64,000 nucleotides of DNA from Nitrosopumilus sp. b3 (lineage in GTDB: Archaea > Thermoproteota > Nitrososphaeria > Nitrososphaerales > Nitrosopumilaceae), in NCBI RefSeq assembly GCF_014078525.1, contig NZ_MU078695.1:1-64000 (forward strand), given 5' to 3'. Shown here piece by piece: positions 1 to 64,000 of this stretch; positions within the stretch are counted from its first letter, which is position 1, and each line of letters starts with the position of its first letter. The notes under the pieces were generated by a model that worked only from the letters and a program-made list of their open reading frames with translations, did no database searches and was not told where the DNA came from. The position numbers were made by a program, and so were the translations under genes.

Positions 1-62
1 CAGCGTTAACTGTAGAAAGACAAGTTCCAACAATCACAACTAATGTAGTAGATTTGGGATAG
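1..62 (+). CDS. Archaellin (ArlB), C-terminal fragment
   Basis: A frame open from base 3 ends at TAG 60-62 and gives 19 residues ending TVERQVPTITTNVVDLG. The T-V-E-R-x-V-P pattern close to the stop resembles the conserved C-terminal strand of archaellins. The gene directly precedes the archaellum accessory operon, with its stop 11 bases before the next start, which fits arlB as the first gene. Only the end is present, so the call rests on this short tail and on context. Confidence 0.5.
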   Translation, partial: ALTVERQVPTITTNVVDLG

Positions 63-73
63 GAGAGTTTTTT

Positions 74-1303
74 ATGCTCCACCCATCAACTATTTTTTCT
101 AAAATAAAAATTAGTGAAAGCAATTTAAAATTAATAATTTTTTTAGGATTCGCAATGTATTTTCTTGTACTTTATGAAATGTTTCCCCAATATCTATTTG
201 ATGAGCAATATGTTCTTTTTACTTTAGTTTTACCACTAGTTGCTGTAGTAGTTGGAATAAATTTTAAAAAAATTAATTTAAAAAATTTATCAATCAAAAA
301 TTTATCAGTAAAAAACATCTCCATTAAAGGAAAGGGGAGTGATAAAAATAATTCCAAAGTTGAAACTGGAAATCAAATTGAAGAAACAAATTCCGAAATT
401 GCTGGAAATTCTGAGATTGATGCTTTGCTATCAGGTGCAGACTCAAACAAAGATTCAGGAATGTCAGAAATGGAAGCATTGCTAGCAAAAACAGAGGAGG
501 GAGGAAAAGAAAAGAAAAGTTCTGAGATCGATGCAATGATAGCAAAAACAGAGGAGGGAGGAAAATCCGAAGAAAGTACAGGAGGAAATTCAGAAATCGA
601 GGCATTATTGGCAGGAGCAGAAGCAAATACAGATGATAGTTATTCAGATTCTTCACTAGATAACTCAGACACAGAATTAATTATAATGGAGAAAATGGAG
701 CCAATTGAAAATGATATACAGACCCTAAAAACAGATTTTGACCAGTTTAAGCAAGATCTTACTACAGTTAAAGAAGAAGTAGAGATTCTTTCAAATTCTT
801 TTGAGAGCACATTAACTGATATCAAATTGTTGACTACAGATATGAACAATCCGCTAAACTTTATGAAGGAAGATGCACCGTTTAAAGAAAATATTCAGAC
901 AATTGATGTTGATGCATTAGTCCAAAAACCATCAAGCACTACAGATTCCAATAAATCAGATTCACAAAAACAAGAACCAGTTGTGCAAGAACCAGTTGTG
1001 CAAGAACCAGTTGTGCAAGAACCAGTTGTGCAAGAACCAGTTGTGCAAAAAGTTGAAGAAGATTCAAATTTACCTGAAGATGTCATTACTCTAGTAGATG
1101 AATTATCAAGAGATTTCGTTCCAGAAGAAGTGTTTGAGTTAGCAAAAGTACACTGTAAAACTTTGAATATTACAATTGATGAGAAGCAATTAAAACAATT
1201 TATCGATAAAAAAAATAATTCAACCGACAATCCCAAAGATAATGAAGAAAAATCAGATATGGAGAAGATGTTGGCAAAAACAATTGAAAATGAGGTGAAC
1301 TAA
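74..1303 (+). CDS. Membrane-anchored ArlC-like archaellum motor protein with repeated EIDALL motifs
   Basis: This 409-aa protein has two hydrophobic helices (about residues 20-37 and 45-62), a basic juxtamembrane stretch with N-[LI]-S-[IV]-K repeats, a long acidic linker, an ArlC-like coiled segment (about 206-262, ending in an NP motif) and a small helical C-terminal part (333-378). The linker carries four copies of an S-E-[IM]-[DE]-A-[LM]-[LI] motif (residues 112-181) and a diverged fifth at 394-403. A perfect EPVVQ pentapeptide repeat lies at 301-325. Euryarchaeal ArlC/D/E proteins are soluble and link CheY/CheF to the motor; this one is tethered to the membrane. An RBS (aggagag) precedes the ATG. 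It overlaps arlG by one base. The ArlC assignment is by similarity and position. Confidence 0.68.
   Translation: MLHPSTIFSKIKISESNLKLIIFLGFAMYFLVLYEMFPQYLFDEQYVLFTLVLPLVAVVVGINFKKINLKNLSIKNLSVKNISIKGKGSDKNNSKVETGNQIEETNSEIAGNSEIDALLSGADSNKDSGMSEMEALLAKTEEGGKEKKSSEIDAMIAKTEEGGKSEESTGGNSEIEALLAGAEANTDDSYSDSSLDNSDTELIIMEKMEPIENDIQTLKTDFDQFKQDLTTVKEEVEILSNSFESTLTDIKLLTTDMNNPLNFMKEDAPFKENIQTIDVDALVQKPSSTTDSNKSDSQKQEPVVQEPVVQEPVVQEPVVQEPVVQKVEEDSNLPEDVITLVDELSRDFVPEEVFELAKVHCKTLNITIDEKQLKQFIDKKNNSTDNPKDNEEKSDMEKMLAKTIENEVN
407..616 (+). repeat. Four degenerate EIDALL-type motifs in the ArlC-like linker
   Basis: The four encoded motifs are NSEIDALLSG (residues 112-121), MSEMEALLAK (130-139), SSEIDAMIAK (149-158) and NSEIEALLAG (172-181). 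Two of them are followed by the same DNA, gcaaaaacagaggagggagg, at about 483 and 541, which points to duplication. The motif resembles the LSQxEIDALL peptide at the N terminus of bacterial FliM that binds phospho-CheY. The resemblance is seen; the function is inferred. Confidence 0.7.
974..1048 (+). repeat. Perfect 15-bp tandem repeat, five copies (EPVVQ)
   Basis: The unit gaaccagttgtgcaa occurs five times without a mismatch, encoding EPVVQ five times inside the ArlC-like protein. Identical third codon positions imply recent expansion by slippage. Copy number changes in whole units would keep the frame and only alter linker length. Confidence 0.95.
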
Positions 1304-1782
1304 TGTCATCAGGAATGATTAGTGAGGGAATTTTAATTATAGCATCAATCGTAGTTGCAGGACTTATCACAGGTATTGTAGTTAGTAAGGTAGGCACGTT
1401 TGAAGGGTATTACACGGCAAATACAGAAGCACAAAAAGACAAAATGTTAAGCAAATTTGAAATTATTCACGTAAGTAAGATAAATAGTACTTCAGTGAAT
1501 GCCTGGATAAAAAATACAGGATTAACCCCTATTCGAGAATTAAATTCAGTCGATGTGTATTTTGGGCCGATTACTGCAGTAAATTATGTCGGCTATTCAA
1601 CAGGTTCAACTCCACAATGGAGTTTTGAAGGTAGTACCAATACTAGCTCAGTATGGAATCAGGGGGAAACCATACAAATCCAATTACAAGATGATTCGGC
1701 ATTACAAACTTCCACATCATATTTGATTCAACTCACAATATCAAATGGAGAATCAAATGATCACATATTCTCCGTATCTTAG
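1303..1782 (+). CDS. arlG: Archaellum stator/filament protein ArlG
   Basis: This 159-aa protein has one N-terminal hydrophobic helix (about 9-29) and then a beta-rich extracellular domain with the pattern VNAWIKNTGLTPI, typical of the ArlF/ArlG fold, where a strand carries a K-N-x-G turn. ArlG caps or assembles with ArlF to anchor the motor to the S-layer. The ATG overlaps the stop of the ArlC-like gene (TAATG), so the two are probably translationally coupled. ArlG rather than ArlF is chosen from the N-terminal sequence and because the next gene fits ArlF better. Confidence 0.75.
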   Translation: MSSGMISEGILIIASIVVAGLITGIVVSKVGTFEGYYTANTEAQKDKMLSKFEIIHVSKINSTSVNAWIKNTGLTPIRELNSVDVYFGPITAVNYVGYSTGSTPQWSFEGSTNTSSVWNQGETIQIQLQDDSALQTSTSYLIQLTISNGESNDHIFSVS

Positions 1783-1793
1783 GAGGATTTCAA

Positions 1794-2297
1794 ATGGGTC
1801 TAAGTAATGCAATTAGTGGCGGAATTATCATGTTTGGTATTACATATGTGATATTCACATTTGGAGGATTTACAGATCAAGCTGCATTGTTTTCTGATGC
1901 AACTACTGAAACATCGGATTTGGAAAATAAAATACTGAAAACTTTATTCACAATTGATTCCATAATTACAGCTGCTCCTGCTTCCACATTTACAATAGGC
2001 ATAACAAACACAGGAATTGAGAAATTATGGGCATATGACAAATTCGACATGATCATTACATATGATAGTGGTGGGACAACATACACCGAAAGTTTAGAAT
2101 ATGCAGATGTATGTGGAGTAGGAAAATGGTGTATTACCCTATTCACTAATGATGTGATAGATCCTGAAATTATTAATCAAGGGGAATCCATAATAATTGA
2201 AGGTACGATAAGCAGAGTATTGCAGAGTGGTACTACAATGATAGTAGTTATTTCAACAGATAATGGGGTTGTAGTAAAAGAAACAAAATTAGTCTAA
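1794..2297 (+). CDS. arlF: Archaellum stator protein ArlF
   Basis: This 167-aa protein begins MGLSNAISGGIIMFGI, a short archaellin-like membrane helix (about 7-26), followed by a beta-sandwich domain with a TIGITNTGIEKL strand. ArlF binds the S-layer and acts as a static anchor for archaellum rotation. A strong RBS (aggagg) lies 7 bases before the ATG. It sits 11 bases after arlG and before arlH, the usual G-F-H order of archaellum operons. Confidence 0.75.
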   Translation: MGLSNAISGGIIMFGITYVIFTFGGFTDQAALFSDATTETSDLENKILKTLFTIDSIITAAPASTFTIGITNTGIEKLWAYDKFDMIITYDSGGTTYTESLEYADVCGVGKWCITLFTNDVIDPEIINQGESIIIEGTISRVLQSGTTMIVVISTDNGVVVKETKLV

Positions 2298-2375
2298 GTT
2301 CTGTTCAAAAAAGTCAAACATTTTCTTTAATAGAAAATTCTCGTAGGTTGCTTGTGTTCAATTTGAGGTGTACTT

Positions 2376-3077
2376 ATGCTTAATATTATTTCTACAGGAA
2401 ATGAAGAAATAGATAGACAGTTTGGAGGAGGGATTCCATCACCATCACTTGTATTTATTGAAGGAGCTCACGGTACGGGAAAAAGTGCAATCTCAGCCCA
2501 AATAATGAATGGATTGCTAACAACAAAAAAAAGCCTCCTTTGTGTAATTGAAAACACAGTAAAACAACATATTCAAAAAATGAAATCAATTACATTTAAT
2601 TTTTCAAAACCTTTTGTTCGCAGTCAACTGATATTTGTTCCAATGTACATCAAAGATGCAAAATGGTCTGAGAAAAATACGGAGAGAATACTACCTGCGA
2701 TTAAAGAATTTATTTTAGAAAAAATAGACAAAGTAGACGGTGTCATCATAGACTCAATTTCACCAATGGTCAATAATTCTAAAAATGAATCAATTTTAGA
2801 CTTTCTTTCATTTTGTAAAGAAATTGTTGCAAAAGGCAAAACAGTGATAATCACAAGTCATTCATCTGATTTTTCAGAAGCAACGAATACTGCAGTAGTG
2901 GGAACTGCAGATGTATATCTAAAATTAGGAACTGTGGTAGTGGGAGACAGAGAAGTCAAAACTCTAAAAATTATAAAATTACTAGGTGCTGCAGATACTC
3001 CTGAAGCAGGTTTTGCATTTGAAGTAGATTTGATTTTTGGCATAAAGATTGTCCCAGTATCAATGGCTAACGCATAG
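2376..3077 (+). CDS. arlH: Archaellum ATP-binding protein ArlH
   Basis: This 233-aa RecA/KaiC-fold protein has a Walker A, GAHGTGKSA (about residues 29-37), and a Walker B-like strand, DGVIIDSISP (about 122-131). ArlH binds ATP and regulates the ArlI motor ATPase on the cytoplasmic side. A GAGGTG RBS precedes the ATG. It follows arlF after a 78-base gap with no clear terminator, and arlI starts eight bases after its stop, so it is in the operon. Confidence 0.9.
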   Translation: MLNIISTGNEEIDRQFGGGIPSPSLVFIEGAHGTGKSAISAQIMNGLLTTKKSLLCVIENTVKQHIQKMKSITFNFSKPFVRSQLIFVPMYIKDAKWSEKNTERILPAIKEFILEKIDKVDGVIIDSISPMVNNSKNESILDFLSFCKEIVAKGKTVIITSHSSDFSEATNTAVVGTADVYLKLGTVVVGDREVKTLKIIKLLGAADTPEAGFAFEVDLIFGIKIVPVSMANA

Positions 3078-3085
3078 GTGAGAGA

Positions 3086-4756
3086 ATGGTTTTTGACTTA
3101 TCAAAGATTAATGATGCAGAATTTGTTGCAAAAATTAAGGAAAAACCATATCTCAAAAACTATCTAGAAACATATCAAGGCAAAGGGAATCCTCTCCCTC
3201 TTTTCTCTGAAGAGTTAAAGGCAGAGCACAAAAAGCTGAAAGAGCCAAATTTAATTTATTCTGTAGCAGAAGACACATTCATTCACATAAATCCACATAC
3301 TACTTCTGATGACGGATATAACGAATATGTCATAATTGAGCCTGATGAGCCTGATAGAGAATTAATGGAATTTGCAGACAAAGTATTTGCTGCAAAAGCT
3401 GGTGGTCTAGATCCACCAGTAGAAATCACAGAAAGATTCAACATGGTTGATAATTATCTCAACAAAACATTAGTCTCATCGTCAACTGCTGTAGACTATA
3501 CAAAATTGGGAGATCCTTTTACAGTCAAAACATTTCCGGTCGAAGCAAAAAAATTGAGTGATTTAAAATATCATTTTCTTCAAAAACGTGCAGGCACAGG
3601 TCTTTTAGATCCATTTCTAAATGATCCAAATCTGGAAGACATTTCAATTATTGGTGCCGGTAACATGTATATTATTCACAAGGCATTTGGGACTTTGAAA
3701 GTTCCTGTTTTTCTTAGTGTGGATGCAATTGATGAGTTAATTATTAGTTTATCAGAGCAATTTGGAAAAACAATATCTCATGCAAAGCCAGTAGTAGATG
3801 CAACACTGCCTGACGGTTCCAGAATCAATATTGTGTTTGGAAAAGATATCAGTAGAAAAGGAACGAATGCAACAATACGTAAATTTGCTAGTACACCATT
3901 ATCAATTATTCAAGTTCTAACATCAGGTGTCATGAATTTCACTGAAGTTGCTTATTTGTGGATGATGTTAGAAGCAGGGATGAGTCTTTTTGTAAATGGT
4001 GAGACTGCATCAGGAAAAACAACTACCTTGATGGGATTAACTGCATTCATTCCAGCAAATTGGAAAGTAGTAACAATTGAAGATACACCAGAGTTAACTT
4101 TACCTCATAACAACTGGATTACAGAAGCCACCAGGAATACAGGAAATGCAGCTTCTAGTGTAACAATGGATGATCTTCTAAAAGCAGCATTAAGACAAAG
4201 ACCCAACTATATTCTTGTAGGAGAAATCAGAGGAGCTGAAGGAAACGTGGCATTTTCTGCCATGCAGACAGGTCACCCAGTAATTGCAACATTTCACGCA
4301 GCAGGAATGGTTCCTCTTATTCAAAGACTCTCAAATGATCCAATCAACATTCCAAAGACATACATGGAAAATCTAAATCTGGCACTATTCCAGGGTGCAG
4401 TTCTTAATCCCGAAGGCAAAAGGGTGCGTCGTGTTTTATCAATTAATGAAATTTTAGGAATTTCAAATGATGGTAATGTCATGTTCATTCCAGTATTTGA
4501 TTGGGATGCAGGAACAGATACTGTAAGATTCAAAGGAAAGGGAAGTAGTGCACTATTCATTTCAAAAGTTTTAGAAAAAAGAGGTATGAAAAAGAAAGAT
4601 GAAGGAAAATTATATGACGAACTAGAGCTAAGGGCAAAAATTTTAGAAAAAATGATGGAGAAGAAAATTTTCAATTATTATGATGTATTCAATGCAATTT
4701 CACATTGTAATGAAATTGGATTAGAAGAATATCTCAAGGAGCTTGATGAGCAATGA
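3086..4756 (+). CDS. arlI: Archaellum motor/assembly ATPase ArlI
   Basis: This 556-aa member of the type II/IV secretion ATPase superfamily powers both assembly and rotation of the archaellum. Visible motifs are the Walker A GETASGKTT (about residue 305), an Asp box with IEDTPEL, the Walker B-like YILVGEIRG (about 374) and a His box, QTGHPVIATFHAAG. The N-terminal domain (about 1-170) shows no hydrophobic segment. The length is usual for ArlI. The stop overlaps arlJ (ATGATG), indicating coupled translation. Confidence 0.93.
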   Translation: MVFDLSKINDAEFVAKIKEKPYLKNYLETYQGKGNPLPLFSEELKAEHKKLKEPNLIYSVAEDTFIHINPHTTSDDGYNEYVIIEPDEPDRELMEFADKVFAAKAGGLDPPVEITERFNMVDNYLNKTLVSSSTAVDYTKLGDPFTVKTFPVEAKKLSDLKYHFLQKRAGTGLLDPFLNDPNLEDISIIGAGNMYIIHKAFGTLKVPVFLSVDAIDELIISLSEQFGKTISHAKPVVDATLPDGSRINIVFGKDISRKGTNATIRKFASTPLSIIQVLTSGVMNFTEVAYLWMMLEAGMSLFVNGETASGKTTTLMGLTAFIPANWKVVTIEDTPELTLPHNNWITEATRNTGNAASSVTMDDLLKAALRQRPNYILVGEIRGAEGNVAFSAMQTGHPVIATFHAAGMVPLIQRLSNDPINIPKTYMENLNLALFQGAVLNPEGKRVRRVLSINEILGISNDGNVMFIPVFDWDAGTDTVRFKGKGSSALFISKVLEKRGMKKKDEGKLYDELELRAKILEKMMEKKIFNYYDVFNAISHCNEIGLEEYLKELDEQ

Positions 4757-6237
4757 TGGTAAACAAAGTCAAAGATGTAAAAAACATGTTTGCATCAGGA
4801 AGTAAGGTAGATGAAAATTTTGTATATTTTATTGGTTTACTATATTGTATTTCAACAGGAGAAATTGGAGCAGTAGAACTTTTTAAAACCGGAAAAGATT
4901 CAAAATATGGAAAATATTCTGAAGCATTTAGAGACACCTATAGATTAGGTGTGGGGTGGTCATATGGTTTAGCTTCTGCATGTGAAATGATGGGAAGAAA
5001 AGTTTCAAATCAAAAAGATGATCCCACAAAGCTACTCCTAGTAAAATTATCTCAAGTTGTAAGATTAGGTGATGATTTGAAGACATTTTTTAGGGATGAA
5101 TTAAAAAATTCCTTAGCATCATATTCCATCAGATATGAGGCAAATCTTGAAACACAAAAACTATTTTCAGAAATGTTTTACACTTTAATGTCTACTGCAT
5201 CATTTATGATTTCTGCAAATTCAATTATGAGTATGCTAATGGGTTTTGGTGATTCAGAAACAATTTTGATAATTTCAATGATGGGTACAGGGGCAGGAAT
5301 GGCAGTTTTTGTTGCAATGATGTTTTTCATGTTCCCAAGAGATGTGTTGGCCCATACTGATGATGCTATTGAGAAAAAATTTAGAATGAAGATGTATATC
5401 GGAATATTTGGGACGGTTGGAGTTTCAGCAGTCCTTTTATTAACAAACATGATACCACCCATTCTTGCAATTGGATTAGGTGGAATACCTTTGCTATATC
5501 CAGGAATAATTGCAAAAAAGCAAGAATCAAAGATTGCCACATATACAGAATGGTATCCAACATTCATACTTCATTTTGGTCAATTGCTATCTACTGTAGG
5601 CTCTATGGGCCAAGCACTTCAGGCAGTGATGAGAAGTAATTTTGGCACAATCCAAGTATTCATTGACGGATTAAAAAACAGAATTAAAAACAGAATCGAT
5701 CAGACCATATGTTTTCAATTATTCTCAATTGAAGCTGGACATCATATTATCGCAAATGGAAACGATATAGTTTCAACGTCAATATACAAAGGCGCGGATA
5801 TGAATCTGGTAGGAAACGTAGTTGCAGACATTACAAAGAAGATTAGTGAGTTAAGAGGAAAAAGAGCTCAAAATGCATCTACGTTTCAGCTAGTCGTCGT
5901 AATTCTACATGTTCTATCTCTATCAATATTTGGCTTGATGAACAAGTTAACCGAATTATTCAATGATTTATCAGAAGGGGACCTTTCAAATGCAGCATTT
6001 GAATTAAGCCCAATTGATCCAGTTCTTATGAGTATGCTCATGCCTGTTCTGCTTATAATGACATCAATAATTAGTGGATTTGCAATCAAGATTATTCAGG
6101 GAGGATTATACAAGACAGTCTTCTTCCATATTGGCATATTACTTGTAGTTGGAGGAATCTCAATGTTTGCAATAAATGAATTTATGGCAGACTTTTTGGA
6201 CAGCATAATATTCACAGCGCCATTACCAGGTGTATAG
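4753..6237 (+). CDS. arlJ: Archaellum membrane platform protein ArlJ
   Basis: This 494-aa polytopic protein is related to PilC/TadB platform proteins. It has membrane segments around residues 130-200 and 215-255 and at the C terminus (about 375-485), flanking two cytoplasmic helical domains. ArlJ anchors ArlI and the filament base. The first ATG overlaps the arlI stop; a second ATG at 4756 is equally possible. It is the last recognised archaellum gene here; no prepilin peptidase (arlK) is in the window. Confidence 0.9.
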   Translation: MMVNKVKDVKNMFASGSKVDENFVYFIGLLYCISTGEIGAVELFKTGKDSKYGKYSEAFRDTYRLGVGWSYGLASACEMMGRKVSNQKDDPTKLLLVKLSQVVRLGDDLKTFFRDELKNSLASYSIRYEANLETQKLFSEMFYTLMSTASFMISANSIMSMLMGFGDSETILIISMMGTGAGMAVFVAMMFFMFPRDVLAHTDDAIEKKFRMKMYIGIFGTVGVSAVLLLTNMIPPILAIGLGGIPLLYPGIIAKKQESKIATYTEWYPTFILHFGQLLSTVGSMGQALQAVMRSNFGTIQVFIDGLKNRIKNRIDQTICFQLFSIEAGHHIIANGNDIVSTSIYKGADMNLVGNVVADITKKISELRGKRAQNASTFQLVVVILHVLSLSIFGLMNKLTELFNDLSEGDLSNAAFELSPIDPVLMSMLMPVLLIMTSIISGFAIKIIQGGLYKTVFFHIGILLVVGGISMFAINEFMADFLDSIIFTAPLPGV

Positions 6238-6276
6238 AGTTTTTCGACATAAACTAAACCCATATCATTTGTATGC

Positions 6277-6314
6277 AATGATCAAACAAATCATTATCTA
6301 GAAAATTCTAGATA
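6277..6314. promoter_or_regulatory. Two inverted repeats in the arlJ-MCP gap
   Basis: AATGAT-CAAACAA-ATCATT (6277-6295) has perfect 6-bp arms. TATCTAGAAAATTCTAGATA (6295-6314) has perfect 9-bp arms around AA and ends eight bases before the MCP start. They could be operators for the chemotaxis operon or a hairpin in the mRNA leader. No T-run follows, which argues against a terminator. Confidence 0.5.
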
Positions 6315-6321
6315 TGAAGGT

Positions 6322-7689
6322 ATGACATCACAATCAATTGAAATTATCGATGATAAACAATCAGAAATTAAATCAAATGAGACAAAGTCCTCAAATGATG
6401 AAAAAATTACATCAAAAGTTTTACGAACATTCGATGAAGCAGTAATTGCTTCCCAGCAGTTAAGCGATACAGTATTAGAATTAGAGTCTGCCACAAAAAG
6501 TCAAACCAGTGGAATTGAAGAAGTGTCTCAATCATTGCAATCAATTGCATCCGCTATTCAAGGAGTTGCATTAAATGCAAATAAAGCAATGAATATGATG
6601 AAGGAATCAGAAAAAATTTCACAAGTAATCAGTTCAGATGCAGAAAAAGGAATGAATAAGATGGATAGTATGAAATCAATTGTTTCAGAGTCATCAAAGG
6701 ATGTTCAGAAATTAACTTTGGAGCTTGCTAAAGTTGATAATATGACTGGATTTATCACTCAAATTGCAGAACAGACAAATTTATTGGCACTAAATGCCGC
6801 AATAGAGGCAGCAAGAGCAGGGGATGTTGGAAGAGGGTTTGCAGTAGTTGCAGACGAAGTAAGAAGGCTAGCAGAAAATTCTAAAAAGGGTGCAGAAGAC
6901 ATATCAGAATTAATATCATCATTAAAAGACTCATCAGATAAAACTACAGACAGTATTCAAAAAGGAAACAGTATAGTTCAGGATGCACATGAAGTGATTA
7001 CAAATATCCTAATAGCAATAAAAAATATTTCAACATCAATGACACAAGTTGTTGATCAAATGCAAGAAATTTCAGCAGCCACAGAACAAGTATCAAGTGG
7101 GACAGAGGAAGCTACTGCGGCAAGTGAAGAAGTTCTTTCAGTTGCACAAACAAATCTGACCAGTTTTTCAGATATTGCACAAGCACAAGAAAAAGAAACA
7201 AGAATTCTAAAAGATGCAAATAATTCAGCTAAAACACTGGAGGAAATTGTAGATGTCATAGATGCAACAACTGTCATAACTACAACAGACACAGATGGAC
7301 TAAGTGAGTATACAAATAAAGTCTTTTTAGACATTACAAAAATTCCAAAAGAAAAACAAAAAGAAGAAATGTATAAAATATTCAAATTAGATTGGCATGC
7401 TAAATCATTTTTAGACAAATTATGGAAAAAAATTTCTAGTGGAGAGGTATTTCAGGGATATGTAAGAAATATTGCATCAGATAAAAGTGCATACTGGCTT
7501 AAAACAACAATTAGTCCAACATACGATAAAAATAATAAAATCAAAGGTTATGTCTGTATCGGGACACCAATTACTGAATTGATGGAGATGATAGGTTTGG
7601 AGGGAGTTTGTAAAGATATTGAAAATGGCAAAAACACAAATCCAGCATTTAAAGGAATTATTAAAAAATTAAAAGAAGGGATTTTTTGA
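6322..7689 (+). CDS. Soluble methyl-accepting chemotaxis protein with C-terminal PAS domain
   Basis: This 455-aa transducer has no membrane helix. The signalling hairpin, with [20 protein letters not shown] (from residue 148) and [10 protein letters not shown], is in the first two thirds. A PAS-like domain (about 310-440, with [20 protein letters not shown]) lies at the C terminus. Most MCPs have the sensor N-terminal, so the order is reversed. It probably senses an internal cue such as redox state and passes it to CheA/CheW. GAAGG is the RBS. The stop overlaps cheW (TGATG). Confidence 0.87.
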
Positions 7690-8255
7690 TGCCTGAAGAT
7701 AAAACATCTAATGAAATGGTACAAGTAGTAACATTTGCAATTACTGAAGAATCCACAAAAAAAGGGAATTATGCAATACCAATTGAGCATGTAAAAGAAA
7801 TCAAAACATTAGGACCAATAACAAACATACCAAAATCAAAATCATATGTAAAAGGAGTTATGAATCTAAGAGGCAAAATCATTCCAGTAATTGATGTAAA
7901 TGGAAAACTTGGAATTTCTGGCAGTAAAGAGCACATTAAACAAAGAATCCTAGTTACCGACATTGACAATGTTTTAACAGGATTGCTAGTGGATGAAGTA
8001 AACGAAGTTCTAAGATTAGATAGAAAAGATATTGAAATCGCACCTCTTGAAGCTTTTGAAGATAGCAGATACATCAGTGGAATAGCAAAAGTTAATGAAA
8101 AATTATATGTTATTTTAGATACACCCAAATTTCTGGAAGAAAATGCGAATGATGTACTACCAAAAGATACTTCACAAGAACTAAGTATAGAAAATGAAAA
8201 AGAAGACAGCATTCCAGAAATTGAAGAAATGATTAAACAAGAAATTCATAATTAG
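7689..8255 (+). CDS. cheW: Chemotaxis coupling protein CheW
   Basis: CheW links the transducer to CheA. The SH3-like core is visible as YAIPIEHVKEIKTLGPITNIP, then VKGVMNLRGKIIPVIDV and LLVDEVNEVL, the hallmark CheW motifs. The acidic C-terminal extension after about residue 150 is not part of the domain. The ATG at 7689 overlaps the MCP stop codon and gives 188 aa; an in-frame TTG three bases upstream is less likely. Confidence 0.92.
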   Translation: MPEDKTSNEMVQVVTFAITEESTKKGNYAIPIEHVKEIKTLGPITNIPKSKSYVKGVMNLRGKIIPVIDVNGKLGISGSKEHIKQRILVTDIDNVLTGLLVDEVNEVLRLDRKDIEIAPLEAFEDSRYISGIAKVNEKLYVILDTPKFLEENANDVLPKDTSQELSIENEKEDSIPEIEEMIKQEIHN

Positions 8256-8342
8256 GAAAACGAGTAATGCCATATTTTCAAATATATCCCATGATTGAAT
8301 CAGATGCTGCAAATCACATCAAAATAAAATCAAAAATATGGA

Positions 8343-8359
8343 GATTTTTATAAAAAATC
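8343..8359. promoter_or_regulatory. TATA-like palindrome upstream of cheB
   Basis: GATTTTTATAAAAAATC is a near-palindrome centred on an archaeal TATA consensus, in the 231-base gap between cheW and cheB. A start about 25 bases downstream would leave a leader of roughly 110 bases. A further AT-rich TATA-like stretch (aactttttaagatttaaa, about 8410) lies closer to the gene. The gap suggests a second promoter within the chemotaxis region. Confidence 0.4.
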
Positions 8360-8486
8360 AAATTAATGAATGCAGAGTCTGTTCGGCTCAAACATACATC
8401 ATATTATTATAACTTTTTAAGATTTAAAAACAATGATTGACCAATATAGTAATTATTTAATTTTTTACAGGGGGGTGTAAGTCACA

Positions 8487-9542
8487 TTGTTAAATCAGCA
8501 GTTAAAATCAATCAATGTAGGAATTGTTAATGATTCAAATCTTATGAGAACATACATATCAGATTTAATTTCAGTTGACGGGATTCAAACAAGTCTAATT
8601 GCAACTGATGGAGAAAATGCCTTAAGAAAAATCACTCAAAAAAAGCCAGATGTTTTGTTACTAGATTTAGAAATGCCAAGAATGGATGGATTAACTTTTA
8701 TTGAAGAAATCACCAAGCGAGGAATTTTAATTCCAATAATTGTTGTAAGTAATTTTTCAGAAGAAGGATCAAAAATAGTTTTAGATGCATTGGAAAATGG
8801 AGCAGTAGATTGTGTAAGGATTAATCAAACAAATGAAAATAGAGAAAATCTTCAAAATGAATTAATTACAAAAATAAAAATTGCTTCAAATTCAGATCCA
8901 ACTAAATTAATTACAAAGAAGATCAATTCATTAAAACCAAGTAAGAAAAGAATTCAAAAAATAGGTTCATCTGAGAGATTAATTGTTATTGGTGCATCAA
9001 CTGGAGGCCCAGGAACAATTCAAAGAATATTGGCAAAAGTACCACAGGATATTCCAGCAGGAATTTTAGTTGTCCAACACATGCCCAAAGAATTCACCAA
9101 TCATTTTGCCTACAGATTATCTCAAAATACGGGATTTGTAGTGAAAGAAGCAAAAGAAGGGGACGTCATCAGAGATCATGAAATCCTACTAGCACCAGGA
9201 GACTATCATATGGTAGTACAGCCAAATAAGAAAATCCACCTAGATTCAAGTGAAAAAAGATTTGGAGTAAGACCATCTGTAAATATGACAATGGTTTCAG
9301 CATCTGAGGTTTTTGGAGCAAATCTGATAGGAGTAATTCTTACTGGAATGGGACATGACGGAGGATTCGGAATGAAATCCATTAAAAAAAGAGGAGGGCA
9401 CACAATTATCCAAAATAAAGAAACCAGTGTTATTTTCGGAATGCCAAAAGCAGTAATCGATCTTAATGCAGCTGATCACGTATTGGGAATAGATGAGATC
9501 CCTACAAAAATTTACGAAGAGGTGCAGAATCTTACCAGATAA
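8487..9542 (+). CDS. cheB: Protein-glutamate methylesterase CheB
   Basis: CheB removes methyl groups from MCPs for adaptation. Residues 10-125 form a receiver with the phospho-acceptor Asp in LLLDLEMP; residues about 160-350 form the methylesterase with the catalytic triad Ser (GASTGGPG), His (VVQHMP) and Asp (TGMGHDGG). The TTG start at 8487 lies downstream of GGGGGTG and is needed to keep the first receiver strand; the next ATG would delete it. The cheA frame starts within its last 50 bases. Confidence 0.92.
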   Translation: MLNQQLKSINVGIVNDSNLMRTYISDLISVDGIQTSLIATDGENALRKITQKKPDVLLLDLEMPRMDGLTFIEEITKRGILIPIIVVSNFSEEGSKIVLDALENGAVDCVRINQTNENRENLQNELITKIKIASNSDPTKLITKKINSLKPSKKRIQKIGSSERLIVIGASTGGPGTIQRILAKVPQDIPAGILVVQHMPKEFTNHFAYRLSQNTGFVVKEAKEGDVIRDHEILLAPGDYHMVVQPNKKIHLDSSEKRFGVRPSVNMTMVSASEVFGANLIGVILTGMGHDGGFGMKSIKKRGGHTIIQNKETSVIFGMPKAVIDLNAADHVLGIDEIPTKIYEEVQNLTR

Positions 9543-11085
9543 TAATTATCGAGAGATGTATGTCTCAGAAGCAACAGAACATGTAGAGTTGATAAATCAG
9601 ACACTATTAAAATTAGAAGACAATCCTACAAACAGATCATTTTTAGATCAGATATTTCGTTCAGCCCATACCATAAAAGGAATGGCATCAACTATGGATT
9701 ATGGTGAAACAAGCGAATTGTGTAAAAACATTGAGAATATTTTTGATGGAATTAGAAATGGTAAGAAACAACTAACACACAATCTTACAAGTGCGCTTTT
9801 TGTATGTATTGATCTATTACAACAAATGATATCAGATGAAAAATTAAAAGTAGATTTGAAACCGTATTTGAATAAATTAGAATCACCTGAAGAAGAAATG
9901 AAAAACATTACATTTCAAGAAGGAAGTAAAAAAAATACACCATCAACAATCAGAGTTAAAATGTCAGACATGGACTCCATTGTTGATTTGGTGGGAGAAT
10001 TACTAACATCGAAAATGCAGTTACAGCAAACAATCAAAGATAAAAAACATAATGAATTAAAACAAGTATCATCACAGATAGACCGTTTAATTACAGATTT
10101 ACAATACAACGCAATGAAGATCAGACTTGTTCCAATAAATCAAATTTTTGATAGATGTAATAGAACGGTACGTGATACATCACAAAAACTTGGAAAGAAA
10201 GTCAATCTGAACATGGATGGTTCAGGAATAGAATTAGATAGAAGTATTTTAGACTCGATAACAGATCCATTATTACATATTTTAAGAAATTGTGTAGATC
10301 ATGGCTTAGAATCCTCTAAAGATAGAATAGAGTGCGGAAAATCAGAGGTAGGGAACATCAACGTAATCGTTGAAAGAAAAGGAGAAAATGTTTTTATCAC
10401 TATAGACGATGATGGGAAAGGCATAGATGTAGACAAAGTAAAAGAAAAAGCTGTTGAATCAAGAATAATTACTTTAGAGGAATCAAACACAATTTCAGAT
10501 GAAGATGCAGTACAATTAATTGGTGCACCTGGATTATCCACTGCGAAAAAAGTTACGGACATATCAGGACGAGGGGTTGGGATGGATGTTGTAATTTCTC
10601 AGATTGAAGCAGTAAACGGAACTGTAAAAATCACAAGCCAAAAAAATAAAGGTACACAAATAGTATTATCATTACCACTAAGTCTCTCAATAATTAGAGG
10701 ACTCCTTGTCAATATATCTGGAGAAAGATTTGCCATACCACTTTCAAACATAATTACGACGATAAAAATCAAGGATGATGAAATATCAACATTACACGAT
10801 ACAGAATTTATAAAATATCAAGAGGGCATTATTCCTTTGATACGCTTAGACAATTTTTTGGAAATAAAAAAAGATAAAGAAAAACCAAATGAAGACTTGA
10901 CTGTAATTATAATTGAAAACAATGGAAAGAGGTACGGATTTTTAGTTGATGAATTTGAAAGGAATCAAGAGATTGTTATAAAAAAATTAAATGAAAATGA
11001 GTCATCAGAGTTATTTTCAAATGCAACCGTTCTTCCAGACGGGAAAATAGCTTTAGTTATTGATCCATCTGCAATAATTAATTAG
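9493..11085 (+). CDS. cheA: Chemotaxis histidine kinase CheA, without a P2 domain
   Basis: CheA autophosphorylates and passes phosphate to CheY and CheB. The domains are P1 with the phospho-His in RSAHTIKGMA, P3 dimerisation (about 155-225), P4 ATPase with HILRNCVDHG, DDDGKGID and GRGVGMDVV, and a CheW-like P5 at the end. Only about 25 residues separate P1 from P3, so the usual P2 docking domain is missing. The ATG at 9493 overlaps cheB by 50 bases; ATG 9557 is an alternative but would trim the first P1 helix. The two genes are surely co-transcribed. Confidence 0.92.
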   Translation: MRSLQKFTKRCRILPDNNYREMYVSEATEHVELINQTLLKLEDNPTNRSFLDQIFRSAHTIKGMASTMDYGETSELCKNIENIFDGIRNGKKQLTHNLTSALFVCIDLLQQMISDEKLKVDLKPYLNKLESPEEEMKNITFQEGSKKNTPSTIRVKMSDMDSIVDLVGELLTSKMQLQQTIKDKKHNELKQVSSQIDRLITDLQYNAMKIRLVPINQIFDRCNRTVRDTSQKLGKKVNLNMDGSGIELDRSILDSITDPLLHILRNCVDHGLESSKDRIECGKSEVGNINVIVERKGENVFITIDDDGKGIDVDKVKEKAVESRIITLEESNTISDEDAVQLIGAPGLSTAKKVTDISGRGVGMDVVISQIEAVNGTVKITSQKNKGTQIVLSLPLSLSIIRGLLVNISGERFAIPLSNIITTIKIKDDEISTLHDTEFIKYQEGIIPLIRLDNFLEIKKDKEKPNEDLTVIIIENNGKRYGFLVDEFERNQEIVIKKLNENESSELFSNATVLPDGKIALVIDPSAIIN

Positions 11086-11095
11086 GGGATAATAG

Positions 11096-11809
11096 ATGTA
11101 CTTGAAAAACTACGAAATTCAGGAATTAGCGGGGACAATTGAAGAATTCATTACAGAAAAAACATGTTCAGCATTATCTACATTATTGAATGAACCAATT
11201 TCTCATCAAATTTCAATTCCAGAAAATAGAAAATCAGATAAAGCAGAAGTTTCTTTTCCATCCAATGAAATTAAGCTATGCTCTGTAAGATTAAATGGTA
11301 AGGGAGATCTACATATCGAATTACTCTATACTATAAAATTAGAACATGCATTAAACATTGCATCAAAACTACTAGGAACAAAAATTCAGGAATTAGATGA
11401 GATGGGAATGTCTGCTTTACAAGAAGTTGCAAATATTTTAACGGGCTCATTTTTCAACGCATTGTCTGAAAACACAGGGTATCGTATTGATCTATCAACA
11501 CCATCATTCAAAGAAGGTAAATTAAAGGACTTGATAAAAGAACCTACAAAAGATGTAGACAGTTGCCCAAACGATGTAATTATCACAGACATTAGTTTGA
11601 GTGGAGAAAATACAAAAACAGAAATCCATATGATTATAATTCAACATCCAGATCATGCAAAAAAACTAATTTCATCTAAAAATGAAATATTAAATGTAGA
11701 AGACTATGAGAGCAAGTCAAATACAAATTTGCTAGGAGGTAAAAATGATTCCATTGACGAATTAATTGGAGATTATGTTTCAATAGAAAAAATTTCGGGA
11801 GAACCATAA
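11096..11809 (+). CDS. cheC: CheC-type CheY-P phosphatase
   Basis: This 237-aa protein contains one clear CheC active-site motif, E-x2-N in SALQEVANILTG (about residue 105). The first half-site expected of two-site CheC proteins is not recognisable. CheC removes phosphate from CheY and in many archaea works with CheD, but no cheD is in this operon. GGGGATA precedes the ATG. The C-terminal 40 residues are acidic. It overlaps cheR by one base (TAATG). Confidence 0.8.
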   Translation: MYLKNYEIQELAGTIEEFITEKTCSALSTLLNEPISHQISIPENRKSDKAEVSFPSNEIKLCSVRLNGKGDLHIELLYTIKLEHALNIASKLLGTKIQELDEMGMSALQEVANILTGSFFNALSENTGYRIDLSTPSFKEGKLKDLIKEPTKDVDSCPNDVIITDISLSGENTKTEIHMIIIQHPDHAKKLISSKNEILNVEDYESKSNTNLLGGKNDSIDELIGDYVSIEKISGEP

Positions 11810-12615
11810 TGCTCGAATCTAAAAGAATTTCTCAAATAGAGGAGATCATAGAACAGATTAAGAAAAAAACAGGTAAAAATATACAAAATTTTAAACCTGT
11901 GTTTATCGATAGGCGAGTCCAATATAGAATGAGAAACCTAAACATTTCAGATTGGGATGAATATGTTAAATTAATTTCCAGTTCAAACGAGGCTGAGTTA
12001 CTATATTCATCTTTTTCAATAAATGTAACAAAATTTTTCAGAGATCCCCATGTATGGGAAAAATTAGAATTAGAAATCATACCTAATTTCATTAAAAAAT
12101 CAAAGCCTCATTCAATGAAAGTTTGGAGTTGTGGTTGTGCGTCTGGAGAAGAACCTAATACAATTTCCATTCTACTTCAAGAATTATGTAAAGTTCAAAA
12201 CTGTAACTATCGAGTGTATGCAAACGATATAAATCAAGATGCAATAACTCGAGCACAAAAAGCTGTATATCGAAATGCAAATTTGGTAAATGTCAAAAAC
12301 CAAATCATGCATAAATATTTTGAAAAAATTTCGGATGATAGTTATCAAGTTAAACAAAAAGTAACTACTAAGATTGATTATGAAAATATTGATTTGATAA
12401 AAATCTCTGAAAAATTATTTGACATTATTTTCTGCAGAAATGTTTTGATATATTATGATAAAAAATCACATGAGGGCATTTACAAAAAGTTTTCAGAATC
12501 ATTAAAAGATGGGGGCATTTTGATTTTAGGACAAGATGAATCTATGATTGGAACTAAGGGAAAGGATTTTTTTGAATTGTTACACCCAAAAGAAAGAATT
12601 TATCAAAAAATATAG
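11809..12615 (+). CDS. cheR: Chemotaxis protein methyltransferase CheR
   Basis: CheR methylates MCP glutamates using S-adenosylmethionine. The N-terminal helical domain includes IDRRVQYRMR, and SINVTKFFRDPHVWE precedes the Rossmann domain. SAM-binding motif I is VWSCGCASGEEP, and IIFCRNVLIYYD is the conserved family motif. The 268-aa length is typical. It is the last gene of the tightly packed cheA-cheC-cheR block. Confidence 0.93.
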   Translation: MLESKRISQIEEIIEQIKKKTGKNIQNFKPVFIDRRVQYRMRNLNISDWDEYVKLISSSNEAELLYSSFSINVTKFFRDPHVWEKLELEIIPNFIKKSKPHSMKVWSCGCASGEEPNTISILLQELCKVQNCNYRVYANDINQDAITRAQKAVYRNANLVNVKNQIMHKYFEKISDDSYQVKQKVTTKIDYENIDLIKISEKLFDIIFCRNVLIYYDKKSHEGIYKKFSESLKDGGILILGQDESMIGTKGKDFFELLHPKERIYQKI

Positions 12616-12664
12616 ATAATCTTTGATTTAATTAGATTGATTATTGTCAATAATATTGTTTAAT

Positions 12665-12685
12665 GTTTGTATGTACTAAACAAAC
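12665..12685. promoter_or_regulatory. GTTTGT/ACAAAC inverted repeat upstream of cheY
   Basis: Arms GTTTGT and ACAAAC are separated by nine bases, in the 164-base gap between cheR and cheY. The same half-site recurs upstream of other signalling genes in the window (15417, 17354, 18357, 20875, 20942). It may be an operator; alternatively it is just part of AT-rich promoter sequence. Confidence 0.4.
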
Positions 12686-12779
12686 TCTGAGATATTAATA
12701 CAAGTATGAAGATAATATATGATAACATTGAAATCTAGAACAAAAAATAATCATCTAAAATTTGTGGAGTATTTTTAAA

Positions 12780-13157
12780 TTGAGTAGCGGAGTCAAAGTG
12801 TTAATTGCAGATGATGCATCATTCATGAGAACAGTTTTAAAAGATATTTTGAAATCAAACGGACTTGCAACAGATATTGTAGAGGCTCCAGATGGAGTAG
12901 AAGCTGTTCGACAATACATCAATCACAAACCAGACTTAGTTACAATGGATGTAAACATGCCAAAAGCTGATGGAATTCAAGCATTAAAAGGAATAATGAA
13001 AGTAAATCCAAATGCAAGAGTGATAATGGTTACATCAGTTGAACAAAAACATATTGTTCAAGATGCAATGAAATCAGGTGCAAGAGATTACATAATGAAA
13101 CCATTTGATAGGGGAAATGTTGGATTAGTGCTAAATAAAGTACTGAGAACAAAATAA
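12780..13157 (+). CDS. cheY: Chemotaxis response regulator CheY
   Basis: This single receiver domain has the acidic pair in LIADDASFM, the phospho-acceptor Asp in LVTMDVNMPKADG, the conserved Thr in IMVTSV and Lys in YIMKPF. CheY-P signals to the archaellum switch. The TTG at 12780 (reading MSSGVKV) is chosen because GGAG lies 10 bases upstream; an in-frame TTG at 12762 would add six residues outside the fold. It has its own promoter region, separate from cheR. Confidence 0.9.
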   Translation: MSSGVKVLIADDASFMRTVLKDILKSNGLATDIVEAPDGVEAVRQYINHKPDLVTMDVNMPKADGIQALKGIMKVNPNARVIMVTSVEQKHIVQDAMKSGARDYIMKPFDRGNVGLVLNKVLRTK

Positions 13158-13307
13158 AAAATTTAGGGGGTTTTTGAATACTTTAAAATCTAGAAATAGA
13201 TGTCGAATATAGTCTCACATAGGTCAATAGCACATTCTACCAAAATGGAAGTATATTTTTAAGAATATTTCCGGATTCCCTATAGTCTAATTTGCAGTAA
13301 TTTATGC

Positions 13308-14690
13308 ATGAATTTCAAGCATACTGGACATATTACAATTATAGTATTGATCTTTGGATGTCTCATATTTGTAGGAAATGCTTACGCCATTCAAGATTCA
13401 GTTTCAGTTGGAAGTTTTCCACGAGATATTGATTTTGATCCATTTTTGAATAATTTGTATGTCCCAAATTATGAATCAGGGACAATTTCTGTGATAGATG
13501 CAACAAATATGATAATAAAGAATACTATTAGCATAAATGAAAATAATTCAAATCCTACCAGATTAGCTGTAGATAAAAATCAACATTTGGTATATGTTAC
13601 AGACAAAATATCTGGTACACTTTCAATAATTGATGGAATTGACGGAAAAGTGATCAATACAATCAAAATTGGAGAATCATTATGGGATATAGTAATAAAT
13701 GAGAAAAGCAACAAGTTATACATTTCAGACTTAGTTGAAAACAAAATAATTGTGATTGATAAAAATAATTTTAAAATAATTAAATCCATATTTGTAAATT
13801 CAAGTCCTTGGTCAATTGCCATAAATCAAAATACTAACAAAGTGTATGTTGCAAGTGGCACTTCAGAAGCAATTAACGTAATTGATGGGGAAACAGACAG
13901 TTTAATTTATGAAATAAATCCAGGTGTAAAACCTTGGGGTCTTTCAATAAATGAAAAGAGTAAAGTGCTATACGTGTCAAGTTGGGATTCTAATCAAATA
14001 ATAGTAATTGATATTCAAACTGATCAAATAATTTATGAAATCCCCATCATATCTGGAGCATGGCAAATGACTACCAATCAAAACAATGGAATAACCATTA
14101 TTTCAAATGAGCATTCAAATGAACTATATCTATTAGATGAAAACTCTAGAAAGATTCAAACAATTTCTGTTTTAGACTCTCCACAGTCCATGATTGCTTC
14201 GCCAACTTCAAATATCATTTATGTTACCAATCCTTTATCAAACTCAGTATCTTCAGTAGTGTATGATTACGAATACCATGGACTTTCACCAATTATTGAG
14301 GAAATAATCACTGACAATGACTCTATAAATGACGAATTGATTTTAGAAGTAATTCAAGGTATATCCAATGTTCCTCAACGTGAAGATTTTGACACGGATA
14401 TGATTTCAGGACTTTTGAAGAATTTGGGAATCACAGGAGAATTTGACGGTAATGGAATAGCACGTATTCTGCTTGACGATTATAATGAAAAGAAGGAACT
14501 ACAGCCAAAAACAGCCATAGTCCCTTCTTGGACAACTGATCTAGCCATGATGTTCAGTGATGATCTAGGCAGTCAGCCAACAAGAGAAATTAATTGTGAT
14601 GATGATGCATTTTTCCCTATTAATGATATTGACAACATAAACCCATTTGATGTTTGGGTAAGTATTCTACCTATTTGTGCATTATCTTAA
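13308..14690 (+). CDS. Secreted YVTN-type beta-propeller protein
   Basis: This 460-aa protein has an N-terminal signal peptide (hydrophobic 9-26, ending NAYA) and then repeated blades of about 42 residues with the pattern YVxNxxSGTISVID...TNMI and LYVSSWDSNQIIVID. YVTN/NHL-like propellers are common archaeal surface proteins. The last 130 residues are not propeller. No enzymatic motif is seen. A TATA-like tatttttaag at about 13253 precedes it. Confidence 0.75.
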   Translation: MNFKHTGHITIIVLIFGCLIFVGNAYAIQDSVSVGSFPRDIDFDPFLNNLYVPNYESGTISVIDATNMIIKNTISINENNSNPTRLAVDKNQHLVYVTDKISGTLSIIDGIDGKVINTIKIGESLWDIVINEKSNKLYISDLVENKIIVIDKNNFKIIKSIFVNSSPWSIAINQNTNKVYVASGTSEAINVIDGETDSLIYEINPGVKPWGLSINEKSKVLYVSSWDSNQIIVIDIQTDQIIYEIPIISGAWQMTTNQNNGITIISNEHSNELYLLDENSRKIQTISVLDSPQSMIASPTSNIIYVTNPLSNSVSSVVYDYEYHGLSPIIEEIITDNDSINDELILEVIQGISNVPQREDFDTDMISGLLKNLGITGEFDGNGIARILLDDYNEKKELQPKTAIVPSWTTDLAMMFSDDLGSQPTREINCDDDAFFPINDIDNINPFDVWVSILPICALS

Positions 14691-15346
14691 TCATCAGAAT
14701 TTTTTTTGATAAACAAAAATGATGTTCCAAGAATTCCAATCCCTAAAACTATTGCAAGACTAATGGCAGAAATGTAAACTAATGATGGAATCGAGGATAA
14801 TAGATAGCTTAATTCAGTTTGATATAACGGGCTAGTAGCAATTCCTGCAAAAATCAATGATATTGTAATCATGCTTCCAAACACATTTGTTCCAAACAGA
14901 TGAATCCACGATAAAAGAGTATTAAATTTTGAAAATCCGTTTTGAAGATTTGTTTCAATATGATTATAAAATATTCCAATAGTTGCCAATCCAGCAGTCA
15001 ATCCAATTTGAAGAACAAATCCAAAAAAGAAAATTCCCAAATTATCAGTAAACGCAAATTCAAACATATTTTGAGTATTGCCATTGAATACCAGAAGTTG
15101 GTTTAGGAAAAGTGCTATTGTCAATCCAGTAACTATTGCACCCTGTATCATTGCAGAGATTATGAATTTTTTACCAAATTTCCCAGGTTTTGATTCATCA
15201 GAAACTTCAAGAAATGCCCGTTTTGAAATCTTTTTTTCCAGATTTGCGTAATCGTTAAATTTTTCTAATAATTGTGCTTCTTTTTTAGAATCATATTCAA
15301 ATTCATCAAAATTATCAGAATTTTCAAATCTCATAGAAATAATCAC
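14687..15346 (-). CDS. Four-helix membrane protein of unknown function
   Basis: This 219-aa protein has an acidic cytoplasmic N terminus (about 1-60) followed by four hydrophobic segments (about 62-84, 98-124, 145-166 and 185-208). I do not recognise the family. It ends convergent with the propeller gene, overlapping by four bases. A second ATG four codons downstream (MRFEN) is a possible start. Confidence 0.6.
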   Translation of the reverse strand: MIISMRFENSDNFDEFEYDSKKEAQLLEKFNDYANLEKKISKRAFLEVSDESKPGKFGKKFIISAMIQGAIVTGLTIALFLNQLLVFNGNTQNMFEFAFTDNLGIFFFGFVLQIGLTAGLATIGIFYNHIETNLQNGFSKFNTLLSWIHLFGTNVFGSMITISLIFAGIATSPLYQTELSYLLSSIPSLVYISAISLAIVLGIGILGTSFLFIKKNSDD

Positions 15347-15416
15347 AAGTATTTGTATAATATCATATAATGTGTGACAATTGAACGAACTGTATCAGAG
15401 TAAAAATCATGTTTTC

Positions 15417-15437
15417 TTGTTTGTTGTGAACAGACAA
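15417..15437. promoter_or_regulatory. TTGTTTGTT-GTG-AACAGACAA palindrome upstream of a receiver gene
   Basis: Nine-base arms match at eight positions. The site lies 33 bases upstream of the ATG at 15470, where the promoter is expected. Its half-site TGTyTGTT recurs at the divergent promoters near 17354 and 20875, suggesting one regulator for several signalling genes. Confidence 0.45.
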
Positions 15438-15469
15438 TATATGATTAACAGCGAAATTATCAAAAAAAT

Positions 15470-15838
15470 ATGTCAAAACGAATTCTAGTAGCAGAAGATA
15501 ATAGATTTACTGCCATGCAATATGAAAAAATACTCCAAAGTGGAAATCATGAGGTTGAAATTGCAAAAGATGGGGATGATTGCATTCAGAAATATATCAG
15601 TAGTATGGATGATGTTTCAAAAGAAAGTAAGTTTGATGTGTTGATTTTAGATCATTCCATGCCACAAAAAAATGGGGCAGAAGTAGCATCAGATATTTTA
15701 TCTTTGAATCCAAAGCAAAAAATTATTCTTGCATCAGCATATGCACTATCAACTGAAAGAAATTTTTCAAAATTAAAAGATAGAATATTATTTCTTCAAA
15801 AACCATTCCAACTTTCAAAAATTCTAGAATTAGTTTAG
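15470..15838 (+). CDS. Single-domain response regulator
   Basis: This 122-aa protein is entirely a receiver: the acidic pocket in LVAEDNRF, phospho-acceptor Asp in VLILDHSMP, Ser in LASAY and Lys in FLQKPF. No output domain is attached. It is convergent with the histidine kinase at 15862, its likely phosphate source. It is closely similar in motifs (SAY, QKPF) to the receiver at 17847, suggesting paralogues. Confidence 0.85.
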   Translation: MSKRILVAEDNRFTAMQYEKILQSGNHEVEIAKDGDDCIQKYISSMDDVSKESKFDVLILDHSMPQKNGAEVASDILSLNPKQKIILASAYALSTERNFSKLKDRILFLQKPFQLSKILELV

Positions 15839-15861
15839 ATTTAAAATAGAATTTTTTATAT

Positions 15862-17319
15862 CTAATTATTTTTTATGCTGTTTTCTATGTCATCTACAAC
15901 TGAATCTTTCCAAGTAAGATCAAAGTCAACTATAGGCAATGCAATTTCAAAGACAGGGTGTCCGTTTTTATTATATGCAGAAATTTTTCCATTATGAGCA
16001 TCAATAATTTTTTTAGATATATACAATCCAAGTCCAAAGCCTGAAATTTTGTAATTTCCTTTAGTTACAAATTTTTTGAAAATTTTTGGAAGGACATCAT
16101 TTGGAATCTCAGGACCGGAGTCACTTATGAAAAGTTTCAATGTTTTTTTATCTTTTAGTAGATTTGTTTGAATTGTAATATCCCCAGTTTCTGTGAATTT
16201 AATACAGTTATCTATAATATTTCTAAGAACCTGTTTAATTCTAGTTTTGTCAAGGTTAATCATAACATCAAGATCAAGCCTAGTCTTTATTGGCACTTTT
16301 CTATCAGGATTAAAATGCTCAGAATCTAGAACTTCAGAAATGATATCATTTATGTTGTTTTTCTCCAGATGTAATTCCAACTCATCATTTTCAATTTTCG
16401 TGAGATCAAGTACATTATTTGCAATATTTTCTAAATTAAGGGCAATGTTAGATATTCCTTCGAGAGCTTCTTGTTTTGAAATTATGCCTGTTTTTGCAAG
16501 TTCAACAAAGCCAAAAATGGGTTGAATCGGACCCTTTAGCTCATGGGATGCAATTGATATAAACTCCTCCCGTTTTTTATCTACTTTTTTTAATTTTTCA
16601 TTTAGTTTTTGAAGATCTTTTGTTTGTGTTTTAATTTCATTTTTGAGATTTTTATTTGTTTGATTGAGAAAGAAGACCAACATAGAGGTTACAACCCCCA
16701 CTAAAATAATCATAGTCCATTGTAAAATCTGGAAATCAACAATTATCTCATCTACAGATAATTTTGAATGTACTGGGATTATCTCAAGCATTTGTTCAAT
16801 ATCTTGGAGTTTTTCAAGTAATTCAAATTGTAAATATTTCAAATTCTCATATTCTAGTAAAAATCCACCAAAATTTCCATCATAAAAATATGATAATGCA
16901 TTTGATGCACTATTTTCATACTCCAAGTGCAAATTATAATACAAATTAACAGTATTTTCAAGTTCGAAGAATTGTTCATTAGCTAAGATTTCATCAATTT
17001 GATGATTATCCAAGATTAATCTATTAAAATCATAAATTTTATTTTTAATTTCAGTATTATATATCCAAAATGTTCCAACACCTACCAAGTTTTCTTCAGA
17101 TTTTAAACTTTCAAATATTGTCATCTGTCTTTCATACTTTACTTTAATATCATCAAAATTAGAAATTTTTTCATTATAATCTAAAATAAAGTTATAATTC
17201 TGATTTATGTCATCCATTGTTTTTATAGTATAAATTGAGACAACTCCCAACAGCAAAATTATCATTGATATACATATTCCAATTCTAAATTGAGAATGAC
17301 TAGAAATCTCTAACAACAT
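15862..17319 (-). CDS. Membrane sensor histidine kinase
   Basis: This 485-aa kinase has TM1 (about 10-32), an extracytoplasmic helical sensor region (33-195), TM2 (about 197-217), a coiled coil, HisKA with phospho-His in SIASHELKGPIQ and a HATPase domain (IIDNCIKFTETGD, ISDSGPE, FGLGLYISKKI). The stimulus is unknown. It sits between three receiver genes and diverges from the one at 17433. Confidence 0.88.
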   Translation of the reverse strand: MLLEISSHSQFRIGICISMIILLLGVVSIYTIKTMDDINQNYNFILDYNEKISNFDDIKVKYERQMTIFESLKSEENLVGVGTFWIYNTEIKNKIYDFNRLILDNHQIDEILANEQFFELENTVNLYYNLHLEYENSASNALSYFYDGNFGGFLLEYENLKYLQFELLEKLQDIEQMLEIIPVHSKLSVDEIIVDFQILQWTMIILVGVVTSMLVFFLNQTNKNLKNEIKTQTKDLQKLNEKLKKVDKKREEFISIASHELKGPIQPIFGFVELAKTGIISKQEALEGISNIALNLENIANNVLDLTKIENDELELHLEKNNINDIISEVLDSEHFNPDRKVPIKTRLDLDVMINLDKTRIKQVLRNIIDNCIKFTETGDITIQTNLLKDKKTLKLFISDSGPEIPNDVLPKIFKKFVTKGNYKISGFGLGLYISKKIIDAHNGKISAYNKNGHPVFEIALPIVDFDLTWKDSVVDDIENSIKNN

Positions 17320-17353
17320 TTTGTTTTAATTAAAACTAACTTGAATTACTGCT

Positions 17354-17387
17354 TGTTTAGTTTAAACAGACGTATTTGTTTGTTCAA
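17354..17387. promoter_or_regulatory. TGTTTA-GTT-TAAACA palindrome and adjacent half-site
   Basis: In the 113-base divergent promoter between the histidine kinase and the receiver at 17433, TGTTTA-GTT-TAAACA (17354-17368) is a perfect 6+3+6 inverted repeat, followed by TTGTTTGTTCAA (17376-17387). Position and symmetry fit an operator controlling both genes. Confidence 0.5.
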
Positions 17388-17432
17388 AAAATCAGAACGA
17401 TTCCTTTTGATATAGAAAAATTGTGAATAAAT

Positions 17433-17816
17433 ATGACTAGTGCAGTAATTGTTGATGATGATTTTGATACAGTAGAAGTATTTTCAGAATTTCTCTCATT
17501 ACAAAATATAGATGTTCTAGGTAAAGCTTACAACGGTCTAGACGGAATAAAACTATTTGAAGAAAAGCAACCAGATATTATTTTTTCAGATCTTTGGATG
17601 CCAGAATATGATGGGTTTTATCTTATAGCAGAATTAAGGAAAAAATTCAAAGATGCAAAAATAATCATGGTTACTGCAGATTTAACTCAAGAGACGGATA
17701 AAAAATTAAAGGAGTGTGATGTAAATGCAGTGATTTTCAAACCTTTTAAAATAAACCAAATTATGAATGCAGTTGAGAATGTCTCAAATAATGAAAAACA
17801 AATAGTTCCAACATAG
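17433..17816 (+). CDS. Single-domain response regulator
   Basis: This 127-aa receiver has VIVDDDFDT at the acidic pocket, the phospho-acceptor Asp in IIFSDLWMPEYDG, Thr in MVTAD and Lys in VIFKPFK. There is no output domain. It diverges from the histidine kinase and is followed 30 bases later by another receiver, so a branched phosphorelay with one kinase is plausible. Confidence 0.85.
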   Translation: MTSAVIVDDDFDTVEVFSEFLSLQNIDVLGKAYNGLDGIKLFEEKQPDIIFSDLWMPEYDGFYLIAELRKKFKDAKIIMVTADLTQETDKKLKECDVNAVIFKPFKINQIMNAVENVSNNEKQIVPT

Positions 17817-17846
17817 ATTATAAATATTAGAGAGAGTATTCAAAAT

Positions 17847-18344
17847 ATGAAAATTCTAATTATAGAAGATGAAATTGATTTATTAGAAGAATACAAAATT
17901 TTCCTTGAATCAAATAATCATAATGTCACATTAGAAATGAATGGAGAAAACGGACTAAAAACATATTTTAATAATTTTGTTCCCAATGCTGAATCCACTC
18001 CTTATGATATAGTAATTTTAGATTATCAGTTATCAGGCAAAAATGGAATGCAGGTAGCATCAGAGATATTGGCCAAATGTCCAAATCAGAGAATTTTGTT
18101 TGCATCAGCATATGTTGAGGATACATTAAAAGAATCAATTAAGACTCTGAAACAAATTGTAGAGCTGCTTCAAAAACCATTTGGACTACAAAAGCTTTTG
18201 AATGTAATTGAAGATACCACAACATATGAAGAATTAGCCAAGCTTAATGTAGATATAAAAAATCTAAAAGAACTTGAGCCTACTCACGCACAAATTAGCA
18301 CATATTTAGAGATCATGAAAAAGATTCATGATAAATTAGAATAG
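17847..18344 (+). CDS. Response regulator with short helical tail
   Basis: This 165-aa protein is a receiver (LIIEDEIDL, VILDYQLSGKNG, FASAY, LLQKPFG) plus about 45 helical residues with no known output motif. It lies 30 bases downstream of the preceding receiver, probably in one transcript. Its motifs match the receiver at 15470 more closely than the one at 17433. Confidence 0.83.
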   Translation: MKILIIEDEIDLLEEYKIFLESNNHNVTLEMNGENGLKTYFNNFVPNAESTPYDIVILDYQLSGKNGMQVASEILAKCPNQRILFASAYVEDTLKESIKTLKQIVELLQKPFGLQKLLNVIEDTTTYEELAKLNVDIKNLKELEPTHAQISTYLEIMKKIHDKLE

Positions 18345-18356
18345 ATTGAGACCATA

Positions 18357-18366
18357 TTCTGTTTAA
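18357..18366. promoter_or_regulatory. TTCTGTTTAA half-site upstream of uspA
   Basis: A single copy of the recurring TGTTTA element lies 39 bases before the UspA start. Weaker support than the palindromic copies. Confidence 0.3.
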
Positions 18367-18404
18367 TTTAATCATACAACTTGCTTTAAAATTTACAATC
18401 TAGT

Positions 18405-18887
18405 ATGAGTATGCAAATAAATGCACCACAACAAGAAAAATTTTCAAAGGCTCTTTTTAAAAAAATTCTTGTCCCATTTGACAATTCAAAAATGTCAGAT
18501 AGAGCATTTTTGCATGCAATAAATCTAAATTTTAGCCATAAAATAGAAATCATTATTCTTTCAGTTTACCATAGTGATCATGGATCAATTTCATTTTTAG
18601 ATTATAATGCACATCAAACAATCATAGAGAAAGGCAAATTAAATGAAATTAAATTAAAACATAAAAAATTAAAAGAAATTGCTAAAGAGTATGGTATTGA
18701 ATGCAGGACTTTTGTTGCAGCTTCATCATCAATTACTCAGACGGTAATGTCTTACATTTATTCTACAAAAGCAGATCTAGTCATTATGGGCACAAGAGGG
18801 AATGGTTCGGATAGAAAATTAATGCTAGGAAGCGTTTCTCTTGAAGTATCACAAAACTCCCCAGTTCCAGTATTACTAGTAAAATAA
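18405..18887 (+). CDS. UspA-family universal stress protein
   Basis: This 160-aa protein has the Usp alpha/beta fold: FKKILVPFDNSKMSDRAF at the N terminus and, at the end, MGTRGNGSDRKLMLGSVS, which matches the ATP-binding G-x2-G-x9-G-S motif, then VPVLLVK. ATP-binding Usp proteins act as stress or energy sensors; the partner is unknown. The start could be either of two nearby ATGs. Confidence 0.9.
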   Translation: MSMQINAPQQEKFSKALFKKILVPFDNSKMSDRAFLHAINLNFSHKIEIIILSVYHSDHGSISFLDYNAHQTIIEKGKLNEIKLKHKKLKEIAKEYGIECRTFVAASSSITQTVMSYIYSTKADLVIMGTRGNGSDRKLMLGSVSLEVSQNSPVPVLLVK

Positions 18888-18952
18888 GAGCCAACGTTTG
18901 TATAAAAACGACACACATATGATAATACTAGATTTAATTTAGAAATATTTGT

Positions 18953-19405
18953 TTGCAAAAGAATTTGAATATAAAATTAAATAAAAATTTAGACGACTAT
19001 AAAAATAAGCAAGAACTTTTTGATAAATTTTACAAATCTGTAGAGTGTAATAATGAAATGAATTTTGATATACATTCAATAAATAACATCATTAATGAGG
19101 CAGTGGAAAAAGCAATCAACGATATTGTAATAAAAACAATTAACACAAAAGCAATATTGACAAGTTCAAGAAATGTAGGGGAAGTTGCTAAAAATTGTGA
19201 AAAGTTCTTCCAAGATTCAAATTTTGGTAAATTTGAATACATGCAAAAATCAGGAAGGAGTAATTTCAAAGTCATTCATGAATTAGGGGATAACGGGAAC
19301 AAGTTTTTGAGAAAGTTTTTTGAAAAAATATTTAAAACATGTTTGAAAAATTATTCTTATCACATGATTTCTAATCAAAATTCTTTATGTGTGATTTTTA
19401 GATAA
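18953..19405 (+). CDS. Hypothetical protein
   Basis: This 150-aa lysine-rich, cysteine-poor protein has no family I recognise. The end is mixed alpha/beta (FGKFEYMQKSGRSNFKVIHE, then a helix and SLCVIFR), which might be a small ligand-binding domain. Only TTG codons (18953 or 18965) are available as starts. It is convergent with the NDH-2 gene two bases away. Moderate confidence that it is expressed. Confidence 0.5.
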   Translation: MQKNLNIKLNKNLDDYKNKQELFDKFYKSVECNNEMNFDIHSINNIINEAVEKAINDIVIKTINTKAILTSSRNVGEVAKNCEKFFQDSNFGKFEYMQKSGRSNFKVIHELGDNGNKFLRKFFEKIFKTCLKNYSYHMISNQNSLCVIFR

Positions 19406-19407
19406 TA

Positions 19408-20841
19408 TTAGATATCGGATATTAATTGTTCCTTTATTGATGGCATATTTTCATTTACATGAATTGAATGAATTTCTTTCTTTTTGATAGAACCAACAAG
19501 GGTTACATCTCGTGCCAGAATACTGTCTGTAAACCAATCTACACAAATTTTTAATTTTTTACCAAATGTGGGTATTTTTGATAGATAGTATGTTCGCCAA
19601 ATCAACCATGCAGAAAGACCTGAAATGTTTTTTCCGGCAATTGTTGCTATTCCAACTCTTTCACCAATAATTGCCATTATACCTAAACTATGAAAAGTGA
19701 ATTTTTTTAATTTATTTTGTTTCTTAAATGAAAGCAGTAAATTCTCTGCGACAGTTTTTCCTTCTCTAATTGCATGCTGTGCAGTTGACGGATAATACGA
19801 ATTCAAAGAATCATCCTTTATCAGAGCACAGTCGCCCAAAACAAAGACATTTTCTTTATTCTTCATTCTCAATGATCCATCTACTATAACTCTCCCGCCA
19901 AGACCATGTTCACATTTTAATTCAGAAATCACTCTATCCATTTTTGTGCCACCAGTCCAAATCAAAGTAGCGCAAGATAATTTCCCGCCATTACTTAAGT
20001 GAACATTCTCTTCATCAGCATCAATAGCTTTTGTATTTTTTAAAATCATTACCCCATCTTTTTCAATAAATTCTGTAGCCTTTTCAGATAATTTTTCATC
20101 AACTTCAGGCAAGATACGATCTTTTGCAGAAACTAAAATTACATTAACATTTTTTGGATTTATTGTAGGGTATGATTTTGATATTGAATTTTTAATAAAC
20201 TGGTTAATTTCACTAACTGTTTCAACTCCTGCAAATCCGGCACCTACAACTACAAATGTTAACAAGGTTCTTTGTAATTCATAATTTCCTGTTTGCGCAG
20301 CATGCTCCAACATGACAATCAGATGATTTTTAATTGCGATTGCATCTGCGATAGTTTTCATTGTGAATGAATGTTTTTCAAGATTTTCATTATTGAAAAA
20401 ATTTGTTTGACCACCTAATGCCAATACTAGATAATCATATTCCAAAGTTCTGACTTTATTATCAAATGATCTTTGAATTGTCACTAATTGCTGTTCCAAA
20501 TCAATTGAATCAATTGAGGCATGTAGAAATTTTGCCTTTTTACAAAAATATCTTACTGGTATTGTAATGTTGCTTGGATGCAACAATCCTGAGGCGACTT
20601 GAGGCAGCATGGGAGTAAAAAGAAAGAAATTTTCATCAGACACAATAGTGATTTCAATAGATTCATTTTGAAACTTTTTTTCAATTTTATTTAACACATT
20701 TATTCCACCAAAACCTCCTCCTAAAATCAAAATTTTCTTTATAGATGGCGAAGTACTCTTATGAGTAGCTACGTAATGTGCATAATATTTTGATTCGGAA
20801 TCAAATACAAGATCACAGCAATTACAATTAATCACAGACAT
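19408..20841 (-). CDS. NDH-2-type NADH dehydrogenase with N-terminal C2H2 zinc finger
   Basis: Residues about 34-440 form a type II NADH:quinone oxidoreductase: FAD-binding ILILGGGFGGINVL, a second nucleotide site VVVGAGFAGVE, and NVFVLGDCAL near the flavin. Such enzymes transfer electrons from NAD(P)H to quinone without pumping protons. Residues 6-27 form a perfect C-x2-C-x12-H-x4-H zinc finger, not a normal part of NDH-2. The ATG at 20841 includes the finger. Two TGTTTGTTTGA-type sites lie in its promoter. Confidence 0.85.
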   Translation of the reverse strand: MSVINCNCCDLVFDSESKYYAHYVATHKSTSPSIKKILILGGGFGGINVLNKIEKKFQNESIEITIVSDENFFLFTPMLPQVASGLLHPSNITIPVRYFCKKAKFLHASIDSIDLEQQLVTIQRSFDNKVRTLEYDYLVLALGGQTNFFNNENLEKHSFTMKTIADAIAIKNHLIVMLEHAAQTGNYELQRTLLTFVVVGAGFAGVETVSEINQFIKNSISKSYPTINPKNVNVILVSAKDRILPEVDEKLSEKATEFIEKDGVMILKNTKAIDADEENVHLSNGGKLSCATLIWTGGTKMDRVISELKCEHGLGGRVIVDGSLRMKNKENVFVLGDCALIKDDSLNSYYPSTAQHAIREGKTVAENLLLSFKKQNKLKKFTFHSLGIMAIIGERVGIATIAGKNISGLSAWLIWRTYYLSKIPTFGKKLKICVDWFTDSILARDVTLVGSIKKKEIHSIHVNENMPSIKEQLISDI

Positions 20842-20874
20842 AAATGATTAAATTGTAACAATCTAAAAACAACC

Positions 20875-20952
20875 TGTCTGTTTGATTTCTACAAAAAATA
20901 TATTTTGAGAAGTAATTTGAAACAAAAATTGAGTGATTGAATCAAACAAACA
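20875..20952. promoter_or_regulatory. Facing TGTyTGTTTGA elements in a divergent promoter
   Basis: TGTCTGTTTGA (20875-20885) and its reverse complement form TCAAACAAACA (20942-20952) face each other across 56 bases between the NDH-2 gene (minus) and the 125-aa gene (plus). They match the motif seen upstream of cheY, the receivers and uspA. Confidence 0.45.
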
Positions 20953-20985
20953 CTAGATAATATTTTCAAATAAATAATAGATATT

Positions 20986-21363
20986 ATGAATTCTAAAATA
21001 ATTTCTTCAACAATAATGTTGGTAACAATTTTACTATTAGCGCAAACAGTTTCAGTAGTAGATGCACACCATGATACAGATCCGAGAAATAAAGCAGCAA
21101 GGGACACAGCAGAAACAAACAGTGAACCTTATGATAATCAAGGTAACAAAAAAGAAGTAATTGAAGAAAAAAGAGAAGCATTTGAAGCTTACAAAGAAGC
21201 ATTTGCAGCATGGAAAACTGCCAAGGAGAATTATAAATCCGCTAAAAGTTCACAAGTACAAGATGACATTGATGCGACCAAAGTAATTTTGGATGCTGCA
21301 AAAATTACCAAAGATAATGCATATGACGATTATAAAGAAGCATTAAAAAAGAAAGCAAGATAG
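20986..21363 (+). CDS. Secreted small alpha-helical protein
   Basis: This 125-aa protein has a signal peptide (hydrophobic residues 5-22, then VVDAHHD) and a charged, alanine-rich helical body with heptad-like AFEAYKEAFAAWKTAKENY. No known domain. It probably lies outside the membrane as a coiled coil. It shares a divergent promoter with NDH-2. Confidence 0.65.
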   Translation: MNSKIISSTIMLVTILLLAQTVSVVDAHHDTDPRNKAARDTAETNSEPYDNQGNKKEVIEEKREAFEAYKEAFAAWKTAKENYKSAKSSQVQDDIDATKVILDAAKITKDNAYDDYKEALKKKAR

Positions 21364-21398
21364 CAATTGCAAAAAAATTAAAGTTTAAAGAATTAATG

Positions 21399-22055
21399 TT
21401 AAGGAATATTTTTAAAAATAAATTTTCTTGAAATGCCTAAAAATATTGAAACCTCCATAGTTTCAATAACCATTATTTGCCAAAAATACATGACCCATCC
21501 CCCCATCATTTGATCGGTTACTGACAGTACTACAGAGAAAATTTCAAAATTTTGGATTGTCAACATAGGTAATGCAGCAATTGCTCCAACTTGTTCTTCT
21601 GGAGAAACTTGGGAAGATATTTGATTGATAGCATCAAAGTTCAACTCAGAGTCAATTAGTATTCCTTGGTTTCCAAATTCAGCAATTACTTGTTCTTTTA
21701 ATGGATAGTATTCAGTATTTCCTGAATGAATGCAAAAAATTGTCAACGCCCCCATTGATAAAAACAAGCCTGTTTGAGAGTAAATTATCCATTTTCGTTT
21801 TCCTTTGTGATTTTTAGTAATTTGACGGATAAACATTTTTCCAAAAATTCCCAATTTTTCTTTTTTTGATAGATATAATATCAACCCAAAAATCACAGTA
21901 ATTATTCCAATAGAGCCAATCCATTCATCAACAAAAATAATTTTGGCAAAAATTCGTAGTGGAACCAAAATTGCAATTAAAGAAAATGCTATGATTAAAA
22001 ATTCAAAAAAGGGATGAAATAAGTAATCAGGATTATTTTTATTGAATAATGCCAT
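21399..22055 (-). CDS. Polytopic membrane protein of unknown function
   Basis: This 218-aa protein has hydrophobic segments at about 17-37, 45-63, 93-111 and 165-200, and an extracytoplasmic loop at about 112-160. No recognised motif. It is 208 bases from the next gene on the same strand, so co-transcription is unclear. Confidence 0.6.
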   Translation of the reverse strand: MALFNKNNPDYLFHPFFEFLIIAFSLIAILVPLRIFAKIIFVDEWIGSIGIITVIFGLILYLSKKEKLGIFGKMFIRQITKNHKGKRKWIIYSQTGLFLSMGALTIFCIHSGNTEYYPLKEQVIAEFGNQGILIDSELNFDAINQISSQVSPEEQVGAIAALPMLTIQNFEIFSVVLSVTDQMMGGWVMYFWQIMVIETMEVSIFLGISRKFIFKNIP

Positions 22056-22263
22056 AATTATGAAAAGCTATTGGACCATCTAGAAATCAGCTAGTTCAAA
22101 AAAAACACGCAACATCATTTATCAAATTTTATTTTTCTAAGAATAGATAAAAAATAATAACGAGTCAAAGCTAAAAAAACAGCAAAAAACTACTTTTTGT
22201 TGGACACTAGTCTGGTCTTTGATGGATTATTATTTTTATCATTTTTATTTTTGAAAATTAGAT
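22056..22263. other. Intergenic region without a recognised gene
   Basis: This 208-base stretch is very AT-rich, with runs such as attatttttatcatttttatttttg near its right end that could end transcription of the minus-strand gene at 22264. I see no ORF, tRNA or clear repeat. Confidence 0.5.
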
Positions 22264-22839
22264 TTATGGTTCAAACATAGAAGGTAGAAACTCTTTGTAT
22301 TTATCATATTTGGATTGTGATTGCCATTTCTCATCTAAGGTTCCAGAATTTTTTAATAAAATTATATCTTGATTGATTTTTTCATATTCCAGCATCAGTG
22401 AATGTTTAAGAGACAATATATCATCATCACCAATGTATGAATCAATTGCAGTCATGTATTTCTGATATTTTATTTGAAAATTCAATAATTCAGAAAAATA
22501 TTCATCATCACCAATTTTTTCTGTAGAGTAGTCAAAGCTTACTTGATTATAATTATCACTTAATTTCATTCCATTAGCAAATATCTTTTCACTCTCTTTA
22601 AGATCTGGTATTTGTGTTTCTTTACGAATTTCTTCTTCTGTGATTTCTCGCAGTTCATTCAAAGTATGAACTTCTTGGGGTTTCTCTTTAGATGCTTGTT
22701 CAATAAAATCCTCGCCAACTTTTAAAATTGCTGATTGTCCAGTTAGTTCAAGTTCAGAGTATTTTTCCCCCTCTTGGTTAGTCATTACAAGTAAAATTGG
22801 GATTGCAATTAATGGTAGTAAAAATAATAATTTGTTCAT
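22264..22839 (-). CDS. Exported or membrane-anchored hypothetical protein
   Basis: This 191-aa protein starts with a signal or anchor helix (residues 3-19, LLFLLPLIAIPILLVMT) and continues as a charged, mostly helical domain outside the membrane. I recognise no family. There is no lipobox. Confidence 0.6.
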   Translation of the reverse strand: MNKLLFLLPLIAIPILLVMTNQEGEKYSELELTGQSAILKVGEDFIEQASKEKPQEVHTLNELREITEEEIRKETQIPDLKESEKIFANGMKLSDNYNQVSFDYSTEKIGDDEYFSELLNFQIKYQKYMTAIDSYIGDDDILSLKHSLMLEYEKINQDIILLKNSGTLDEKWQSQSKYDKYKEFLPSMFEP

Positions 22840-22907
22840 TCTCTCTTCAAATCAATTACCAAAATTTGGATAATAAAAACAAGGTCAGATAAAACAAAAA
22901 ACAGGTG

Positions 22908-22989
22908 CTTATAAAGTAAATTTTGAAAAAGCAAGGCAAAAGAGCTTAAGACCAAAAACGCAATGTTACTTGGTGACAGCTCAGTTGCC
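22908..22989 (+). ncRNA. Candidate structured RNA or leader hairpin
   Basis: A good TATA box (CTTATAAAG, 22908-22916) predicts a start near 22935-22940. Exactly there lies a three-part hairpin (22935-22989): GGCAA/TTGCC, GAGCT/AGCTC and ACCAA/TTGGT stacked with small internal loops (AA/AG and TAAG/GAC) and a 14-base apical loop. The 260 bases from it to the cupredoxin start hold no other gene. It could be a small RNA or the 5' leader of the cupredoxin mRNA. No family is recognised. Confidence 0.35.
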
Positions 22990-23248
22990 GTGTATGCATA
23001 TCATAAGAGCCCATATTCATAAAAGAAGGAATTGTTCAACATCATTGACTAGAATCGACGAACAATTAGAGCGATCATATGAGATTTACAGAAATTAGTT
23101 ATAATTTTTGGGATTATTTGAAAAATTATTATGTCAATATTTGACTTTATCACAATTCATAGAAAAACAGAACCAACTAAGAACAGAATTATCAAAAATC
23201 AGAATAGTGATTAGATTTATTTATTATTGGCATGGCTTTGAATCAATT
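22990..23248. other. Region upstream of the cupredoxin gene
   Basis: The plus-strand frame of the cupredoxin stays open back to 23108 but with an unlikely N terminus, so I treat this stretch as non-coding. It contains AT-rich promoter-like sequence (gatttatttattattgg, about 23213-23230) shortly before the chosen start. Confidence 0.4.
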
Positions 23249-23875
23249 ATGGCAAGTATAGACAAGGCTGCAATTGCATTTTCTATTGCAATTACAGCTA
23301 TCGGTGTAGGAATCGCATTCTCAGGGGATTCACTACAAAATGCCGGCACTGTTGTTTCAATTCCAGCTCCAAGAGCAATGGAACCAAGTTATGAAGAAGC
23401 AAGTCCCAAGGTAGATCCATTTGCAGATATAGCAGAAAAGGTCAAACAAGAAACTCCAAAAGTTGAGGAGAAGATGATGGAGAAGACTCAGGAAAAATCT
23501 GTAGAAATTGAAGAAAAAATGGAAGTAGTTGAAGAAACTCCAAAAGAAAAAGCTATGGAAAAACCAGCAGGACCAACAACACATACAGTTGATATTCCGG
23601 TAGGCACTTCAGTTCCAGGATGTGAAGAATCTAACGCATGTTACTTACCAGCAGACATTACAATAAATGCTGGGGATACAGTCAATTGGGTTAACATAGA
23701 TTCAGCAGCACATACAGTTACTGGTGGCAGTCCAGCAGATGGTCCATCTGGTGTATTTGATAGCAGTCTAGTCATGGCAGGTGCAGAATATGCATTTACT
23801 TTTAATGATTCAGGCAGTTATGATTACTTTTGCATGGTTCATCCTTGGATGGTTGGCAGTGTTACAGTGAACTAA
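23249..23875 (+). CDS. Membrane-anchored cupredoxin (plastocyanin-like)
   Basis: From ATG 23249 the 208-aa protein has an N-terminal anchor helix (AAIAFSIAITAIGVGIAF), an acidic KVEEKMMEK-type linker and a C-terminal blue-copper domain. The type 1 copper ligands are visible as His in AAHTVTGG and Cys, His, Met in YFCMVHPWM. Ammonia-oxidising archaea use many such proteins as electron carriers in place of cytochrome c. The open frame reaches 23108, but the extra 47 residues look unlike a leader. Confidence 0.85.
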   Translation: MASIDKAAIAFSIAITAIGVGIAFSGDSLQNAGTVVSIPAPRAMEPSYEEASPKVDPFADIAEKVKQETPKVEEKMMEKTQEKSVEIEEKMEVVEETPKEKAMEKPAGPTTHTVDIPVGTSVPGCEESNACYLPADITINAGDTVNWVNIDSAAHTVTGGSPADGPSGVFDSSLVMAGAEYAFTFNDSGSYDYFCMVHPWMVGSVTVN

Positions 23876-23893
23876 CCAAAAAATCCTTTTTTA

Positions 23894-25480
23894 TTATTTT
23901 ATTTTATTTTTCCTAATTGTTCTATTATATGCTACTCCAAATCGATGTGTCTCATCTCTAGCATGCTGTAAAATTTTCAAGGACGGTTTATCCCTTGAAA
24001 TTGTTAGTGGGTTTTTATTTTTTGGAACGTAAACTTCTTCATTTTCTTTTGCCAAAGAAATGCACGGAAGTTTTAATCCTAAGGATTCCAGAGAATTTAT
24101 TGCAGCATTAAGCTGACCTTTCCCACCATCAATAACTATCAAGTCAGGTAATTGAGATTTTTCTTCTAGTAATCTAAAATATCGTCTTTTAATTATTTCA
24201 CCAATCATTGCAAAATCATCTCTACCAGACACAGTTTTAATTTTAAACTTTCTATATCCTGATTTGTTGGGTTGTCCATCAACAAATCTAGCCATTGAGC
24301 CCACAGCAAAGTCAGCACCATGATTTGAAATATCAAAGCATTCAATAATTTTAGGGATTTCAGGCAAATTTAGAATTTCTTTTAGTTCAACTAACCCAGG
24401 CTCAGAACCTTTTGAGTGAATTAATCGAATATTTTTTAAAATTAAATTAATGATTTCTTTTCGCTTTCCTTTTGCAGGAGAAGATATTTTCACACTAAAT
24501 CCTGCTTGCTCAGATAGTAAAGATTCCAGCAACTCTTTTTTTTCAGGATTCTCACTAACTAGAATGAATTTTGGAATTTTGTGAGTAGAATAATACTGAA
24601 AAAGAAAATTTGAAAAAGAATTATCACCCACCAGATCAAAAAAGAATTTATCACTATCGCGAATTACGCCATTAATCATTCTAAAATTCATTACAGTTGC
24701 AGATTGTTCTAAAATGCCAATTCCAAAATATTCCTCATCAGATTTATCAACATATTCCATTTTTTGTTTAGTCTGAAGACTTCCCAGTCTTACTAGAGTG
24801 TCACGAATGTCTTTTGCTCGCTCAAATTGCTGGAGTTTTGCTGCTTGATGCATCTCTTCTTCAAGTTTTTTTGTAAAGATTTTTGTTTGATTTTTACCCT
24901 TTAGAACATCTTCCAATGCAGAAACATGTTTTGAATATCTTTTCTGAGCATCTTTGAATTCACAAGGTCCCTCACAATTACCCAAATGGTATTCAAGGCA
25001 TACTTTTTTTGGCAAAGTTTTACAAATTCTAATCTGGAAGGCTTTTCGTAATGTTCCAATAGTGAGTAGTTTTGAGCTACCCTGAGTAAATGGACCAAAA
25101 GTTTTTCCTTTACCTAAAAATTTGCCATCCCTAGTTCTTCTTGCAACAAGCAGACGAGGGTATTTTTCATCTGAAATTCTAAGATACGTGTATCTTTGTT
25201 GATCTTTTAACTCAATATTGAATCTAGGGCGATATTTCTTTATCATGTTTGATTCTAACAGAAAAGCCTCGCTTTCATTATCAGTTAAAACAAATTCAAT
25301 GTCTGAAATTTTTTCCACCAGTTTTTGTGTCTTGTAGTTTTGGTTTTTTGTAAAATATGACTTTACTCTGTTTCGTAAATTTTTTGCTTTGCCAATATAG
25401 ATGATTTTTTTCTCAGAATCTTTCATCAAATAGATTCCAGGATTTGTAGGGACGTTTATTGTGGAAATATCAAAAGTCAT
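23894..25480 (-). CDS. uvrC: UvrC excinuclease subunit lacking the C-terminal HhH
   Basis: UvrC makes both incisions in nucleotide excision repair. The GIY-YIG domain (NPGIYLMKDSEKKIIYIGKAKNLRNRVKSY split by a short gap), the UVR motif (around 205-240) and the RNase H-like domain (ISNHGADFAVGSMARF, LIVIDGGKGQLNAA, HARDETHRFGVAY) are present. At 528 aa it stops shortly after the endonuclease domain, so the helix-hairpin-helix pair of typical bacterial UvrC is absent. Its start overlaps the uvrA stop by four bases. Confidence 0.93.
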   Translation of the reverse strand: MTFDISTINVPTNPGIYLMKDSEKKIIYIGKAKNLRNRVKSYFTKNQNYKTQKLVEKISDIEFVLTDNESEAFLLESNMIKKYRPRFNIELKDQQRYTYLRISDEKYPRLLVARRTRDGKFLGKGKTFGPFTQGSSKLLTIGTLRKAFQIRICKTLPKKVCLEYHLGNCEGPCEFKDAQKRYSKHVSALEDVLKGKNQTKIFTKKLEEEMHQAAKLQQFERAKDIRDTLVRLGSLQTKQKMEYVDKSDEEYFGIGILEQSATVMNFRMINGVIRDSDKFFFDLVGDNSFSNFLFQYYSTHKIPKFILVSENPEKKELLESLLSEQAGFSVKISSPAKGKRKEIINLILKNIRLIHSKGSEPGLVELKEILNLPEIPKIIECFDISNHGADFAVGSMARFVDGQPNKSGYRKFKIKTVSGRDDFAMIGEIIKRRYFRLLEEKSQLPDLIVIDGGKGQLNAAINSLESLGLKLPCISLAKENEEVYVPKNKNPLTISRDKPSLKILQHARDETHRFGVAYNRTIRKNKIK

Positions 25481-28296
25481 TTTTTCAATAATTTTCTCAA
25501 AAACTTTCCAGTATAACTTCCCGGTGCCTTTGATACTGTAATAGGTGTTCCAGTAGCCACAATTTTACCACCTTCATCTCCCCCTTCAGGACCAAGATCA
25601 ATTAGCCAGTCAGAATTTTTGATAATATCCATATTGTGCTCTATTACAACAACAGTATTTCCCAAGTTTACTAATCGATTAAGGACATCAAGTAATTTTT
25701 GAACATCTGCAAAATGCAATCCAGTAGTAGGCTCATCTAAAATATAGAGTGTTTTTCCAGTACCACGTTTTGAGAGCTCAGATGCAAGTTTTACTCTTTG
25801 AGCTTCCCCCCCAGACAAAGTGGTCGATGATTGTCCAAGTTTGATATATCCCAATCCAACATCATATACGGTTTGTAATTTTCGTTTAATTGATGGAACA
25901 TTTTCAAAGAAATTCAATGCCTCATAAACTGTCATGTCTAAAATATCTGAAATATTTTTACCCTTGTACAATACAGATAATGTTTCAGTGTTGTATCTTT
26001 TTCCTTTGCATTCATCACATTTTACATAAACGTCAGACAAAAACTGCATCTCAATTTGTTTTACGCCATCTCCATCACATGCAAAACATCTACCATCAGC
26101 TACATTAAATGAGAATTGCCCAGGGGCATAACCGCGTTCTTTTGATAGTGCTGTATTTGCATATAATTCTCTAATTGGAGTAAATGCTCCGATGTATGTT
26201 GCAGGATTTGATCTAGGGGTTCGCCCAATTGGAGATTGATCAATTGCAATGACTTTATCGATATTTTCTAAACCAGTAATTTCTTTGTGGTTTCCTGGCC
26301 TGACATTTGTTTTATAAAAATGACTTTCCAAGGTTTTAAGCAATACATCATTGATCAAAGTGGATTTTCCAGAACCTGAAACCCCAGTGACAGATACAAA
26401 AAGCCCCAGGGGGATTTCAACATCAATTTCTTTGAGATTATTTTCTGATGCTTTTTTTATGGTTAGTAAACCAGACTTGTTTCGAATTTTATTTTCTAAT
26501 GATATCAAAGAACTATCCTTAAGATATGCACCTGTAACAGAATCACTCCCATTGAGAATTTTTTTCACAGTTCCTTCAAAAACTACATTACCTCCATGAA
26601 TACCTGCACCCGGACCCAAATCGACTATCCAGTCTGAATTTCGTATAACTTCTTCGTCATGCTCTACTACAATAACAGAATTTCCAAGATTTCGTAGCTT
26701 GTTTAGCGTTTTTATTAGTCTTGCATTATCACGCTGATGCAATCCAATTGTAGGCTCATCAAGAACATACAATACCCCTGTAAGGTTTGAGCCAATCTGA
26801 GTAGCTAATCGAATTCTTTGAGATTCACCTCCAGATAATGTGGAGCTTAATCTGTTTAACGATAAATAATTCAAACCCACATTCATTAGAAATTCTAAGC
26901 GTTCTTTGATCTCTTTTAGAACATCTTTTGCAATGTATTGTTCATTTTTAGTTAATTTTAGAGTGGAAAAAAAATCATAGCAATGATCAATTGACATGTT
27001 ACAAACATCCATTATTCCTTGCTCATTGATTTTTACTGCAAGTGATTCAGGTTTTAGTTTTTTACCATTACATGCAGTACAAGGGGTATCACGCATGAAT
27101 TGTTTTAGCCATTCACGTTTGGATTCAGAATCAGTTTCCATGAATACCCGTTGAAGATTTACGAGTACTCCCTCAAATGCATCAGTATATTGCCAAGAAG
27201 AGTCACCAGATTTTGAGCGATATTTAAAATCAATTAAATCAGATGTCCCATGTAAAATAATATCAAAATGTTTTGGCTTAATTTTTTCCAAAGGAGTCAT
27301 CAAGTCAAAACCAAATTTCATTCCAACTGCCCTTAATGCTTGTCTTCTAAATGATGAGAACCTACCACTCCAGGGAACAATTGCACCATCCAAAATAGAT
27401 TTTGATTTATCAGGAATTACCAAATCAGCATCAAATTCCATCTTTACTCCCAATCCATTGCAGGTTTTGCACATTCCAAATGGGGAATTAAATGAAAAAG
27501 AACGAGGCTCTAATTCACCAACTGTCAATCCACAATAAGGACAGGCATTGTTTTGTGAGAAGATTTTTTCTGCCTTGTCAGTTGCAATCATAACATCACC
27601 TTTGGATGATTTTATTGCAGTTTGAATTGCCTCAAATAATCGTGATCTTTCTGATTTTTCTGTAGTTATTCTATCAACGATTATCTCAATATTGTGCCAT
27701 TTTTGCCTATCAAGTGGAGGAATATCATCATCTAGGCTCAAAATTTCGCCATTAACACGAATTCTAGAATAGCCATCCTTCTTGATTTGCTCAAATAATT
27801 TCTCATATGTTCCTTTTTTTCTTTGAATGATTGGAGCCAGAATCAGAATTTTTTTCCCTGAAAAATCTTTCAGGACTGAATCACATATTCTCTCAATTGA
27901 TTGTGTAGATACTTTTCTACCACAATTAGTACAATATGGAATACCAATTCTAGCATAAAGCAATCTCATGTAATCATAAATTTCAGTCGTAGTACCCACA
28001 GTTGAACGAGGATTTTTACTTGTAGTTTTTTGTTGAATAGAAATAGCAGGGGATAGTCCTTCAATAGAATCAACATCAGGTTTATCCATCATCTCTAAGA
28101 ATTGTCGTGCATATGCAGAAAGCGATTCAACATATCGTCGTTGTCCTTCTGCATAAATTGTGTCAAAAGCTAATGTAGATTTACCAGAACCAGACAAACC
28201 ACTAATTACTACAAGTTTATTTTTCGGAATATCAATATCCAAATTTTTTAGATTATGGTGTCGTGCTCCACGAATTTTTAATTTATTTTCTGTCAT
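25477..28296 (-). CDS. uvrA: UvrA excinuclease ATPase subunit
   Basis: This 939-aa ABC-class DNA damage sensor has two ATPase modules: Walker [10 protein letters not shown] and GVSGSGKST, and signatures LSGGESQR and LSGGEAQR. Zinc modules are visible as CPYCG...CKTC and CFACDGDG...CDEC. The length is normal. The start overlaps the end of uvrB by 14 bases. The B-A-C order on one transcript suggests transfer of the pathway as a unit from bacteria. Confidence 0.95.
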
Positions 28297-30244
28297 CTTT
28301 TAATTGAATCTCCTTTTCTAGTCTTTTTATTCTATCCCTGCATTCAATTGCCCGCTCAAAGTCTAAATCTTCAGAATATTTTTTCATTTGAGCTTCCAAA
28401 TCAACAATGTCATTGTGTAAATCATGAGTTGATTTTAGTTTAGATTCATCTAATGCCGTTTCTTGTTCTGGTACAGATTTTATGATAGTCTTTGGTGTTA
28501 TATTATGTTCTAGATTATATTGAATTTGTTTTTCTCTTCTGCGTGTAGTTTCATTCATTGCATTTTTCATAGATTGGGTATTGTTATCGGCATACATTAT
28601 CACAGTGCCATGTTCATTTCTTGCTGCTCTGCCACATGTTTGAATTAAACTAGTAAAATTTCGTAAGAAGCCCTCTTTGTCTGCATCTAAAATTGCTACA
28701 AGTGATACTTCGGGAATATCTAATCCTTCTCTGAGCAAGTTGATTCCAACAAGGACATCAAATTCTCCAAGGCGTAATTGCCTGATTAATTCAGTTCTTT
28801 GCAACCCATCAATTTCTGAATGCATGTATCTGACCCTAACTTGTTTTTTGGATAGGTATTCTGCCAAATCTTCTGCCATTCTTTTTGTAAGTGTTGTAAC
28901 TAAAACACGCTCAGATTTGGCAGATCTTTTGTTAATTTCATTAATTAAATCATCCATTTGACCTTGTGTGGGCCTAATTTCAACTACAGGATCTAGCAGT
29001 CCAGTTGGCCTTACAAGTTGCTCGGCAATTTTAGATGAGATTTTTTTCTCATATTCTGAAGGAGTTGCAGAGACAAATATCGTGTTTTTGATATACCCTT
29101 CGAACTCCTCAAATTTTAGGGGTCTATTGTCAAATGCACTTGGTAATCTAAATCCATATGTGACAAGTTCATTTTTTCTTGAATGATCACCTTTGTACAT
29201 GCCATGTAGTTGAGGTATGGTCACATGTGATTCATCAATTACAAGAATGTAATCATCTCCAAAAAAATCCATCAAACAGAATGCCTTTTCTCCAGGGGAA
29301 CGTCCATCAAAATGTCTAGAATAATTTTCAATACCAGAACAATATCCTAATTCCTCAATCATCTCTAAATCATATTTTGTTCTCATTTCAAGTCTTTGTT
29401 TTTCTAATTCATTTAATTCAGGTAATCGTTTTTGTAATTCCTTTTTGATTGAGTTAACAGCCTTTTGACGAACATCTTTTGCAATTAGATAATGTTTTGC
29501 AGGAAAAATCTTCATTTGCAATACTTTCTTTTTTTCTTTTAAAGAAACATGATCAAGCAATGTAATTTTTTCTATTTCATCTCCAAACATGGAAATTCTC
29601 ACTAGATCTTCAGAATATGCAGGAGTTACATCAATGGTATCACCTTTTACCCTAAAGTTTCCTGGTGCTACATCTGTATCATTTCTCTCATATCTTGCAT
29701 CGATGAATTTTCGAATAATCTCTGTTCGTTTAATTTCTTCTCCAGTTTTTATTGTAATTGCTAAATCTTCCCAATCCTTTGGATTTCCTAGAGAGTAAAT
29801 ACATGAAACTGTAGAGACAATTATTGTAGGCTCTCCAGATAAAAGCATCGCAGTTGCCTCTAGCCTTAATTTTTCAATTTTTTCATTAATTTGAGTATCT
29901 TTTTCAATATACGTATCAGTTTGAGGAAGGTAGCTTTCTGGCTGGTAGTAGTCATAATATGAAACAAAATAACCAACGTTATTTTTAGGGAAAAATTGCT
30001 TTAGTTCCGAATAGAGCTGAGCTGCCAAAGTTTTGTTATGAGATATTACAAGTGTGTTTTTTCCTGTTCTAGCAATTACATTTGCAATTGAGAATGTTTT
30101 GCCACTTCCAGTAACCCCAAGTAAAGTTTGAATTGATTTTTTCTTTACACCCTCAACTAGAGCATCAATTGCTTGTGGCTGATCCCCCGTAGGCAAATAC
30201 TCAGATACCAATTCAAATCTAGATGTTTGCTCCAACATATACAA
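28283..30244 (-). CDS. uvrB: UvrB excinuclease helicase subunit
   Basis: This 653-aa protein loads on damaged DNA after UvrA. The Walker A is GVTGSGKTF; the beta-hairpin region ([12 protein letters not shown]), DEAD-like VIDESHVT and the C-terminal helicase motifs (QTCGRAARN) follow, and a UVR motif that contacts UvrC is at the end. It is first in the uvrBAC operon; the two Met codons at the start (MYM) leave two residues of doubt. Confidence 0.95.
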
Positions 30245-30357
30245 TCCCTAGAAACTGAACTTATAGCTAACGTTTCTTAATTGAAACCTAGAGGTAAACA
30301 AAAAAATAATTTCATAATTAACTTAGATTAAAAAAATCGATTTTTATAAAAAATGTT

Positions 30358-30531
30358 TCATCTATCTTTAATTGTGGATTGAATTTTGATTTTATCGCCT
30401 GTTGATAATTGAAGATCGTGCTTGAATTCTGCATGAGCGACTATTTTCTTCATCAAAGTTGCCGTATCATTTGCAGTTGTTGACCAAGTACAGTCTTTTA
30501 CCAAGCTAGAGCATGTGTAACTTTTTGCCAT
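30358..30531 (-). CDS. DUF1059-family small protein
   Basis: A 57-aa ORF, ATG at 30531 to TGA at 30358, reads MAKSYTCSSLVKDCTWSTTA at its start and LMKKIVAHAEFKH in the middle. This is the DUF1059 pattern: MxKxYxC, then a Cys-containing segment, then a helix with H-A-x-x-x-H. The function of the family is unknown. It is monocistronic, between uvrB and the PNPOx-like gene. Confidence 0.75.
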   Translation of the reverse strand: MAKSYTCSSLVKDCTWSTTANDTATLMKKIVAHAEFKHDLQLSTGDKIKIQSTIKDR

Positions 30532-30613
30532 AACTCAAAGTAGTTTTAAACAATATAGTACATGTGTGTGTTCGATTTGAATAAACTTGAGGTAAACATA
30601 GAAAAAGATCTGT

Positions 30614-31246
30614 CTACCAAATGGGTTCATCAATCATTCTTAAACCATCCGTTGTTTCTTCAAAACCCATTATTTTTAGAGTTTGTTTAGATGAAGGGGA
30701 ATTTTTTTTCAAAATATTTTTTGCAAGTTCCATCCTATCTTCGGGCTTCAAGTGTTGCCCTATTTTGTACTTGCCATGAATTGTATGTGGAACAACTTTG
30801 ATAATGCTAACAGCATCCAAAACTCGCATTTGAGATTCAATAGGATCATACTTTCCTTCAGGCTGATATTTTTCCATTAGACCATTAAGTGCAAGTGTTT
30901 TTTCATCTCTATCAATTACAAATATTCCAGTTCCTTTTATTACAACACTGATGTATAGTGTATCTGCAAGTGAGGCGTTGTGAGGATCTTCAAAATAGGA
31001 TGGCAAAAATTCTAGTTCTCTGTCAGCCTCAAATCCAACTTTATTATTTCTAGAAATATTATCTAATTTTTCACCCTTTACATGAGAATGCATGTAAATA
31101 GCATCATTAAGAAATACAAAATTCATTGGAATTATTTGAGGGAATCCGTTAGCATCAATACTTGATAGTCGACCTACGTGTTCATCATGTAGAAATTCTT
31201 TAATTTTTTCATATGATTTAATCTGAAGAATTCCTACTAGTTGCAT
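30614..31246 (-). CDS. Pyridoxamine 5'-phosphate oxidase-like flavin/F420-binding protein
   Basis: This 210-aa split-barrel protein opens with IKEFLHDEHVGRLSSIDANGFPQIIPMNF and continues YMHSHVKGEKLDNISRNNKVGFE, the usual PNPOx-like/NimA-type motifs. Members bind FMN, F420 or heme and reduce varied substrates. The remaining C-terminal third (LMEKYQPEGKYDP) resembles a longer subfamily. The exact substrate cannot be read. Confidence 0.75.
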   Translation of the reverse strand: MQLVGILQIKSYEKIKEFLHDEHVGRLSSIDANGFPQIIPMNFVFLNDAIYMHSHVKGEKLDNISRNNKVGFEADRELEFLPSYFEDPHNASLADTLYISVVIKGTGIFVIDRDEKTLALNGLMEKYQPEGKYDPIESQMRVLDAVSIIKVVPHTIHGKYKIGQHLKPEDRMELAKNILKKNSPSSKQTLKIMGFEETTDGLRMIDEPIW

Positions 31247-31323
31247 AAATTAAATAAAATAAATAATATTATAAATCCAGATCATAAAAAATAGCTAAAA
31301 TACAAGATAGGTAAAAAACAAGT

Positions 31324-31548
31324 ATGGATGATCCATACCTTGATGAATTAAAAAATGACTTTAGAAATTATTCTGATCAATTAAAAAAATTAAAAAAGAA
31401 ATTGCTAAAGACAAATTCAACAGAATTACAAACTAAAATAATTAAACAGATTGATTCTATTGCAAACAAAATGGAGAACAATCAAAAACAATCAGTCAAA
31501 GTAACAAAATCTAGATTAAAAGAAATAAAGAAAAGATCAAAAAAGTGA
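31324..31548 (+). CDS. Small coiled-coil hypothetical protein
   Basis: This 74-aa, lysine-rich protein is predicted by eye to be one long helix with heptads (LKNDFRNYSDQLKKLKKKLL). No domain recognised. ATG start with TATA-like AT-rich sequence upstream. It lies 63 bases before another small gene on the same strand. Confidence 0.55.
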   Translation: MDDPYLDELKNDFRNYSDQLKKLKKKLLKTNSTELQTKIIKQIDSIANKMENNQKQSVKVTKSRLKEIKKRSKK

Positions 31549-31611
31549 CTTTATCTTTCATATTTTTTATGAATGTAAATTGCTAAATTTAGGTTTGAGA
31601 TTCCATTATAG

Positions 31612-32031
31612 ATGAGGGAAATTGATGAGGGATACGAAGATGCAACCAAAAAAGTATTAGATCTTTTAGAAGAGTGGGGTTCAGAGTCAAAATTTATCTG
31701 GTTTAGAGAGATACACAGAATCACAGACATTGACAAAGGACTTCTGCGGAATATTCTAAATGAGTTAAAAAAATCAAAAGAGGTAAAAGACATGCATGGA
31801 ACAAATAATAGAATATTTTTTTGTCTCAAAAAATACTATATCAAATGCAGAGATGTTGAATTTAGATTCAAAGGAAAAGAGATAATGTTAAGAGATGGAA
31901 GCAAAACAAAGATTATTCAGGGCTCAACAAACGCAACAGAGCGGACACGAAAAAGATTAGAAAAACAGAAAAACAAACGCAGAGCAAAGGCATTTACAAA
32001 AGCTAAAAACAAAAGACCCCACAAATCATAA
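31612..32031 (+). CDS. Putative winged-helix protein with basic tail
   Basis: This 139-aa protein reads as a helical N-terminal domain (VLDLLEEWGS, FIWFREIHRITDIDKGLLRNILNELKKSKEV), which fits a winged helix, then a beta segment and a very basic C-terminal tail (KRLEKQKNKRRAKAFTKAKNK). Nucleic-acid binding is likely but inferred. It ends six bases inside the convergent gene at 32026. Confidence 0.55.
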   Translation: MREIDEGYEDATKKVLDLLEEWGSESKFIWFREIHRITDIDKGLLRNILNELKKSKEVKDMHGTNNRIFFCLKKYYIKCRDVEFRFKGKEIMLRDGSKTKIIQGSTNATERTRKRLEKQKNKRRAKAFTKAKNKRPHKS

Positions 32032-32256
32032 GGAATCTTCAGATTGCCTTCGGGAAAAATTAAATTCAGCACGTTTGAGTTTTGAAGATTCAGCAACATC
32101 TTCAGTCATATCATACAAATTATGAAGTTCCATATTTGGAGTCAATTCATCTTCTTGTTCATCATCCAAATCAAATTCTAGATTTGCCAAAATCTCTACA
32201 TTTTCATCTAAAATATCAAGACATTTTCTCACTGATTCAGAAAGATCATCATTCAT
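32026..32256 (-). CDS. Small acidic hypothetical protein
   Basis: From ATG 32256 this is a 76-aa protein rich in Asp and Glu (FDLDDEQEDE) with no family I know. An upstream ATG at 32268 would add four residues. It overlaps the 3' end of the convergent gene by six bases. Confidence 0.5.
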   Translation of the reverse strand: MNDDLSESVRKCLDILDENVEILANLEFDLDDEQEDELTPNMELHNLYDMTEDVAESSKLKRAEFNFSRRQSEDSL

Positions 32257-32317
32257 TATACAATTCATTAAAACAAGCTAAGTAAATGATTTTCTCTATG
32301 CAATAAAATAGAACGTG

Positions 32318-33418
32318 TTATTGCTTGGCTTTTGCTCTAAGTGCAGGCATAACATGACTTGCAAATTTATCAATAGAGCCAAAGTAATTCTTTCCCCAGA
32401 ATCTAATTACAAAGTGATTTACACCGGCATCCATAAATCGCTCAAATGTTGGGATGATATCTTCTGGAGTTCCAACAGCAGTAGATGAACGTGCTATTTT
32501 GTCTGGAATTTTAGTTGCTGCTTCTCTCATTTTAACAATCCAACTTTGATCAGACATTGAATATTCTGTAAAGTATTTTACGAAATCAAATCCTTCAATT
32601 TCTTTTAATCCATGAACTCTCAAAACTTCAGGTTTGAACAAACTAACTTTTACAGCTTCTTTCATTTTTGCCCAAGACTCTTCTGCATCTTCAGAAAAGT
32701 AAACGTCAATATCTAAAGCCATTTGGAAGTTGTCTTTTTCTTCCTGAGTTCTGTTATGCTTATCCATTGAAACTTCGATTTGTTTTCTATGATCCTCAAA
32801 TAATTCAGGAGTGTATCCAATTGGCAACCAACCATCACCGAGTTTTCCCGTTAATTCTAATGTTCGTTTACCACCTGAAGCCATGTAAGTTGGAGGACGT
32901 GGTTTTCTAATTGGTGGTGCTTGCAAACATGCACCTTCTAATTGATAATATTTTCCTGCATAATCAACTGTATTATCTGGAGTCGAATCATACAACGTAT
33001 GAATAACTTCAATTTGTTCAGCCCATTTTGAAACTGGTTTTTCAAATGGAATACAAAATTCTTTTAGATTTTGAGCCTCACCTGCGCCTATTCCGAGAAT
33101 TGCCCTTCCTTTTGAAACCCTATCAAGTGTGATGGCAGCTAGTGCAATATTTGATGGGTGTCTTCTAATTGCGTCAGTAACACAGGTTCCTAATTCAACA
33201 TTATTTGTAACAGCCGCTATTGCAGATAACATAACCCATGGATCTAACACAGTCGCATTTTTCCATTGTGGGACATTGGTGTGATCCATATAGAAGATTG
33301 AATCATATCCAGTTTTATCAGCAAGCATACAAGCTGTTAAAATTTGATCTTCAGTATAGCCAGCTCTTGCGACATTTAATCCATTTTGAATGCCAAATTT
33401 GAGTGTCTTTGAAGCCAA
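32318..33418 (-). CDS. F420-dependent LLM-class oxidoreductase (Mer-like)
   Basis: This roughly 366-aa protein belongs to the luciferase-like TIM-barrel family: MDHTNVPQW, VELGTCVTDAIRRHP, GRAILGIGAGEAQN and PPTYMASGGKRTLELTG are typical of methylene-tetrahydromethanopterin reductases and F420-dependent dehydrogenases. Thaumarchaea make F420, but the substrate cannot be read here. TTG at 33418 (MASKTLKFG) has AAGGT eight bases upstream; an in-frame TTG at 33424 is the alternative. Confidence 0.8.
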   Translation of the reverse strand: MASKTLKFGIQNGLNVARAGYTEDQILTACMLADKTGYDSIFYMDHTNVPQWKNATVLDPWVMLSAIAAVTNNVELGTCVTDAIRRHPSNIALAAITLDRVSKGRAILGIGAGEAQNLKEFCIPFEKPVSKWAEQIEVIHTLYDSTPDNTVDYAGKYYQLEGACLQAPPIRKPRPPTYMASGGKRTLELTGKLGDGWLPIGYTPELFEDHRKQIEVSMDKHNRTQEEKDNFQMALDIDVYFSEDAEESWAKMKEAVKVSLFKPEVLRVHGLKEIEGFDFVKYFTEYSMSDQSWIVKMREAATKIPDKIARSSTAVGTPEDIIPTFERFMDAGVNHFVIRFWGKNYFGSIDKFASHVMPALRAKAKQ

Positions 33419-33519
33419 GTACAATTACCTTAGAGTATTAGCATAAAAAGTTTCATCTAAGCTGCCAATTTCGCAGTTTATGAAGAAAATAGAAAAAAGG
33501 TAAAAAATTTGTAGATTTT

Positions 33520-34464
33520 TTACAAATTACCTGATTTGATGTCTTCAAGACATTTAACAACGTCGTCTTTGGATATTGGAATTGGGTTTGGATCCAAATG
33601 TCCTTTGTCAGTCATTACAACATCTGCAGCTTCAGAAACATCGGCTTTGAGTTCTAATTTGTCAAATCCGAGTTTTTCCATAGCTTCTTTGAATCTATCA
33701 TAGAAGATTGACTTGTTATGCTTGTGTGCAACTGTAGTACAAGATGACAAGGAATAGCCATGTGGTACACCTTCATTTGAGAATACATAGGACAAAGCAT
33801 GTCCTAGAGTCGTTGAGCAATTTCCAAATCCCATTCCAGATAACATTGAACCGTATGGGTAGTTTTCTGGTTTGTCATTCATAATTGCATCATAGAGAAT
33901 CTCAAATGCTTGTTTACATAGAGTTCTAGTCAAGTCATTACCGAGTTTACTGTCATAGCCCTCAGTAGCTTGAGCACATGCATCACAGACAGAATTTTTG
34001 ATGACTTGTTCTGGAGTACCATTCATAAAATATGAATCAACTACAGCCATGTCGGCCAAAAATCTATCTTCGTGTAACAATTTCTTTTTTCCATCAAATT
34101 TTAGAACACAATAAGTTGTCATTTCAGCTCCAGTTCCAAATGTAGTAGGGATCAAAATCTTTTCTACACCAAAATCTTGGGCAGCATATTTTACAACATC
34201 CATTGAACTTCCGCCACCCAATCCAATTAGAACAGATGGTTTTTTGTCTTTGAATTGTGAAATCAATGTATTGACGTCGTCAATTGATGGTTCAGGTTTC
34301 ACTTGATCATATAACAAATAATCCTGAATTCCCATTTTTGCCAACCATTTATCAGAAAGTTCTGGTGGAACGGTTGTTACAACAAGGGCATTTTTTGGAT
34401 ACTCTGTTTGACCAAGTGCGTCTTCTCCAAAGTTGATAACTTTTGGGATACGTACTGTGTGCAT
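33520..34464 (-). CDS. Iron-containing alcohol dehydrogenase, possible semialdehyde reductase
   Basis: This 314-aa group III dehydrogenase has the nucleotide motif IGLGGGSSMDVVKY and metal-ligand His residues in LGHALSY and GVPHGYSLS. It is short for the family (about 380). In the thaumarchaeal 3-hydroxypropionate/4-hydroxybutyrate cycle, Fe-ADH-family enzymes reduce malonic or succinic semialdehyde with NADPH; this gene is a candidate, by knowledge of the pathway and not by direct evidence. It diverges from glycerate kinase. Confidence 0.78.
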   Translation of the reverse strand: MHTVRIPKVINFGEDALGQTEYPKNALVVTTVPPELSDKWLAKMGIQDYLLYDQVKPEPSIDDVNTLISQFKDKKPSVLIGLGGGSSMDVVKYAAQDFGVEKILIPTTFGTGAEMTTYCVLKFDGKKKLLHEDRFLADMAVVDSYFMNGTPEQVIKNSVCDACAQATEGYDSKLGNDLTRTLCKQAFEILYDAIMNDKPENYPYGSMLSGMGFGNCSTTLGHALSYVFSNEGVPHGYSLSSCTTVAHKHNKSIFYDRFKEAMEKLGFDKLELKADVSEAADVVMTDKGHLDPNPIPISKDDVVKCLEDIKSGNL

Positions 34465-34516
34465 AAATCAAAGGCATCATTGATTATTATTATATCTTGC
34501 ATTATTGAATTTGAGT

Positions 34517-35794
34517 ATGATTATACAAAATTTCAAAGATTTGGCAACTACAGATAAGAAAAAAGATTGTCTTGAAATTTTAGAGGCAGGTCTTCAAGCA
34601 GCAGATCCTCAAAATATCATTCCAAAGTATGTATCCCCTAACGAAATTAAGATAAATAATAAAAATATCAATCTTGGAAAATACTCAAACATCTATTCTG
34701 TGGCTTTTGGTAAAGCTGGCGACTCTATGACAAGAGCATTAAATGCAATTGTACCAATAAAAAATGGAATTGTGGTAATCCCCAAGGGTTCAAAATCAAA
34801 AATCAAAGGAAAAAAATTCCAAATTTTCAATTCCAGGCATCCTGAACCTGATAAAACAAGCGTAAAAGCTGCCAAAGAAGTTATGAAATTTGTCCAAAAT
34901 AAGAGAAGTGATGATTTTATCATTTTTCTTGTATCAGGAGGAGGATCCTCACTTTTGGCCATGCCTGATGAAATTACTCTTGATGACAAAGTCCACGTTA
35001 CAAAATTACTTTTAAAAACTGGTGTGAGTATACAAGAGTTCAATTGTATTAGGAAACACCTATCAAAAATCAAAGGGGGCAAATTGATTGAAAAGATGAA
35101 ATGCCAAGGAGTCAGTTTGGTAATGTCAGATGTTGAAGGAGATGATCTTTCATCCATTGCTTCAGGTACAACATACATGGATGATACTACATATGCAGAT
35201 GCATTAGAAATCATCGACAAATACAAAATACGATGGAAGATACCAACTGAAGTTTTACAGATTTTAGAGAACGGCTTAAATAAAAAAACAAACGAAAAGC
35301 CAAAAAAATCTAAAATTGATAATTTTGTTATTGCAAACAACAAAGGTTGCTTAGATGCAATGAAGAAAAAAGCTGAAGATATAGGATACAAAGTAGATAC
35401 CATGCAGGTTTTTGGCGACATTAAAGAGGTAGTACCAAAAATACTTGGAAATATTTCAGAAAAGCAAAATACATGTTTGATTTTTGGAGGGGAGCCAACG
35501 GTGAAAGTTTTGGGAAAAGGTATGGGAGGCAGAAATCAAGAATTAGTTTTAAGAATTTTAAAGAATTCTCAGAAATCAAAAAAAATGATTATTTCATCTA
35601 TGGGAACAGATGGAATAGATGGGAATTCCAGATTTGCAGGTGCAATAACCGAAAATGTCAAAATAGATTTGAGTGTGATGAAAGAATTTCTCAGAAATAG
35701 TGATTCAGGTAGATTCTTTGAAAAGCAAAAAGCAAATATTCTCACTGATTTTACTCACACTAATTTAATGGACATAGGCGTGATTTTAAGATAA
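34517..35794 (+). CDS. Glycerate 2-kinase (MOFRL family)
   Basis: This 425-aa protein phosphorylates glycerate to 2-phosphoglycerate. It shows the GckA/MOFRL pattern: VAFGKAGDSMTRAL, NSRHPEPDKTSVKAA, FLVSGGGSSLLAMP, IRKHLSKIKGGKL and the C-terminal FGGEPTVKVLGKGMGGRNQEL with SSMGTDGIDGN. ATG 34517 is preferred; the frame also has TTG at 34505. The shared upstream region with the divergent Fe-ADH is about 50 bases. Confidence 0.88.
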   Translation: MIIQNFKDLATTDKKKDCLEILEAGLQAADPQNIIPKYVSPNEIKINNKNINLGKYSNIYSVAFGKAGDSMTRALNAIVPIKNGIVVIPKGSKSKIKGKKFQIFNSRHPEPDKTSVKAAKEVMKFVQNKRSDDFIIFLVSGGGSSLLAMPDEITLDDKVHVTKLLLKTGVSIQEFNCIRKHLSKIKGGKLIEKMKCQGVSLVMSDVEGDDLSSIASGTTYMDDTTYADALEIIDKYKIRWKIPTEVLQILENGLNKKTNEKPKKSKIDNFVIANNKGCLDAMKKKAEDIGYKVDTMQVFGDIKEVVPKILGNISEKQNTCLIFGGEPTVKVLGKGMGGRNQELVLRILKNSQKSKKMIISSMGTDGIDGNSRFAGAITENVKIDLSVMKEFLRNSDSGRFFEKQKANILTDFTHTNLMDIGVILR

Positions 35795-35812
35795 ATTTGT
35801 GGATTTTTGAAT

Positions 35813-35920
35813 TCATTTATGACAATCACAATTGCAGTTGTTTGGAACACATCGATGAGCGATACAATCTTTACATCCTTTGCTTCTTCCACTTTTTACT
35901 CGTAGCCATTCTTTATCCAA
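35813..35920 (-). CDS. 35-aa cysteine-rich small protein
   Basis: A short ORF begins at TTG 35920, directly after an in-frame stop, and ends at TGA 35813. It encodes a basic start (DKEWLRVKSGRSKG), then C-x2-C, C-x4-C and C-x-C-x-H (CKDC, RCVPNNCNCDCHK), enough ligands for a zinc site. The gap otherwise holds nothing. The ORF is tiny and has a TTG start, but the dense Cys/His pattern is unlikely by chance. Confidence 0.5.
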   Translation of the reverse strand: MDKEWLRVKSGRSKGCKDCIAHRCVPNNCNCDCHK

Positions 35921-35982
35921 TTATTGCACTGATGATTTGTATTTTTGATTCAAGATAAACTATTGTAAACTAAGGTTCAATC

Positions 35983-36282
35983 CTATCCTGACTTCTCATA
36001 ATAATCAACAGGATGTGTGAATTGTCTGTTATAGTCAACTTCTTGCCAGAATTTTTCTTCATCAATATCTTTTCCTTCCTGAATCCAGACATTGAGGATT
36101 TTTTGCATAAACATTTGCGTCGTATCATCAATTTGAGGCCTTACACCTGTCTCTTTTTCTATTCTATCTCGTTCTTCTTTGAATTTTTTTAGTAAGCCTT
36201 TGAGATTTTTGCCATTTATTTGGGCAGTTTTTTTTCTTTTTTGAGACTGTAAATCCTTTTTGAAATTTGATAAAAAACCCAT
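35983..36282 (-). CDS. Hypothetical protein
   Basis: This 99-aa basic protein (KDLQSQKRKKTAQINGK) is helical in the middle and ends DYNRQFTHPVDYYEKSG. No known domain. It reads as soluble. ATG start; the next gene on the strand is a small acidic ORF 40 bases upstream. Confidence 0.5.
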   Translation of the reverse strand: MGFLSNFKKDLQSQKRKKTAQINGKNLKGLLKKFKEERDRIEKETGVRPQIDDTTQMFMQKILNVWIQEGKDIDEEKFWQEVDYNRQFTHPVDYYEKSG

Positions 36283-36321
36283 ACTAGAATTATTCTTTTG
36301 TTTTAAAAAAGAGTTTAGAAT

Positions 36322-36465
36322 TCAATCCTCAGAATCATCATATTTTTCATCCTGAATATAATTATCCTGTAGTTCCAGTTGATGGTCTTCTTTCACATCA
36401 TCCTGCTCTAGTTTCTTCCATTCTTTGGTGGTTTTGTCATCATCATCGTTCACAAAATAATTCAC
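36322..36465 (-). CDS. Small acidic protein
   Basis: A 47-aa ORF from GTG 36465 (or GTG 36453) to TGA 36322 begins NYFVNDDDDKTTKEWKKLEQ and is extremely acidic throughout, with 17 Asp or Glu residues. It is too short for a confident call, but the composition is like other small acidic proteins in this genome type. The region has no other feature. Confidence 0.4.
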   Translation of the reverse strand: MNYFVNDDDDKTTKEWKKLEQDDVKEDHQLELQDNYIQDEKYDDSED

Positions 36466-36552
36466 AAATCATGACATATTAGCTGAGGGATAATTTTCAA
36501 GTTTGATAATATTTAATTTAATGAAAATAGAAATAAAATATTTTTTATCAGA

Positions 36553-37605
36553 TCAAGAACTTTTAGTTTTTGGCAATTTTATTGTGAATGTGGTAGGATT
36601 GTTGCTCACGGAAATTGAACCATTGTGCATATCCAAAAATTGTTTACAAGATGCCAATCCTAAACCAGTTCCTTCATCTTTTGTGGTATACATGGGCTCA
36701 AAAATTTGTTCAAGATGTTCATCAGGTATTCCCGGTCCTGTATCAGACACTTTGACTACTGCATAATCCCCTTCAGTTTCAAGAGTAACATTTACTTCCC
36801 CCTTTACTCTAATTGCCTGAACAGCATTTTGTATTATATTTGTGATAATTCCACGAATTTTTATAACATCACATTGCAACAGACAGGATTCTAAAGAAGA
36901 AAACAATTCAATGTTGTTGGGAAGTTTTACCTCCGAAATAGAATTTTTCACAATTTCTTTTAAATCACAAGTGATCATTCTAAGTTCCGGAGTTCGAATA
37001 AAACCCAACACATCATTAATTTGGTTTGTAATGTGGGATATTGCTTCCTCCATATTCAATATAGAATTTGTTAATACTTGATCCTCATGATTTTTTTGTT
37101 TTACTTTCATCAATTCAATTTGGGATTGTAATGTTGTCAAAGGATTTCTAATATCATGTGCCATTTTTGAAGAAAGTTTACCAATCATCTCAAGTTTACT
37201 ACTTTCAAATTTATTTAATTCGGCAGATAGAACTTCATCAAGTTTTTTTTGGGTTTGAGTAAGTGTGGATTTTGCTTTTTTAAGAGACTTTGATTTAGTG
37301 GATAATCTTTGCTTAGTAATTTCATGAGATTTTTTTGCATTCTCAATTTCATTTTTTAGAGAAATTAACTTTTTATCAGTTTCATCTAAATTTTCATCAT
37401 CTTCTTTTAAATTCTGACTAGCCTGTGTGTTTTCAGAGATTTTTTCAATTTCTTCTTTTTCTTTGGGTTTATCCTCATTAGAGAAATCATCAATTTTTTC
37501 TGATTCTGTAGGTTTTGATTTTTTAAAGAAAACTGTTCTTTGAGGTGCATTCATAGGATCAAAATCAGAGTCTTCTTGATTTTCTCTATGCATGAATTTT
37601 CTCAT
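36553..37605 (-). CDS. Soluble sensor histidine kinase
   Basis: This 350-aa kinase lacks membrane helices. A charged N terminus and a coiled coil (about 75-130) precede HisKA, with the phospho-His in SKMAHDIRNPLTTLQ, and a HATPase domain (NIIQNAVQAIR, VSDTGPGIP, GTGLGLASCKQF). No sensor domain is attached, so input probably comes from a partner. No receiver gene is adjacent. Confidence 0.85.
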   Translation of the reverse strand: MRKFMHRENQEDSDFDPMNAPQRTVFFKKSKPTESEKIDDFSNEDKPKEKEEIEKISENTQASQNLKEDDENLDETDKKLISLKNEIENAKKSHEITKQRLSTKSKSLKKAKSTLTQTQKKLDEVLSAELNKFESSKLEMIGKLSSKMAHDIRNPLTTLQSQIELMKVKQKNHEDQVLTNSILNMEEAISHITNQINDVLGFIRTPELRMITCDLKEIVKNSISEVKLPNNIELFSSLESCLLQCDVIKIRGIITNIIQNAVQAIRVKGEVNVTLETEGDYAVVKVSDTGPGIPDEHLEQIFEPMYTTKDEGTGLGLASCKQFLDMHNGSISVSNNPTTFTIKLPKTKSS

Positions 37606-37734
37606 AAATATTAGCCAGATTTTTCAAATATCACATCTAATGTGTTCAAAATATCCAAACACTGATGTTTTTCAATAATGATGTACTTCAAGATGTTTTA
37701 ATAGAATAAAGTGGTAATATGACCAAGAAAAGAT

Positions 37735-37980
37735 ATGCTTGAAAAACAATTCAAACCAGAACTCCTATACAACAGTATTGTTCATTTTTACATTGATAAA
37801 AAGGGGTATTCAAAAGACAAGGCAAATGCAATTGCACAGTCAGTAGTACAAAAAGAAGCTCAAAGAAGAATATGCAAAAATCCAAAATGTAAACATTTTT
37901 CACATGACCACATTAGAAATACTGAAACATGTCTAGTTGAGAATTGTGAGTGCAACAAATTTTTAGCTAAAGTCATCTAA
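37735..37980 (+). CDS. Small zinc-binding hypothetical protein
   Basis: This 81-aa protein has a helical N terminus (ELLYNSIVHFYIDKKGYSKDKANAIA split after Y) and a C-terminal Cys/His cluster (CKNPKCKHFSHDHI, CLVENCECN) that should bind zinc. It overlaps the end of the convergent nuclease gene by 18 bases. The family is unknown to me. Confidence 0.6.
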   Translation: MLEKQFKPELLYNSIVHFYIDKKGYSKDKANAIAQSVVQKEAQRRICKNPKCKHFSHDHIRNTETCLVENCECNKFLAKVI

Positions 37981-38943
37981 TGAATTTTCAATAAGGGGTT
38001 GAGCAGGAATTCCAATTTTACGTAATTCTTGAGCAAATTCATCTACGAAACCATGAATTGTGTAAACTTGTTCTGCTCCTGATTGCACCACCATCTCTAC
38101 TAGTTCATTATAATCACAGTGATCACTCATTGGAATCGAATAATCGGTTCTTCGTCCAAAAGAGAATCTAGAGGATTGAGCCCATCCACTAAACCCAATT
38201 GTCACTGCACCGTATTTTGATTTCATATCTTGAATGAATTTATTTTTACTTGACATTAGAGGCGCTACCATTACCCATGGTTTTTTGTCAAGTAATCCAT
38301 TTTTTTCTGCTTCTGAATGTCCAATTCCATCATTTAGTGATACTCCAAATTTCTGATGAAGTGAATTCATTTCTTTTACAGAATCATGAAAGTAAAGAGG
38401 TCCCCAATGACCAAATAGTTGAGTAATTGTTTGAGCTTTTCCTAATTGATATCCCATTAAAATTACTGGAATTCCTTTACCGTAAAGATCTGAAATCAAT
38501 TCATTTACTTGTTTTTGAATTTCCTCCATTTTTGGAAAAACAAATTCAGGCAATCCAAACGTACATTCTGTAATCAATGTTTTGCATTTTGGGATTCTGG
38601 CCCCTTGCAGAAAACCTCTATCTCGTGTGCAAATATCTCCAGTGTAGAAAATATCATCAAAGAGTAAACCTTTGGCACCAAGTATATGACCGCTATCCAC
38701 TAGAGAAAAATTCTCAAGAGATTCAACATGATTTTCCATCTTAAATCCACGAAGATTAGCAATTTCATTTGTCTCAATAGATGCTAATATTGTACCACCG
38801 TTTTTAGTTGGAAGATGATCAGCATGGGCATGAGAGACAAAATTAATTCCAGATTTATCGCTATTTTTGGGATCCAAGTAAACACGATTTTTGTTTACCT
38901 CACACAGGATTCCATTTTTAGTCATCCTGACATTTCTAGGCAA
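37963..38943 (-). CDS. Metallo-beta-lactamase-fold nuclease
   Basis: This 326-aa protein has the H-x-H-x-D-H zinc motif in SHAHADHLP (His38, His40, Asp42, His43), DICTRDRG and SDHCDYNELVE. The general pattern matches the archaeal exonuclease/mRNA 3'-processing branch (Ysh1/SNM1-like) more than a lactamase. It likely cuts or trims RNA or DNA. There is no KH domain, so it is not the CPSF1-type aCPSF. Confidence 0.78.
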   Translation of the reverse strand: MPRNVRMTKNGILCEVNKNRVYLDPKNSDKSGINFVSHAHADHLPTKNGGTILASIETNEIANLRGFKMENHVESLENFSLVDSGHILGAKGLLFDDIFYTGDICTRDRGFLQGARIPKCKTLITECTFGLPEFVFPKMEEIQKQVNELISDLYGKGIPVILMGYQLGKAQTITQLFGHWGPLYFHDSVKEMNSLHQKFGVSLNDGIGHSEAEKNGLLDKKPWVMVAPLMSSKNKFIQDMKSKYGAVTIGFSGWAQSSRFSFGRRTDYSIPMSDHCDYNELVEMVVQSGAEQVYTIHGFVDEFAQELRKIGIPAQPLIENSLDDFS

Positions 38944-39001
38944 TGAAAATCAAGACAGATGGATTTGATATAAATTGCAGGTTTGATATAGTATTGACTA
39001 G

Positions 39002-39619
39002 TTGCTAAATCTAGGAATTCTAATCTCAGGTCGTGGAAGCAACATGGAGAGCATTCTAAAGTCTATCAAAAGTAAAAAAATTCCAATTAACCCATCAGTA
39101 GTTATTTCAAATCGAAGCGATGCCAAAGGTCTCAAAATTGCCGAAAAATTAGGAGTCAATACAGAGATAGTTGAGAGTAAAAGTTTTGAAGGAAATAGAG
39201 AAGATTATGATAAAAAAATAATTTCAATGCTAAAAAAATATGGAGTTACCCCAGATAACGGTCTAGTATGTCTAGCGGGATTTATGAGAATAATTAGCCC
39301 TCAATTTGTAAAAAAATTCAAAAATAGAATAATCAACATTCACCCAGCATTACTTCCAAGTTTTACGGGATTGAATGCACAAAAACAGGCATTAGATTAT
39401 GGTGTAAAATATTCTGGATGCACAGTACACTTTGTAGATGCTGGAATGGATACGGGTCCAGTGATTATTCAGGCAGTAGTAAAAATCAAGGAAAACGATA
39501 CAGAAGAATCACTATCAAAAAGAATTCTAAAAGAAGAGCACAGAATATATCCAGAAGCAGTAAGTCTAATTGCAAGAAACAAAGTCAAAGTTTTTGGAAG
39601 AAAAACCATTATCAGTTAA
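39002..39619 (+). CDS. purN: Phosphoribosylglycinamide formyltransferase PurN
   Basis: PurN adds a formyl group from 10-formyl-THF in purine synthesis. Motifs are GILISGRGSNMESIL, the formyl-transfer HPALLPSFTG and the catalytic Asp in VDAGMDTGPVI. The start TTG at 39002 gives MLNLGILIS; there is no better codon. It fits with folD, the cyclo-ligase and purD a few kb downstream. It diverges from the nuclease gene. Confidence 0.92.
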   Translation: MLNLGILISGRGSNMESILKSIKSKKIPINPSVVISNRSDAKGLKIAEKLGVNTEIVESKSFEGNREDYDKKIISMLKKYGVTPDNGLVCLAGFMRIISPQFVKKFKNRIINIHPALLPSFTGLNAQKQALDYGVKYSGCTVHFVDAGMDTGPVIIQAVVKIKENDTEESLSKRILKEEHRIYPEAVSLIARNKVKVFGRKTIIS

Positions 39620-39981
39620 GAATCAGGTCCGCCAAAAAAATACAAAACTTTAAGCTCTTTTGAATTACCGTGGAAAAAATGCTCCACATCTTTTCCAACA
39701 AAAAATAATTTGTCTTTTGAAACAGGATAATCTTTGTCTTTAATTTTTAGGAATCCATTTCCAGATATTATATAATACACCTCATCACTGCAATGCGGTT
39801 CTTGTGTGTCCTTCTCTCCTGGTTGCAAAACCAAAACCCCAGCAGCAAGACTATCTCGATTAATAAAAGTGTGAAAATACGAATTACTTTTTTTAATTTT
39901 ATCAAGATATGAATCTAAGTTGTAATCTAGTTTCAATTTATTCAGCAGCAATTGAAAATGTTTTTCGTGCAGGTGGTGCAC
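39616..39981 (-). CDS. Small cupin-domain protein
   Basis: This 121-aa protein contains a single cupin barrel: LAAGVLVLQPGEKDTQEPHCSDEVYYIISG (split over two strands), with metal-ligand His and Glu residues, and VGKDVEHFFHG. Its frame begins inside the ABM gene; a GTG at 39981 opens it, though a start nearer 39950 (TTG) is possible. Ligand unknown. It shares the transcript with the ABM gene. Confidence 0.75.
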   Translation of the reverse strand: MHHLHEKHFQLLLNKLKLDYNLDSYLDKIKKSNSYFHTFINRDSLAAGVLVLQPGEKDTQEPHCSDEVYYIISGNGFLKIKDKDYPVSKDKLFFVGKDVEHFFHGNSKELKVLYFFGGPDS

Positions 39982-40222
39982 TCATGTAGGAATGACCTTC
40001 TGGATGAAGTTTATCGTGTTCAGGGCTATTATGCATCTTGATGAAAGTTTCTTTGCTTTCATGCTCAACTATTATCCTATACCCTCCATCGTTGGCTTTT
40101 AGAAAACGCCTTGAGATAAATCCAGGAAAGTTTGCTAGTACTTTGTTTGATTCTGAAAACCATTTTTTAAAATCTTCTTCAGCACCATCTTTTAGCTGAA
40201 CATCTGCCATCATCACAAACAT
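39938..40222 (-). CDS. Antibiotic biosynthesis monooxygenase-like protein
   Basis: This 94-aa ABM-fold protein reads MFVMMADVQLKDGAEEDFKKWFSES, PGFISRRFLKANDGGYRIIVEHESKETF: a ferredoxin-like dimeric barrel. Members are small monooxygenases or heme-degrading enzymes; the role here is open. It is the first gene of a two-gene unit with the cupin and overlaps it by 44 bases. Confidence 0.78.
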   Translation of the reverse strand: MFVMMADVQLKDGAEEDFKKWFSESNKVLANFPGFISRRFLKANDGGYRIIVEHESKETFIKMHNSPEHDKLHPEGHSYMSAPPARKTFSIAAE

Positions 40223-40314
40223 GTTATGACTAGAAACATCTCCATTAAATTTCTTTTCTGAGATTCACAATAATGAATTCCAAGAATTAAATATCTACAA
40301 TTCAAAATCAAAGT

Positions 40315-41178
40315 ATGACAGGCAGTAAAATTGACGGCAAGGTAATTGCTCAATCAGTTAAAGACAGGGTAAAAAAAGCAACAGCAGAGCTCAAATCGCA
40401 AGGAATCAACCCATGTTTAGCCACGATTTTGATAGGAGACAATCCAGCATCTGCCACATATGTAAGAAATAAGCACATTGCATGTGAAGAAGTTGGAATT
40501 GCAACAAAAGATCATAAATTAGATTCCAGTGTAACACAAACAGAACTAAATGAAATTATCGATAATCTAAACACTGACAGTTCGGTACATGGGATATTAG
40601 TTCAACTACCCTTACCTCAACAGTTAGATGAATTTGCAACTACGTCAAGAATATCACCAATCAAAGATGTAGATGGATTAACCCCACACAATGCAGGATT
40701 GTTATCTATGAAAAAGGCAGCTCTTGTTGCATGTACACCATCAGGTGTAATGGAGATGTTTGAATATCATAAAATTGATTTAGAAGGAAAAAATATTGTT
40801 CTAATTAATAGAAGCAATCTAGTAGGAAAGCCGCTATATCATTTACTATTAGAAAAGAATGCAACGGTAATTACATGTCACTCTAAAACAAAGAATCTTT
40901 CGGAGTTTTGCAAATCTGCAGACATTATCATTACAGCAGTTGGTGACAGAACCAAATTCACACTTACATCCGAGATGATTAAAGAAGGTGCAGTTGTTAT
41001 AGATGTTGCAATATCTCGATTTGAAGAAAAACTTGTTGGGGATTCGGATTATGATCAAATTATTAAGAAAGCATCTTTTGCAACACCAGTTCCAGGAGGG
41101 GTTGGTCCAATGACAGTTGCCATGCTATTAAAAAATACAATTACTGCAGCATCATTGAGTAGTCAAATTGGAAGATAA
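40315..41178 (+). CDS. folD: Methylene-THF dehydrogenase/cyclohydrolase FolD
   Basis: This 287-aa bifunctional one-carbon enzyme makes 10-formyl-THF from methylene-THF. Signature motifs: YVRNKHIACEEVGI, VQLPLPQQLD, DVDGLTPHNAGLL, the dinucleotide site INRSNLVGKPL and TPVPGGVGPMTVAML. The start is ATG. It overlaps the cyclo-ligase gene by 11 bases, forming a one-carbon operon that supplies PurN. Confidence 0.95.
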   Translation: MTGSKIDGKVIAQSVKDRVKKATAELKSQGINPCLATILIGDNPASATYVRNKHIACEEVGIATKDHKLDSSVTQTELNEIIDNLNTDSSVHGILVQLPLPQQLDEFATTSRISPIKDVDGLTPHNAGLLSMKKAALVACTPSGVMEMFEYHKIDLEGKNIVLINRSNLVGKPLYHLLLEKNATVITCHSKTKNLSEFCKSADIIITAVGDRTKFTLTSEMIKEGAVVIDVAISRFEEKLVGDSDYDQIIKKASFATPVPGGVGPMTVAMLLKNTITAASLSSQIGR

Positions 41179-41731
41179 TACAAAAAAAGATTCACTAAGA
41201 AATCTTCTATTAGAAAAAAGAGATAATACATCTTTTGATCTTCTAAAAATAGCAAGTCAAAAGATGCAAAAAAAATTAAAAAAGATCTATGCATTCAAAA
41301 ATGCCAAAAAAATCGGAGTTTATTATCCAATACAAAGTGAAATTTTCACACAAGACATAATTCAAGAATTAATTAGTGATGGAAAGGATGTATTTCTACC
41401 TAAGGTAACAGGTGAAGAAATGGAATTTAGGAAAATAAGGGATTTTTCGAGCCTAGAAAAGGGACGTTTTGACATCATGGAACCAAAAGATGACTGCCCA
41501 ACAGACAATAATTTAGATGTGATTTTAGTTCCAACAGTAGGCATTTCCCCAGATGGTGTTAGATTAGGATACGGCCATGGATTCTACGATAGATTTCTAG
41601 TAGGAAGTAATGCAACAACAATTGCACTAACCTTAGAAAAACAAATTGTAAAAAATATTCCAAAATCAGATCATGATGTAACAATTGATTGGATTGTTAC
41701 AGAAGACAGATTTTTTCAAACTCAGAAATAA
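41168..41731 (+). CDS. 5-formyltetrahydrofolate cyclo-ligase
   Basis: This 187-aa enzyme converts 5-formyl-THF to methenyl-THF using ATP. Visible family motifs are IGVYYPIQSEI, ILVPTVGISPDGVRLGYGHGFYDRFL. Only a TTG start (41168) gives the full N-terminal helix; it lies inside the last codons of folD, so translation is probably coupled. It is convergent with purD, overlapping by ten bases. Confidence 0.9.
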   Translation: MEDNTKKDSLRNLLLEKRDNTSFDLLKIASQKMQKKLKKIYAFKNAKKIGVYYPIQSEIFTQDIIQELISDGKDVFLPKVTGEEMEFRKIRDFSSLEKGRFDIMEPKDDCPTDNNLDVILVPTVGISPDGVRLGYGHGFYDRFLVGSNATTIALTLEKQIVKNIPKSDHDVTIDWIVTEDRFFQTQK

Positions 41732-42987
41732 GATAATCCCTTTTTACCAATGTCTGTTCTGCAGTACTTATTATTCCAAAATATTTTACCAGATGCAGAA
41801 TATGCATTCTTTATTGCTTCCTCTAAACTATCACCTAAGGCAGTAACGCCCAAAACACGTCCTCCATTTGAAAGAATTTTCCCATCTACTTTTTTTGTAC
41901 CAGCATGAAAAACATATGAATCGTTTGGAATTAAATTAAAACCTGAAATGTTTTCATCTTTTGGATATGATTCTGGATATCCTTTTGATGCTAAGACAAC
42001 ACATACTGCATATTGATTTTTCCATGCAGGCAAAGGCATATCAGATAATTTGCCTTCAACACTTGCAACAAAATAATCATACAAATCAAAATCCATCCTT
42101 ATTACAATTGGTTGGCATTCGGGATCACCCATCCTAACATTGTATTCTAAAACATAGGGTTCATCATCTTTTATCATAATTCCGGCATACAGAAATCCCT
42201 TGAATTCAATAGATTCATTTTTCATTGATTGGATAGTTTTATCAATAATTTTTTTCTGTATTTTTTCAGCCATTTTATCTGTGATAATTGGGGTGGGAGA
42301 GTAAGCGCCCATACCACCTGTGTTTGGACCTTTATCATTATCAAAAATTCTCTTATGATCTTGACTAGATGCCATTGGTATAGCAACTTTTCCATCACAT
42401 AGTGCAATGTATGATGCCTCAATTCCATCAATCCGTTCCTCAATAATGATTCGATTTCCAGCCTCACCAAATGATTTTTTGACTAGAATTGTTTGAATTG
42501 CTGAAACTGCTTCCTCAGCACTATTACAAACAACCACTCCCTTTCCTGCTGCAAGTCCATCAGCTTTTACAACTACATTGTAATCAAGTGATTTTACATA
42601 ATTTTGAGCTTTGATTGCATCATCAAAAATTTCAAATCTAGCTGTTGGGATATTATTTCGCTTCATGAAATCTTTGGCCCATATCTTGCTTGATTCAAGT
42701 TGTGCTGCCTTTTTAGAAGGACCAAAAACTTTGAGATTTTGTTGATTAAATTTATCAACAATCCCGGCAGCCAGAGGATCCTCTGGACCAACTACAGTAA
42801 AACAATTATTTTTTTGTGCAAAATCAGCTAATTCATCTAAATTATTGACATCAATAGGGACATTGTTTTTTGTCCCACCGTTTCCAGGAGCTGTAAAAAC
42901 GGTCTCAACTTTATCACTTTGAGATAATTTCCATGATAATGCATGCTCTCTTCCTCCAGAGCCGACTACTAGTACATTTACCAACAA
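41722..42987 (-). CDS. purD: Phosphoribosylamine-glycine ligase PurD
   Basis: This 421-aa ATP-grasp enzyme makes glycinamide ribonucleotide, the PurN substrate. Motifs: VLVVGSGGREHALSWKL, VVGPEDPLAAGI, VKADGLAAGKGVVVC, NTGGMGAYSP and YNVRMGDPECQ. The start is at a TTG pair (42987/42984), just before the beta strand. It stands alone on this strand between formyl-THF cyclo-ligase and ileS. Confidence 0.94.
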   Translation of the reverse strand: MLVNVLVVGSGGREHALSWKLSQSDKVETVFTAPGNGGTKNNVPIDVNNLDELADFAQKNNCFTVVGPEDPLAAGIVDKFNQQNLKVFGPSKKAAQLESSKIWAKDFMKRNNIPTARFEIFDDAIKAQNYVKSLDYNVVVKADGLAAGKGVVVCNSAEEAVSAIQTILVKKSFGEAGNRIIIEERIDGIEASYIALCDGKVAIPMASSQDHKRIFDNDKGPNTGGMGAYSPTPIITDKMAEKIQKKIIDKTIQSMKNESIEFKGFLYAGIMIKDDEPYVLEYNVRMGDPECQPIVIRMDFDLYDYFVASVEGKLSDMPLPAWKNQYAVCVVLASKGYPESYPKDENISGFNLIPNDSYVFHAGTKKVDGKILSNGGRVLGVTALGDSLEEAIKNAYSASGKIFWNNKYCRTDIGKKGLSYF

Positions 42988-43070
42988 AAATCATCTTTTA
43001 CTCAATTATATAATCCAAGTCTCATCAAATCAATTTAGCTTTATAATGCCACATACATATCAAAATCCAG

Positions 43071-46000
43071 ATGGAACTTTCTACAAAGTTTGATGCAAAA
43101 TCAATTGAGACCCAAGTAAAAGAACACATTAAATCCATTGATTTAGAAAAACAAATTTTTGCATCAGATAAACCTGAAAAAATCAGATTCATTGAGGGTC
43201 CACCAACTATGAACGGTATTCCTCATGCAGGACATCTAAGAGGGAGAGTAATCAAAGATTTGTGGTACAGATTCAATACATTACAAGGAAAAAAAATTGA
43301 ATTTAATGGAGGATGGGATACACAAGGTCTTCCAGTGGAATTACAGGTTGAAAAGGAATTAGGGGTTTCTGGTGGAAAAACTGAAGCAGTTAAACAATTT
43401 GGGATTGAAAGAATCGTTACAGAATGCAAAAAAATTGTAAAAAAATACAACAAGTCTTGGGTAGAAGTTGATGAACTGCTTGGAATGTCATTTAATCATG
43501 AGAAAGCATATTGGACTTTTAGAGATGAATTTATTGAAAGAGAATGGCAAGTGCTAAAAAAAGCCCATGAGAATGGAATTTTAGAAGAAGATTTCACAGT
43601 AATTGCGTATTGTCCTAGTTGCCAGACATCACTGAGTCATGCAGAAGTAAATCAGGGTTATGAAGAAGTAAAAGATCCTTCGTTATATTATAAAGTAAAA
43701 CTAGTTGACGAAGATGCATTTTTGATTGTATGGACTACAATGCCATTTACTCTAGTTACTGATGCAATGGTGGGATTTCAACCAGAAGAAGATTATGCGT
43801 ATGTCAAGGTTGAAAACGAAACATGGGTTATTGGAAAAACAAGACTGGAAGAATTTATGAAAGAAGTAAAAATTGAAAAATATAAAATTGAAAAAACTGC
43901 AAAAGGCTCTGAATTTGAAGGGAAAAAATACATTCACCCACTACTTGATGAAATACCAGAATTAAGGGAATGCTCAAAAATTAATAATTTTCATGTTGCA
44001 GTTTCAGAGACATTTGTTGATGCAAGCACTGGAAGTGGTCTTGTTCATCTATCCCCAGCAAATGGGGAAGAAGATATCAAAATAGCTAATAAAAGAAAAG
44101 TAAAAATTTTCAGTCCAATTGATGATGAGGTAAAATTTACCAAAGATGCGGGAAAATACCAGGGAATGTTTGTAAGAGATGCAGACAGAGTAATTGTAGA
44201 AGATCTAAAAGAGCGTAATGCCCTAGTAAAAATTGGAAAAATTAAACACAAGTATCCTCTTTGTTGGAGATCACACCATCCAATTGTATGGCTTGCAAGA
44301 AGAGGATGGTTTTACAAATTAGACAGGTTAGAAAATAAAGCAATCGATGCTGCAGAAAGTGTAGAATACTTTTTTGAGCAACCAAAAAATAGATTCTTGG
44401 GAATCATCAAAGAGAGGCATCCATGGTGCATATCAAGAGAAAGAATATGGGGATGTCCGTTACCTGTTTGGAGTTGTGAGGATTGTGGTGAGAAAAACTG
44501 GTTTTTTTCAAGAAAAGAAATTGTAGATGCATCAAGTAACTTGCCGGATGGTCCTGACTTTGAATTACATAGACCTTGGATTGACAACATTACAATAAAG
44601 TGTAAAAAATGTGGAAGCTCAAAAACAAAAAGAGAAGAATATGTTTTAGATACATGGCACAACAGTGGATCTGCTCCATATTCATCATTGACTGATGAAG
44701 AGTATACCAATGAAATTCCAGCTCCATTTTTCACTGAAGGTATTGATCAGACTAGAGGGTGGGCATACACACTCCTAATTGAAAATGTAATCTTAAACAA
44801 TGGACCAAATCCGCCCTACAAATCATTTTTGTTTCAAGGACATGTGCTTGATGAGAATGGTGGAAAAATGAGCAAAAGTAAAGGAAATGTTTTGGAAGGT
44901 GCAGAGTTATTGCAAAAATATCCTGTTGATTTGATTAGATTCTATTTTATGTGGAAAGCAAGTCCAATTGAGCCACTTAGTTTCAGTACGGATGAATTAA
45001 TGTCAAGACCGTATCAGGTAATTAACACATTATTTAATCTCCATTTGTATTTTAAACAAAATAGCCAATACGACAATTTTGAGCAATCAAACACAGTTGA
45101 ATGGGCAAAGAAAAAGGATCTACTAACATCTCCAGATATTTGGCTGTTATCAAAACTTCAAAAACTAATACAAAAAATTACAGAAAAAAACCAGACATGT
45201 AAATTTCACGAAAGTGCAAAAGCAATTGATGACTACATAATCAACAATCTAAGTCAAATTTACATTCCAATTACAAGAGGAGAACTGTGGGATGAAGATG
45301 AAGAAAAGAAAAATAGAAGGTTATCAATTTATGCAGTTCTAAGCGAAGTACTCAAAACACTAGATATTTTGATTCATCCATTTTGTCCATTTACAAGTGA
45401 ATATCTTTACCAGACAGTATTTGATGGAAAACAAAGTATTCTGCTAGACAACTGGCCAAAGTACGAAAAATCACTTGTAAACGAAGAGATAGAGGAATCA
45501 TTTGATATTATGAAGGATGTTGTCTCGGTATCATCTGCTGCAAGGATGAAAGGGAAATTAAAAAGAAGATGGCCATTAAACGAAGCACGAATTTGTGTCA
45601 AAAAAGATCAAAAGGCCAAGCTTGAATCACTGTCAGATTTGTTACAATCTCAATTAAATGTAGAAAGATTTTCTATTGTAGAAATCCAAAAAGATTCAGG
45701 ATTGGGCCAAATTTTAGAATTAAGACAGTTAGGATTGCCAGTAAAACCAGTAATTGAACTAGAAAGAAAAAGAATTGGACCTAAAGCAAAACAACACATG
45801 GGAAAACTGGTTGCAAAATTTGCAGATACAGATCCTGAAGAAATAATTTCATCATTAGAAAAAAATTCAAAATATGATTTTGATGTTGATGGAGAAATGA
45901 TTTCATTAGACAATGAAGATTATGTAATAGATTTTGATGCTAGTGAAGATTTTGCAGTATCTAAAAGAGACAATTACATTGTATTCATTTCAACATCCAG

Positions 46001-46268
46001 AAATAAGGAGATGATGGCTAAAGGATTGATAAAAGATATAGCAAGAAGGCTCCAAACTCTCAGAAAAGAAAGAGGCTACAACCCTACGGATATTTTAGAT
46101 ACTGCATCAATTCTTGATTTGGATGAGGAATCACTTGAAATGATACAAGACAAAGCAGAAGACTTGGCGTTTTTAGTCAGAGTAAAACAGGTTAATTTTT
46201 CAGAATCATGCAAAGAATACAAAGATGACGATATTGACGGCCAAAAAATTAGAATATCTGTAGAATAG
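43071..46268 (+). CDS. ileS: Isoleucyl-tRNA synthetase
   Basis: This 1065-aa class I synthetase charges tRNA-Ile. The HIGH-type motif is HAGHLRGR (about residue 47) and the KMSKS loop is KMSKSKGN (about 601). The editing domain has TTMPFT; zinc-binding CPSC and CEDCG/CKKCG pairs are present. The length is typical of archaeal/eukaryotic-type IleRS. ATG start; 52 bases before the Dps-like gene. Confidence 0.96.
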   Translation: MELSTKFDAKSIETQVKEHIKSIDLEKQIFASDKPEKIRFIEGPPTMNGIPHAGHLRGRVIKDLWYRFNTLQGKKIEFNGGWDTQGLPVELQVEKELGVSGGKTEAVKQFGIERIVTECKKIVKKYNKSWVEVDELLGMSFNHEKAYWTFRDEFIEREWQVLKKAHENGILEEDFTVIAYCPSCQTSLSHAEVNQGYEEVKDPSLYYKVKLVDEDAFLIVWTTMPFTLVTDAMVGFQPEEDYAYVKVENETWVIGKTRLEEFMKEVKIEKYKIEKTAKGSEFEGKKYIHPLLDEIPELRECSKINNFHVAVSETFVDASTGSGLVHLSPANGEEDIKIANKRKVKIFSPIDDEVKFTKDAGKYQGMFVRDADRVIVEDLKERNALVKIGKIKHKYPLCWRSHHPIVWLARRGWFYKLDRLENKAIDAAESVEYFFEQPKNRFLGIIKERHPWCISRERIWGCPLPVWSCEDCGEKNWFFSRKEIVDASSNLPDGPDFELHRPWIDNITIKCKKCGSSKTKREEYVLDTWHNSGSAPYSSLTDEEYTNEIPAPFFTEGIDQTRGWAYTLLIENVILNNGPNPPYKSFLFQGHVLDENGGKMSKSKGNVLEGAELLQKYPVDLIRFYFMWKASPIEPLSFSTDELMSRPYQVINTLFNLHLYFKQNSQYDNFEQSNTVEWAKKKDLLTSPDIWLLSKLQKLIQKITEKNQTCKFHESAKAIDDYIINNLSQIYIPITRGELWDEDEEKKNRRLSIYAVLSEVLKTLDILIHPFCPFTSEYLYQTVFDGKQSILLDNWPKYEKSLVNEEIEESFDIMKDVVSVSSAARMKGKLKRRWPLNEARICVKKDQKAKLESLSDLLQSQLNVERFSIVEIQKDSGLGQILELRQLGLPVKPVIELERKRIGPKAKQHMGKLVAKFADTDPEEIISSLEKNSKYDFDVDGEMISLDNEDYVIDFDASEDFAVSKRDNYIVFISTSRNKEMMAKGLIKDIARRLQTLRKERGYNPTDILDTASILDLDEESLEMIQDKAEDLAFLVRVKQVNFSESCKEYKDDDIDGQKIRISVE

Positions 46269-46320
46269 ACATCAAAGTTTAATGTAATATTTTTATTACA
46301 ACCAGAAAGTGTAAAATCAA

Positions 46321-46908
46321 ATGTCTGAATCAAACGAACCAAATGTTGTTGGAATTAATGTTCTAAAACAAAACGGGTTAGATGTGGATGAATTGGTTAA
46401 AGAGTTGATAAAAAATGCAGCAGTTGAATTTACTGCATACTATTACTTTACCAATCTAAGAGCACATTGTACAGGTATGGAAGGTGAGGGATTAAAAGGA
46501 ATAATCGAAGATGCAAGATTAGAAGATCTTAGTCACTTTGAATCATGCCTTGAGAGAATCTATCAACTAGGTGGAGCACTCCCAAATGATGCAACAGAAT
46601 TTATCAAAATGTCTGGATGTGAGTTCTTACAGCTTCCAGCAAATCCAACAGATCATAAGGCAATTCTAGAGAAATGTCTCAAAGCAGAACAGGGCGCAAT
46701 TGTCAATTGGAATAAAATTTGTCAAATGACATTAGGAAAAGATCCTGCAACATATGATATTGCAAAAGATATCTTAGCAGAGGAGATTGAGCACGAGTCT
46801 TGGTTCTTAGAACTAATCTACGGAAGACCATCAGGACACATGAGAAGAAAGTTTTCTGGTGAAAGACCACATACAGGAAAACACTCTAGAGCACTCGATA
46901 TGGCTTAA
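46321..46908 (+). CDS. Dps-like (DPSL) ferritin-family protein
   Basis: This 195-aa four-helix ferritin-like protein has iron-ligand residues in VEFTAYYYF, EDLSHFESCLERI and AEEIEHESW. The nearby Cys residues (CEFLQL, EKCLKAEQ) match the thioferritin/DPSL group that stores iron and consumes peroxide. A TATA-like aatatttttatta lies at 46285. The C-terminal basic tail (RRKFSGERPHTGKH) could bind DNA, by inference. Confidence 0.85.
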   Translation: MSESNEPNVVGINVLKQNGLDVDELVKELIKNAAVEFTAYYYFTNLRAHCTGMEGEGLKGIIEDARLEDLSHFESCLERIYQLGGALPNDATEFIKMSGCEFLQLPANPTDHKAILEKCLKAEQGAIVNWNKICQMTLGKDPATYDIAKDILAEEIEHESWFLELIYGRPSGHMRRKFSGERPHTGKHSRALDMA

Positions 46909-47020
46909 GGCCAAATCACTTTCTTTCTTTTAAATTGTAAATTTTGTGATTTTATTGACGACATGTTGTGAAGATGCGTTGTTTTATCAGGGTTAAATAG
47001 AAAAATCACTTACAGAGAAC

Positions 47021-47350
47021 ATGGTAAAGCAGATTAGCTTGGATGCATGGCAGATTCAGCAGCTATCAGATCTGTTAGAAAAGGGTTCAAACATTGTTGC
47101 AAAAACAAACAGACCAATAGTTCTGTATAGGCAGACTCTGGAAGAAGAGGATGAGTCATATGAAGAAATTGTCTGTACTCTTACCAAAGGATATGTTATC
47201 GAGCAGATGGTGACATCAGGTGGCGTTTTAGTTCCAAGCTTTCATCAGCAGTTTGTATTTACAATCCAAGAGTATCCTGAGGAATTATTGCGAAAGAGCA
47301 AAGATCGCTTTTTGGAAATGATTGATTTTCTTGATGAGCAATTAAAATAG
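47021..47350 (+). CDS. Hypothetical protein
   Basis: This 109-aa protein reads MVKQISLDAWQIQQLSDLLE, then a beta-rich middle with QTLEEEDESYEEIV and a helical end (RFLEMIDFLDEQLK). No domain recognised. Soluble. It is 41 bases upstream of sucC and may be co-transcribed with it. Confidence 0.55.
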   Translation: MVKQISLDAWQIQQLSDLLEKGSNIVAKTNRPIVLYRQTLEEEDESYEEIVCTLTKGYVIEQMVTSGGVLVPSFHQQFVFTIQEYPEELLRKSKDRFLEMIDFLDEQLK

Positions 47351-47390
47351 CATCATAGTTAATAAAGACCGTAAAATTCACAATGCTTGC

Positions 47391-48497
47391 ATGCAATTAC
47401 TAGAATTTCAGGCAAAGGAATTATTTCGTGAATACGGGATTAACCTACTAAAGAGCATATCATCTACAAATATCGAAGATGGTAGAAAGCATGCAAAAGA
47501 ATTAGGCTATCCATTTGTTATTAAAATTCAGGTGCCAGTTGGAGGAAGAGGAAAAGCTGGCGGAATTCAAAAATGTCAAAATGACGATGAATTTGAATTA
47601 AAATACCCACAAGTAATGGACTTGACAATCAAAGGAGAAAAAGCAAGAGCAATTCTGCTTGAAAAAATGGCGGATATTAAAAAAGAGTTGTATCTGTCAC
47701 TGTTTTTGAATCGTTCAAAAAGATGCTACACAATCATTGCTTCTGCAGAAGGCGGTGTAGAGATTGAATCAGTCAAAAATCAGATTATCAAAGAAGTTGG
47801 ACTAGGATATGTTTCAGATGAACTTGCAAAAGAAGTTGCAAAGGAGATGGGATTGGAAGGAAATACTGCAGAACAATTTGTAGATACTTTGAAAAAATTA
47901 TCAAAACTTACTATTGAAAAAGAGGCCGAGTTGGTAGAAATCAACCCACTTGCAATCATGCAAGACGATACAATCATGGCACTTGATGGCAAATTTGTAA
48001 CAGACGATAACAGTAACTTTAGACATCCAGAACTACAAAAATATCAAGAGAAAACAGAGATTGAAGAGCAAGCAGAAAAAAGTGGATTTTCATTAGTGGA
48101 GTTGGATGGAGATATCGCAGTGGTAGGTAATGGGGCAGGATTGGTAATGTCAACCCTAGATATGTTATCAGATAATGGTGGAAAGCCAGCATGTTTCTTA
48201 GATGTAGGTGGCGGTGCAACGACCGAATCAGTGTATGAAGCATTAACTTTGATTAGCAAGTTAGATAGAGTAAAAGGAATTCTAGTAAATCTCTACGGAG
48301 GAATTGTAAAAACAACTGTAGTAGCTGAAGCATTTCTAAAAGCATATGAAGATAATTTAATTGACTTGCCAGTATTTGCAAGATTAAAGGGAACAGAGTC
48401 AGATAAAGCAAAAGAAATGTTGAAAGGTTCTAGAACCAAAATTTTCGATTCTGTTGAAGAGGCCATCAACGCTGCAGTAATGGGAGTAAAGAAATGA
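47391..48497 (+). CDS. sucC: Succinyl-CoA ligase, beta subunit
   Basis: This 368-aa ADP-forming ATP-grasp subunit has IKIQVPVGGRGKAGGI, LVEINPLAI, the CoA-ligase core DVGGGATTESVYEA and VNLYGGIVKTTVVAEA. It works with the alpha subunit just downstream, interconverting succinate and succinyl-CoA. The stop overlaps sucD (ATGA) and the pair is translated together. Related acyl-CoA synthetases exist, so the succinate specificity is from family knowledge. Confidence 0.92.
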   Translation: MQLLEFQAKELFREYGINLLKSISSTNIEDGRKHAKELGYPFVIKIQVPVGGRGKAGGIQKCQNDDEFELKYPQVMDLTIKGEKARAILLEKMADIKKELYLSLFLNRSKRCYTIIASAEGGVEIESVKNQIIKEVGLGYVSDELAKEVAKEMGLEGNTAEQFVDTLKKLSKLTIEKEAELVEINPLAIMQDDTIMALDGKFVTDDNSNFRHPELQKYQEKTEIEEQAEKSGFSLVELDGDIAVVGNGAGLVMSTLDMLSDNGGKPACFLDVGGGATTESVYEALTLISKLDRVKGILVNLYGGIVKTTVVAEAFLKAYEDNLIDLPVFARLKGTESDKAKEMLKGSRTKIFDSVEEAINAAVMGVKK

Positions 48498-49411
48498 CAG
48501 ATATTTTTGAAATATTAAAAGGTAAACCTGGAGAATCAGATTATGAAAATAAAGGAGTGATAGTTCAAGGAATTACAGGATCATATGGATCATTGCATGC
48601 AGGAAAAATGTTAGAGTATGGAACCAACATAGTAGCTGGTGTTACTCCAGGAAAAGGAGACCAAACATGGAATGAGAGCGTACCAATTTACAATACCATG
48701 CAAGAGGCAGTTGATGCTACCAATGCAAAAATCTCAATCATTTTTGTTCCAGCAAAATTCTTTCTATCAGCTGCAAAAGAAGCATTAGAGGCAGGAATTA
48801 AACTGCTAGTTGCAATTCCAGAGCATGTCCCCATCAGAGACACTATGGAGACATTAGAGCTTGCAAATAAAAAAGGAGCAATAGTAATCGGACCCAATAC
48901 TCCGGGAATAATGATTCCAGAATTGATCAAAATAGGAATTATGCCACCAATGCCCTTCAAGGCAGGGAAAATTGCAGTCTTGTCAAAAAGTGGAACATTA
49001 CTCTATGAAATTTCAGATGCACTAACCAATGCAGGATTTGGTCAATCAATTACAATTGGTATTGGAGGAGATCCAATTAACGGAACAAGACTAATTGATG
49101 CATTTGAGATGGTAAAGGACATTCCAGATTTGGAAGGAATTGTAGTTGTCGGAGAAATAGGCGGAGATTCTGAAGAAATGTTGGCACAAAGAATTATTGA
49201 TAGTGGATTTAACAAGCCTACCGTAGCATACATCGCAGGGAGAGCAGCACCCAAAGAAAAGAGAATGGGGCATGCCGGTGCAATTGTAATGGGCAATTAT
49301 GGCTCTGCAGAATCTAAAATTTCAATGTTTAACAAGGCAAATGTCCCTGTAGCAAAAAGACCCGCAGAAGTACCAGTGCTATTAGCTGGAAAAATGGACA
49401 AATCCGATTAG
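48494..49411 (+). CDS. sucD: Succinyl-CoA ligase, alpha subunit
   Basis: This 305-aa subunit has the CoA-binding Rossmann domain (GVIVQGITGSYGSLHAGKMLEYG split by turns, TPGKGDQTW), the signature GPNTPGIMIP and the phospho-histidine in MGHAGAIVMGNYGSAESK. It forms a complex with SucC. The length is normal. rpl40e follows 31 bases later. Confidence 0.94.
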   Translation: MTDIFEILKGKPGESDYENKGVIVQGITGSYGSLHAGKMLEYGTNIVAGVTPGKGDQTWNESVPIYNTMQEAVDATNAKISIIFVPAKFFLSAAKEALEAGIKLLVAIPEHVPIRDTMETLELANKKGAIVIGPNTPGIMIPELIKIGIMPPMPFKAGKIAVLSKSGTLLYEISDALTNAGFGQSITIGIGGDPINGTRLIDAFEMVKDIPDLEGIVVVGEIGGDSEEMLAQRIIDSGFNKPTVAYIAGRAAPKEKRMGHAGAIVMGNYGSAESKISMFNKANVPVAKRPAEVPVLLAGKMDKSD

Positions 49412-49442
49412 AATAAAAGAGAGAGATTCAGGAGTCAATTAA

Positions 49443-49610
49443 ATGCCTATCACTGACCCAGAAAAGAAACGAATTGCCCAACAAGCACGACTTGTAATGA
49501 GAATTTGCTTCAAATGTGGATGTAGAAATGACATTGGTGCATCACGATGCAGAAAATGTAGAAACCCATACTTGAGATTAAAGAACAGAAACTTGGGCGT
49601 TAAAAAGTAG
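49443..49610 (+). CDS. rpl40e: Large ribosomal subunit protein L40e
   Basis: A 55-aa ORF reads MPITDPEKKRIAQQARLVMR followed by C-x2-C and C-x2-C zinc ligands (ICFKCGCRN, SRCRKCR) and a basic end. This is archaeal L40e, without the ubiquitin fusion of eukaryotes. It lies 31 bases after sucD. Confidence 0.92.
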   Translation: MPITDPEKKRIAQQARLVMRICFKCGCRNDIGASRCRKCRNPYLRLKNRNLGVKK

Positions 49611-49612
49611 AA

Positions 49613-49861
49613 TTAAAAATTCATCAATCTTTGTCTATAATTTACAATTGCAGATTTTAATTCATTATGATATTTTATTATGAATGATTTTGCAGATTCA
49701 GGATTTTCTAAATCTTCTAAAAATAATTGAAGATCATCAGGTAATTGTTCATTCATCTGGTAAAGAACTTTGGCAGATTCCACATATTGCCCCAAATTTT
49801 CAGCATACTCGTATGCTAATTTCATCCTATCAATTAGTGCATCAAATTCTTGCAGAGACAT
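49613..49861 (-). CDS. Hypothetical helical protein
   Basis: This 82-aa protein (MSLQEFDALIDRMKLAYEYA, SAKVLYQMNEQLPDDLQLFLEDL) is all-helical and of unknown function. It lies tail to tail with rpl40e. No RBS of note. Confidence 0.5.
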   Translation of the reverse strand: MSLQEFDALIDRMKLAYEYAENLGQYVESAKVLYQMNEQLPDDLQLFLEDLENPESAKSFIIKYHNELKSAIVNYRQRLMNF

Positions 49862-49956
49862 GAAAATATTTTCCAGAATTAGTAGAAAAGGTCAAGGTAA
49901 TAACAGTATAATCAGTTGACCTAAAGACAAAAAAGTCCTATTTTAGAAGAATCGTT

Positions 49957-50054
49957 GGACCGGTCGTCTAGTTTGGTTTGGATGACGCACTCACACTGCG
50001 TAAGGGAATAATTCCCCGCAAGGGTCGTGGGTTCAAATCCCATCCGGTCCACCA
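49957..50054 (+). tRNA. tRNA-Val (anticodon CAC) with CCA end and one intron
   Basis: The acceptor stem is GGACCGG/CCGGTCC with A73 and encoded CCA. The D-arm (GTCT...GGAT), anticodon stem ACGCA/TGCGT around loop CTCACAC (anticodon CAC) and T-arm GTGGG-TTCAAAT-CCCAT are complete. The variable region is 25 bases instead of five; removing 20 bases (50003-50022) leaves AGGTC, the usual loop. Host of the integrated element; the integrase lies immediately downstream. Confidence 0.9.
50003..50022 (+). other. 20-nt non-canonical tRNA intron
   Basis: The intron follows A44 of the tRNA. Its own hairpin (GGGAA/TTCCC, loop TAA) stacks on TGCG/CGCA formed between the anticodon stem and the intron's 3' part, leaving a three-base TAA bulge, the core of a relaxed bulge-helix motif. 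Cleavage after TA and after AG restores a normal variable loop. Seen in sequence; splicing is inferred. Confidence 0.75.
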
Positions 50055-50059
50055 CCACT

Positions 50060-50078
50060 GTGGCTTCAAATCCCTTTC
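50060..50078. repeat. T-arm-like partial duplicate next to tRNA-Val
   Basis: GTGGCTTCAAATCCCTTTC matches the tRNA T-arm GTGGGTTCAAATCCCATCC (50027-50045) at 16 of 19 positions, 33 bases downstream. It overlaps the end of the integrase tail. It could be part of a bipartite attachment site or an old insertion scar. Confidence 0.45.
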
Positions 50079-50191
50079 TGACAATTCTCCAAAACAACTT
50101 TGCCGTTAGGCAATGTTCCAACAAATTTCCAACCCTCTAAAATGAACTGTTCTACTTCCTCACTTGCAACTACTCTTTGGCTTGGCTTGTT
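50066..50191 (-). pseudogene. Integrase C-terminal tail in a shifted frame
   Basis: This stretch, open from stop to stop, encodes 41 residues containing VVASEEVEQF, ILEGWKFVGTLPNGKVVLEN. It has no start codon. The E-E-V-E-x-F-x-x-x-G-W-x-F-V-x-x-L-x-N-G-K-V-V pattern resembles the short tail found in other archaeal integrases. It overlaps the integrase's end in the -1 frame, so an indel, programmed shift or sequencing error has cut it off. Confidence 0.55.
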
Positions 50192-51450
50192 TTACCGATG
50201 TTCAGAGTCTGAAGCATCTCTAGTACCTTACCAAGTTCTTCCGGCGTTGCGTTTTGTATTGCGTCTTGTGCTTCTTCTTTTTGTTGTAGAATTGGATCTT
50301 CTTTTGTGATTTCAAGATCAAGAAATTCTTCAGAGCGTTTGAAAGACTCTCTCATTTCTTTGATGAGAATTTCTGGAAGAATTCCTTTGTTTGTCGTGTA
50401 CTTTGCTTCTATGGTTCCTTTGTGTCCCATGAAAAATGCACGAAAGTCATGTGCAATCTTTCCTTTGGATTCTGCAATGAGTAACTCTGTGTCAAAGTAT
50501 GCTCGTAGAACATATGGACGCCACTTGAATCTCGGACGGAATGTCTCTCGTATTACGCTGCTTACCTGTCTTGTTGGCAAGAATGGTTTGTTCTTGTTGT
50601 TTCCTCTGTTTGTCTTGTAGACATAGTCAGGCGCAACAACAGGAGAATCACCGTGCAGTGGTTCACCGGATGCAAGCCTGTCATTGAGGTATGCAAGAAG
50701 TTTCTTTGTTCCTGACGATGTCGAGAACGTAAAGTATTGGTGTCTTGCCTTTGAAAGTTCTCGTCTTACGATGATTCTGTTTGGAGCATTGATGCACTTT
50801 GCAACTCCTTGATGAATCACAATGTCTGGCAAGTCTTTGATTCTCAGTCCGTCTGTTCCGTCGTGATTTCCAATCACTTCAGGACGAACGCCAGACTTTG
50901 CCATGAGAGATATCATCACAGATGCACGCAGTGTTGCTCTGCTTAGAATTTCTGACATTTCTTCTGCGTTTGGAACTCTCTCGTTTTGCAGTGTTGGAGT
51001 GTAGTCTTGATTTCGAATCTTCAGTTTCCTTCTAATGTCTACGTCAAACTCACGCAACCAAGATTTTACAGATTTTACAAAATCTTCGATGTATCCTGGT
51101 GCATAGTCTTTTTCTTCCATCCATGTAATGTGGTCCTCTAGAAGATTAGTTACTGTTCTCAGGTCTTTCATTCCAAGTTCTGCAAGTTCCATAGGAGTAA
51201 TCTCATGGATTTCACAGAACTTGTCCAGTCTTCTAACTCGTACATCGGCGGTTAGCGGACTTCCTCTTGCAAGGTTGTCGTACCATCTCTTGACGTCAGG
51301 GTTTGCAAGCATTCGTTGTTTTCTTGAAATCTTTTGTTGTTTGGCAGTGTTGTTCGTTGTTACTAGTTTCTGTTTTCCCATATCGGTCTGCCTCTCGGCG
51401 ACTTCATCTTGTGGAATGTTACGTGAATCTAGTATTTGATCTTTGATCAA
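50170..51450 (-). CDS. Tyrosine recombinase (integrase)
   Basis: This 426-aa integrase has an N-terminal SAM-like domain (about 60-175) and a catalytic domain. Catalytic Arg lies in KSGVRPEVIG; YVLRAYFDTELL carries the second Arg, with Tyr where His is usual; the nucleophile Tyr is in GHKGTIEAKYTTNKG. It should catalyse integration and excision at the tRNA-Val gene beside it. It starts at TTG 51450, just after the upstream gene's stop. The frame ends early; its likely tail follows in another frame. Confidence 0.88.
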   Translation of the reverse strand: MIKDQILDSRNIPQDEVAERQTDMGKQKLVTTNNTAKQQKISRKQRMLANPDVKRWYDNLARGSPLTADVRVRRLDKFCEIHEITPMELAELGMKDLRTVTNLLEDHITWMEEKDYAPGYIEDFVKSVKSWLREFDVDIRRKLKIRNQDYTPTLQNERVPNAEEMSEILSRATLRASVMISLMAKSGVRPEVIGNHDGTDGLRIKDLPDIVIHQGVAKCINAPNRIIVRRELSKARHQYFTFSTSSGTKKLLAYLNDRLASGEPLHGDSPVVAPDYVYKTNRGNNKNKPFLPTRQVSSVIRETFRPRFKWRPYVLRAYFDTELLIAESKGKIAHDFRAFFMGHKGTIEAKYTTNKGILPEILIKEMRESFKRSEEFLDLEITKEDPILQQKEEAQDAIQNATPEELGKVLEMLQTLNIGKTSQAKE

Positions 51451-51452
51451 AC

Positions 51453-52001
51453 TCAGAATCCAACCTCAGAGTCACTTTTTCTTTGTGGCAAGGTGTCAGG
51501 AATCACTTCTGTCACTTCATTTAGAAAATTCTGTGTGTCCAGTAATTCCTCGGATATCTCGTTGTCTAGTTTGTCAAGGTCGTAGTTGATCTGCGAAATG
51601 TCATCATCCATTGAAAGCATCTTTTCAGTAAACTCTGCAACTCCCATGTCCTGATTCTGTTGTATCGCTTCAGTTACTTCCTTGGCATTATCATAAACTT
51701 CTTGGGAGACTTCTTGTCTTTCTTTCATCTCTTCCATGACTCGGTTGAAAAGAGAGTCCTGAAAGTCATCCAGATTTTGTTTTGAGAAACTTTCCTGCAC
51801 GGGGTTTGTTTTGTAGTGAGGCTCTGTGTCTCTAAAGTGTGACATGTGGTGCTCGTTCTTTTCGAGTTCCTGTCTTAGTTTTCTGTGATATTCGTCTTCT
51901 TGTTGCGGAAATACTCGATAGTGTTCCATGTAGTCCTTTGTTGGAATGTATCCTCCTCTTTTGATAGGAGGGCCAAAGAATTTCTTCCGTTTGTAGGACA
52001 A
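51453..52001 (-). CDS. Element coiled-coil hypothetical protein
   Basis: This 182-aa protein has a basic, proline- and tyrosine-rich start (SYKRKKFFGPPIKRGGYIP) and then a long acidic coiled coil (RVMEERQ-type heptads, DDISQINYDLDKLDNEI). Function unknown. It begins with a TTG directly after the stop of the HerA-like gene, with GGGAG about 10 bases upstream, so coupling is likely. It may be a partner of the ATPase. Confidence 0.6.
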   Translation of the reverse strand: MSYKRKKFFGPPIKRGGYIPTKDYMEHYRVFPQQEDEYHRKLRQELEKNEHHMSHFRDTEPHYKTNPVQESFSKQNLDDFQDSLFNRVMEEMKERQEVSQEVYDNAKEVTEAIQQNQDMGVAEFTEKMLSMDDDISQINYDLDKLDNEISEELLDTQNFLNEVTEVIPDTLPQRKSDSEVGF

Positions 52002-54191
52002 CTACTTGGTTTCTCCCTTGTTTCTGTCCCAATTCTGGTCTGTGTCATCTTCAGGCACAGAACTACTTTGATTATCTTCGTTTCTGGTCGATTCTGAGCC
52101 ACTTACTCTATCTCTTTTCATATCTCTTAGAATTTTTACATAATCTCTGGCCAATCCAATCCAAATCTTATCGTCTGAAACATCAAGACTTTCAATCTTG
52201 GACTTTATTTTCTCAAGATGGTTTTCATCGGTGTACAACAGCACAAGTTCATCTACCAATCCGTCAGCAAGCACTGACACTTTTGACTCTACGTCAGAAG
52301 TTGATTTTTCAATTTCCACTGCAATTCTTTTTTCTCCTTCTGCATAGACATCCACTCTTCTTTTCTCAGATACTTTGAACTCGCTTCTTGCAACATAACC
52401 AAGGTCTTTAAGTCCGATGTATATCAAAAACTGCAAGTACCTGTGTTCGTATGACGGCATCTGGTTGAACAGATTCCAGAATGCAATACGCGAAGGGTTT
52501 TTTCCAAGACTCTTCAAAAGCATCAAAGCCTTTCTTGTTAAAATGAAGTGAAGTTCTTCTCGTTCTATTTTGAATCGGACAAACTCCACAAGGCCTCTAG
52601 ACTTTAGCTGTGACTTTGCAATCTTCATTCTTTCAGGAGAAAGATCTAACGACGTTGTGATCTTCTTTTGAAAATCCCAAGGATGTTCTAACAAGTGGTT
52701 CAAAACAAGCCAAGCGTCTTTTCCAACTTCTGGAGTAGTTGCTTTTTTCTTGTCAACGTGTGCAAGAAACATTCTTGATTCAAGTTCTCTGCGTTCTGAT
52801 TCCAGTTTGTCTATGAACGGTTTGGACCTAGAGATTATTTCGGCTTCTGCAACCAGTCCGCCTTTGTCCATCATCGGAGATTTTAGAACAAATGCGTCAG
52901 TTCTTCCAAGGACCTTGCAGCACCACGTTCCTTTCTGCAACTTTCCCAATACTTTGGAATCATCTATGTCCATACCCAATGACGAACCTAAATTCTGTCT
53001 CTGTTCATAATCGGGAATGTTTCCAATCATCATAGTTCCAGAGTTGTCTTTGAATGCGCCAAGCAGAAGGTGGCTCATCTGTGTTGCACCCAATATAGAC
53101 AGGCCAAATTCACGGCCCATACTGACAAAAGTGCTCATAGGTGGGGCCGACTTTTCTATCGATACTGAACTCAGTTCTTGTCTGGACATAACATGGTGCG
53201 CCTCGTCTAGGATAACCATTGTAAAGTAGTCGTTCATGCTTGTGTCGTAGGTAAACTTCCGGTTGAATCTCTCCTGCGAGAACAGCCTTCTGTAGAACTC
53301 CCACATCAGAATTGCCTGAATGAGAATGCTGGAATCCTCAAACAATAGAGGAAATGTTCTGATGATCACTCTGCTCCGAAATAATTTAGAAATGTCCCAT
53401 CCGAAAGGACAGTTGAATACCGAGTCGAATGTTGTGTTGATTGCCTTCAGTCTGTTCTTTGCAGTCGCAGTGTAGTCGTCTCTCTTGCTCGAGCTTTCGT
53501 ACTTTGAATCAAGGAGGTCGATGACGTCTTGCAGTGTAAAGTTTCCGTTCTTTTCTTCGTCAAGTTCTTTCAGGTGTTCGATTATGTGGTTTGGCGTTGC
53601 AGTGTACAGGCCTGTCGAGTGGGAGCATATGTCAAGAAAGATTTTCCACCAGAGTTCTTTTGGCATTCCAGGCGGAACGTTTGTGAAAGGATTGAAACTC
53701 ATTTGGTTCCAGTCTATCACTGAAGTTGCATTATACATTGCTACGAGATTTTTGTAATCGTCTTTCACATCGAAAATAATCCAAAAGATATCGTTATTAG
53801 ACAACTCAGAAATGAATTTCAAAATCAAAGTAGACTTTCCTGTTCCTGCACGTCCAACTATCAGAACATTTTCAGAGAGATTGACTCTTGAAAGAAAAAA
53901 CTTGTGCATCTTCACGTCGCCAGACATCACGGTTCCTGTTTCGACAAACTTTTCATCTTCCGATTCTTCTCTGCTTGGAAACTTCATCACAGGAGTTTTT
54001 GACTTGAGCAGATGTGCTGCATATTTTGTTTCAACCAAATCAGAAATCCAGTTTTTTGTTATCTCGTTTTGCTCGTCGTTTGAATAGAGCATGGATTCCA
54101 GAAGGGATTCAATCGACTTTCTGTCGATGTCAGGAAGCACTGAGATCTTGTCTTTTATCTCGTCAAAATATTCAGAATCAGTTTCGCTCAC
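52002..54191 (-). CDS. HerA/VirB4-like ATPase with C-terminal PD-(D/E)XK-like domain
   Basis: This 729-aa protein contains a DNA-pumping-type ATPase: Walker A GRAGTGKST (113-121), Walker B MVILDEAHHVM (about 320) and sensor GATQMSHLL. A wHTH-like segment follows (about 510-570). Residues about 585-695 look like a restriction-endonuclease fold: RRVDVY (Asp614) and IAVEIEKS (Glu626, Glu628, Lys629). The C terminus is a charged tail. It may translocate and cut or process element DNA. It is a middle gene of the integrase operon. Confidence 0.75.
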   Translation of the reverse strand: MSETDSEYFDEIKDKISVLPDIDRKSIESLLESMLYSNDEQNEITKNWISDLVETKYAAHLLKSKTPVMKFPSREESEDEKFVETGTVMSGDVKMHKFFLSRVNLSENVLIVGRAGTGKSTLILKFISELSNNDIFWIIFDVKDDYKNLVAMYNATSVIDWNQMSFNPFTNVPPGMPKELWWKIFLDICSHSTGLYTATPNHIIEHLKELDEEKNGNFTLQDVIDLLDSKYESSSKRDDYTATAKNRLKAINTTFDSVFNCPFGWDISKLFRSRVIIRTFPLLFEDSSILIQAILMWEFYRRLFSQERFNRKFTYDTSMNDYFTMVILDEAHHVMSRQELSSVSIEKSAPPMSTFVSMGREFGLSILGATQMSHLLLGAFKDNSGTMMIGNIPDYEQRQNLGSSLGMDIDDSKVLGKLQKGTWCCKVLGRTDAFVLKSPMMDKGGLVAEAEIISRSKPFIDKLESERRELESRMFLAHVDKKKATTPEVGKDAWLVLNHLLEHPWDFQKKITTSLDLSPERMKIAKSQLKSRGLVEFVRFKIEREELHFILTRKALMLLKSLGKNPSRIAFWNLFNQMPSYEHRYLQFLIYIGLKDLGYVARSEFKVSEKRRVDVYAEGEKRIAVEIEKSTSDVESKVSVLADGLVDELVLLYTDENHLEKIKSKIESLDVSDDKIWIGLARDYVKILRDMKRDRVSGSESTRNEDNQSSSVPEDDTDQNWDRNKGETK

Positions 54192-54714
54192 GTCTTCTCA
54201 GCTCCCAGTTGAGATTTTCGACGTCCTTGTCTTTCGGATAGACTGTCCTGTATGCAGTCATAACATCTAGTCCGATATCAGTAATCTCCGTCCAGAAAAT
54301 TCGTTTCCTTTGGATGTATCCCAGTTCTACCAATTCTGAAACTGTCCTCTCAATTGCAGGTTTTGGCATGTGGGTGACTGAGTGAAGCCCACGCGTCCAA
54401 CTCACGCCTGAAAAGACAGAAACCAGAATCTTGAACTGCTGCTTAGAAAGAGGAATCTTCTCTTTTAGGCAGTCTACGCATATGTTCTTCTGCTCGAACC
54501 TCACAAAGCACTCTGAGCAGGTCTTGTGCTGCTGTTCCTGGCAGATTGTGACCTTGTCTTGTTCTACCTTGATTCCGCAGACGTCGCAGAAGACTTGATA
54601 TCGATTGCTGAACTGCCCTCCGTCTGTTTGAAACATTTCTGTTCCTCCAAGTTCTTTTTTGGGAGCAACAATCCATCTTTCTCCCATGAGAATACGGCCT
54701 TCGTCTTTACTCAT
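54178..54714 (-). CDS. Zinc-binding winged-helix protein
   Basis: This 178-aa protein has a cysteine-rich zinc domain (CDVCG, CQEQQHKTCSEC, CVDCLKEK; about residues 38-82), resembling a RING or double zinc ribbon, then a winged helix (LSKQQFKILVSVFSGVSW, AIERTVSELVELGYIQRKRI). The combination suggests a regulator or a DNA-binding partner of the ATPase. It overlaps both neighbours, by 8 and 14 bases. Confidence 0.65.
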   Translation of the reverse strand: MSKDEGRILMGERWIVAPKKELGGTEMFQTDGGQFSNRYQVFCDVCGIKVEQDKVTICQEQQHKTCSECFVRFEQKNICVDCLKEKIPLSKQQFKILVSVFSGVSWTRGLHSVTHMPKPAIERTVSELVELGYIQRKRIFWTEITDIGLDVMTAYRTVYPKDKDVENLNWELRRRERN

Positions 54715-54784
54715 CTTTAAGCATCTCCTCTTTTCGAATCCAGTTTCTTTTCATGTCATCTCTTTCAGAGTCTTCGAACTTCAT
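54707..54784 (-). CDS. 25-aa coupled micro-protein
   Basis: An ORF reading MKFEDSERDDMKRNWIRKEE, MLKDE fills the space between two longer genes. Its ATG overlaps the upstream stop (ATGA) and its end overlaps the start of the zinc/winged-helix gene. The exact fit into the chain suggests real translation. It is short and highly charged; function unknown. Confidence 0.5.
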   Translation of the reverse strand: MKFEDSERDDMKRNWIRKEEMLKDE

Positions 54785-55053
54785 CTCCAATCCTCCTTGT
54801 TGTATTCGTCTTCAATTCTTCCTCGGAGGTTTCTTTCAAATCGTGTTGGGTCTCTTCTTGTTTCAGTATCGTTCCATGTCGGTCGGACAGGACGTGGTTC
54901 ATCGGATTCAAGCCCCAGAAACAACGCTGAAAGTAGAAAGACAAGTGCACCTCCAAATGCAATCAACAACCAGAACATGAAGTCATAGACTACAGAAAGT
55001 GCTACTGCGATTGAAAAAATGCAAATGAAAAAAATAGTGGCGATGCTGCCCAT
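54781..55053 (-). CDS. Two-TM membrane protein
   Basis: This 90-aa protein has two hydrophobic helices (residues 3-22 and 25-48) and a charged C-terminal tail (RPVRPTWNDTETRRDPTRFE). It resembles small membrane parts of conjugation or secretion modules, but no specific family is recognised. Its ATG overlaps the upstream stop (TAATG). Confidence 0.6.
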   Translation of the reverse strand: MGSIATIFFICIFSIAVALSVVYDFMFWLLIAFGGALVFLLSALFLGLESDEPRPVRPTWNDTETRRDPTRFERNLRGRIEDEYNKEDWR

Positions 55054-55652
55054 TAGACAGCAGTCACCTTTTGTGTTTGGATTTGCTTTGTGGTTTGTCT
55101 TGGAACTGTTGTAAGTTCGAATGCATCAATGTCCAGAGTCTTGATTCCACCGACACAGGATCTTATCAAAGACGTAACGCATCTGTTGTATGTCTCTCTC
55201 GGATCTTCTTTCTTCAATCTAGCCAAATCATCGATTGAAGTCTTGAACTGTATGCTGTCAAGTGACAACAAAGAATTTTTGATGATGTCTATCTTTACAA
55301 CATCTTCTAAGATTTCTTTGATCAGGTTGCTTGTCCTTCCAGGAATTTGTTCGGTGACAATGATGATTGGGTCGCTGTACGTTTGCTGTATGTCCTGCAC
55401 ATCAAAGTCAATGACGTTGATAGTGTCTCCGTCTTTGGAAAACATTGCACTTGCTCTTGGGATTAGTTCTGCTCGTCCTGCTGAGAGACTGTTTCTGACA
55501 GAAGTTCCCAGTGTACCTATGATGTCACGTATTGCGTCAGTGCTTACTGGGTTGTTCAGAGAAATGAGATTGTATCCTGCTCTCTCAATTCCTCCCACTA
55601 TAGGTTCTTGTTTTGTGCCTTCAATTGAGAAGACGGACTTGAACTCGTTCAC
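55053..55652 (-). CDS. Element hypothetical protein
   Basis: This 199-aa protein starts at GTG 55652, preceded at five bases by GGAGGTGG, a near-perfect Shine-Dalgarno sequence. The open frame extends to 55688 but with poorer signals. The sequence is alpha/beta (TINVIDFDVQDIQQTYSDPIIIV, LIKEILEDVVKIDIIKNS), with no known motif. It ends with a run of basic polar residues. Coupled on both sides. Confidence 0.62.
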   Translation of the reverse strand: MNEFKSVFSIEGTKQEPIVGGIERAGYNLISLNNPVSTDAIRDIIGTLGTSVRNSLSAGRAELIPRASAMFSKDGDTINVIDFDVQDIQQTYSDPIIIVTEQIPGRTSNLIKEILEDVVKIDIIKNSLLSLDSIQFKTSIDDLARLKKEDPRETYNRCVTSLIRSCVGGIKTLDIDAFELTTVPRQTTKQIQTQKVTAV

Positions 55653-55759
55653 AGTGCCACCTCCACGAAGCTTCCGTCGGCCATCCAAAAGTAACCGACT
55701 GATTTTGGGGATTTTTGAGGCGTTTTCACGCCTGATTTTGAATCTATTTTCTGATTCAT
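55649..55759 (-). CDS. 36-aa leader micro-protein of the integrase operon
   Basis: From ATG 55759 the ORF reads MNQKIDSKSGVKTPQKSPKS and VGYFWMADGSFVEVAL. Its stop overlaps the next gene's GTG (GTGA). The ATG is the first base of the operator palindrome, so the mRNA would be nearly leaderless. As the first gene of the chain it is the likely entry point for ribosomes. Function unknown. Confidence 0.5.
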   Translation of the reverse strand: MNQKIDSKSGVKTPQKSPKSVGYFWMADGSFVEVAL

Positions 55760-55822
55760 TGTACCTATTAGGTACAACAATTATTTTATTGTTCCCATTA
55801 GGTACAATTTTTGTATTTAAAG
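55759..55822. promoter_or_regulatory. Divergent promoter with two 19-bp operator-like palindromes
   Basis: TTGTACCTATTAGGTACAA (55759-55777) is a palindrome with nine-base arms. A second, less perfect copy, TTGTTCCCATTAGGTACAA, is at 55789-55807. They are 30 bp apart, about three helical turns. A TATA box (tatttaaa, 55814-55821) for the rightward gene follows. The layout fits one dimeric repressor controlling both directions. Confidence 0.75.
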
Positions 55823-55862
55823 ATGAGAATTCAGATCGTATTCAGATACACATGGTGTTCAT

Positions 55863-56324
55863 ATGGGATTAGTTAAACGAGAAAGAAATAAGCAAAATTA
55901 CTATTATTTCAAAAAAGGGAACGATTATGTCTACTTAGGGCCTGTTAGTAAGCCTCATGAAATAAAAATTGACAGAGTAGAAGATTTGCTGGGTTACGTT
56001 ACTGAAAGATTTCAATACTATACGAATGAAGAACATGAATTGGTTTTATTATTAGATGAAAAAAGACGTGATGAGTATATTTCCAAACGTCTAAAAGAAC
56101 TTGACAATTATTCCGATGAAAAACTGATTTCGTCATTGTCTGAAGCGAAACAATCTGAATACATTGAGAGAAGAACAGCAGAGCTTCAGACTAGACGACG
56201 GCAAGAAATAGAACGTCCAGTGGGTCTTAAAGGAACAGGTCGCAGTGTTGCAGTAGCCGCTTCACCATCTAGAGAAGAAACAGAAAAGACGAAAAATAAA
56301 AAGAAAAAATCAAAGAATGATTAG
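55863..56324 (+). CDS. Basic element protein, partner of the HExxH gene
   Basis: This 153-aa protein begins MGLVKRERNKQNYYYFKKGN, DYVYLGP, a compact aromatic beta segment, continues with charged helices (RDEYISKRLKELDNY, SEYIERRTAELQTRR) and ends in a lysine-rich tail (KTKNKKKKSKND). No known family. It overlaps the 418-aa gene by eight bases and is driven from the operator-bearing promoter. Confidence 0.55.
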   Translation: MGLVKRERNKQNYYYFKKGNDYVYLGPVSKPHEIKIDRVEDLLGYVTERFQYYTNEEHELVLLLDEKRRDEYISKRLKELDNYSDEKLISSLSEAKQSEYIERRTAELQTRRRQEIERPVGLKGTGRSVAVAASPSREETEKTKNKKKKSKND

Positions 56325-57573
56325 AAATTCAAAATTCATTGTATCGCCTTCTACAGCATTACATTATCAGAATAGCCATTGGATTCCAGAGATTAATCTC
56401 ATCGTTTACAACATGCAAGATATGGTAAGTGACAATAATGCAAATGATATTGCATATAGCAAAGTGACAAGAGTTCACGAATTATCACATAGTGAGCAGG
56501 GAAAAACTGGAGCAATTATCAACAGAATGGCATGGACCGAAAATGCAGTTCAAGATTTAATTCATAATACAGATATTAACAATGCAGTAAAAAGTCAAAT
56601 TGCAATAGACAAACTTCATCTGGAATCAATTGCACTTATGGAAGCTCAAGTAACATTTCAGATATATGTGCAAATCTCAATACTCTCGTCTGAAAAGAAC
56701 ATGGGGATTAATGTAGACAAGGCTATCGAATATCTAGAAAAAAACATGCAGTCCAACCTAAATCGTGACAAGAGATACGAAGACATGTTCAATAAATTGC
56801 AAGATATCAAAGAATGGTCAGGTAGTTGGTTGTTTGCATTTCAAACGTCAAATTACGCACTAAATCTATCATACATACTTCCAGAAGAACAAATGCTTGC
56901 TGACAATCCTGCGTTGAGCCCCAACAACAGATTTGACGACACGTATGAAATTCTAAAACAAATGCACGATTCAAAGTCATTAAAACAGAGAACAGAATTT
57001 GCCAAATTTCTTAAACCGAAAAGCGATGCAACAGAAGGACAATTTCTTTCTTTCTTAAACGAACGTACAGGATTTCAATTTGGACCAATGAATTGTCCTA
57101 AAGATCGTGACGAGTTTTTCCATGCAATACAGAATCCATGTAACATATACAAGAAGAAATCAACTAAAGATTTCATCAATAGACATGAACAGTTCATAAT
57201 AAACAACATGGGAAAAGTCTTTCTAGATTTTCACAGGATGATGTCAGCAAACAACCATGTCTATGTAGCATATCATAATTTCAATAACACATACTATATT
57301 CCAAATTACATGTTTGATGATCCAATGATGGGTTTTGCATGGGAACATATGTTTATGATGTGGTCATTGAAAGAAGCAATAATAACAAAAACCAGTAGAG
57401 AATACATGTTAGAATTGATTGAACATTTTTTGCGCGATAGTGAAATGGGTGTTAATTTCAAAAACCATGTCAACAGAATCTTTGACGATATAGATTACTC
57501 AAAAATCAACCCTGTGTTGATGGAAGACTTTGTATCAACTTCCAACAAGATGGAAAGAAAACTAAATTGGTAA
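56317..57573 (+). CDS. Hypothetical protein with HExxH motif
   Basis: This 418-aa protein carries RVHELSHSE (His54, Glu55, His58), a zinc-metallopeptidase signature, with possible third-ligand glutamates 45-50 residues later (HLESIALMEAQ; Glu103, Glu109). The rest is helical, with an aromatic-rich segment (VYVAYHNFNNTYYIPNYM). I recognise no family. The motif could be chance, but a second HExxH protein lies 4 kb away in the same element. GC content here is host-like. Confidence 0.55.
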   Translation: MIRNSKFIVSPSTALHYQNSHWIPEINLIVYNMQDMVSDNNANDIAYSKVTRVHELSHSEQGKTGAIINRMAWTENAVQDLIHNTDINNAVKSQIAIDKLHLESIALMEAQVTFQIYVQISILSSEKNMGINVDKAIEYLEKNMQSNLNRDKRYEDMFNKLQDIKEWSGSWLFAFQTSNYALNLSYILPEEQMLADNPALSPNNRFDDTYEILKQMHDSKSLKQRTEFAKFLKPKSDATEGQFLSFLNERTGFQFGPMNCPKDRDEFFHAIQNPCNIYKKKSTKDFINRHEQFIINNMGKVFLDFHRMMSANNHVYVAYHNFNNTYYIPNYMFDDPMMGFAWEHMFMMWSLKEAIITKTSREYMLELIEHFLRDSEMGVNFKNHVNRIFDDIDYSKINPVLMEDFVSTSNKMERKLNW

Positions 57574-57577
57574 AACA

Positions 57578-57922
57578 CTAACTAAACACCCTCCGTCTTC
57601 TGAAACCTTTCAGCAGATACTTGTTCTCCTTTATCGACTCGTCTATCTCTCTTAGCAGAATCTTTTTTTCTGTCAGATACTCGTTTGCAAATCTCAGGAA
57701 AGACTTTGCTCTGACTTCTCTTGGATTTCTCTGCGTCTGCTCTACGAGTCCTTTCATCTCCAAGGCGTCAAGCAGATAGTATATCTTGCTCTGAGGAACT
57801 CCTGCTTCTTTCCAGAGCATTCCTGCCTTGGTCTTGCCGTTGACCTGTAGCGTGAAATACACTCTAGACTCGTAGTCCCCCAGTCCGAATGTCTTGAGTT
57901 TCTTCAGTATCTCTTCTCTCAT
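57578..57922 (-). CDS. TrmB-like transcription regulator, wHTH only
   Basis: This 114-aa protein is a TrmB-type winged helix: KLKTFGLGDYESRVYFTLQ, GMLWKEAGVPQSKIYYLLDA and LEMKGLVEQTQRNPREVRA, with a short basic tail and no sugar-binding domain. A good Shine-Dalgarno (GGAGG, eight bases) supports ATG 57922 over the longer frame from 57958. It may be the regulator of the element's operators, 1.8 kb away. Confidence 0.78.
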   Translation of the reverse strand: MREEILKKLKTFGLGDYESRVYFTLQVNGKTKAGMLWKEAGVPQSKIYYLLDALEMKGLVEQTQRNPREVRAKSFLRFANEYLTEKKILLREIDESIKENKYLLKGFRRRRVFS

Positions 57923-57923
57923 C

Positions 57924-58064
57924 TCACTCGCCTCCCGTTTGGGAGAGAGGATTTTCATCCTCTTTCGTTTCCCAGAGGGCTATCCTTCCGATAATCTTCC
58001 TCTTCTTAGGGTCTTTTTCTGAGGACTGTATCAGTCCAGTGTAGATTGGCTTGTTGCCGTTCAT
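57924..58064 (-). CDS. 46-aa small protein upstream of the TrmB-like gene
   Basis: From ATG 58064, with GAGGTGA upstream, the ORF reads MNGNKPIYTGLIQSSEKDPK, then KRKIIGRIALWETKED. Its stop is one base before the TrmB-like ATG. The strand pattern looks like a small beta sheet. It probably forms a two-gene operon with the regulator. GC content is high, as in the integrase operon. Confidence 0.5.
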   Translation of the reverse strand: MNGNKPIYTGLIQSSEKDPKKRKIIGRIALWETKEDENPLSQTGGE

Positions 58065-58165
58065 CTCAAATCACCTCGAGAGTTAACCTCGGGCCTGAGC
58101 CATGCCCTTTTCAGCGACGTTTTGACTTCCAGACTTCAGGAGCGGTTCAAGGAACGAAAAGGACA

Positions 58166-58240
58166 ATGAGCGAAGGCGATAGAAAAATTGAAAAAGAAAT
58201 CAAAAAATGGATAAACGAATCTGTTAAAGAATTACAGTAG
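58166..58240 (+). CDS. 24-aa helical micro-protein
   Basis: MSEGDRKIEKEIKKWINESV-KELQ is one amphipathic helix, five bases upstream of the following gene. AAGGA precedes the ATG. The open frame runs further upstream, but that part is opposite the leader protein and looks non-coding. Low confidence because of its size. Confidence 0.35.
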   Translation: MSEGDRKIEKEIKKWINESVKELQ

Positions 58241-58245
58241 TAACA

Positions 58246-58902
58246 ATGACCGCAAACCAAAATGATGTAAACCGAATGGAACAGTTAGCCGCATGGTTAG
58301 AAGATAACAAGAACAAAATACCAAATTCAGAAATATTGATCCACAAGTTAAGAAAGGATCAGCAATTGGGGCATTTGGTTAACGCCGAATTTGTGAAACG
58401 GTTTCACGATAATGGAACTTACAAAGTAACCGATGTTGAATTGAGCACAGGGAATCACGACATAGACATCGAGTTGGACAACAAGATTAACGTACAGACA
58501 TGGCACGGAGCAAGTGTTGCATCTCACAACATCAAAAGAGGAAAAGTGGGAAGGTTGGGCGGAGTTCCCGACGATTGGGACAAAAATGAATCAGTGCTAA
58601 AAAAGAAACTTGGTCAACTACCAAACGATAAACTAGGAGTATTACTTCTACTCCAGTCTCATACAGGGTTTACATTTCTTCCTGAATGGCACAGGGACAT
58701 AATTCCAAAAAATAAATGCGTGATTTCGCTGCATGCAGAAAGTTGGGAGCCTTTTATAGCAGGTACGTTTCCCATAGCTGAGATTCACATCAACAAAGAT
58801 TTTCAAAACATGAATGAGGCAAAGAAGATCATTTCCGCAATAGGGTACAATTACAAGGCAACATTTACTTTTGACAATGGACTCCAATGGACAACTAAAT
58901 GA
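58246..58902 (+). CDS. Putative nuclease-fold protein
   Basis: This 218-aa protein shows FVKRFHDNGTYKVTDVELST, then HDIDIELDNKINVQTWHGAS. The D-x-D-I...I-N-V-Q-T-W arrangement resembles a PD-(D/E)XK core with Gln in place of the catalytic Glu/Lys, as in some restriction enzymes. The rest is alpha/beta (KLGVLLLLQSHTGFTFLPEW). The nuclease call is an inference from a weak motif; it may be inactive or structural. Confidence 0.45.
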   Translation: MTANQNDVNRMEQLAAWLEDNKNKIPNSEILIHKLRKDQQLGHLVNAEFVKRFHDNGTYKVTDVELSTGNHDIDIELDNKINVQTWHGASVASHNIKRGKVGRLGGVPDDWDKNESVLKKKLGQLPNDKLGVLLLLQSHTGFTFLPEWHRDIIPKNKCVISLHAESWEPFIAGTFPIAEIHINKDFQNMNEAKKIISAIGYNYKATFTFDNGLQWTTK

Positions 58903-58954
58903 TCATCCGTTGTTTCTTTAAATTTCTTAAATAGAAGTAGTTTTCATTTTTTTC

Positions 58955-59143
58955 ATGGAAAAATGTAATCCCTGGTTTACTCTTACAAATATTGGAATCA
59001 CGGCATTTACGGCTGCAGTAGAATACAAAACTGCCCCTACAATAGAAGAAGGAATACGGAAGATTGGTAAAAGAATAGAAGAAAACAAAACTATTGAGGC
59101 TATTGTAGAGTGCGCAGTTAACGATACAGAATGTGATTGTTAA
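58955..59143 (+). CDS. Small Cys-containing hypothetical protein
   Basis: This 62-aa protein has MEKCNPWFTLTNIGITAFTA, a helical body and a C-terminal ECAVNDTECDC. No family. The 52-base gap upstream contains a TATA-like tttaaatttcttaaata. It may begin a new transcript with the downstream resolvase-like gene. Confidence 0.45.
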   Translation: MEKCNPWFTLTNIGITAFTAAVEYKTAPTIEEGIRKIGKRIEENKTIEAIVECAVNDTECDC

Positions 59144-59188
59144 ATTGACTTTCTAAAAGTTAATCTTCTTGATCTCTTTTACATTATT

Positions 59189-59602
59189 ATGACACAACCG
59201 CTTCTTTCAATATCTCTAAAATGCTATGAACCCAAAACTTACGGGAATAATGATTTAGAGCGGAAAAAAGAGCTTCGTGATTTAATTCTAAATAAAATTG
59301 AAAACATTTCCGATGTTCAACAGAAATGTCGTGGAAAAAAACTGTCATTTGAAGTATGCTTCAATTTGTATTCTGATTCAAGTGTAGAAGGGAGAAAAAC
59401 AAAAGACCTCGATAACATGTTGAAAATATTTTGTGATGTGTTTCCTGAATTTATTGACAGAAACAAAACTGTGAAAGGATTAGGGTTGTTAGAAGATGAC
59501 AGAGATGATTTGATTTTTGAAATAAATTGTGAAAAGAGGCTTGTTGGTTTTGAGTCTGAGGAAGGAATCGATTTTAGCATTTATGAATATCCAAAACTTT
59601 AG
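59189..59602 (+). CDS. RusA-like Holliday-junction resolvase
   Basis: This 137-aa protein shows the RusA signature: SFEVCFNLYSDSS, then KTKDLDNMLKIFCDVFPEFI and KGLGLLEDDRDDLIFEINCEK. The Asp residues in KDLDN and LEDDRDD correspond to the metal-binding acidic residues of RusA. RusA-type resolvases come mainly from phages and mobile elements and cut recombination or replication junctions. Host archaea use Hjc instead. ATG start with a leader of about 45 bases. Confidence 0.75.
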   Translation: MTQPLLSISLKCYEPKTYGNNDLERKKELRDLILNKIENISDVQQKCRGKKLSFEVCFNLYSDSSVEGRKTKDLDNMLKIFCDVFPEFIDRNKTVKGLGLLEDDRDDLIFEINCEKRLVGFESEEGIDFSIYEYPKL

Positions 59603-59647
59603 ACTGTGAATCACTTAATATGATGTTAAACAATTATTATTTCTAGT

Positions 59648-60499
59648 ATGCAAAATACAATTGCAATTATTTGTGATTGCGATGAAACTCTAGCTCCAGA
59701 TACAACAAATTTCCTTTTAGAGCAAAACGGAGTAAAAGTCAAACCATTCTGGACGAAAATAACGAAGATGGTCTCACAAGGATGGGATCCTCCACAAGCA
59801 TGGATGATTGAGATACTAAAGATGATCCAGTCCGGTCAGATAGAACAAGATACAAATGAGAAACTTACAAAGCTTGGAAAGAAAATAACTCCTTATGAAG
59901 GAGTGCCGGAGTTTATTCCTCAAATAAAGTCAATGGTCAAGAAGAACAAGGACTTTGACGAAGCAGGAGTCAATATTGAATTTTACATCATTTCATCAGG
60001 ATTTGAAGATCTGATTAAGGGAAGTATACTGTCAAAACACTTTACAGATATTTTTGCTGGAACATTTAACGAAGATAGAAAAACAAAAAAAATTGACAGC
60101 ATAAAATCAAGTGTAACTTTTACTGAGAAAACAAAGTTCCTTTATGCAATTAACAAGGGCATAACAGGAAAAGAATTGAGACGTTGTCCTTTTAGTGTGA
60201 ATGATGCAATAAAACCAGAAGATAGACGTATTCCGTTTGAATACATGGTATATCTTGGAGATAGTCCTGGTGACATTCCATGCTTTTCTGCTGTGAAAGG
60301 ATATGGTGGAGATTGTATTGGAATTACTGGAAAACATTCTGTCAACAAAGGATACCAGCTTGCACGTGGAAAACGAACCACAGTGGGTCCTTATTCTAGA
60401 AATTATAAAAAAGGAAGTGATTTGAGAAATGTTCTGGACACCATAGTTAAGAAAATTGGTTATGAAATTGTAGATAGAAAGAAAAGGCATCTTCCATGA
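59648..60499 (+). CDS. HAD-superfamily phosphatase
   Basis: This 283-aa protein has HAD motif I, IICDCDETLAPDT (nucleophile Asp and acid Asp), motif II in IISSG, a motif III lysine region and motif IV YLGDSPGDIPCF. A helical cap lies between I and II. Substrate unknown; a phosphoserine- or nucleotide-phosphatase role is possible. It overlaps the next gene by four bases. Confidence 0.82.
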   Translation: MQNTIAIICDCDETLAPDTTNFLLEQNGVKVKPFWTKITKMVSQGWDPPQAWMIEILKMIQSGQIEQDTNEKLTKLGKKITPYEGVPEFIPQIKSMVKKNKDFDEAGVNIEFYIISSGFEDLIKGSILSKHFTDIFAGTFNEDRKTKKIDSIKSSVTFTEKTKFLYAINKGITGKELRRCPFSVNDAIKPEDRRIPFEYMVYLGDSPGDIPCFSAVKGYGGDCIGITGKHSVNKGYQLARGKRTTVGPYSRNYKKGSDLRNVLDTIVKKIGYEIVDRKKRHLP

Positions 60500-60783
60500 A
60501 CGCAACTTACAAAAAAGAAACATTACCTGATCCTGCATCTGAAGGAAACACATATGATAATTACACATTACAACGTGATGTAGAGTTTTGTTGTGATCCT
60601 CTCAAAGGATATTACAAAAAATCAAGCGGATGGAACTATGAACAAGGAAAATTTGTCATAGTTGATCAAATATCCTATGAGGGACAAACTGTCATTCCAA
60701 TTGATTTTTGTCCTTTCTGTGGGCAAAAAATAGAGTATGAAGACATTGACAAACCCAAGAAAACACGAAAACGAAAAAAATAA
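60496..60783 (+). CDS. Zinc-ribbon-like small protein
   Basis: This 95-aa protein has CCDPL near residue 32 and CPFCGQKIEY near residue 75, two Cys pairs that could bind a zinc ion, and a basic tail (PKKTRKRKK). It begins inside the end of the phosphatase gene, so the two are coupled. It is convergent with the GHKL gene two bases away. Confidence 0.6.
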   Translation: MNATYKKETLPDPASEGNTYDNYTLQRDVEFCCDPLKGYYKKSSGWNYEQGKFVIVDQISYEGQTVIPIDFCPFCGQKIEYEDIDKPKKTRKRKK

Positions 60784-60785
60784 TT

Positions 60786-62162
60786 TTACACGGATTCAGC
60801 AGAAATTTTTCCAATGATGTTTGTCAATTCCGATTCAAATTCTCTTGAAACATCTCCTGCACCACTAATTGCATGGCTTGTTTCGTGAAGAAGAGTCCCT
60901 GCATAATCTTTCATTTTCTTTAGTTGTTCTCGTTTAATGACTATTCTTTTCTTGTCTGGTTCCCATAATCCAGATGCTTCCATGCCCGATTCTTCTCTTC
61001 TCATAGTCTCAGAAATTACAATTTCTTTGATCATCTTTGGTTGTCCTCCGATTAAACCGAAAATATCTTTAGTTTTATCAAAAATTTCTTTCTCTGAGGA
61101 ATTCAGTTCTGAGGGTTTTACAAACTTGAATTCAAAACTCTCATTCCATTCTATATTGTATTGTCCTAAATCTCTCATGGTATTTCCTGACATGTCTTGT
61201 TCGCCTCGTATCTTTTGGCTAATTGTTTCAGGAACTACTACCACGGACAACCCATCATGTCTAGCATTGTCTATGGCCATTGTATCGTATTGCAATTGTT
61301 GAGGAGTAACAAAGACTACTGATGAGGTAGTGTTAAGAATTTTGCATGCGTGTACTGCAACATCAACATACTTCATCTCGTCATGTTCAGTTCCTTTTTG
61401 ATATCCCTCAAGATCTTCCACAAGCAGTTTAGCGATTTTTTCATCATTGCTGGATAACAAGATAGACTTTACACGTTCTGTGTATGCGGTTCTTCCGACA
61501 TGTGTTCTCTCACGATTAAGTGCTTTTCTCATTGCTCCGGTCAATGAAGTGATGTTATATGAGAACAGAAAATTTTCTTCTTCAGCAACTTTGATTCCAT
61601 TAATGTAAATTCTTGATGTTGATTCTTTGTTCAAAATTTCTCCATACTGTGTTTTTTCTAGAACTTTTTCACCTGAAAATTTCAAGAAAAGGCTCTTTGC
61701 TTTTTCAATGTCATCTTTTGTGCATCCTTCTAAAATTACTTTGGTACCAATCATTTCTGGTTCTGACGGTGATGAAATAACTGCATGAAGCGTAACAACA
61801 TCTTCAAAATCATGCTTTGATGATTTGTCAATTGTTATGTCTCCGTGTTTGGATTTGATGATAATGTTTACTTTGTGTCTATCAAAAGTTGCAAGTGCAT
61901 CTTTTAATCCAACTCCAAACTTTCCAATTACTAGTTCTGGATGTGAAATCTTTTCTTCATTTTCATTCTGAGTTAGATGCTCGTATTTTATTCCACGACC
62001 ATAATCCCTAATGACAAAACTGTTTTTTTCTTTTTTAATTTCAATTTCTTTTGTGTCAGTTAGAATTTGCTCGTCAATAGCATTTGCAATAATTTCTCTT
62101 ATTGCATGATATACTTCCCAATCTTCAAGTACTTCTTCTATGTTTAAGTCAAATTTTCTCAT
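60786..62162 (-). CDS. GHKL ATPase fused to an HExxH metallopeptidase-like domain
   Basis: This 458-aa protein has an N-terminal Bergerat ATPase: N box EIIANAIDE (23-31), G1 RDYGRGI (52-58), G2 GKFGVGLKDAL (80-90) and IGTKVILEG (138-146), like Hsp90/MutL/MORC rather than histidine kinases. Residues about 390-445 carry LLHETSHA (His426, Glu427, His430) with glutamates at 441-445 as a third ligand: a gluzincin pattern. It lies 39 bases downstream of the Rad50-like gene on the same strand and may act with it. Confidence 0.75.
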   Translation of the reverse strand: MRKFDLNIEEVLEDWEVYHAIREIIANAIDEQILTDTKEIEIKKEKNSFVIRDYGRGIKYEHLTQNENEEKISHPELVIGKFGVGLKDALATFDRHKVNIIIKSKHGDITIDKSSKHDFEDVVTLHAVISSPSEPEMIGTKVILEGCTKDDIEKAKSLFLKFSGEKVLEKTQYGEILNKESTSRIYINGIKVAEEENFLFSYNITSLTGAMRKALNRERTHVGRTAYTERVKSILLSSNDEKIAKLLVEDLEGYQKGTEHDEMKYVDVAVHACKILNTTSSVVFVTPQQLQYDTMAIDNARHDGLSVVVVPETISQKIRGEQDMSGNTMRDLGQYNIEWNESFEFKFVKPSELNSSEKEIFDKTKDIFGLIGGQPKMIKEIVISETMRREESGMEASGLWEPDKKRIVIKREQLKKMKDYAGTLLHETSHAISGAGDVSREFESELTNIIGKISAESV

Positions 62163-62201
62163 AGCTGTAATTTCACTTTGAAGTTTTTATGCATTAAAAA
62201 A

Positions 62202-64000
62202 TTATGTTGCTAATGGTGCAATTCCTTCCGTTTCAACTTTAACAGAGTTTTCAGAGTTTTCCTTAATTGTTAGAACGTATGGAAGCATTTCCTTTACATC
62301 TTCTACATGGGTAATGACTAAAATCTGTTTGAACTGGTTTGAGAGCTCAGATAGGGCTCTGAGGATGTTATTCTTTCGCTCTTCATCCTGACTGCCAAAT
62401 ACCTCATCAAGTGCTATGAAATTAGATTGCATGCCGCCAGATCTTTCTGCTAATTCTTGTGAAATTGCAATACGTAGGCATAGATTTGCAAGATCTTCTT
62501 CACCTCCTGAAAATCTGTCGGTAGTAAAGCTGTTTCCTTCATCCTCTATCTTTATGTCATAATCGTCGTCAAGTTCCATTGAAGGATACTTTCCTTTTGT
62601 TATTTCTCTAAAGAGTTCAGACGATCTTTGTGACAGAATAGGCCTTATTCTAGAAATCAAATCTAATCTGAAATCATTCATTATTTTTTCTAATTTGCTT
62701 CTCGAACCGATTTGTTTGTTTTCCTCATCTATTGTCTTTCTCTTTTCTTTTTCTTCGGATATCTCTTGTGTGATTTGCTTGAGTTGAAGATCCAAATTTG
62801 TTATTTCTCCTTTCAAGGTTATCCATTCTTCTCGTGTGTTTGTGTGATTTTGTTTTACATCATCTAGAGCCTGTTTAGACTTTTGGTATTCTGTTTCATC
62901 ATAGTCTATGGAGTTTAGTTTTTTGGTTTGCTCTTTTTCTTTATGTTCAAGTTTGGAAATGGTATCATCTGAAGCCTTATGTCTTTTTGACAACATAGGA
63001 ATTCTTTTTATGTCTGAAGATAGTTTTATGGCCTCTTCATTAAACTTTGAAAGTTTTGTGTGTTGTTTGTTTATTGATGTATGATGTTTTCGGTTATATT
63101 TCAAATCAGAGTACTTTTTCAACTTCTTTTCCAAATTTGTCTTTTCTTTGATTATTGTAGACAATGTTCTTTTTCCTTCACGTAGTTTGGTTTGTAGAGA
63201 AGTTCTTTCTGTTCTTTTATCTTCTGTGTCTTTAATTTCCTTCAACAGTTCTGAGATTTCCTTGGTAGTTGATTTGAGTTCTAACTCTAGTTTATTCTTC
63301 TTTTCTGAATCTGCATTAATTTTTTCATCAAGTTTCGATATTTCATCTGTAAAGTACTTGGACACGTGAGGAAAATGATCTTTTAATGGTCGTTTACATG
63401 TTGGGCATTCACTATTTTCTCCAAGATCTTGAATTTTGGAAAATTCTTCGTTCAATTCATTTTTTCGTACCTGATTTTCGTTGATTTTTGCCGATGTTCC
63501 GCTTATTGATTTGGTTAAAACCTCTTTTTCTTCTTCAAGTTTTGATTTTGCTTTCTCTTGTTTTTTGATGTCTTTGTCTATTCCTTTTAGTGATGCAAGG
63601 TTGTTCTCGATTTTCTTGTTAAGAGATTCTTGTTTTTTGATTTTAGATTCTGTTGCCAAATGTTGTTCTTGAAATGCCTCTTTTTCTTTGAATTTTCCAT
63701 ATATGGAATCAAGATTTGCCTTTTCTTTTTTCACAGATTCAAATTCCTTTACTTTAGGAGCTATTGTTCTAGTTCTTTTCTCAGAAAGTTTTGCATTTTT
63801 GAGATCCAGTTCTATTGTATCTTTTTCTTTAATCTTGGAATATTTTTTAGTTGTTATTTTTGCAAGTTCTTTGCTTACTTTGTTATAGTCACGGTATTTC
63901 TTTTCATGTGTAGAAAACTCTATCTTCTTTTTCTTGACTTCAGAAAATAATCTTTTGATTTCCTCTGCACGTTCTTTGATGGTCTCAGTTGTTTTTACTT
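62202..64000 (-). CDS. Rad50/SbcC-like ATPase, partial
   Basis: The frame is open to the window edge (599 residues seen), with the N-terminal Walker A beyond it. Visible are a long coiled coil, a zinc hook CPTCKRPL, a second coiled coil, the ABC signature FSGGEEDLANLCLRIA and the Walker B/D-loop FIALDEVFGSQDEER. Rad50-type proteins process DNA ends with a nuclease. The end is HVEDVKEMLPYVLTI. Whether this is the chromosomal Rad50 or an element copy cannot be told here. Confidence 0.85.
   Translation of the reverse strand, partial: VKTTETIKERAEEIKRLFSEVKKKKIEFSTHEKKYRDYNKVSKELAKITTKKYSKIKEKDTIELDLKNAKLSEKRTRTIAPKVKEFESVKKEKANLDSIYGKFKEKEAFQEQHLATESKIKKQESLNKKIENNLASLKGIDKDIKKQEKAKSKLEEEKEVLTKSISGTSAKINENQVRKNELNEEFSKIQDLGENSECPTCKRPLKDHFPHVSKYFTDEISKLDEKINADSEKKNKLELELKSTTKEISELLKEIKDTEDKRTERTSLQTKLREGKRTLSTIIKEKTNLEKKLKKYSDLKYNRKHHTSINKQHTKLSKFNEEAIKLSSDIKRIPMLSKRHKASDDTISKLEHKEKEQTKKLNSIDYDETEYQKSKQALDDVKQNHTNTREEWITLKGEITNLDLQLKQITQEISEEKEKRKTIDEENKQIGSRSKLEKIMNDFRLDLISRIRPILSQRSSELFREITKGKYPSMELDDDYDIKIEDEGNSFTTDRFSGGEEDLANLCLRIAISQELAERSGGMQSNFIALDEVFGSQDEERKNNILRALSELSNQFKQILVITHVEDVKEMLPYVLTIKENSENSVKVETEGIAPLAT

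Follow-up and report, generated by a model that had tools for sequence, protein, structure and literature searches.

How phosphorylated CheY (CheY-P) is brought to the archaellum motor in an archaeon without CheF is the question raised by this locus. CheF has been described as the link from CheY to ArlCDE, chemotaxis occurs in Thaumarchaeota too (PMC9126983), and CheF was reported to be confined to Euryarchaea (PMC6718144); the same coupling question was posed in a 2025 paper for the CheF-less archaella of Chloroflexota (PMC12488501). The stretch analysed here, referred to as the window, comprises 64,000 nucleotides of Nitrosopumilus sp. b3 (NZ_MU078695.1, positions 1 to 64,000), and its genes run in the order archaellin end, ArlC-like protein, arlG/F, arlH, arlI, arlJ, MCP, CheW, CheB, CheA, CheC, CheR and CheY. 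An earlier note on this DNA, made from the sequence alone, had remarked that no CheF-like gene is visible, and this holds beyond the window: CheF (PF04283) is missing from the entire genome, while it was detected in the control genomes. A diverged CheF was likewise not found with PF04283, although a very diverged form cannot be excluded. The same search returned no CheF in any of the 400 class genomes (high quality in 220 cases), nor in 22 CheA-bearing Thermoproteota outside it, with the control Euryarchaeota detected in both cases. The CheA-bearing Thermoproteota tested comprise 55 genomes within the class and these 22 outside, all without CheF.

The ORF lying directly 3' of the archaellin C-terminus (bases 1-62) and 5' of arlG/F, H, I and J encodes a protein of 409 aa. 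Its two N-terminal hydrophobic helices lead into a polar linker, after which come the coiled coil, the EPVVQ tract and, at the C-terminus, a small helical domain:

74-1303, + strand: putative ArlC/D/E (ArlX)-like membrane protein, archaellum switch/scaffold (ORF, 409 aa)
116-265, + strand: two N-terminal hydrophobic helices, residues 15-64, predicted membrane anchor (sequence; AlphaFold2 helices 15-36, 38-42 and 44-64)
410-430, + strand: motif copy 1, SEIDALL (AlphaFold2 helix 115-119, in a disordered linker)
464-484, + strand: motif copy 2, SEMEALL (AlphaFold2 helix 133-141)
521-541, + strand: motif copy 3, SEIDAMI (AlphaFold2 helix 150-157)
590-610, + strand: motif copy 4, SEIEALL (AlphaFold2 helix 173-183)
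662-868, + strand: coiled coil ending in the signature FExTLxDxK...NPLNFM, residues 197-264 (AlphaFold2 helix 197-255)
974-1048, + strand: five EPVVQ spacer repeats, copy number differing between species (sequence)
1253-1273, + strand: diverged fifth motif, SDMEKML, near the C-terminus (AlphaFold2 helix 392-405)

The label "ArlC-like", which the earlier note had given to this protein, rests on its position and on distant homology with ArlX, FlaC and ArlD/E, not on a direct family match, as no hit to the Pfam models for ArlX and ArlC/D/E (PF24151, PF05377 and PF04659) was obtained. The protein occupies the place expected of ArlC/D/E or ArlX proteins, between archaellin and arlG/F, and its homologues are found at the equivalent position in arl loci across the whole class. 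Among these, a Nitrososphaera homologue scored 3.7e-6 against Pfam ArlX, just under the cut-off, a relative matched Arch_fla_DE at the cut-off (2.6e-4), and weak ArlX matches were seen for six of ten family members. Compared with the ArlCDE/ArlX proteins of these families, it shares the position in the arl locus, membrane helices and a coiled coil as in ArlX, the NPxNF(M/I) signature, and distant homologues that match ArlX or ArlD/E, whereas it adds the motif-bearing linker and the EPVVQ tract and fits none of the models. The coiled coil with FExxLxDxK...NP(L/I)NFM is the best-conserved region of the family. On synteny and a chain of homology, and without a direct family match, the product of 74-1303 is taken here as a putative thaumarchaeal ArlC/D/E (ArlX)-like protein. 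A review (PMC8978795) described the ArlCDE counterpart of Thaumarchaeota as "yet to be identified"; an HHpred study had earlier detected diverged FlaC/D/E in this group (PMC4858521). The tandem spacer of this family evolves fast, with units such as EPVVQ, APEQL, EPVHET and EPVA in 5 to at least 16 copies (window and loci L003, L004, L005, L006 and L008), many more of them in L003 and L004 than here; its sequence differs among species and its make-up remains similar.

Four copies of S-E-[IM]-[DE]-A-[LM]-[LI] and a diverged fifth had been read in this protein by the earlier note, and all five are present at the coordinates listed above. When the linker residues were shuffled, the strict motif appeared as a single copy in 56 of 200,000 shuffles and never twice, as against four copies observed. 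A degenerate DNA pattern for [DE][IML][DE][AS]xx matched 38 sites in the whole genome versus 12 for the reversed control, and the only cluster of such sites fell within the ArlC-like protein. The fifth motif recurs in relatives as SDMEKML (L003) or SEIEGLL (L004). The predicted helices at the motifs have pLDDT values of only 30-50 and can be regarded merely as a hint, the rest of the linker being of low confidence as well. The orthologue alignment that the earlier note had proposed bore out the expectation that the motif is conserved and the linker is not: in four orthologues with four copies each (the pairs being non-independent), motif codons showed 90% amino acid identity and a pN/pS of 0.09, compared with 58% and 0.52 for the intervening linker. 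Loss or scrambling of the motif in close homologues, which would have spoken against the idea, was not encountered, since all full-length Nitrosopumilus orthologues keep it.

The motif is carried by 23 genomes from at least five genera, namely Nitrosopumilus, Nitrosotenuis (g28) and the genera labelled g30, g32 and g36, with 1 to at least 6 copies in the motif-bearing relatives and variable linkers; the g28-type form reads GGxN[SA]ELDALLAG, and a variant GNKELDDIISG occurs in two MAGs (nzgw15 and MnTg01). No trace of it was found in the homologues from Nitrosotalea (15 genomes), Nitrososphaeraceae (six, Nitrososphaera) and Nitrosocaldaceae (six, Nitrosocaldus), nor in the homologue from one odd g28-labelled genome (G244), and in 20 che loci from other chemotactic Thermoproteota the top motif score was 11.0, none being convincing. 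It is thus a marker of one clade and not of thaumarchaea in general. CheF is absent from Nitrosotalea, Nitrososphaera and Nitrosocaldus as well as from 22 other chemotactic Thermoproteota, and no motif was detected in those of their homologues or loci that were examined, so that absence of CheF alone does not demand the motif; these relatives need another route, and the motif is one answer rather than the general one. Two further matches were rejected: a Nitrosotalea ORF adjoining arlJ with DIDALI was recognised from its sequence alone as a PurK-like enzyme, and SSEEIDALI in MCPs falls within their conserved signalling region and is attributed to chance. The open-access literature searched yielded no description of this motif from an archaeon.

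In bacteria, the N-terminal peptide of FliM is the docking site for CheY-P, which it contacts through the alpha4-beta5-alpha5 groove of CheY. The ArlC-like copies match the E. coli FliM N-terminus MGDSILSQAEIDALLNG (K-12 record), in most copies including the small residue and the glycine after the core, and E. coli FliM scored 12.5-16.6 bits against the profile of the archaeal peptides. What characterises FliM_N and FliY_N peptides, an xEIDALL-like core and a short helix in a flexible segment, is met by the linker peptides. FliM_N (E. coli LSQAEIDALLNG) and the archaeal peptides have in common the core E-I-D-A-L-L followed by a small residue, often Gly, and a short helix predicted in a disordered part of a protein belonging to the motor switch. 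They differ in that FliM bears a single N-terminal copy and the ArlC-like proteins 1 to 6 internal ones, that no LSQ precedes the archaeal core, and that the archaellum motor is unrelated to the flagellum; the ArlC-like protein is a membrane protein without FliM domains, neither the middle (CheC-like) nor the C-terminal (SpoA/FliN-like) domain being detected with Pfam and NCBIfam. So short a sequence does not allow a decision between convergence on FliM and borrowing from bacteria. We propose that these peptides represent a FliM/FliY-type CheY-P docking code placed on an unrelated motor, a reading to which we assign a probability of about 0.76, with binding, its dependence on phosphorylation and an effect on rotation all being inferred.

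A related motif, overlooked by the author of the earlier note, is located at the C-terminus of a second protein of the locus:

11096-11809, + strand: CheC1, CheC/CheX/FliY-type CheY-P phosphatase homologue with a C-terminal motif tail (profiles, model)
11744-11770, + strand: degenerate motif NDSIDELIG in the CheC1 tail (aligned with GGGNSEIDALLAG and with GGQNSELDALL in orthologues)

CheC1 fulfils both marks of a CheC/CheX/FliY phosphatase, the CheC fold and the [S/D]xxxExxN helix. It matched Pfam CheC (4.9e-12) and NCBIfam CheC (6.5e-17) and FliY (3.6e-9), its model resembles T. maritima CheC (1xkr), FliY (4hyn) and the CheX of a CheX-CheY complex (3hzh), and the catalytic SxxxExxN helix is intact (SALQEVAN). 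Beyond the folded core the model shows a disordered tail with a final helix at 218-234. The window's own tail peptide is weak (below 12 bits), while elsewhere the tail reads GGGNSEIDALLAG...SNSEIDALLN...TNSEIDALLQ (G160), GGQNSELDALL (Nitrosotenuis) or NSELDSLV (g32 and g36). When every ORF of the loci collected was scored with a profile of 32 ArlC peptides, 12 matches of at least 15 bits lay outside annotated ArlC, and all were CheC save one unlabelled ArlC copy (L185). A second profile, built from 19 Nitrosopumilus ArlC peptides only and scanned against 4,030 distinct ORFs of arl/che loci, recovered the ArlC of other genera and the CheC tails with up to 34 bits; the remaining 3,889 ORFs had a mean of -3.3 (SD 4.7), and the top true outsiders were an ArlH at 16.2 bits (GNEEIDRQLAG) and a next match at 13.6. 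CheC, through its C-terminal tail, is essentially the sole other protein that an ArlC-trained profile recovers from arl/che loci, and this sharing is the strongest evidence obtained here. The tail motif was present in 16 of 16 motif-clade genomes versus none of 23 scored outside; in Nitrosopumilus sp. Nsub the ArlC motif is present and the CheC tail absent. At the second core position both proteins have mainly Ile or Met in Nitrosopumilus and g30, whereas the residue found there in g28, g32 and g36 is Leu. A second CheC paralogue (CheC2) with the phosphatase helix and no motif tail is found next to CheY in many loci (L089, L090, L091, L098-L101, L105 and L112).

Bacterial FliY couples a CheC-type phosphatase fold with an EIDALL peptide. 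CheC1 of the motif clade resembles FliY, CheC and CheX in fold and SxxxExxN helix, and FliY in carrying a CheY-docking-type peptide as well, whereas its peptide is C-terminal and present in 1 to 3 copies, it has no FliN domain, and it is not known as a motor component. Since the only other motif-bearing protein of the locus is a CheY-P phosphatase homologue, the CheY-docking reading gains independent support: two unrelated folds, both expected to meet CheY-P, carry the same peptide, and without CheY docking this is difficult to account for, although binding remains inferred. One may object that the peptide docks some other partner, such as another receiver domain, CheD, ArlH or a hub joining ArlC and CheC, and that the FliM likeness is accidental. 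The match to E. coli FliM indeed spans only about eight residues, another receiver protein is encoded within the same locus (15470-15838), and Halobacterium CheF binds CheC2 and CheD besides CheY (PMC6718144). We consider this unlikely, as CheC1 belongs to the CheY-P phosphatase family whose FliY has an EIDALL peptide, so that two expected contacts of CheY-P share the peptide, and no other known partner of EIDALL-type peptides was found.

The proposed ligand is encoded further downstream:

12762-13157, + strand: CheY, proposed ligand (Response_reg 8.3e-28; the start may be the TTG at 12780)

This CheY closely resembles that of T. maritima, for which a crystal structure with a FliM N-terminal peptide exists (4iga, 1.1e-30), and the groove of the window's CheY departs from that of E. 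coli at several positions, e.g., K119 to V. All CheYs of motif-positive genomes have Tyr106, Met99, Leu118, Asn121 and Lys122 (E. coli numbering), and those of motif-negative genomes vary at 99, 118 and 121. With few changes, which are moreover confounded with clade, this residue pattern can be called suggestive only. Co-change of CheY and peptide was not counted as evidence: sites 99, 118 and 121 split motif-positive from motif-negative genomes and site 108 splits the Ile and Leu clades, but the Ile and Leu clades differ in 13 of 130 columns anyway. Just past the che genes, the receiver-only protein at 15470-15838 lies beside a membrane histidine kinase (15862-17319), and a similar receiver protein is present in L086, L095 and L133.

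A further peptide of this kind was noticed in the tail of CheW (7686-8255):

8214-8234, + strand: PEIEEMI in the CheW tail, possible third CheY-docking peptide (tail comparison)

CheW tails of the motif clade follow P-E-[IL]-x-x-[IVL]-[IVF] (L086, L089, L091, L095 and L099-L103, with PPELAAVF in Nitrosotenuis), a pattern found in none of 20 CheWs outside the clade, and show the same Ile/Leu split as ArlC and CheC. CheA comprises an Hpt domain (19-111) and a dimerisation domain (151-210), with not enough space left for a CheY-binding P2 domain, and the CheW peptide may serve as a stand-in CheY-docking site for such a CheA.

In the CheA tree, all motif-positive genomes except Nsub form one clade (SH-aLRT 100), on which the CheC tail requires one change and the ArlC motif two, too few events for an independent-pairs test. 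The co-occurrence of ArlC and CheC peptides is therefore deep conservation after an essentially single joint origin and not repeated co-evolution. Outside this main clade, a few Nitrosopumilaceae harbour strongly diverged arl/che loci, L123 (G244) and L092/L134 (G048/G039), a pattern suggestive of replacement or transfer of the locus.

The analysis demonstrates that the motif exists and is selectively conserved, that CheC1 shares it and that CheF is absent; how these elements would work together is our inference. The ArlC-like protein would have its N-terminus in the membrane and its coiled coil in the archaellum switch/scaffold, while its flexible cytoplasmic linker would display a number of short amphipathic helices like those of FliM_N and FliY_N (xEIDALLxG). 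CheY-P would dock one of these through its alpha4-beta5-alpha5 groove, as on bacterial FliM, and docking would concentrate CheY-P at the motor and signal the switch directly without CheF; CheC1 would capture CheY-P by the same tail peptide and end the signal, as FliY does in bacteria. The peptides would thereby take on the job of euryarchaeal CheF (PF04283), namely linking CheY-P with the ArlCDE switch complex, albeit by another surface, as CheF contacts CheY via alpha1 and loops near the phosphorylation site and not via alpha4-alpha5 (PMC9126983). Alternatively, the ArlC peptides might bind CheY-P for termination or storage, as a sink uniting CheY-P and CheC at the motor, with an undetected adaptor throwing the switch. 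Relatives without CheF and, where examined, without the motif imply that another coupling route exists somewhere, and the motif sits in a flexible linker, distant in sequence from the conserved C-terminal domain; nevertheless, no candidate adaptor was seen in the motif clade and in Euryarchaeota the role of ArlCDE as switch site is established (PMC9126983), which makes a mere sink quite improbable in our judgement. A view of the repeats as neutral sequence of low complexity, comparable with the EPVVQ tract, might be suggested by their disordered, repetitive setting and varying copy number. It is hardly tenable, and the selection data (pN/pS 0.09 vs 0.52 for the linker) rule it out as main explanation, the four copies differing mostly at synonymous or conservative positions and the motif being common to CheC and kept across genera.

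The CheY-P docking code on ArlC is thus the reading that we prefer. Its broader form, in which one code across ArlC, CheC and CheW (the last perhaps replacing the P2 domain of CheA) arose in a single ammonia-oxidising clade, replaced coupling by an adaptor and is convergent with FliM, FliY and CheZ, is possible and is offered only tentatively. None of the genomes of chemotactic Thermoproteota tested has CheF, which leaves their steering unexplained except in the motif clade. There, a CheY-docking-type peptide on both a motor protein and a phosphatase suggests, with binding as yet inferred, how these ammonia-oxidising archaea may steer without CheF. If true, the same short peptide would have been adopted twice, connecting a single response regulator to two rotary motors that are unrelated to each other.
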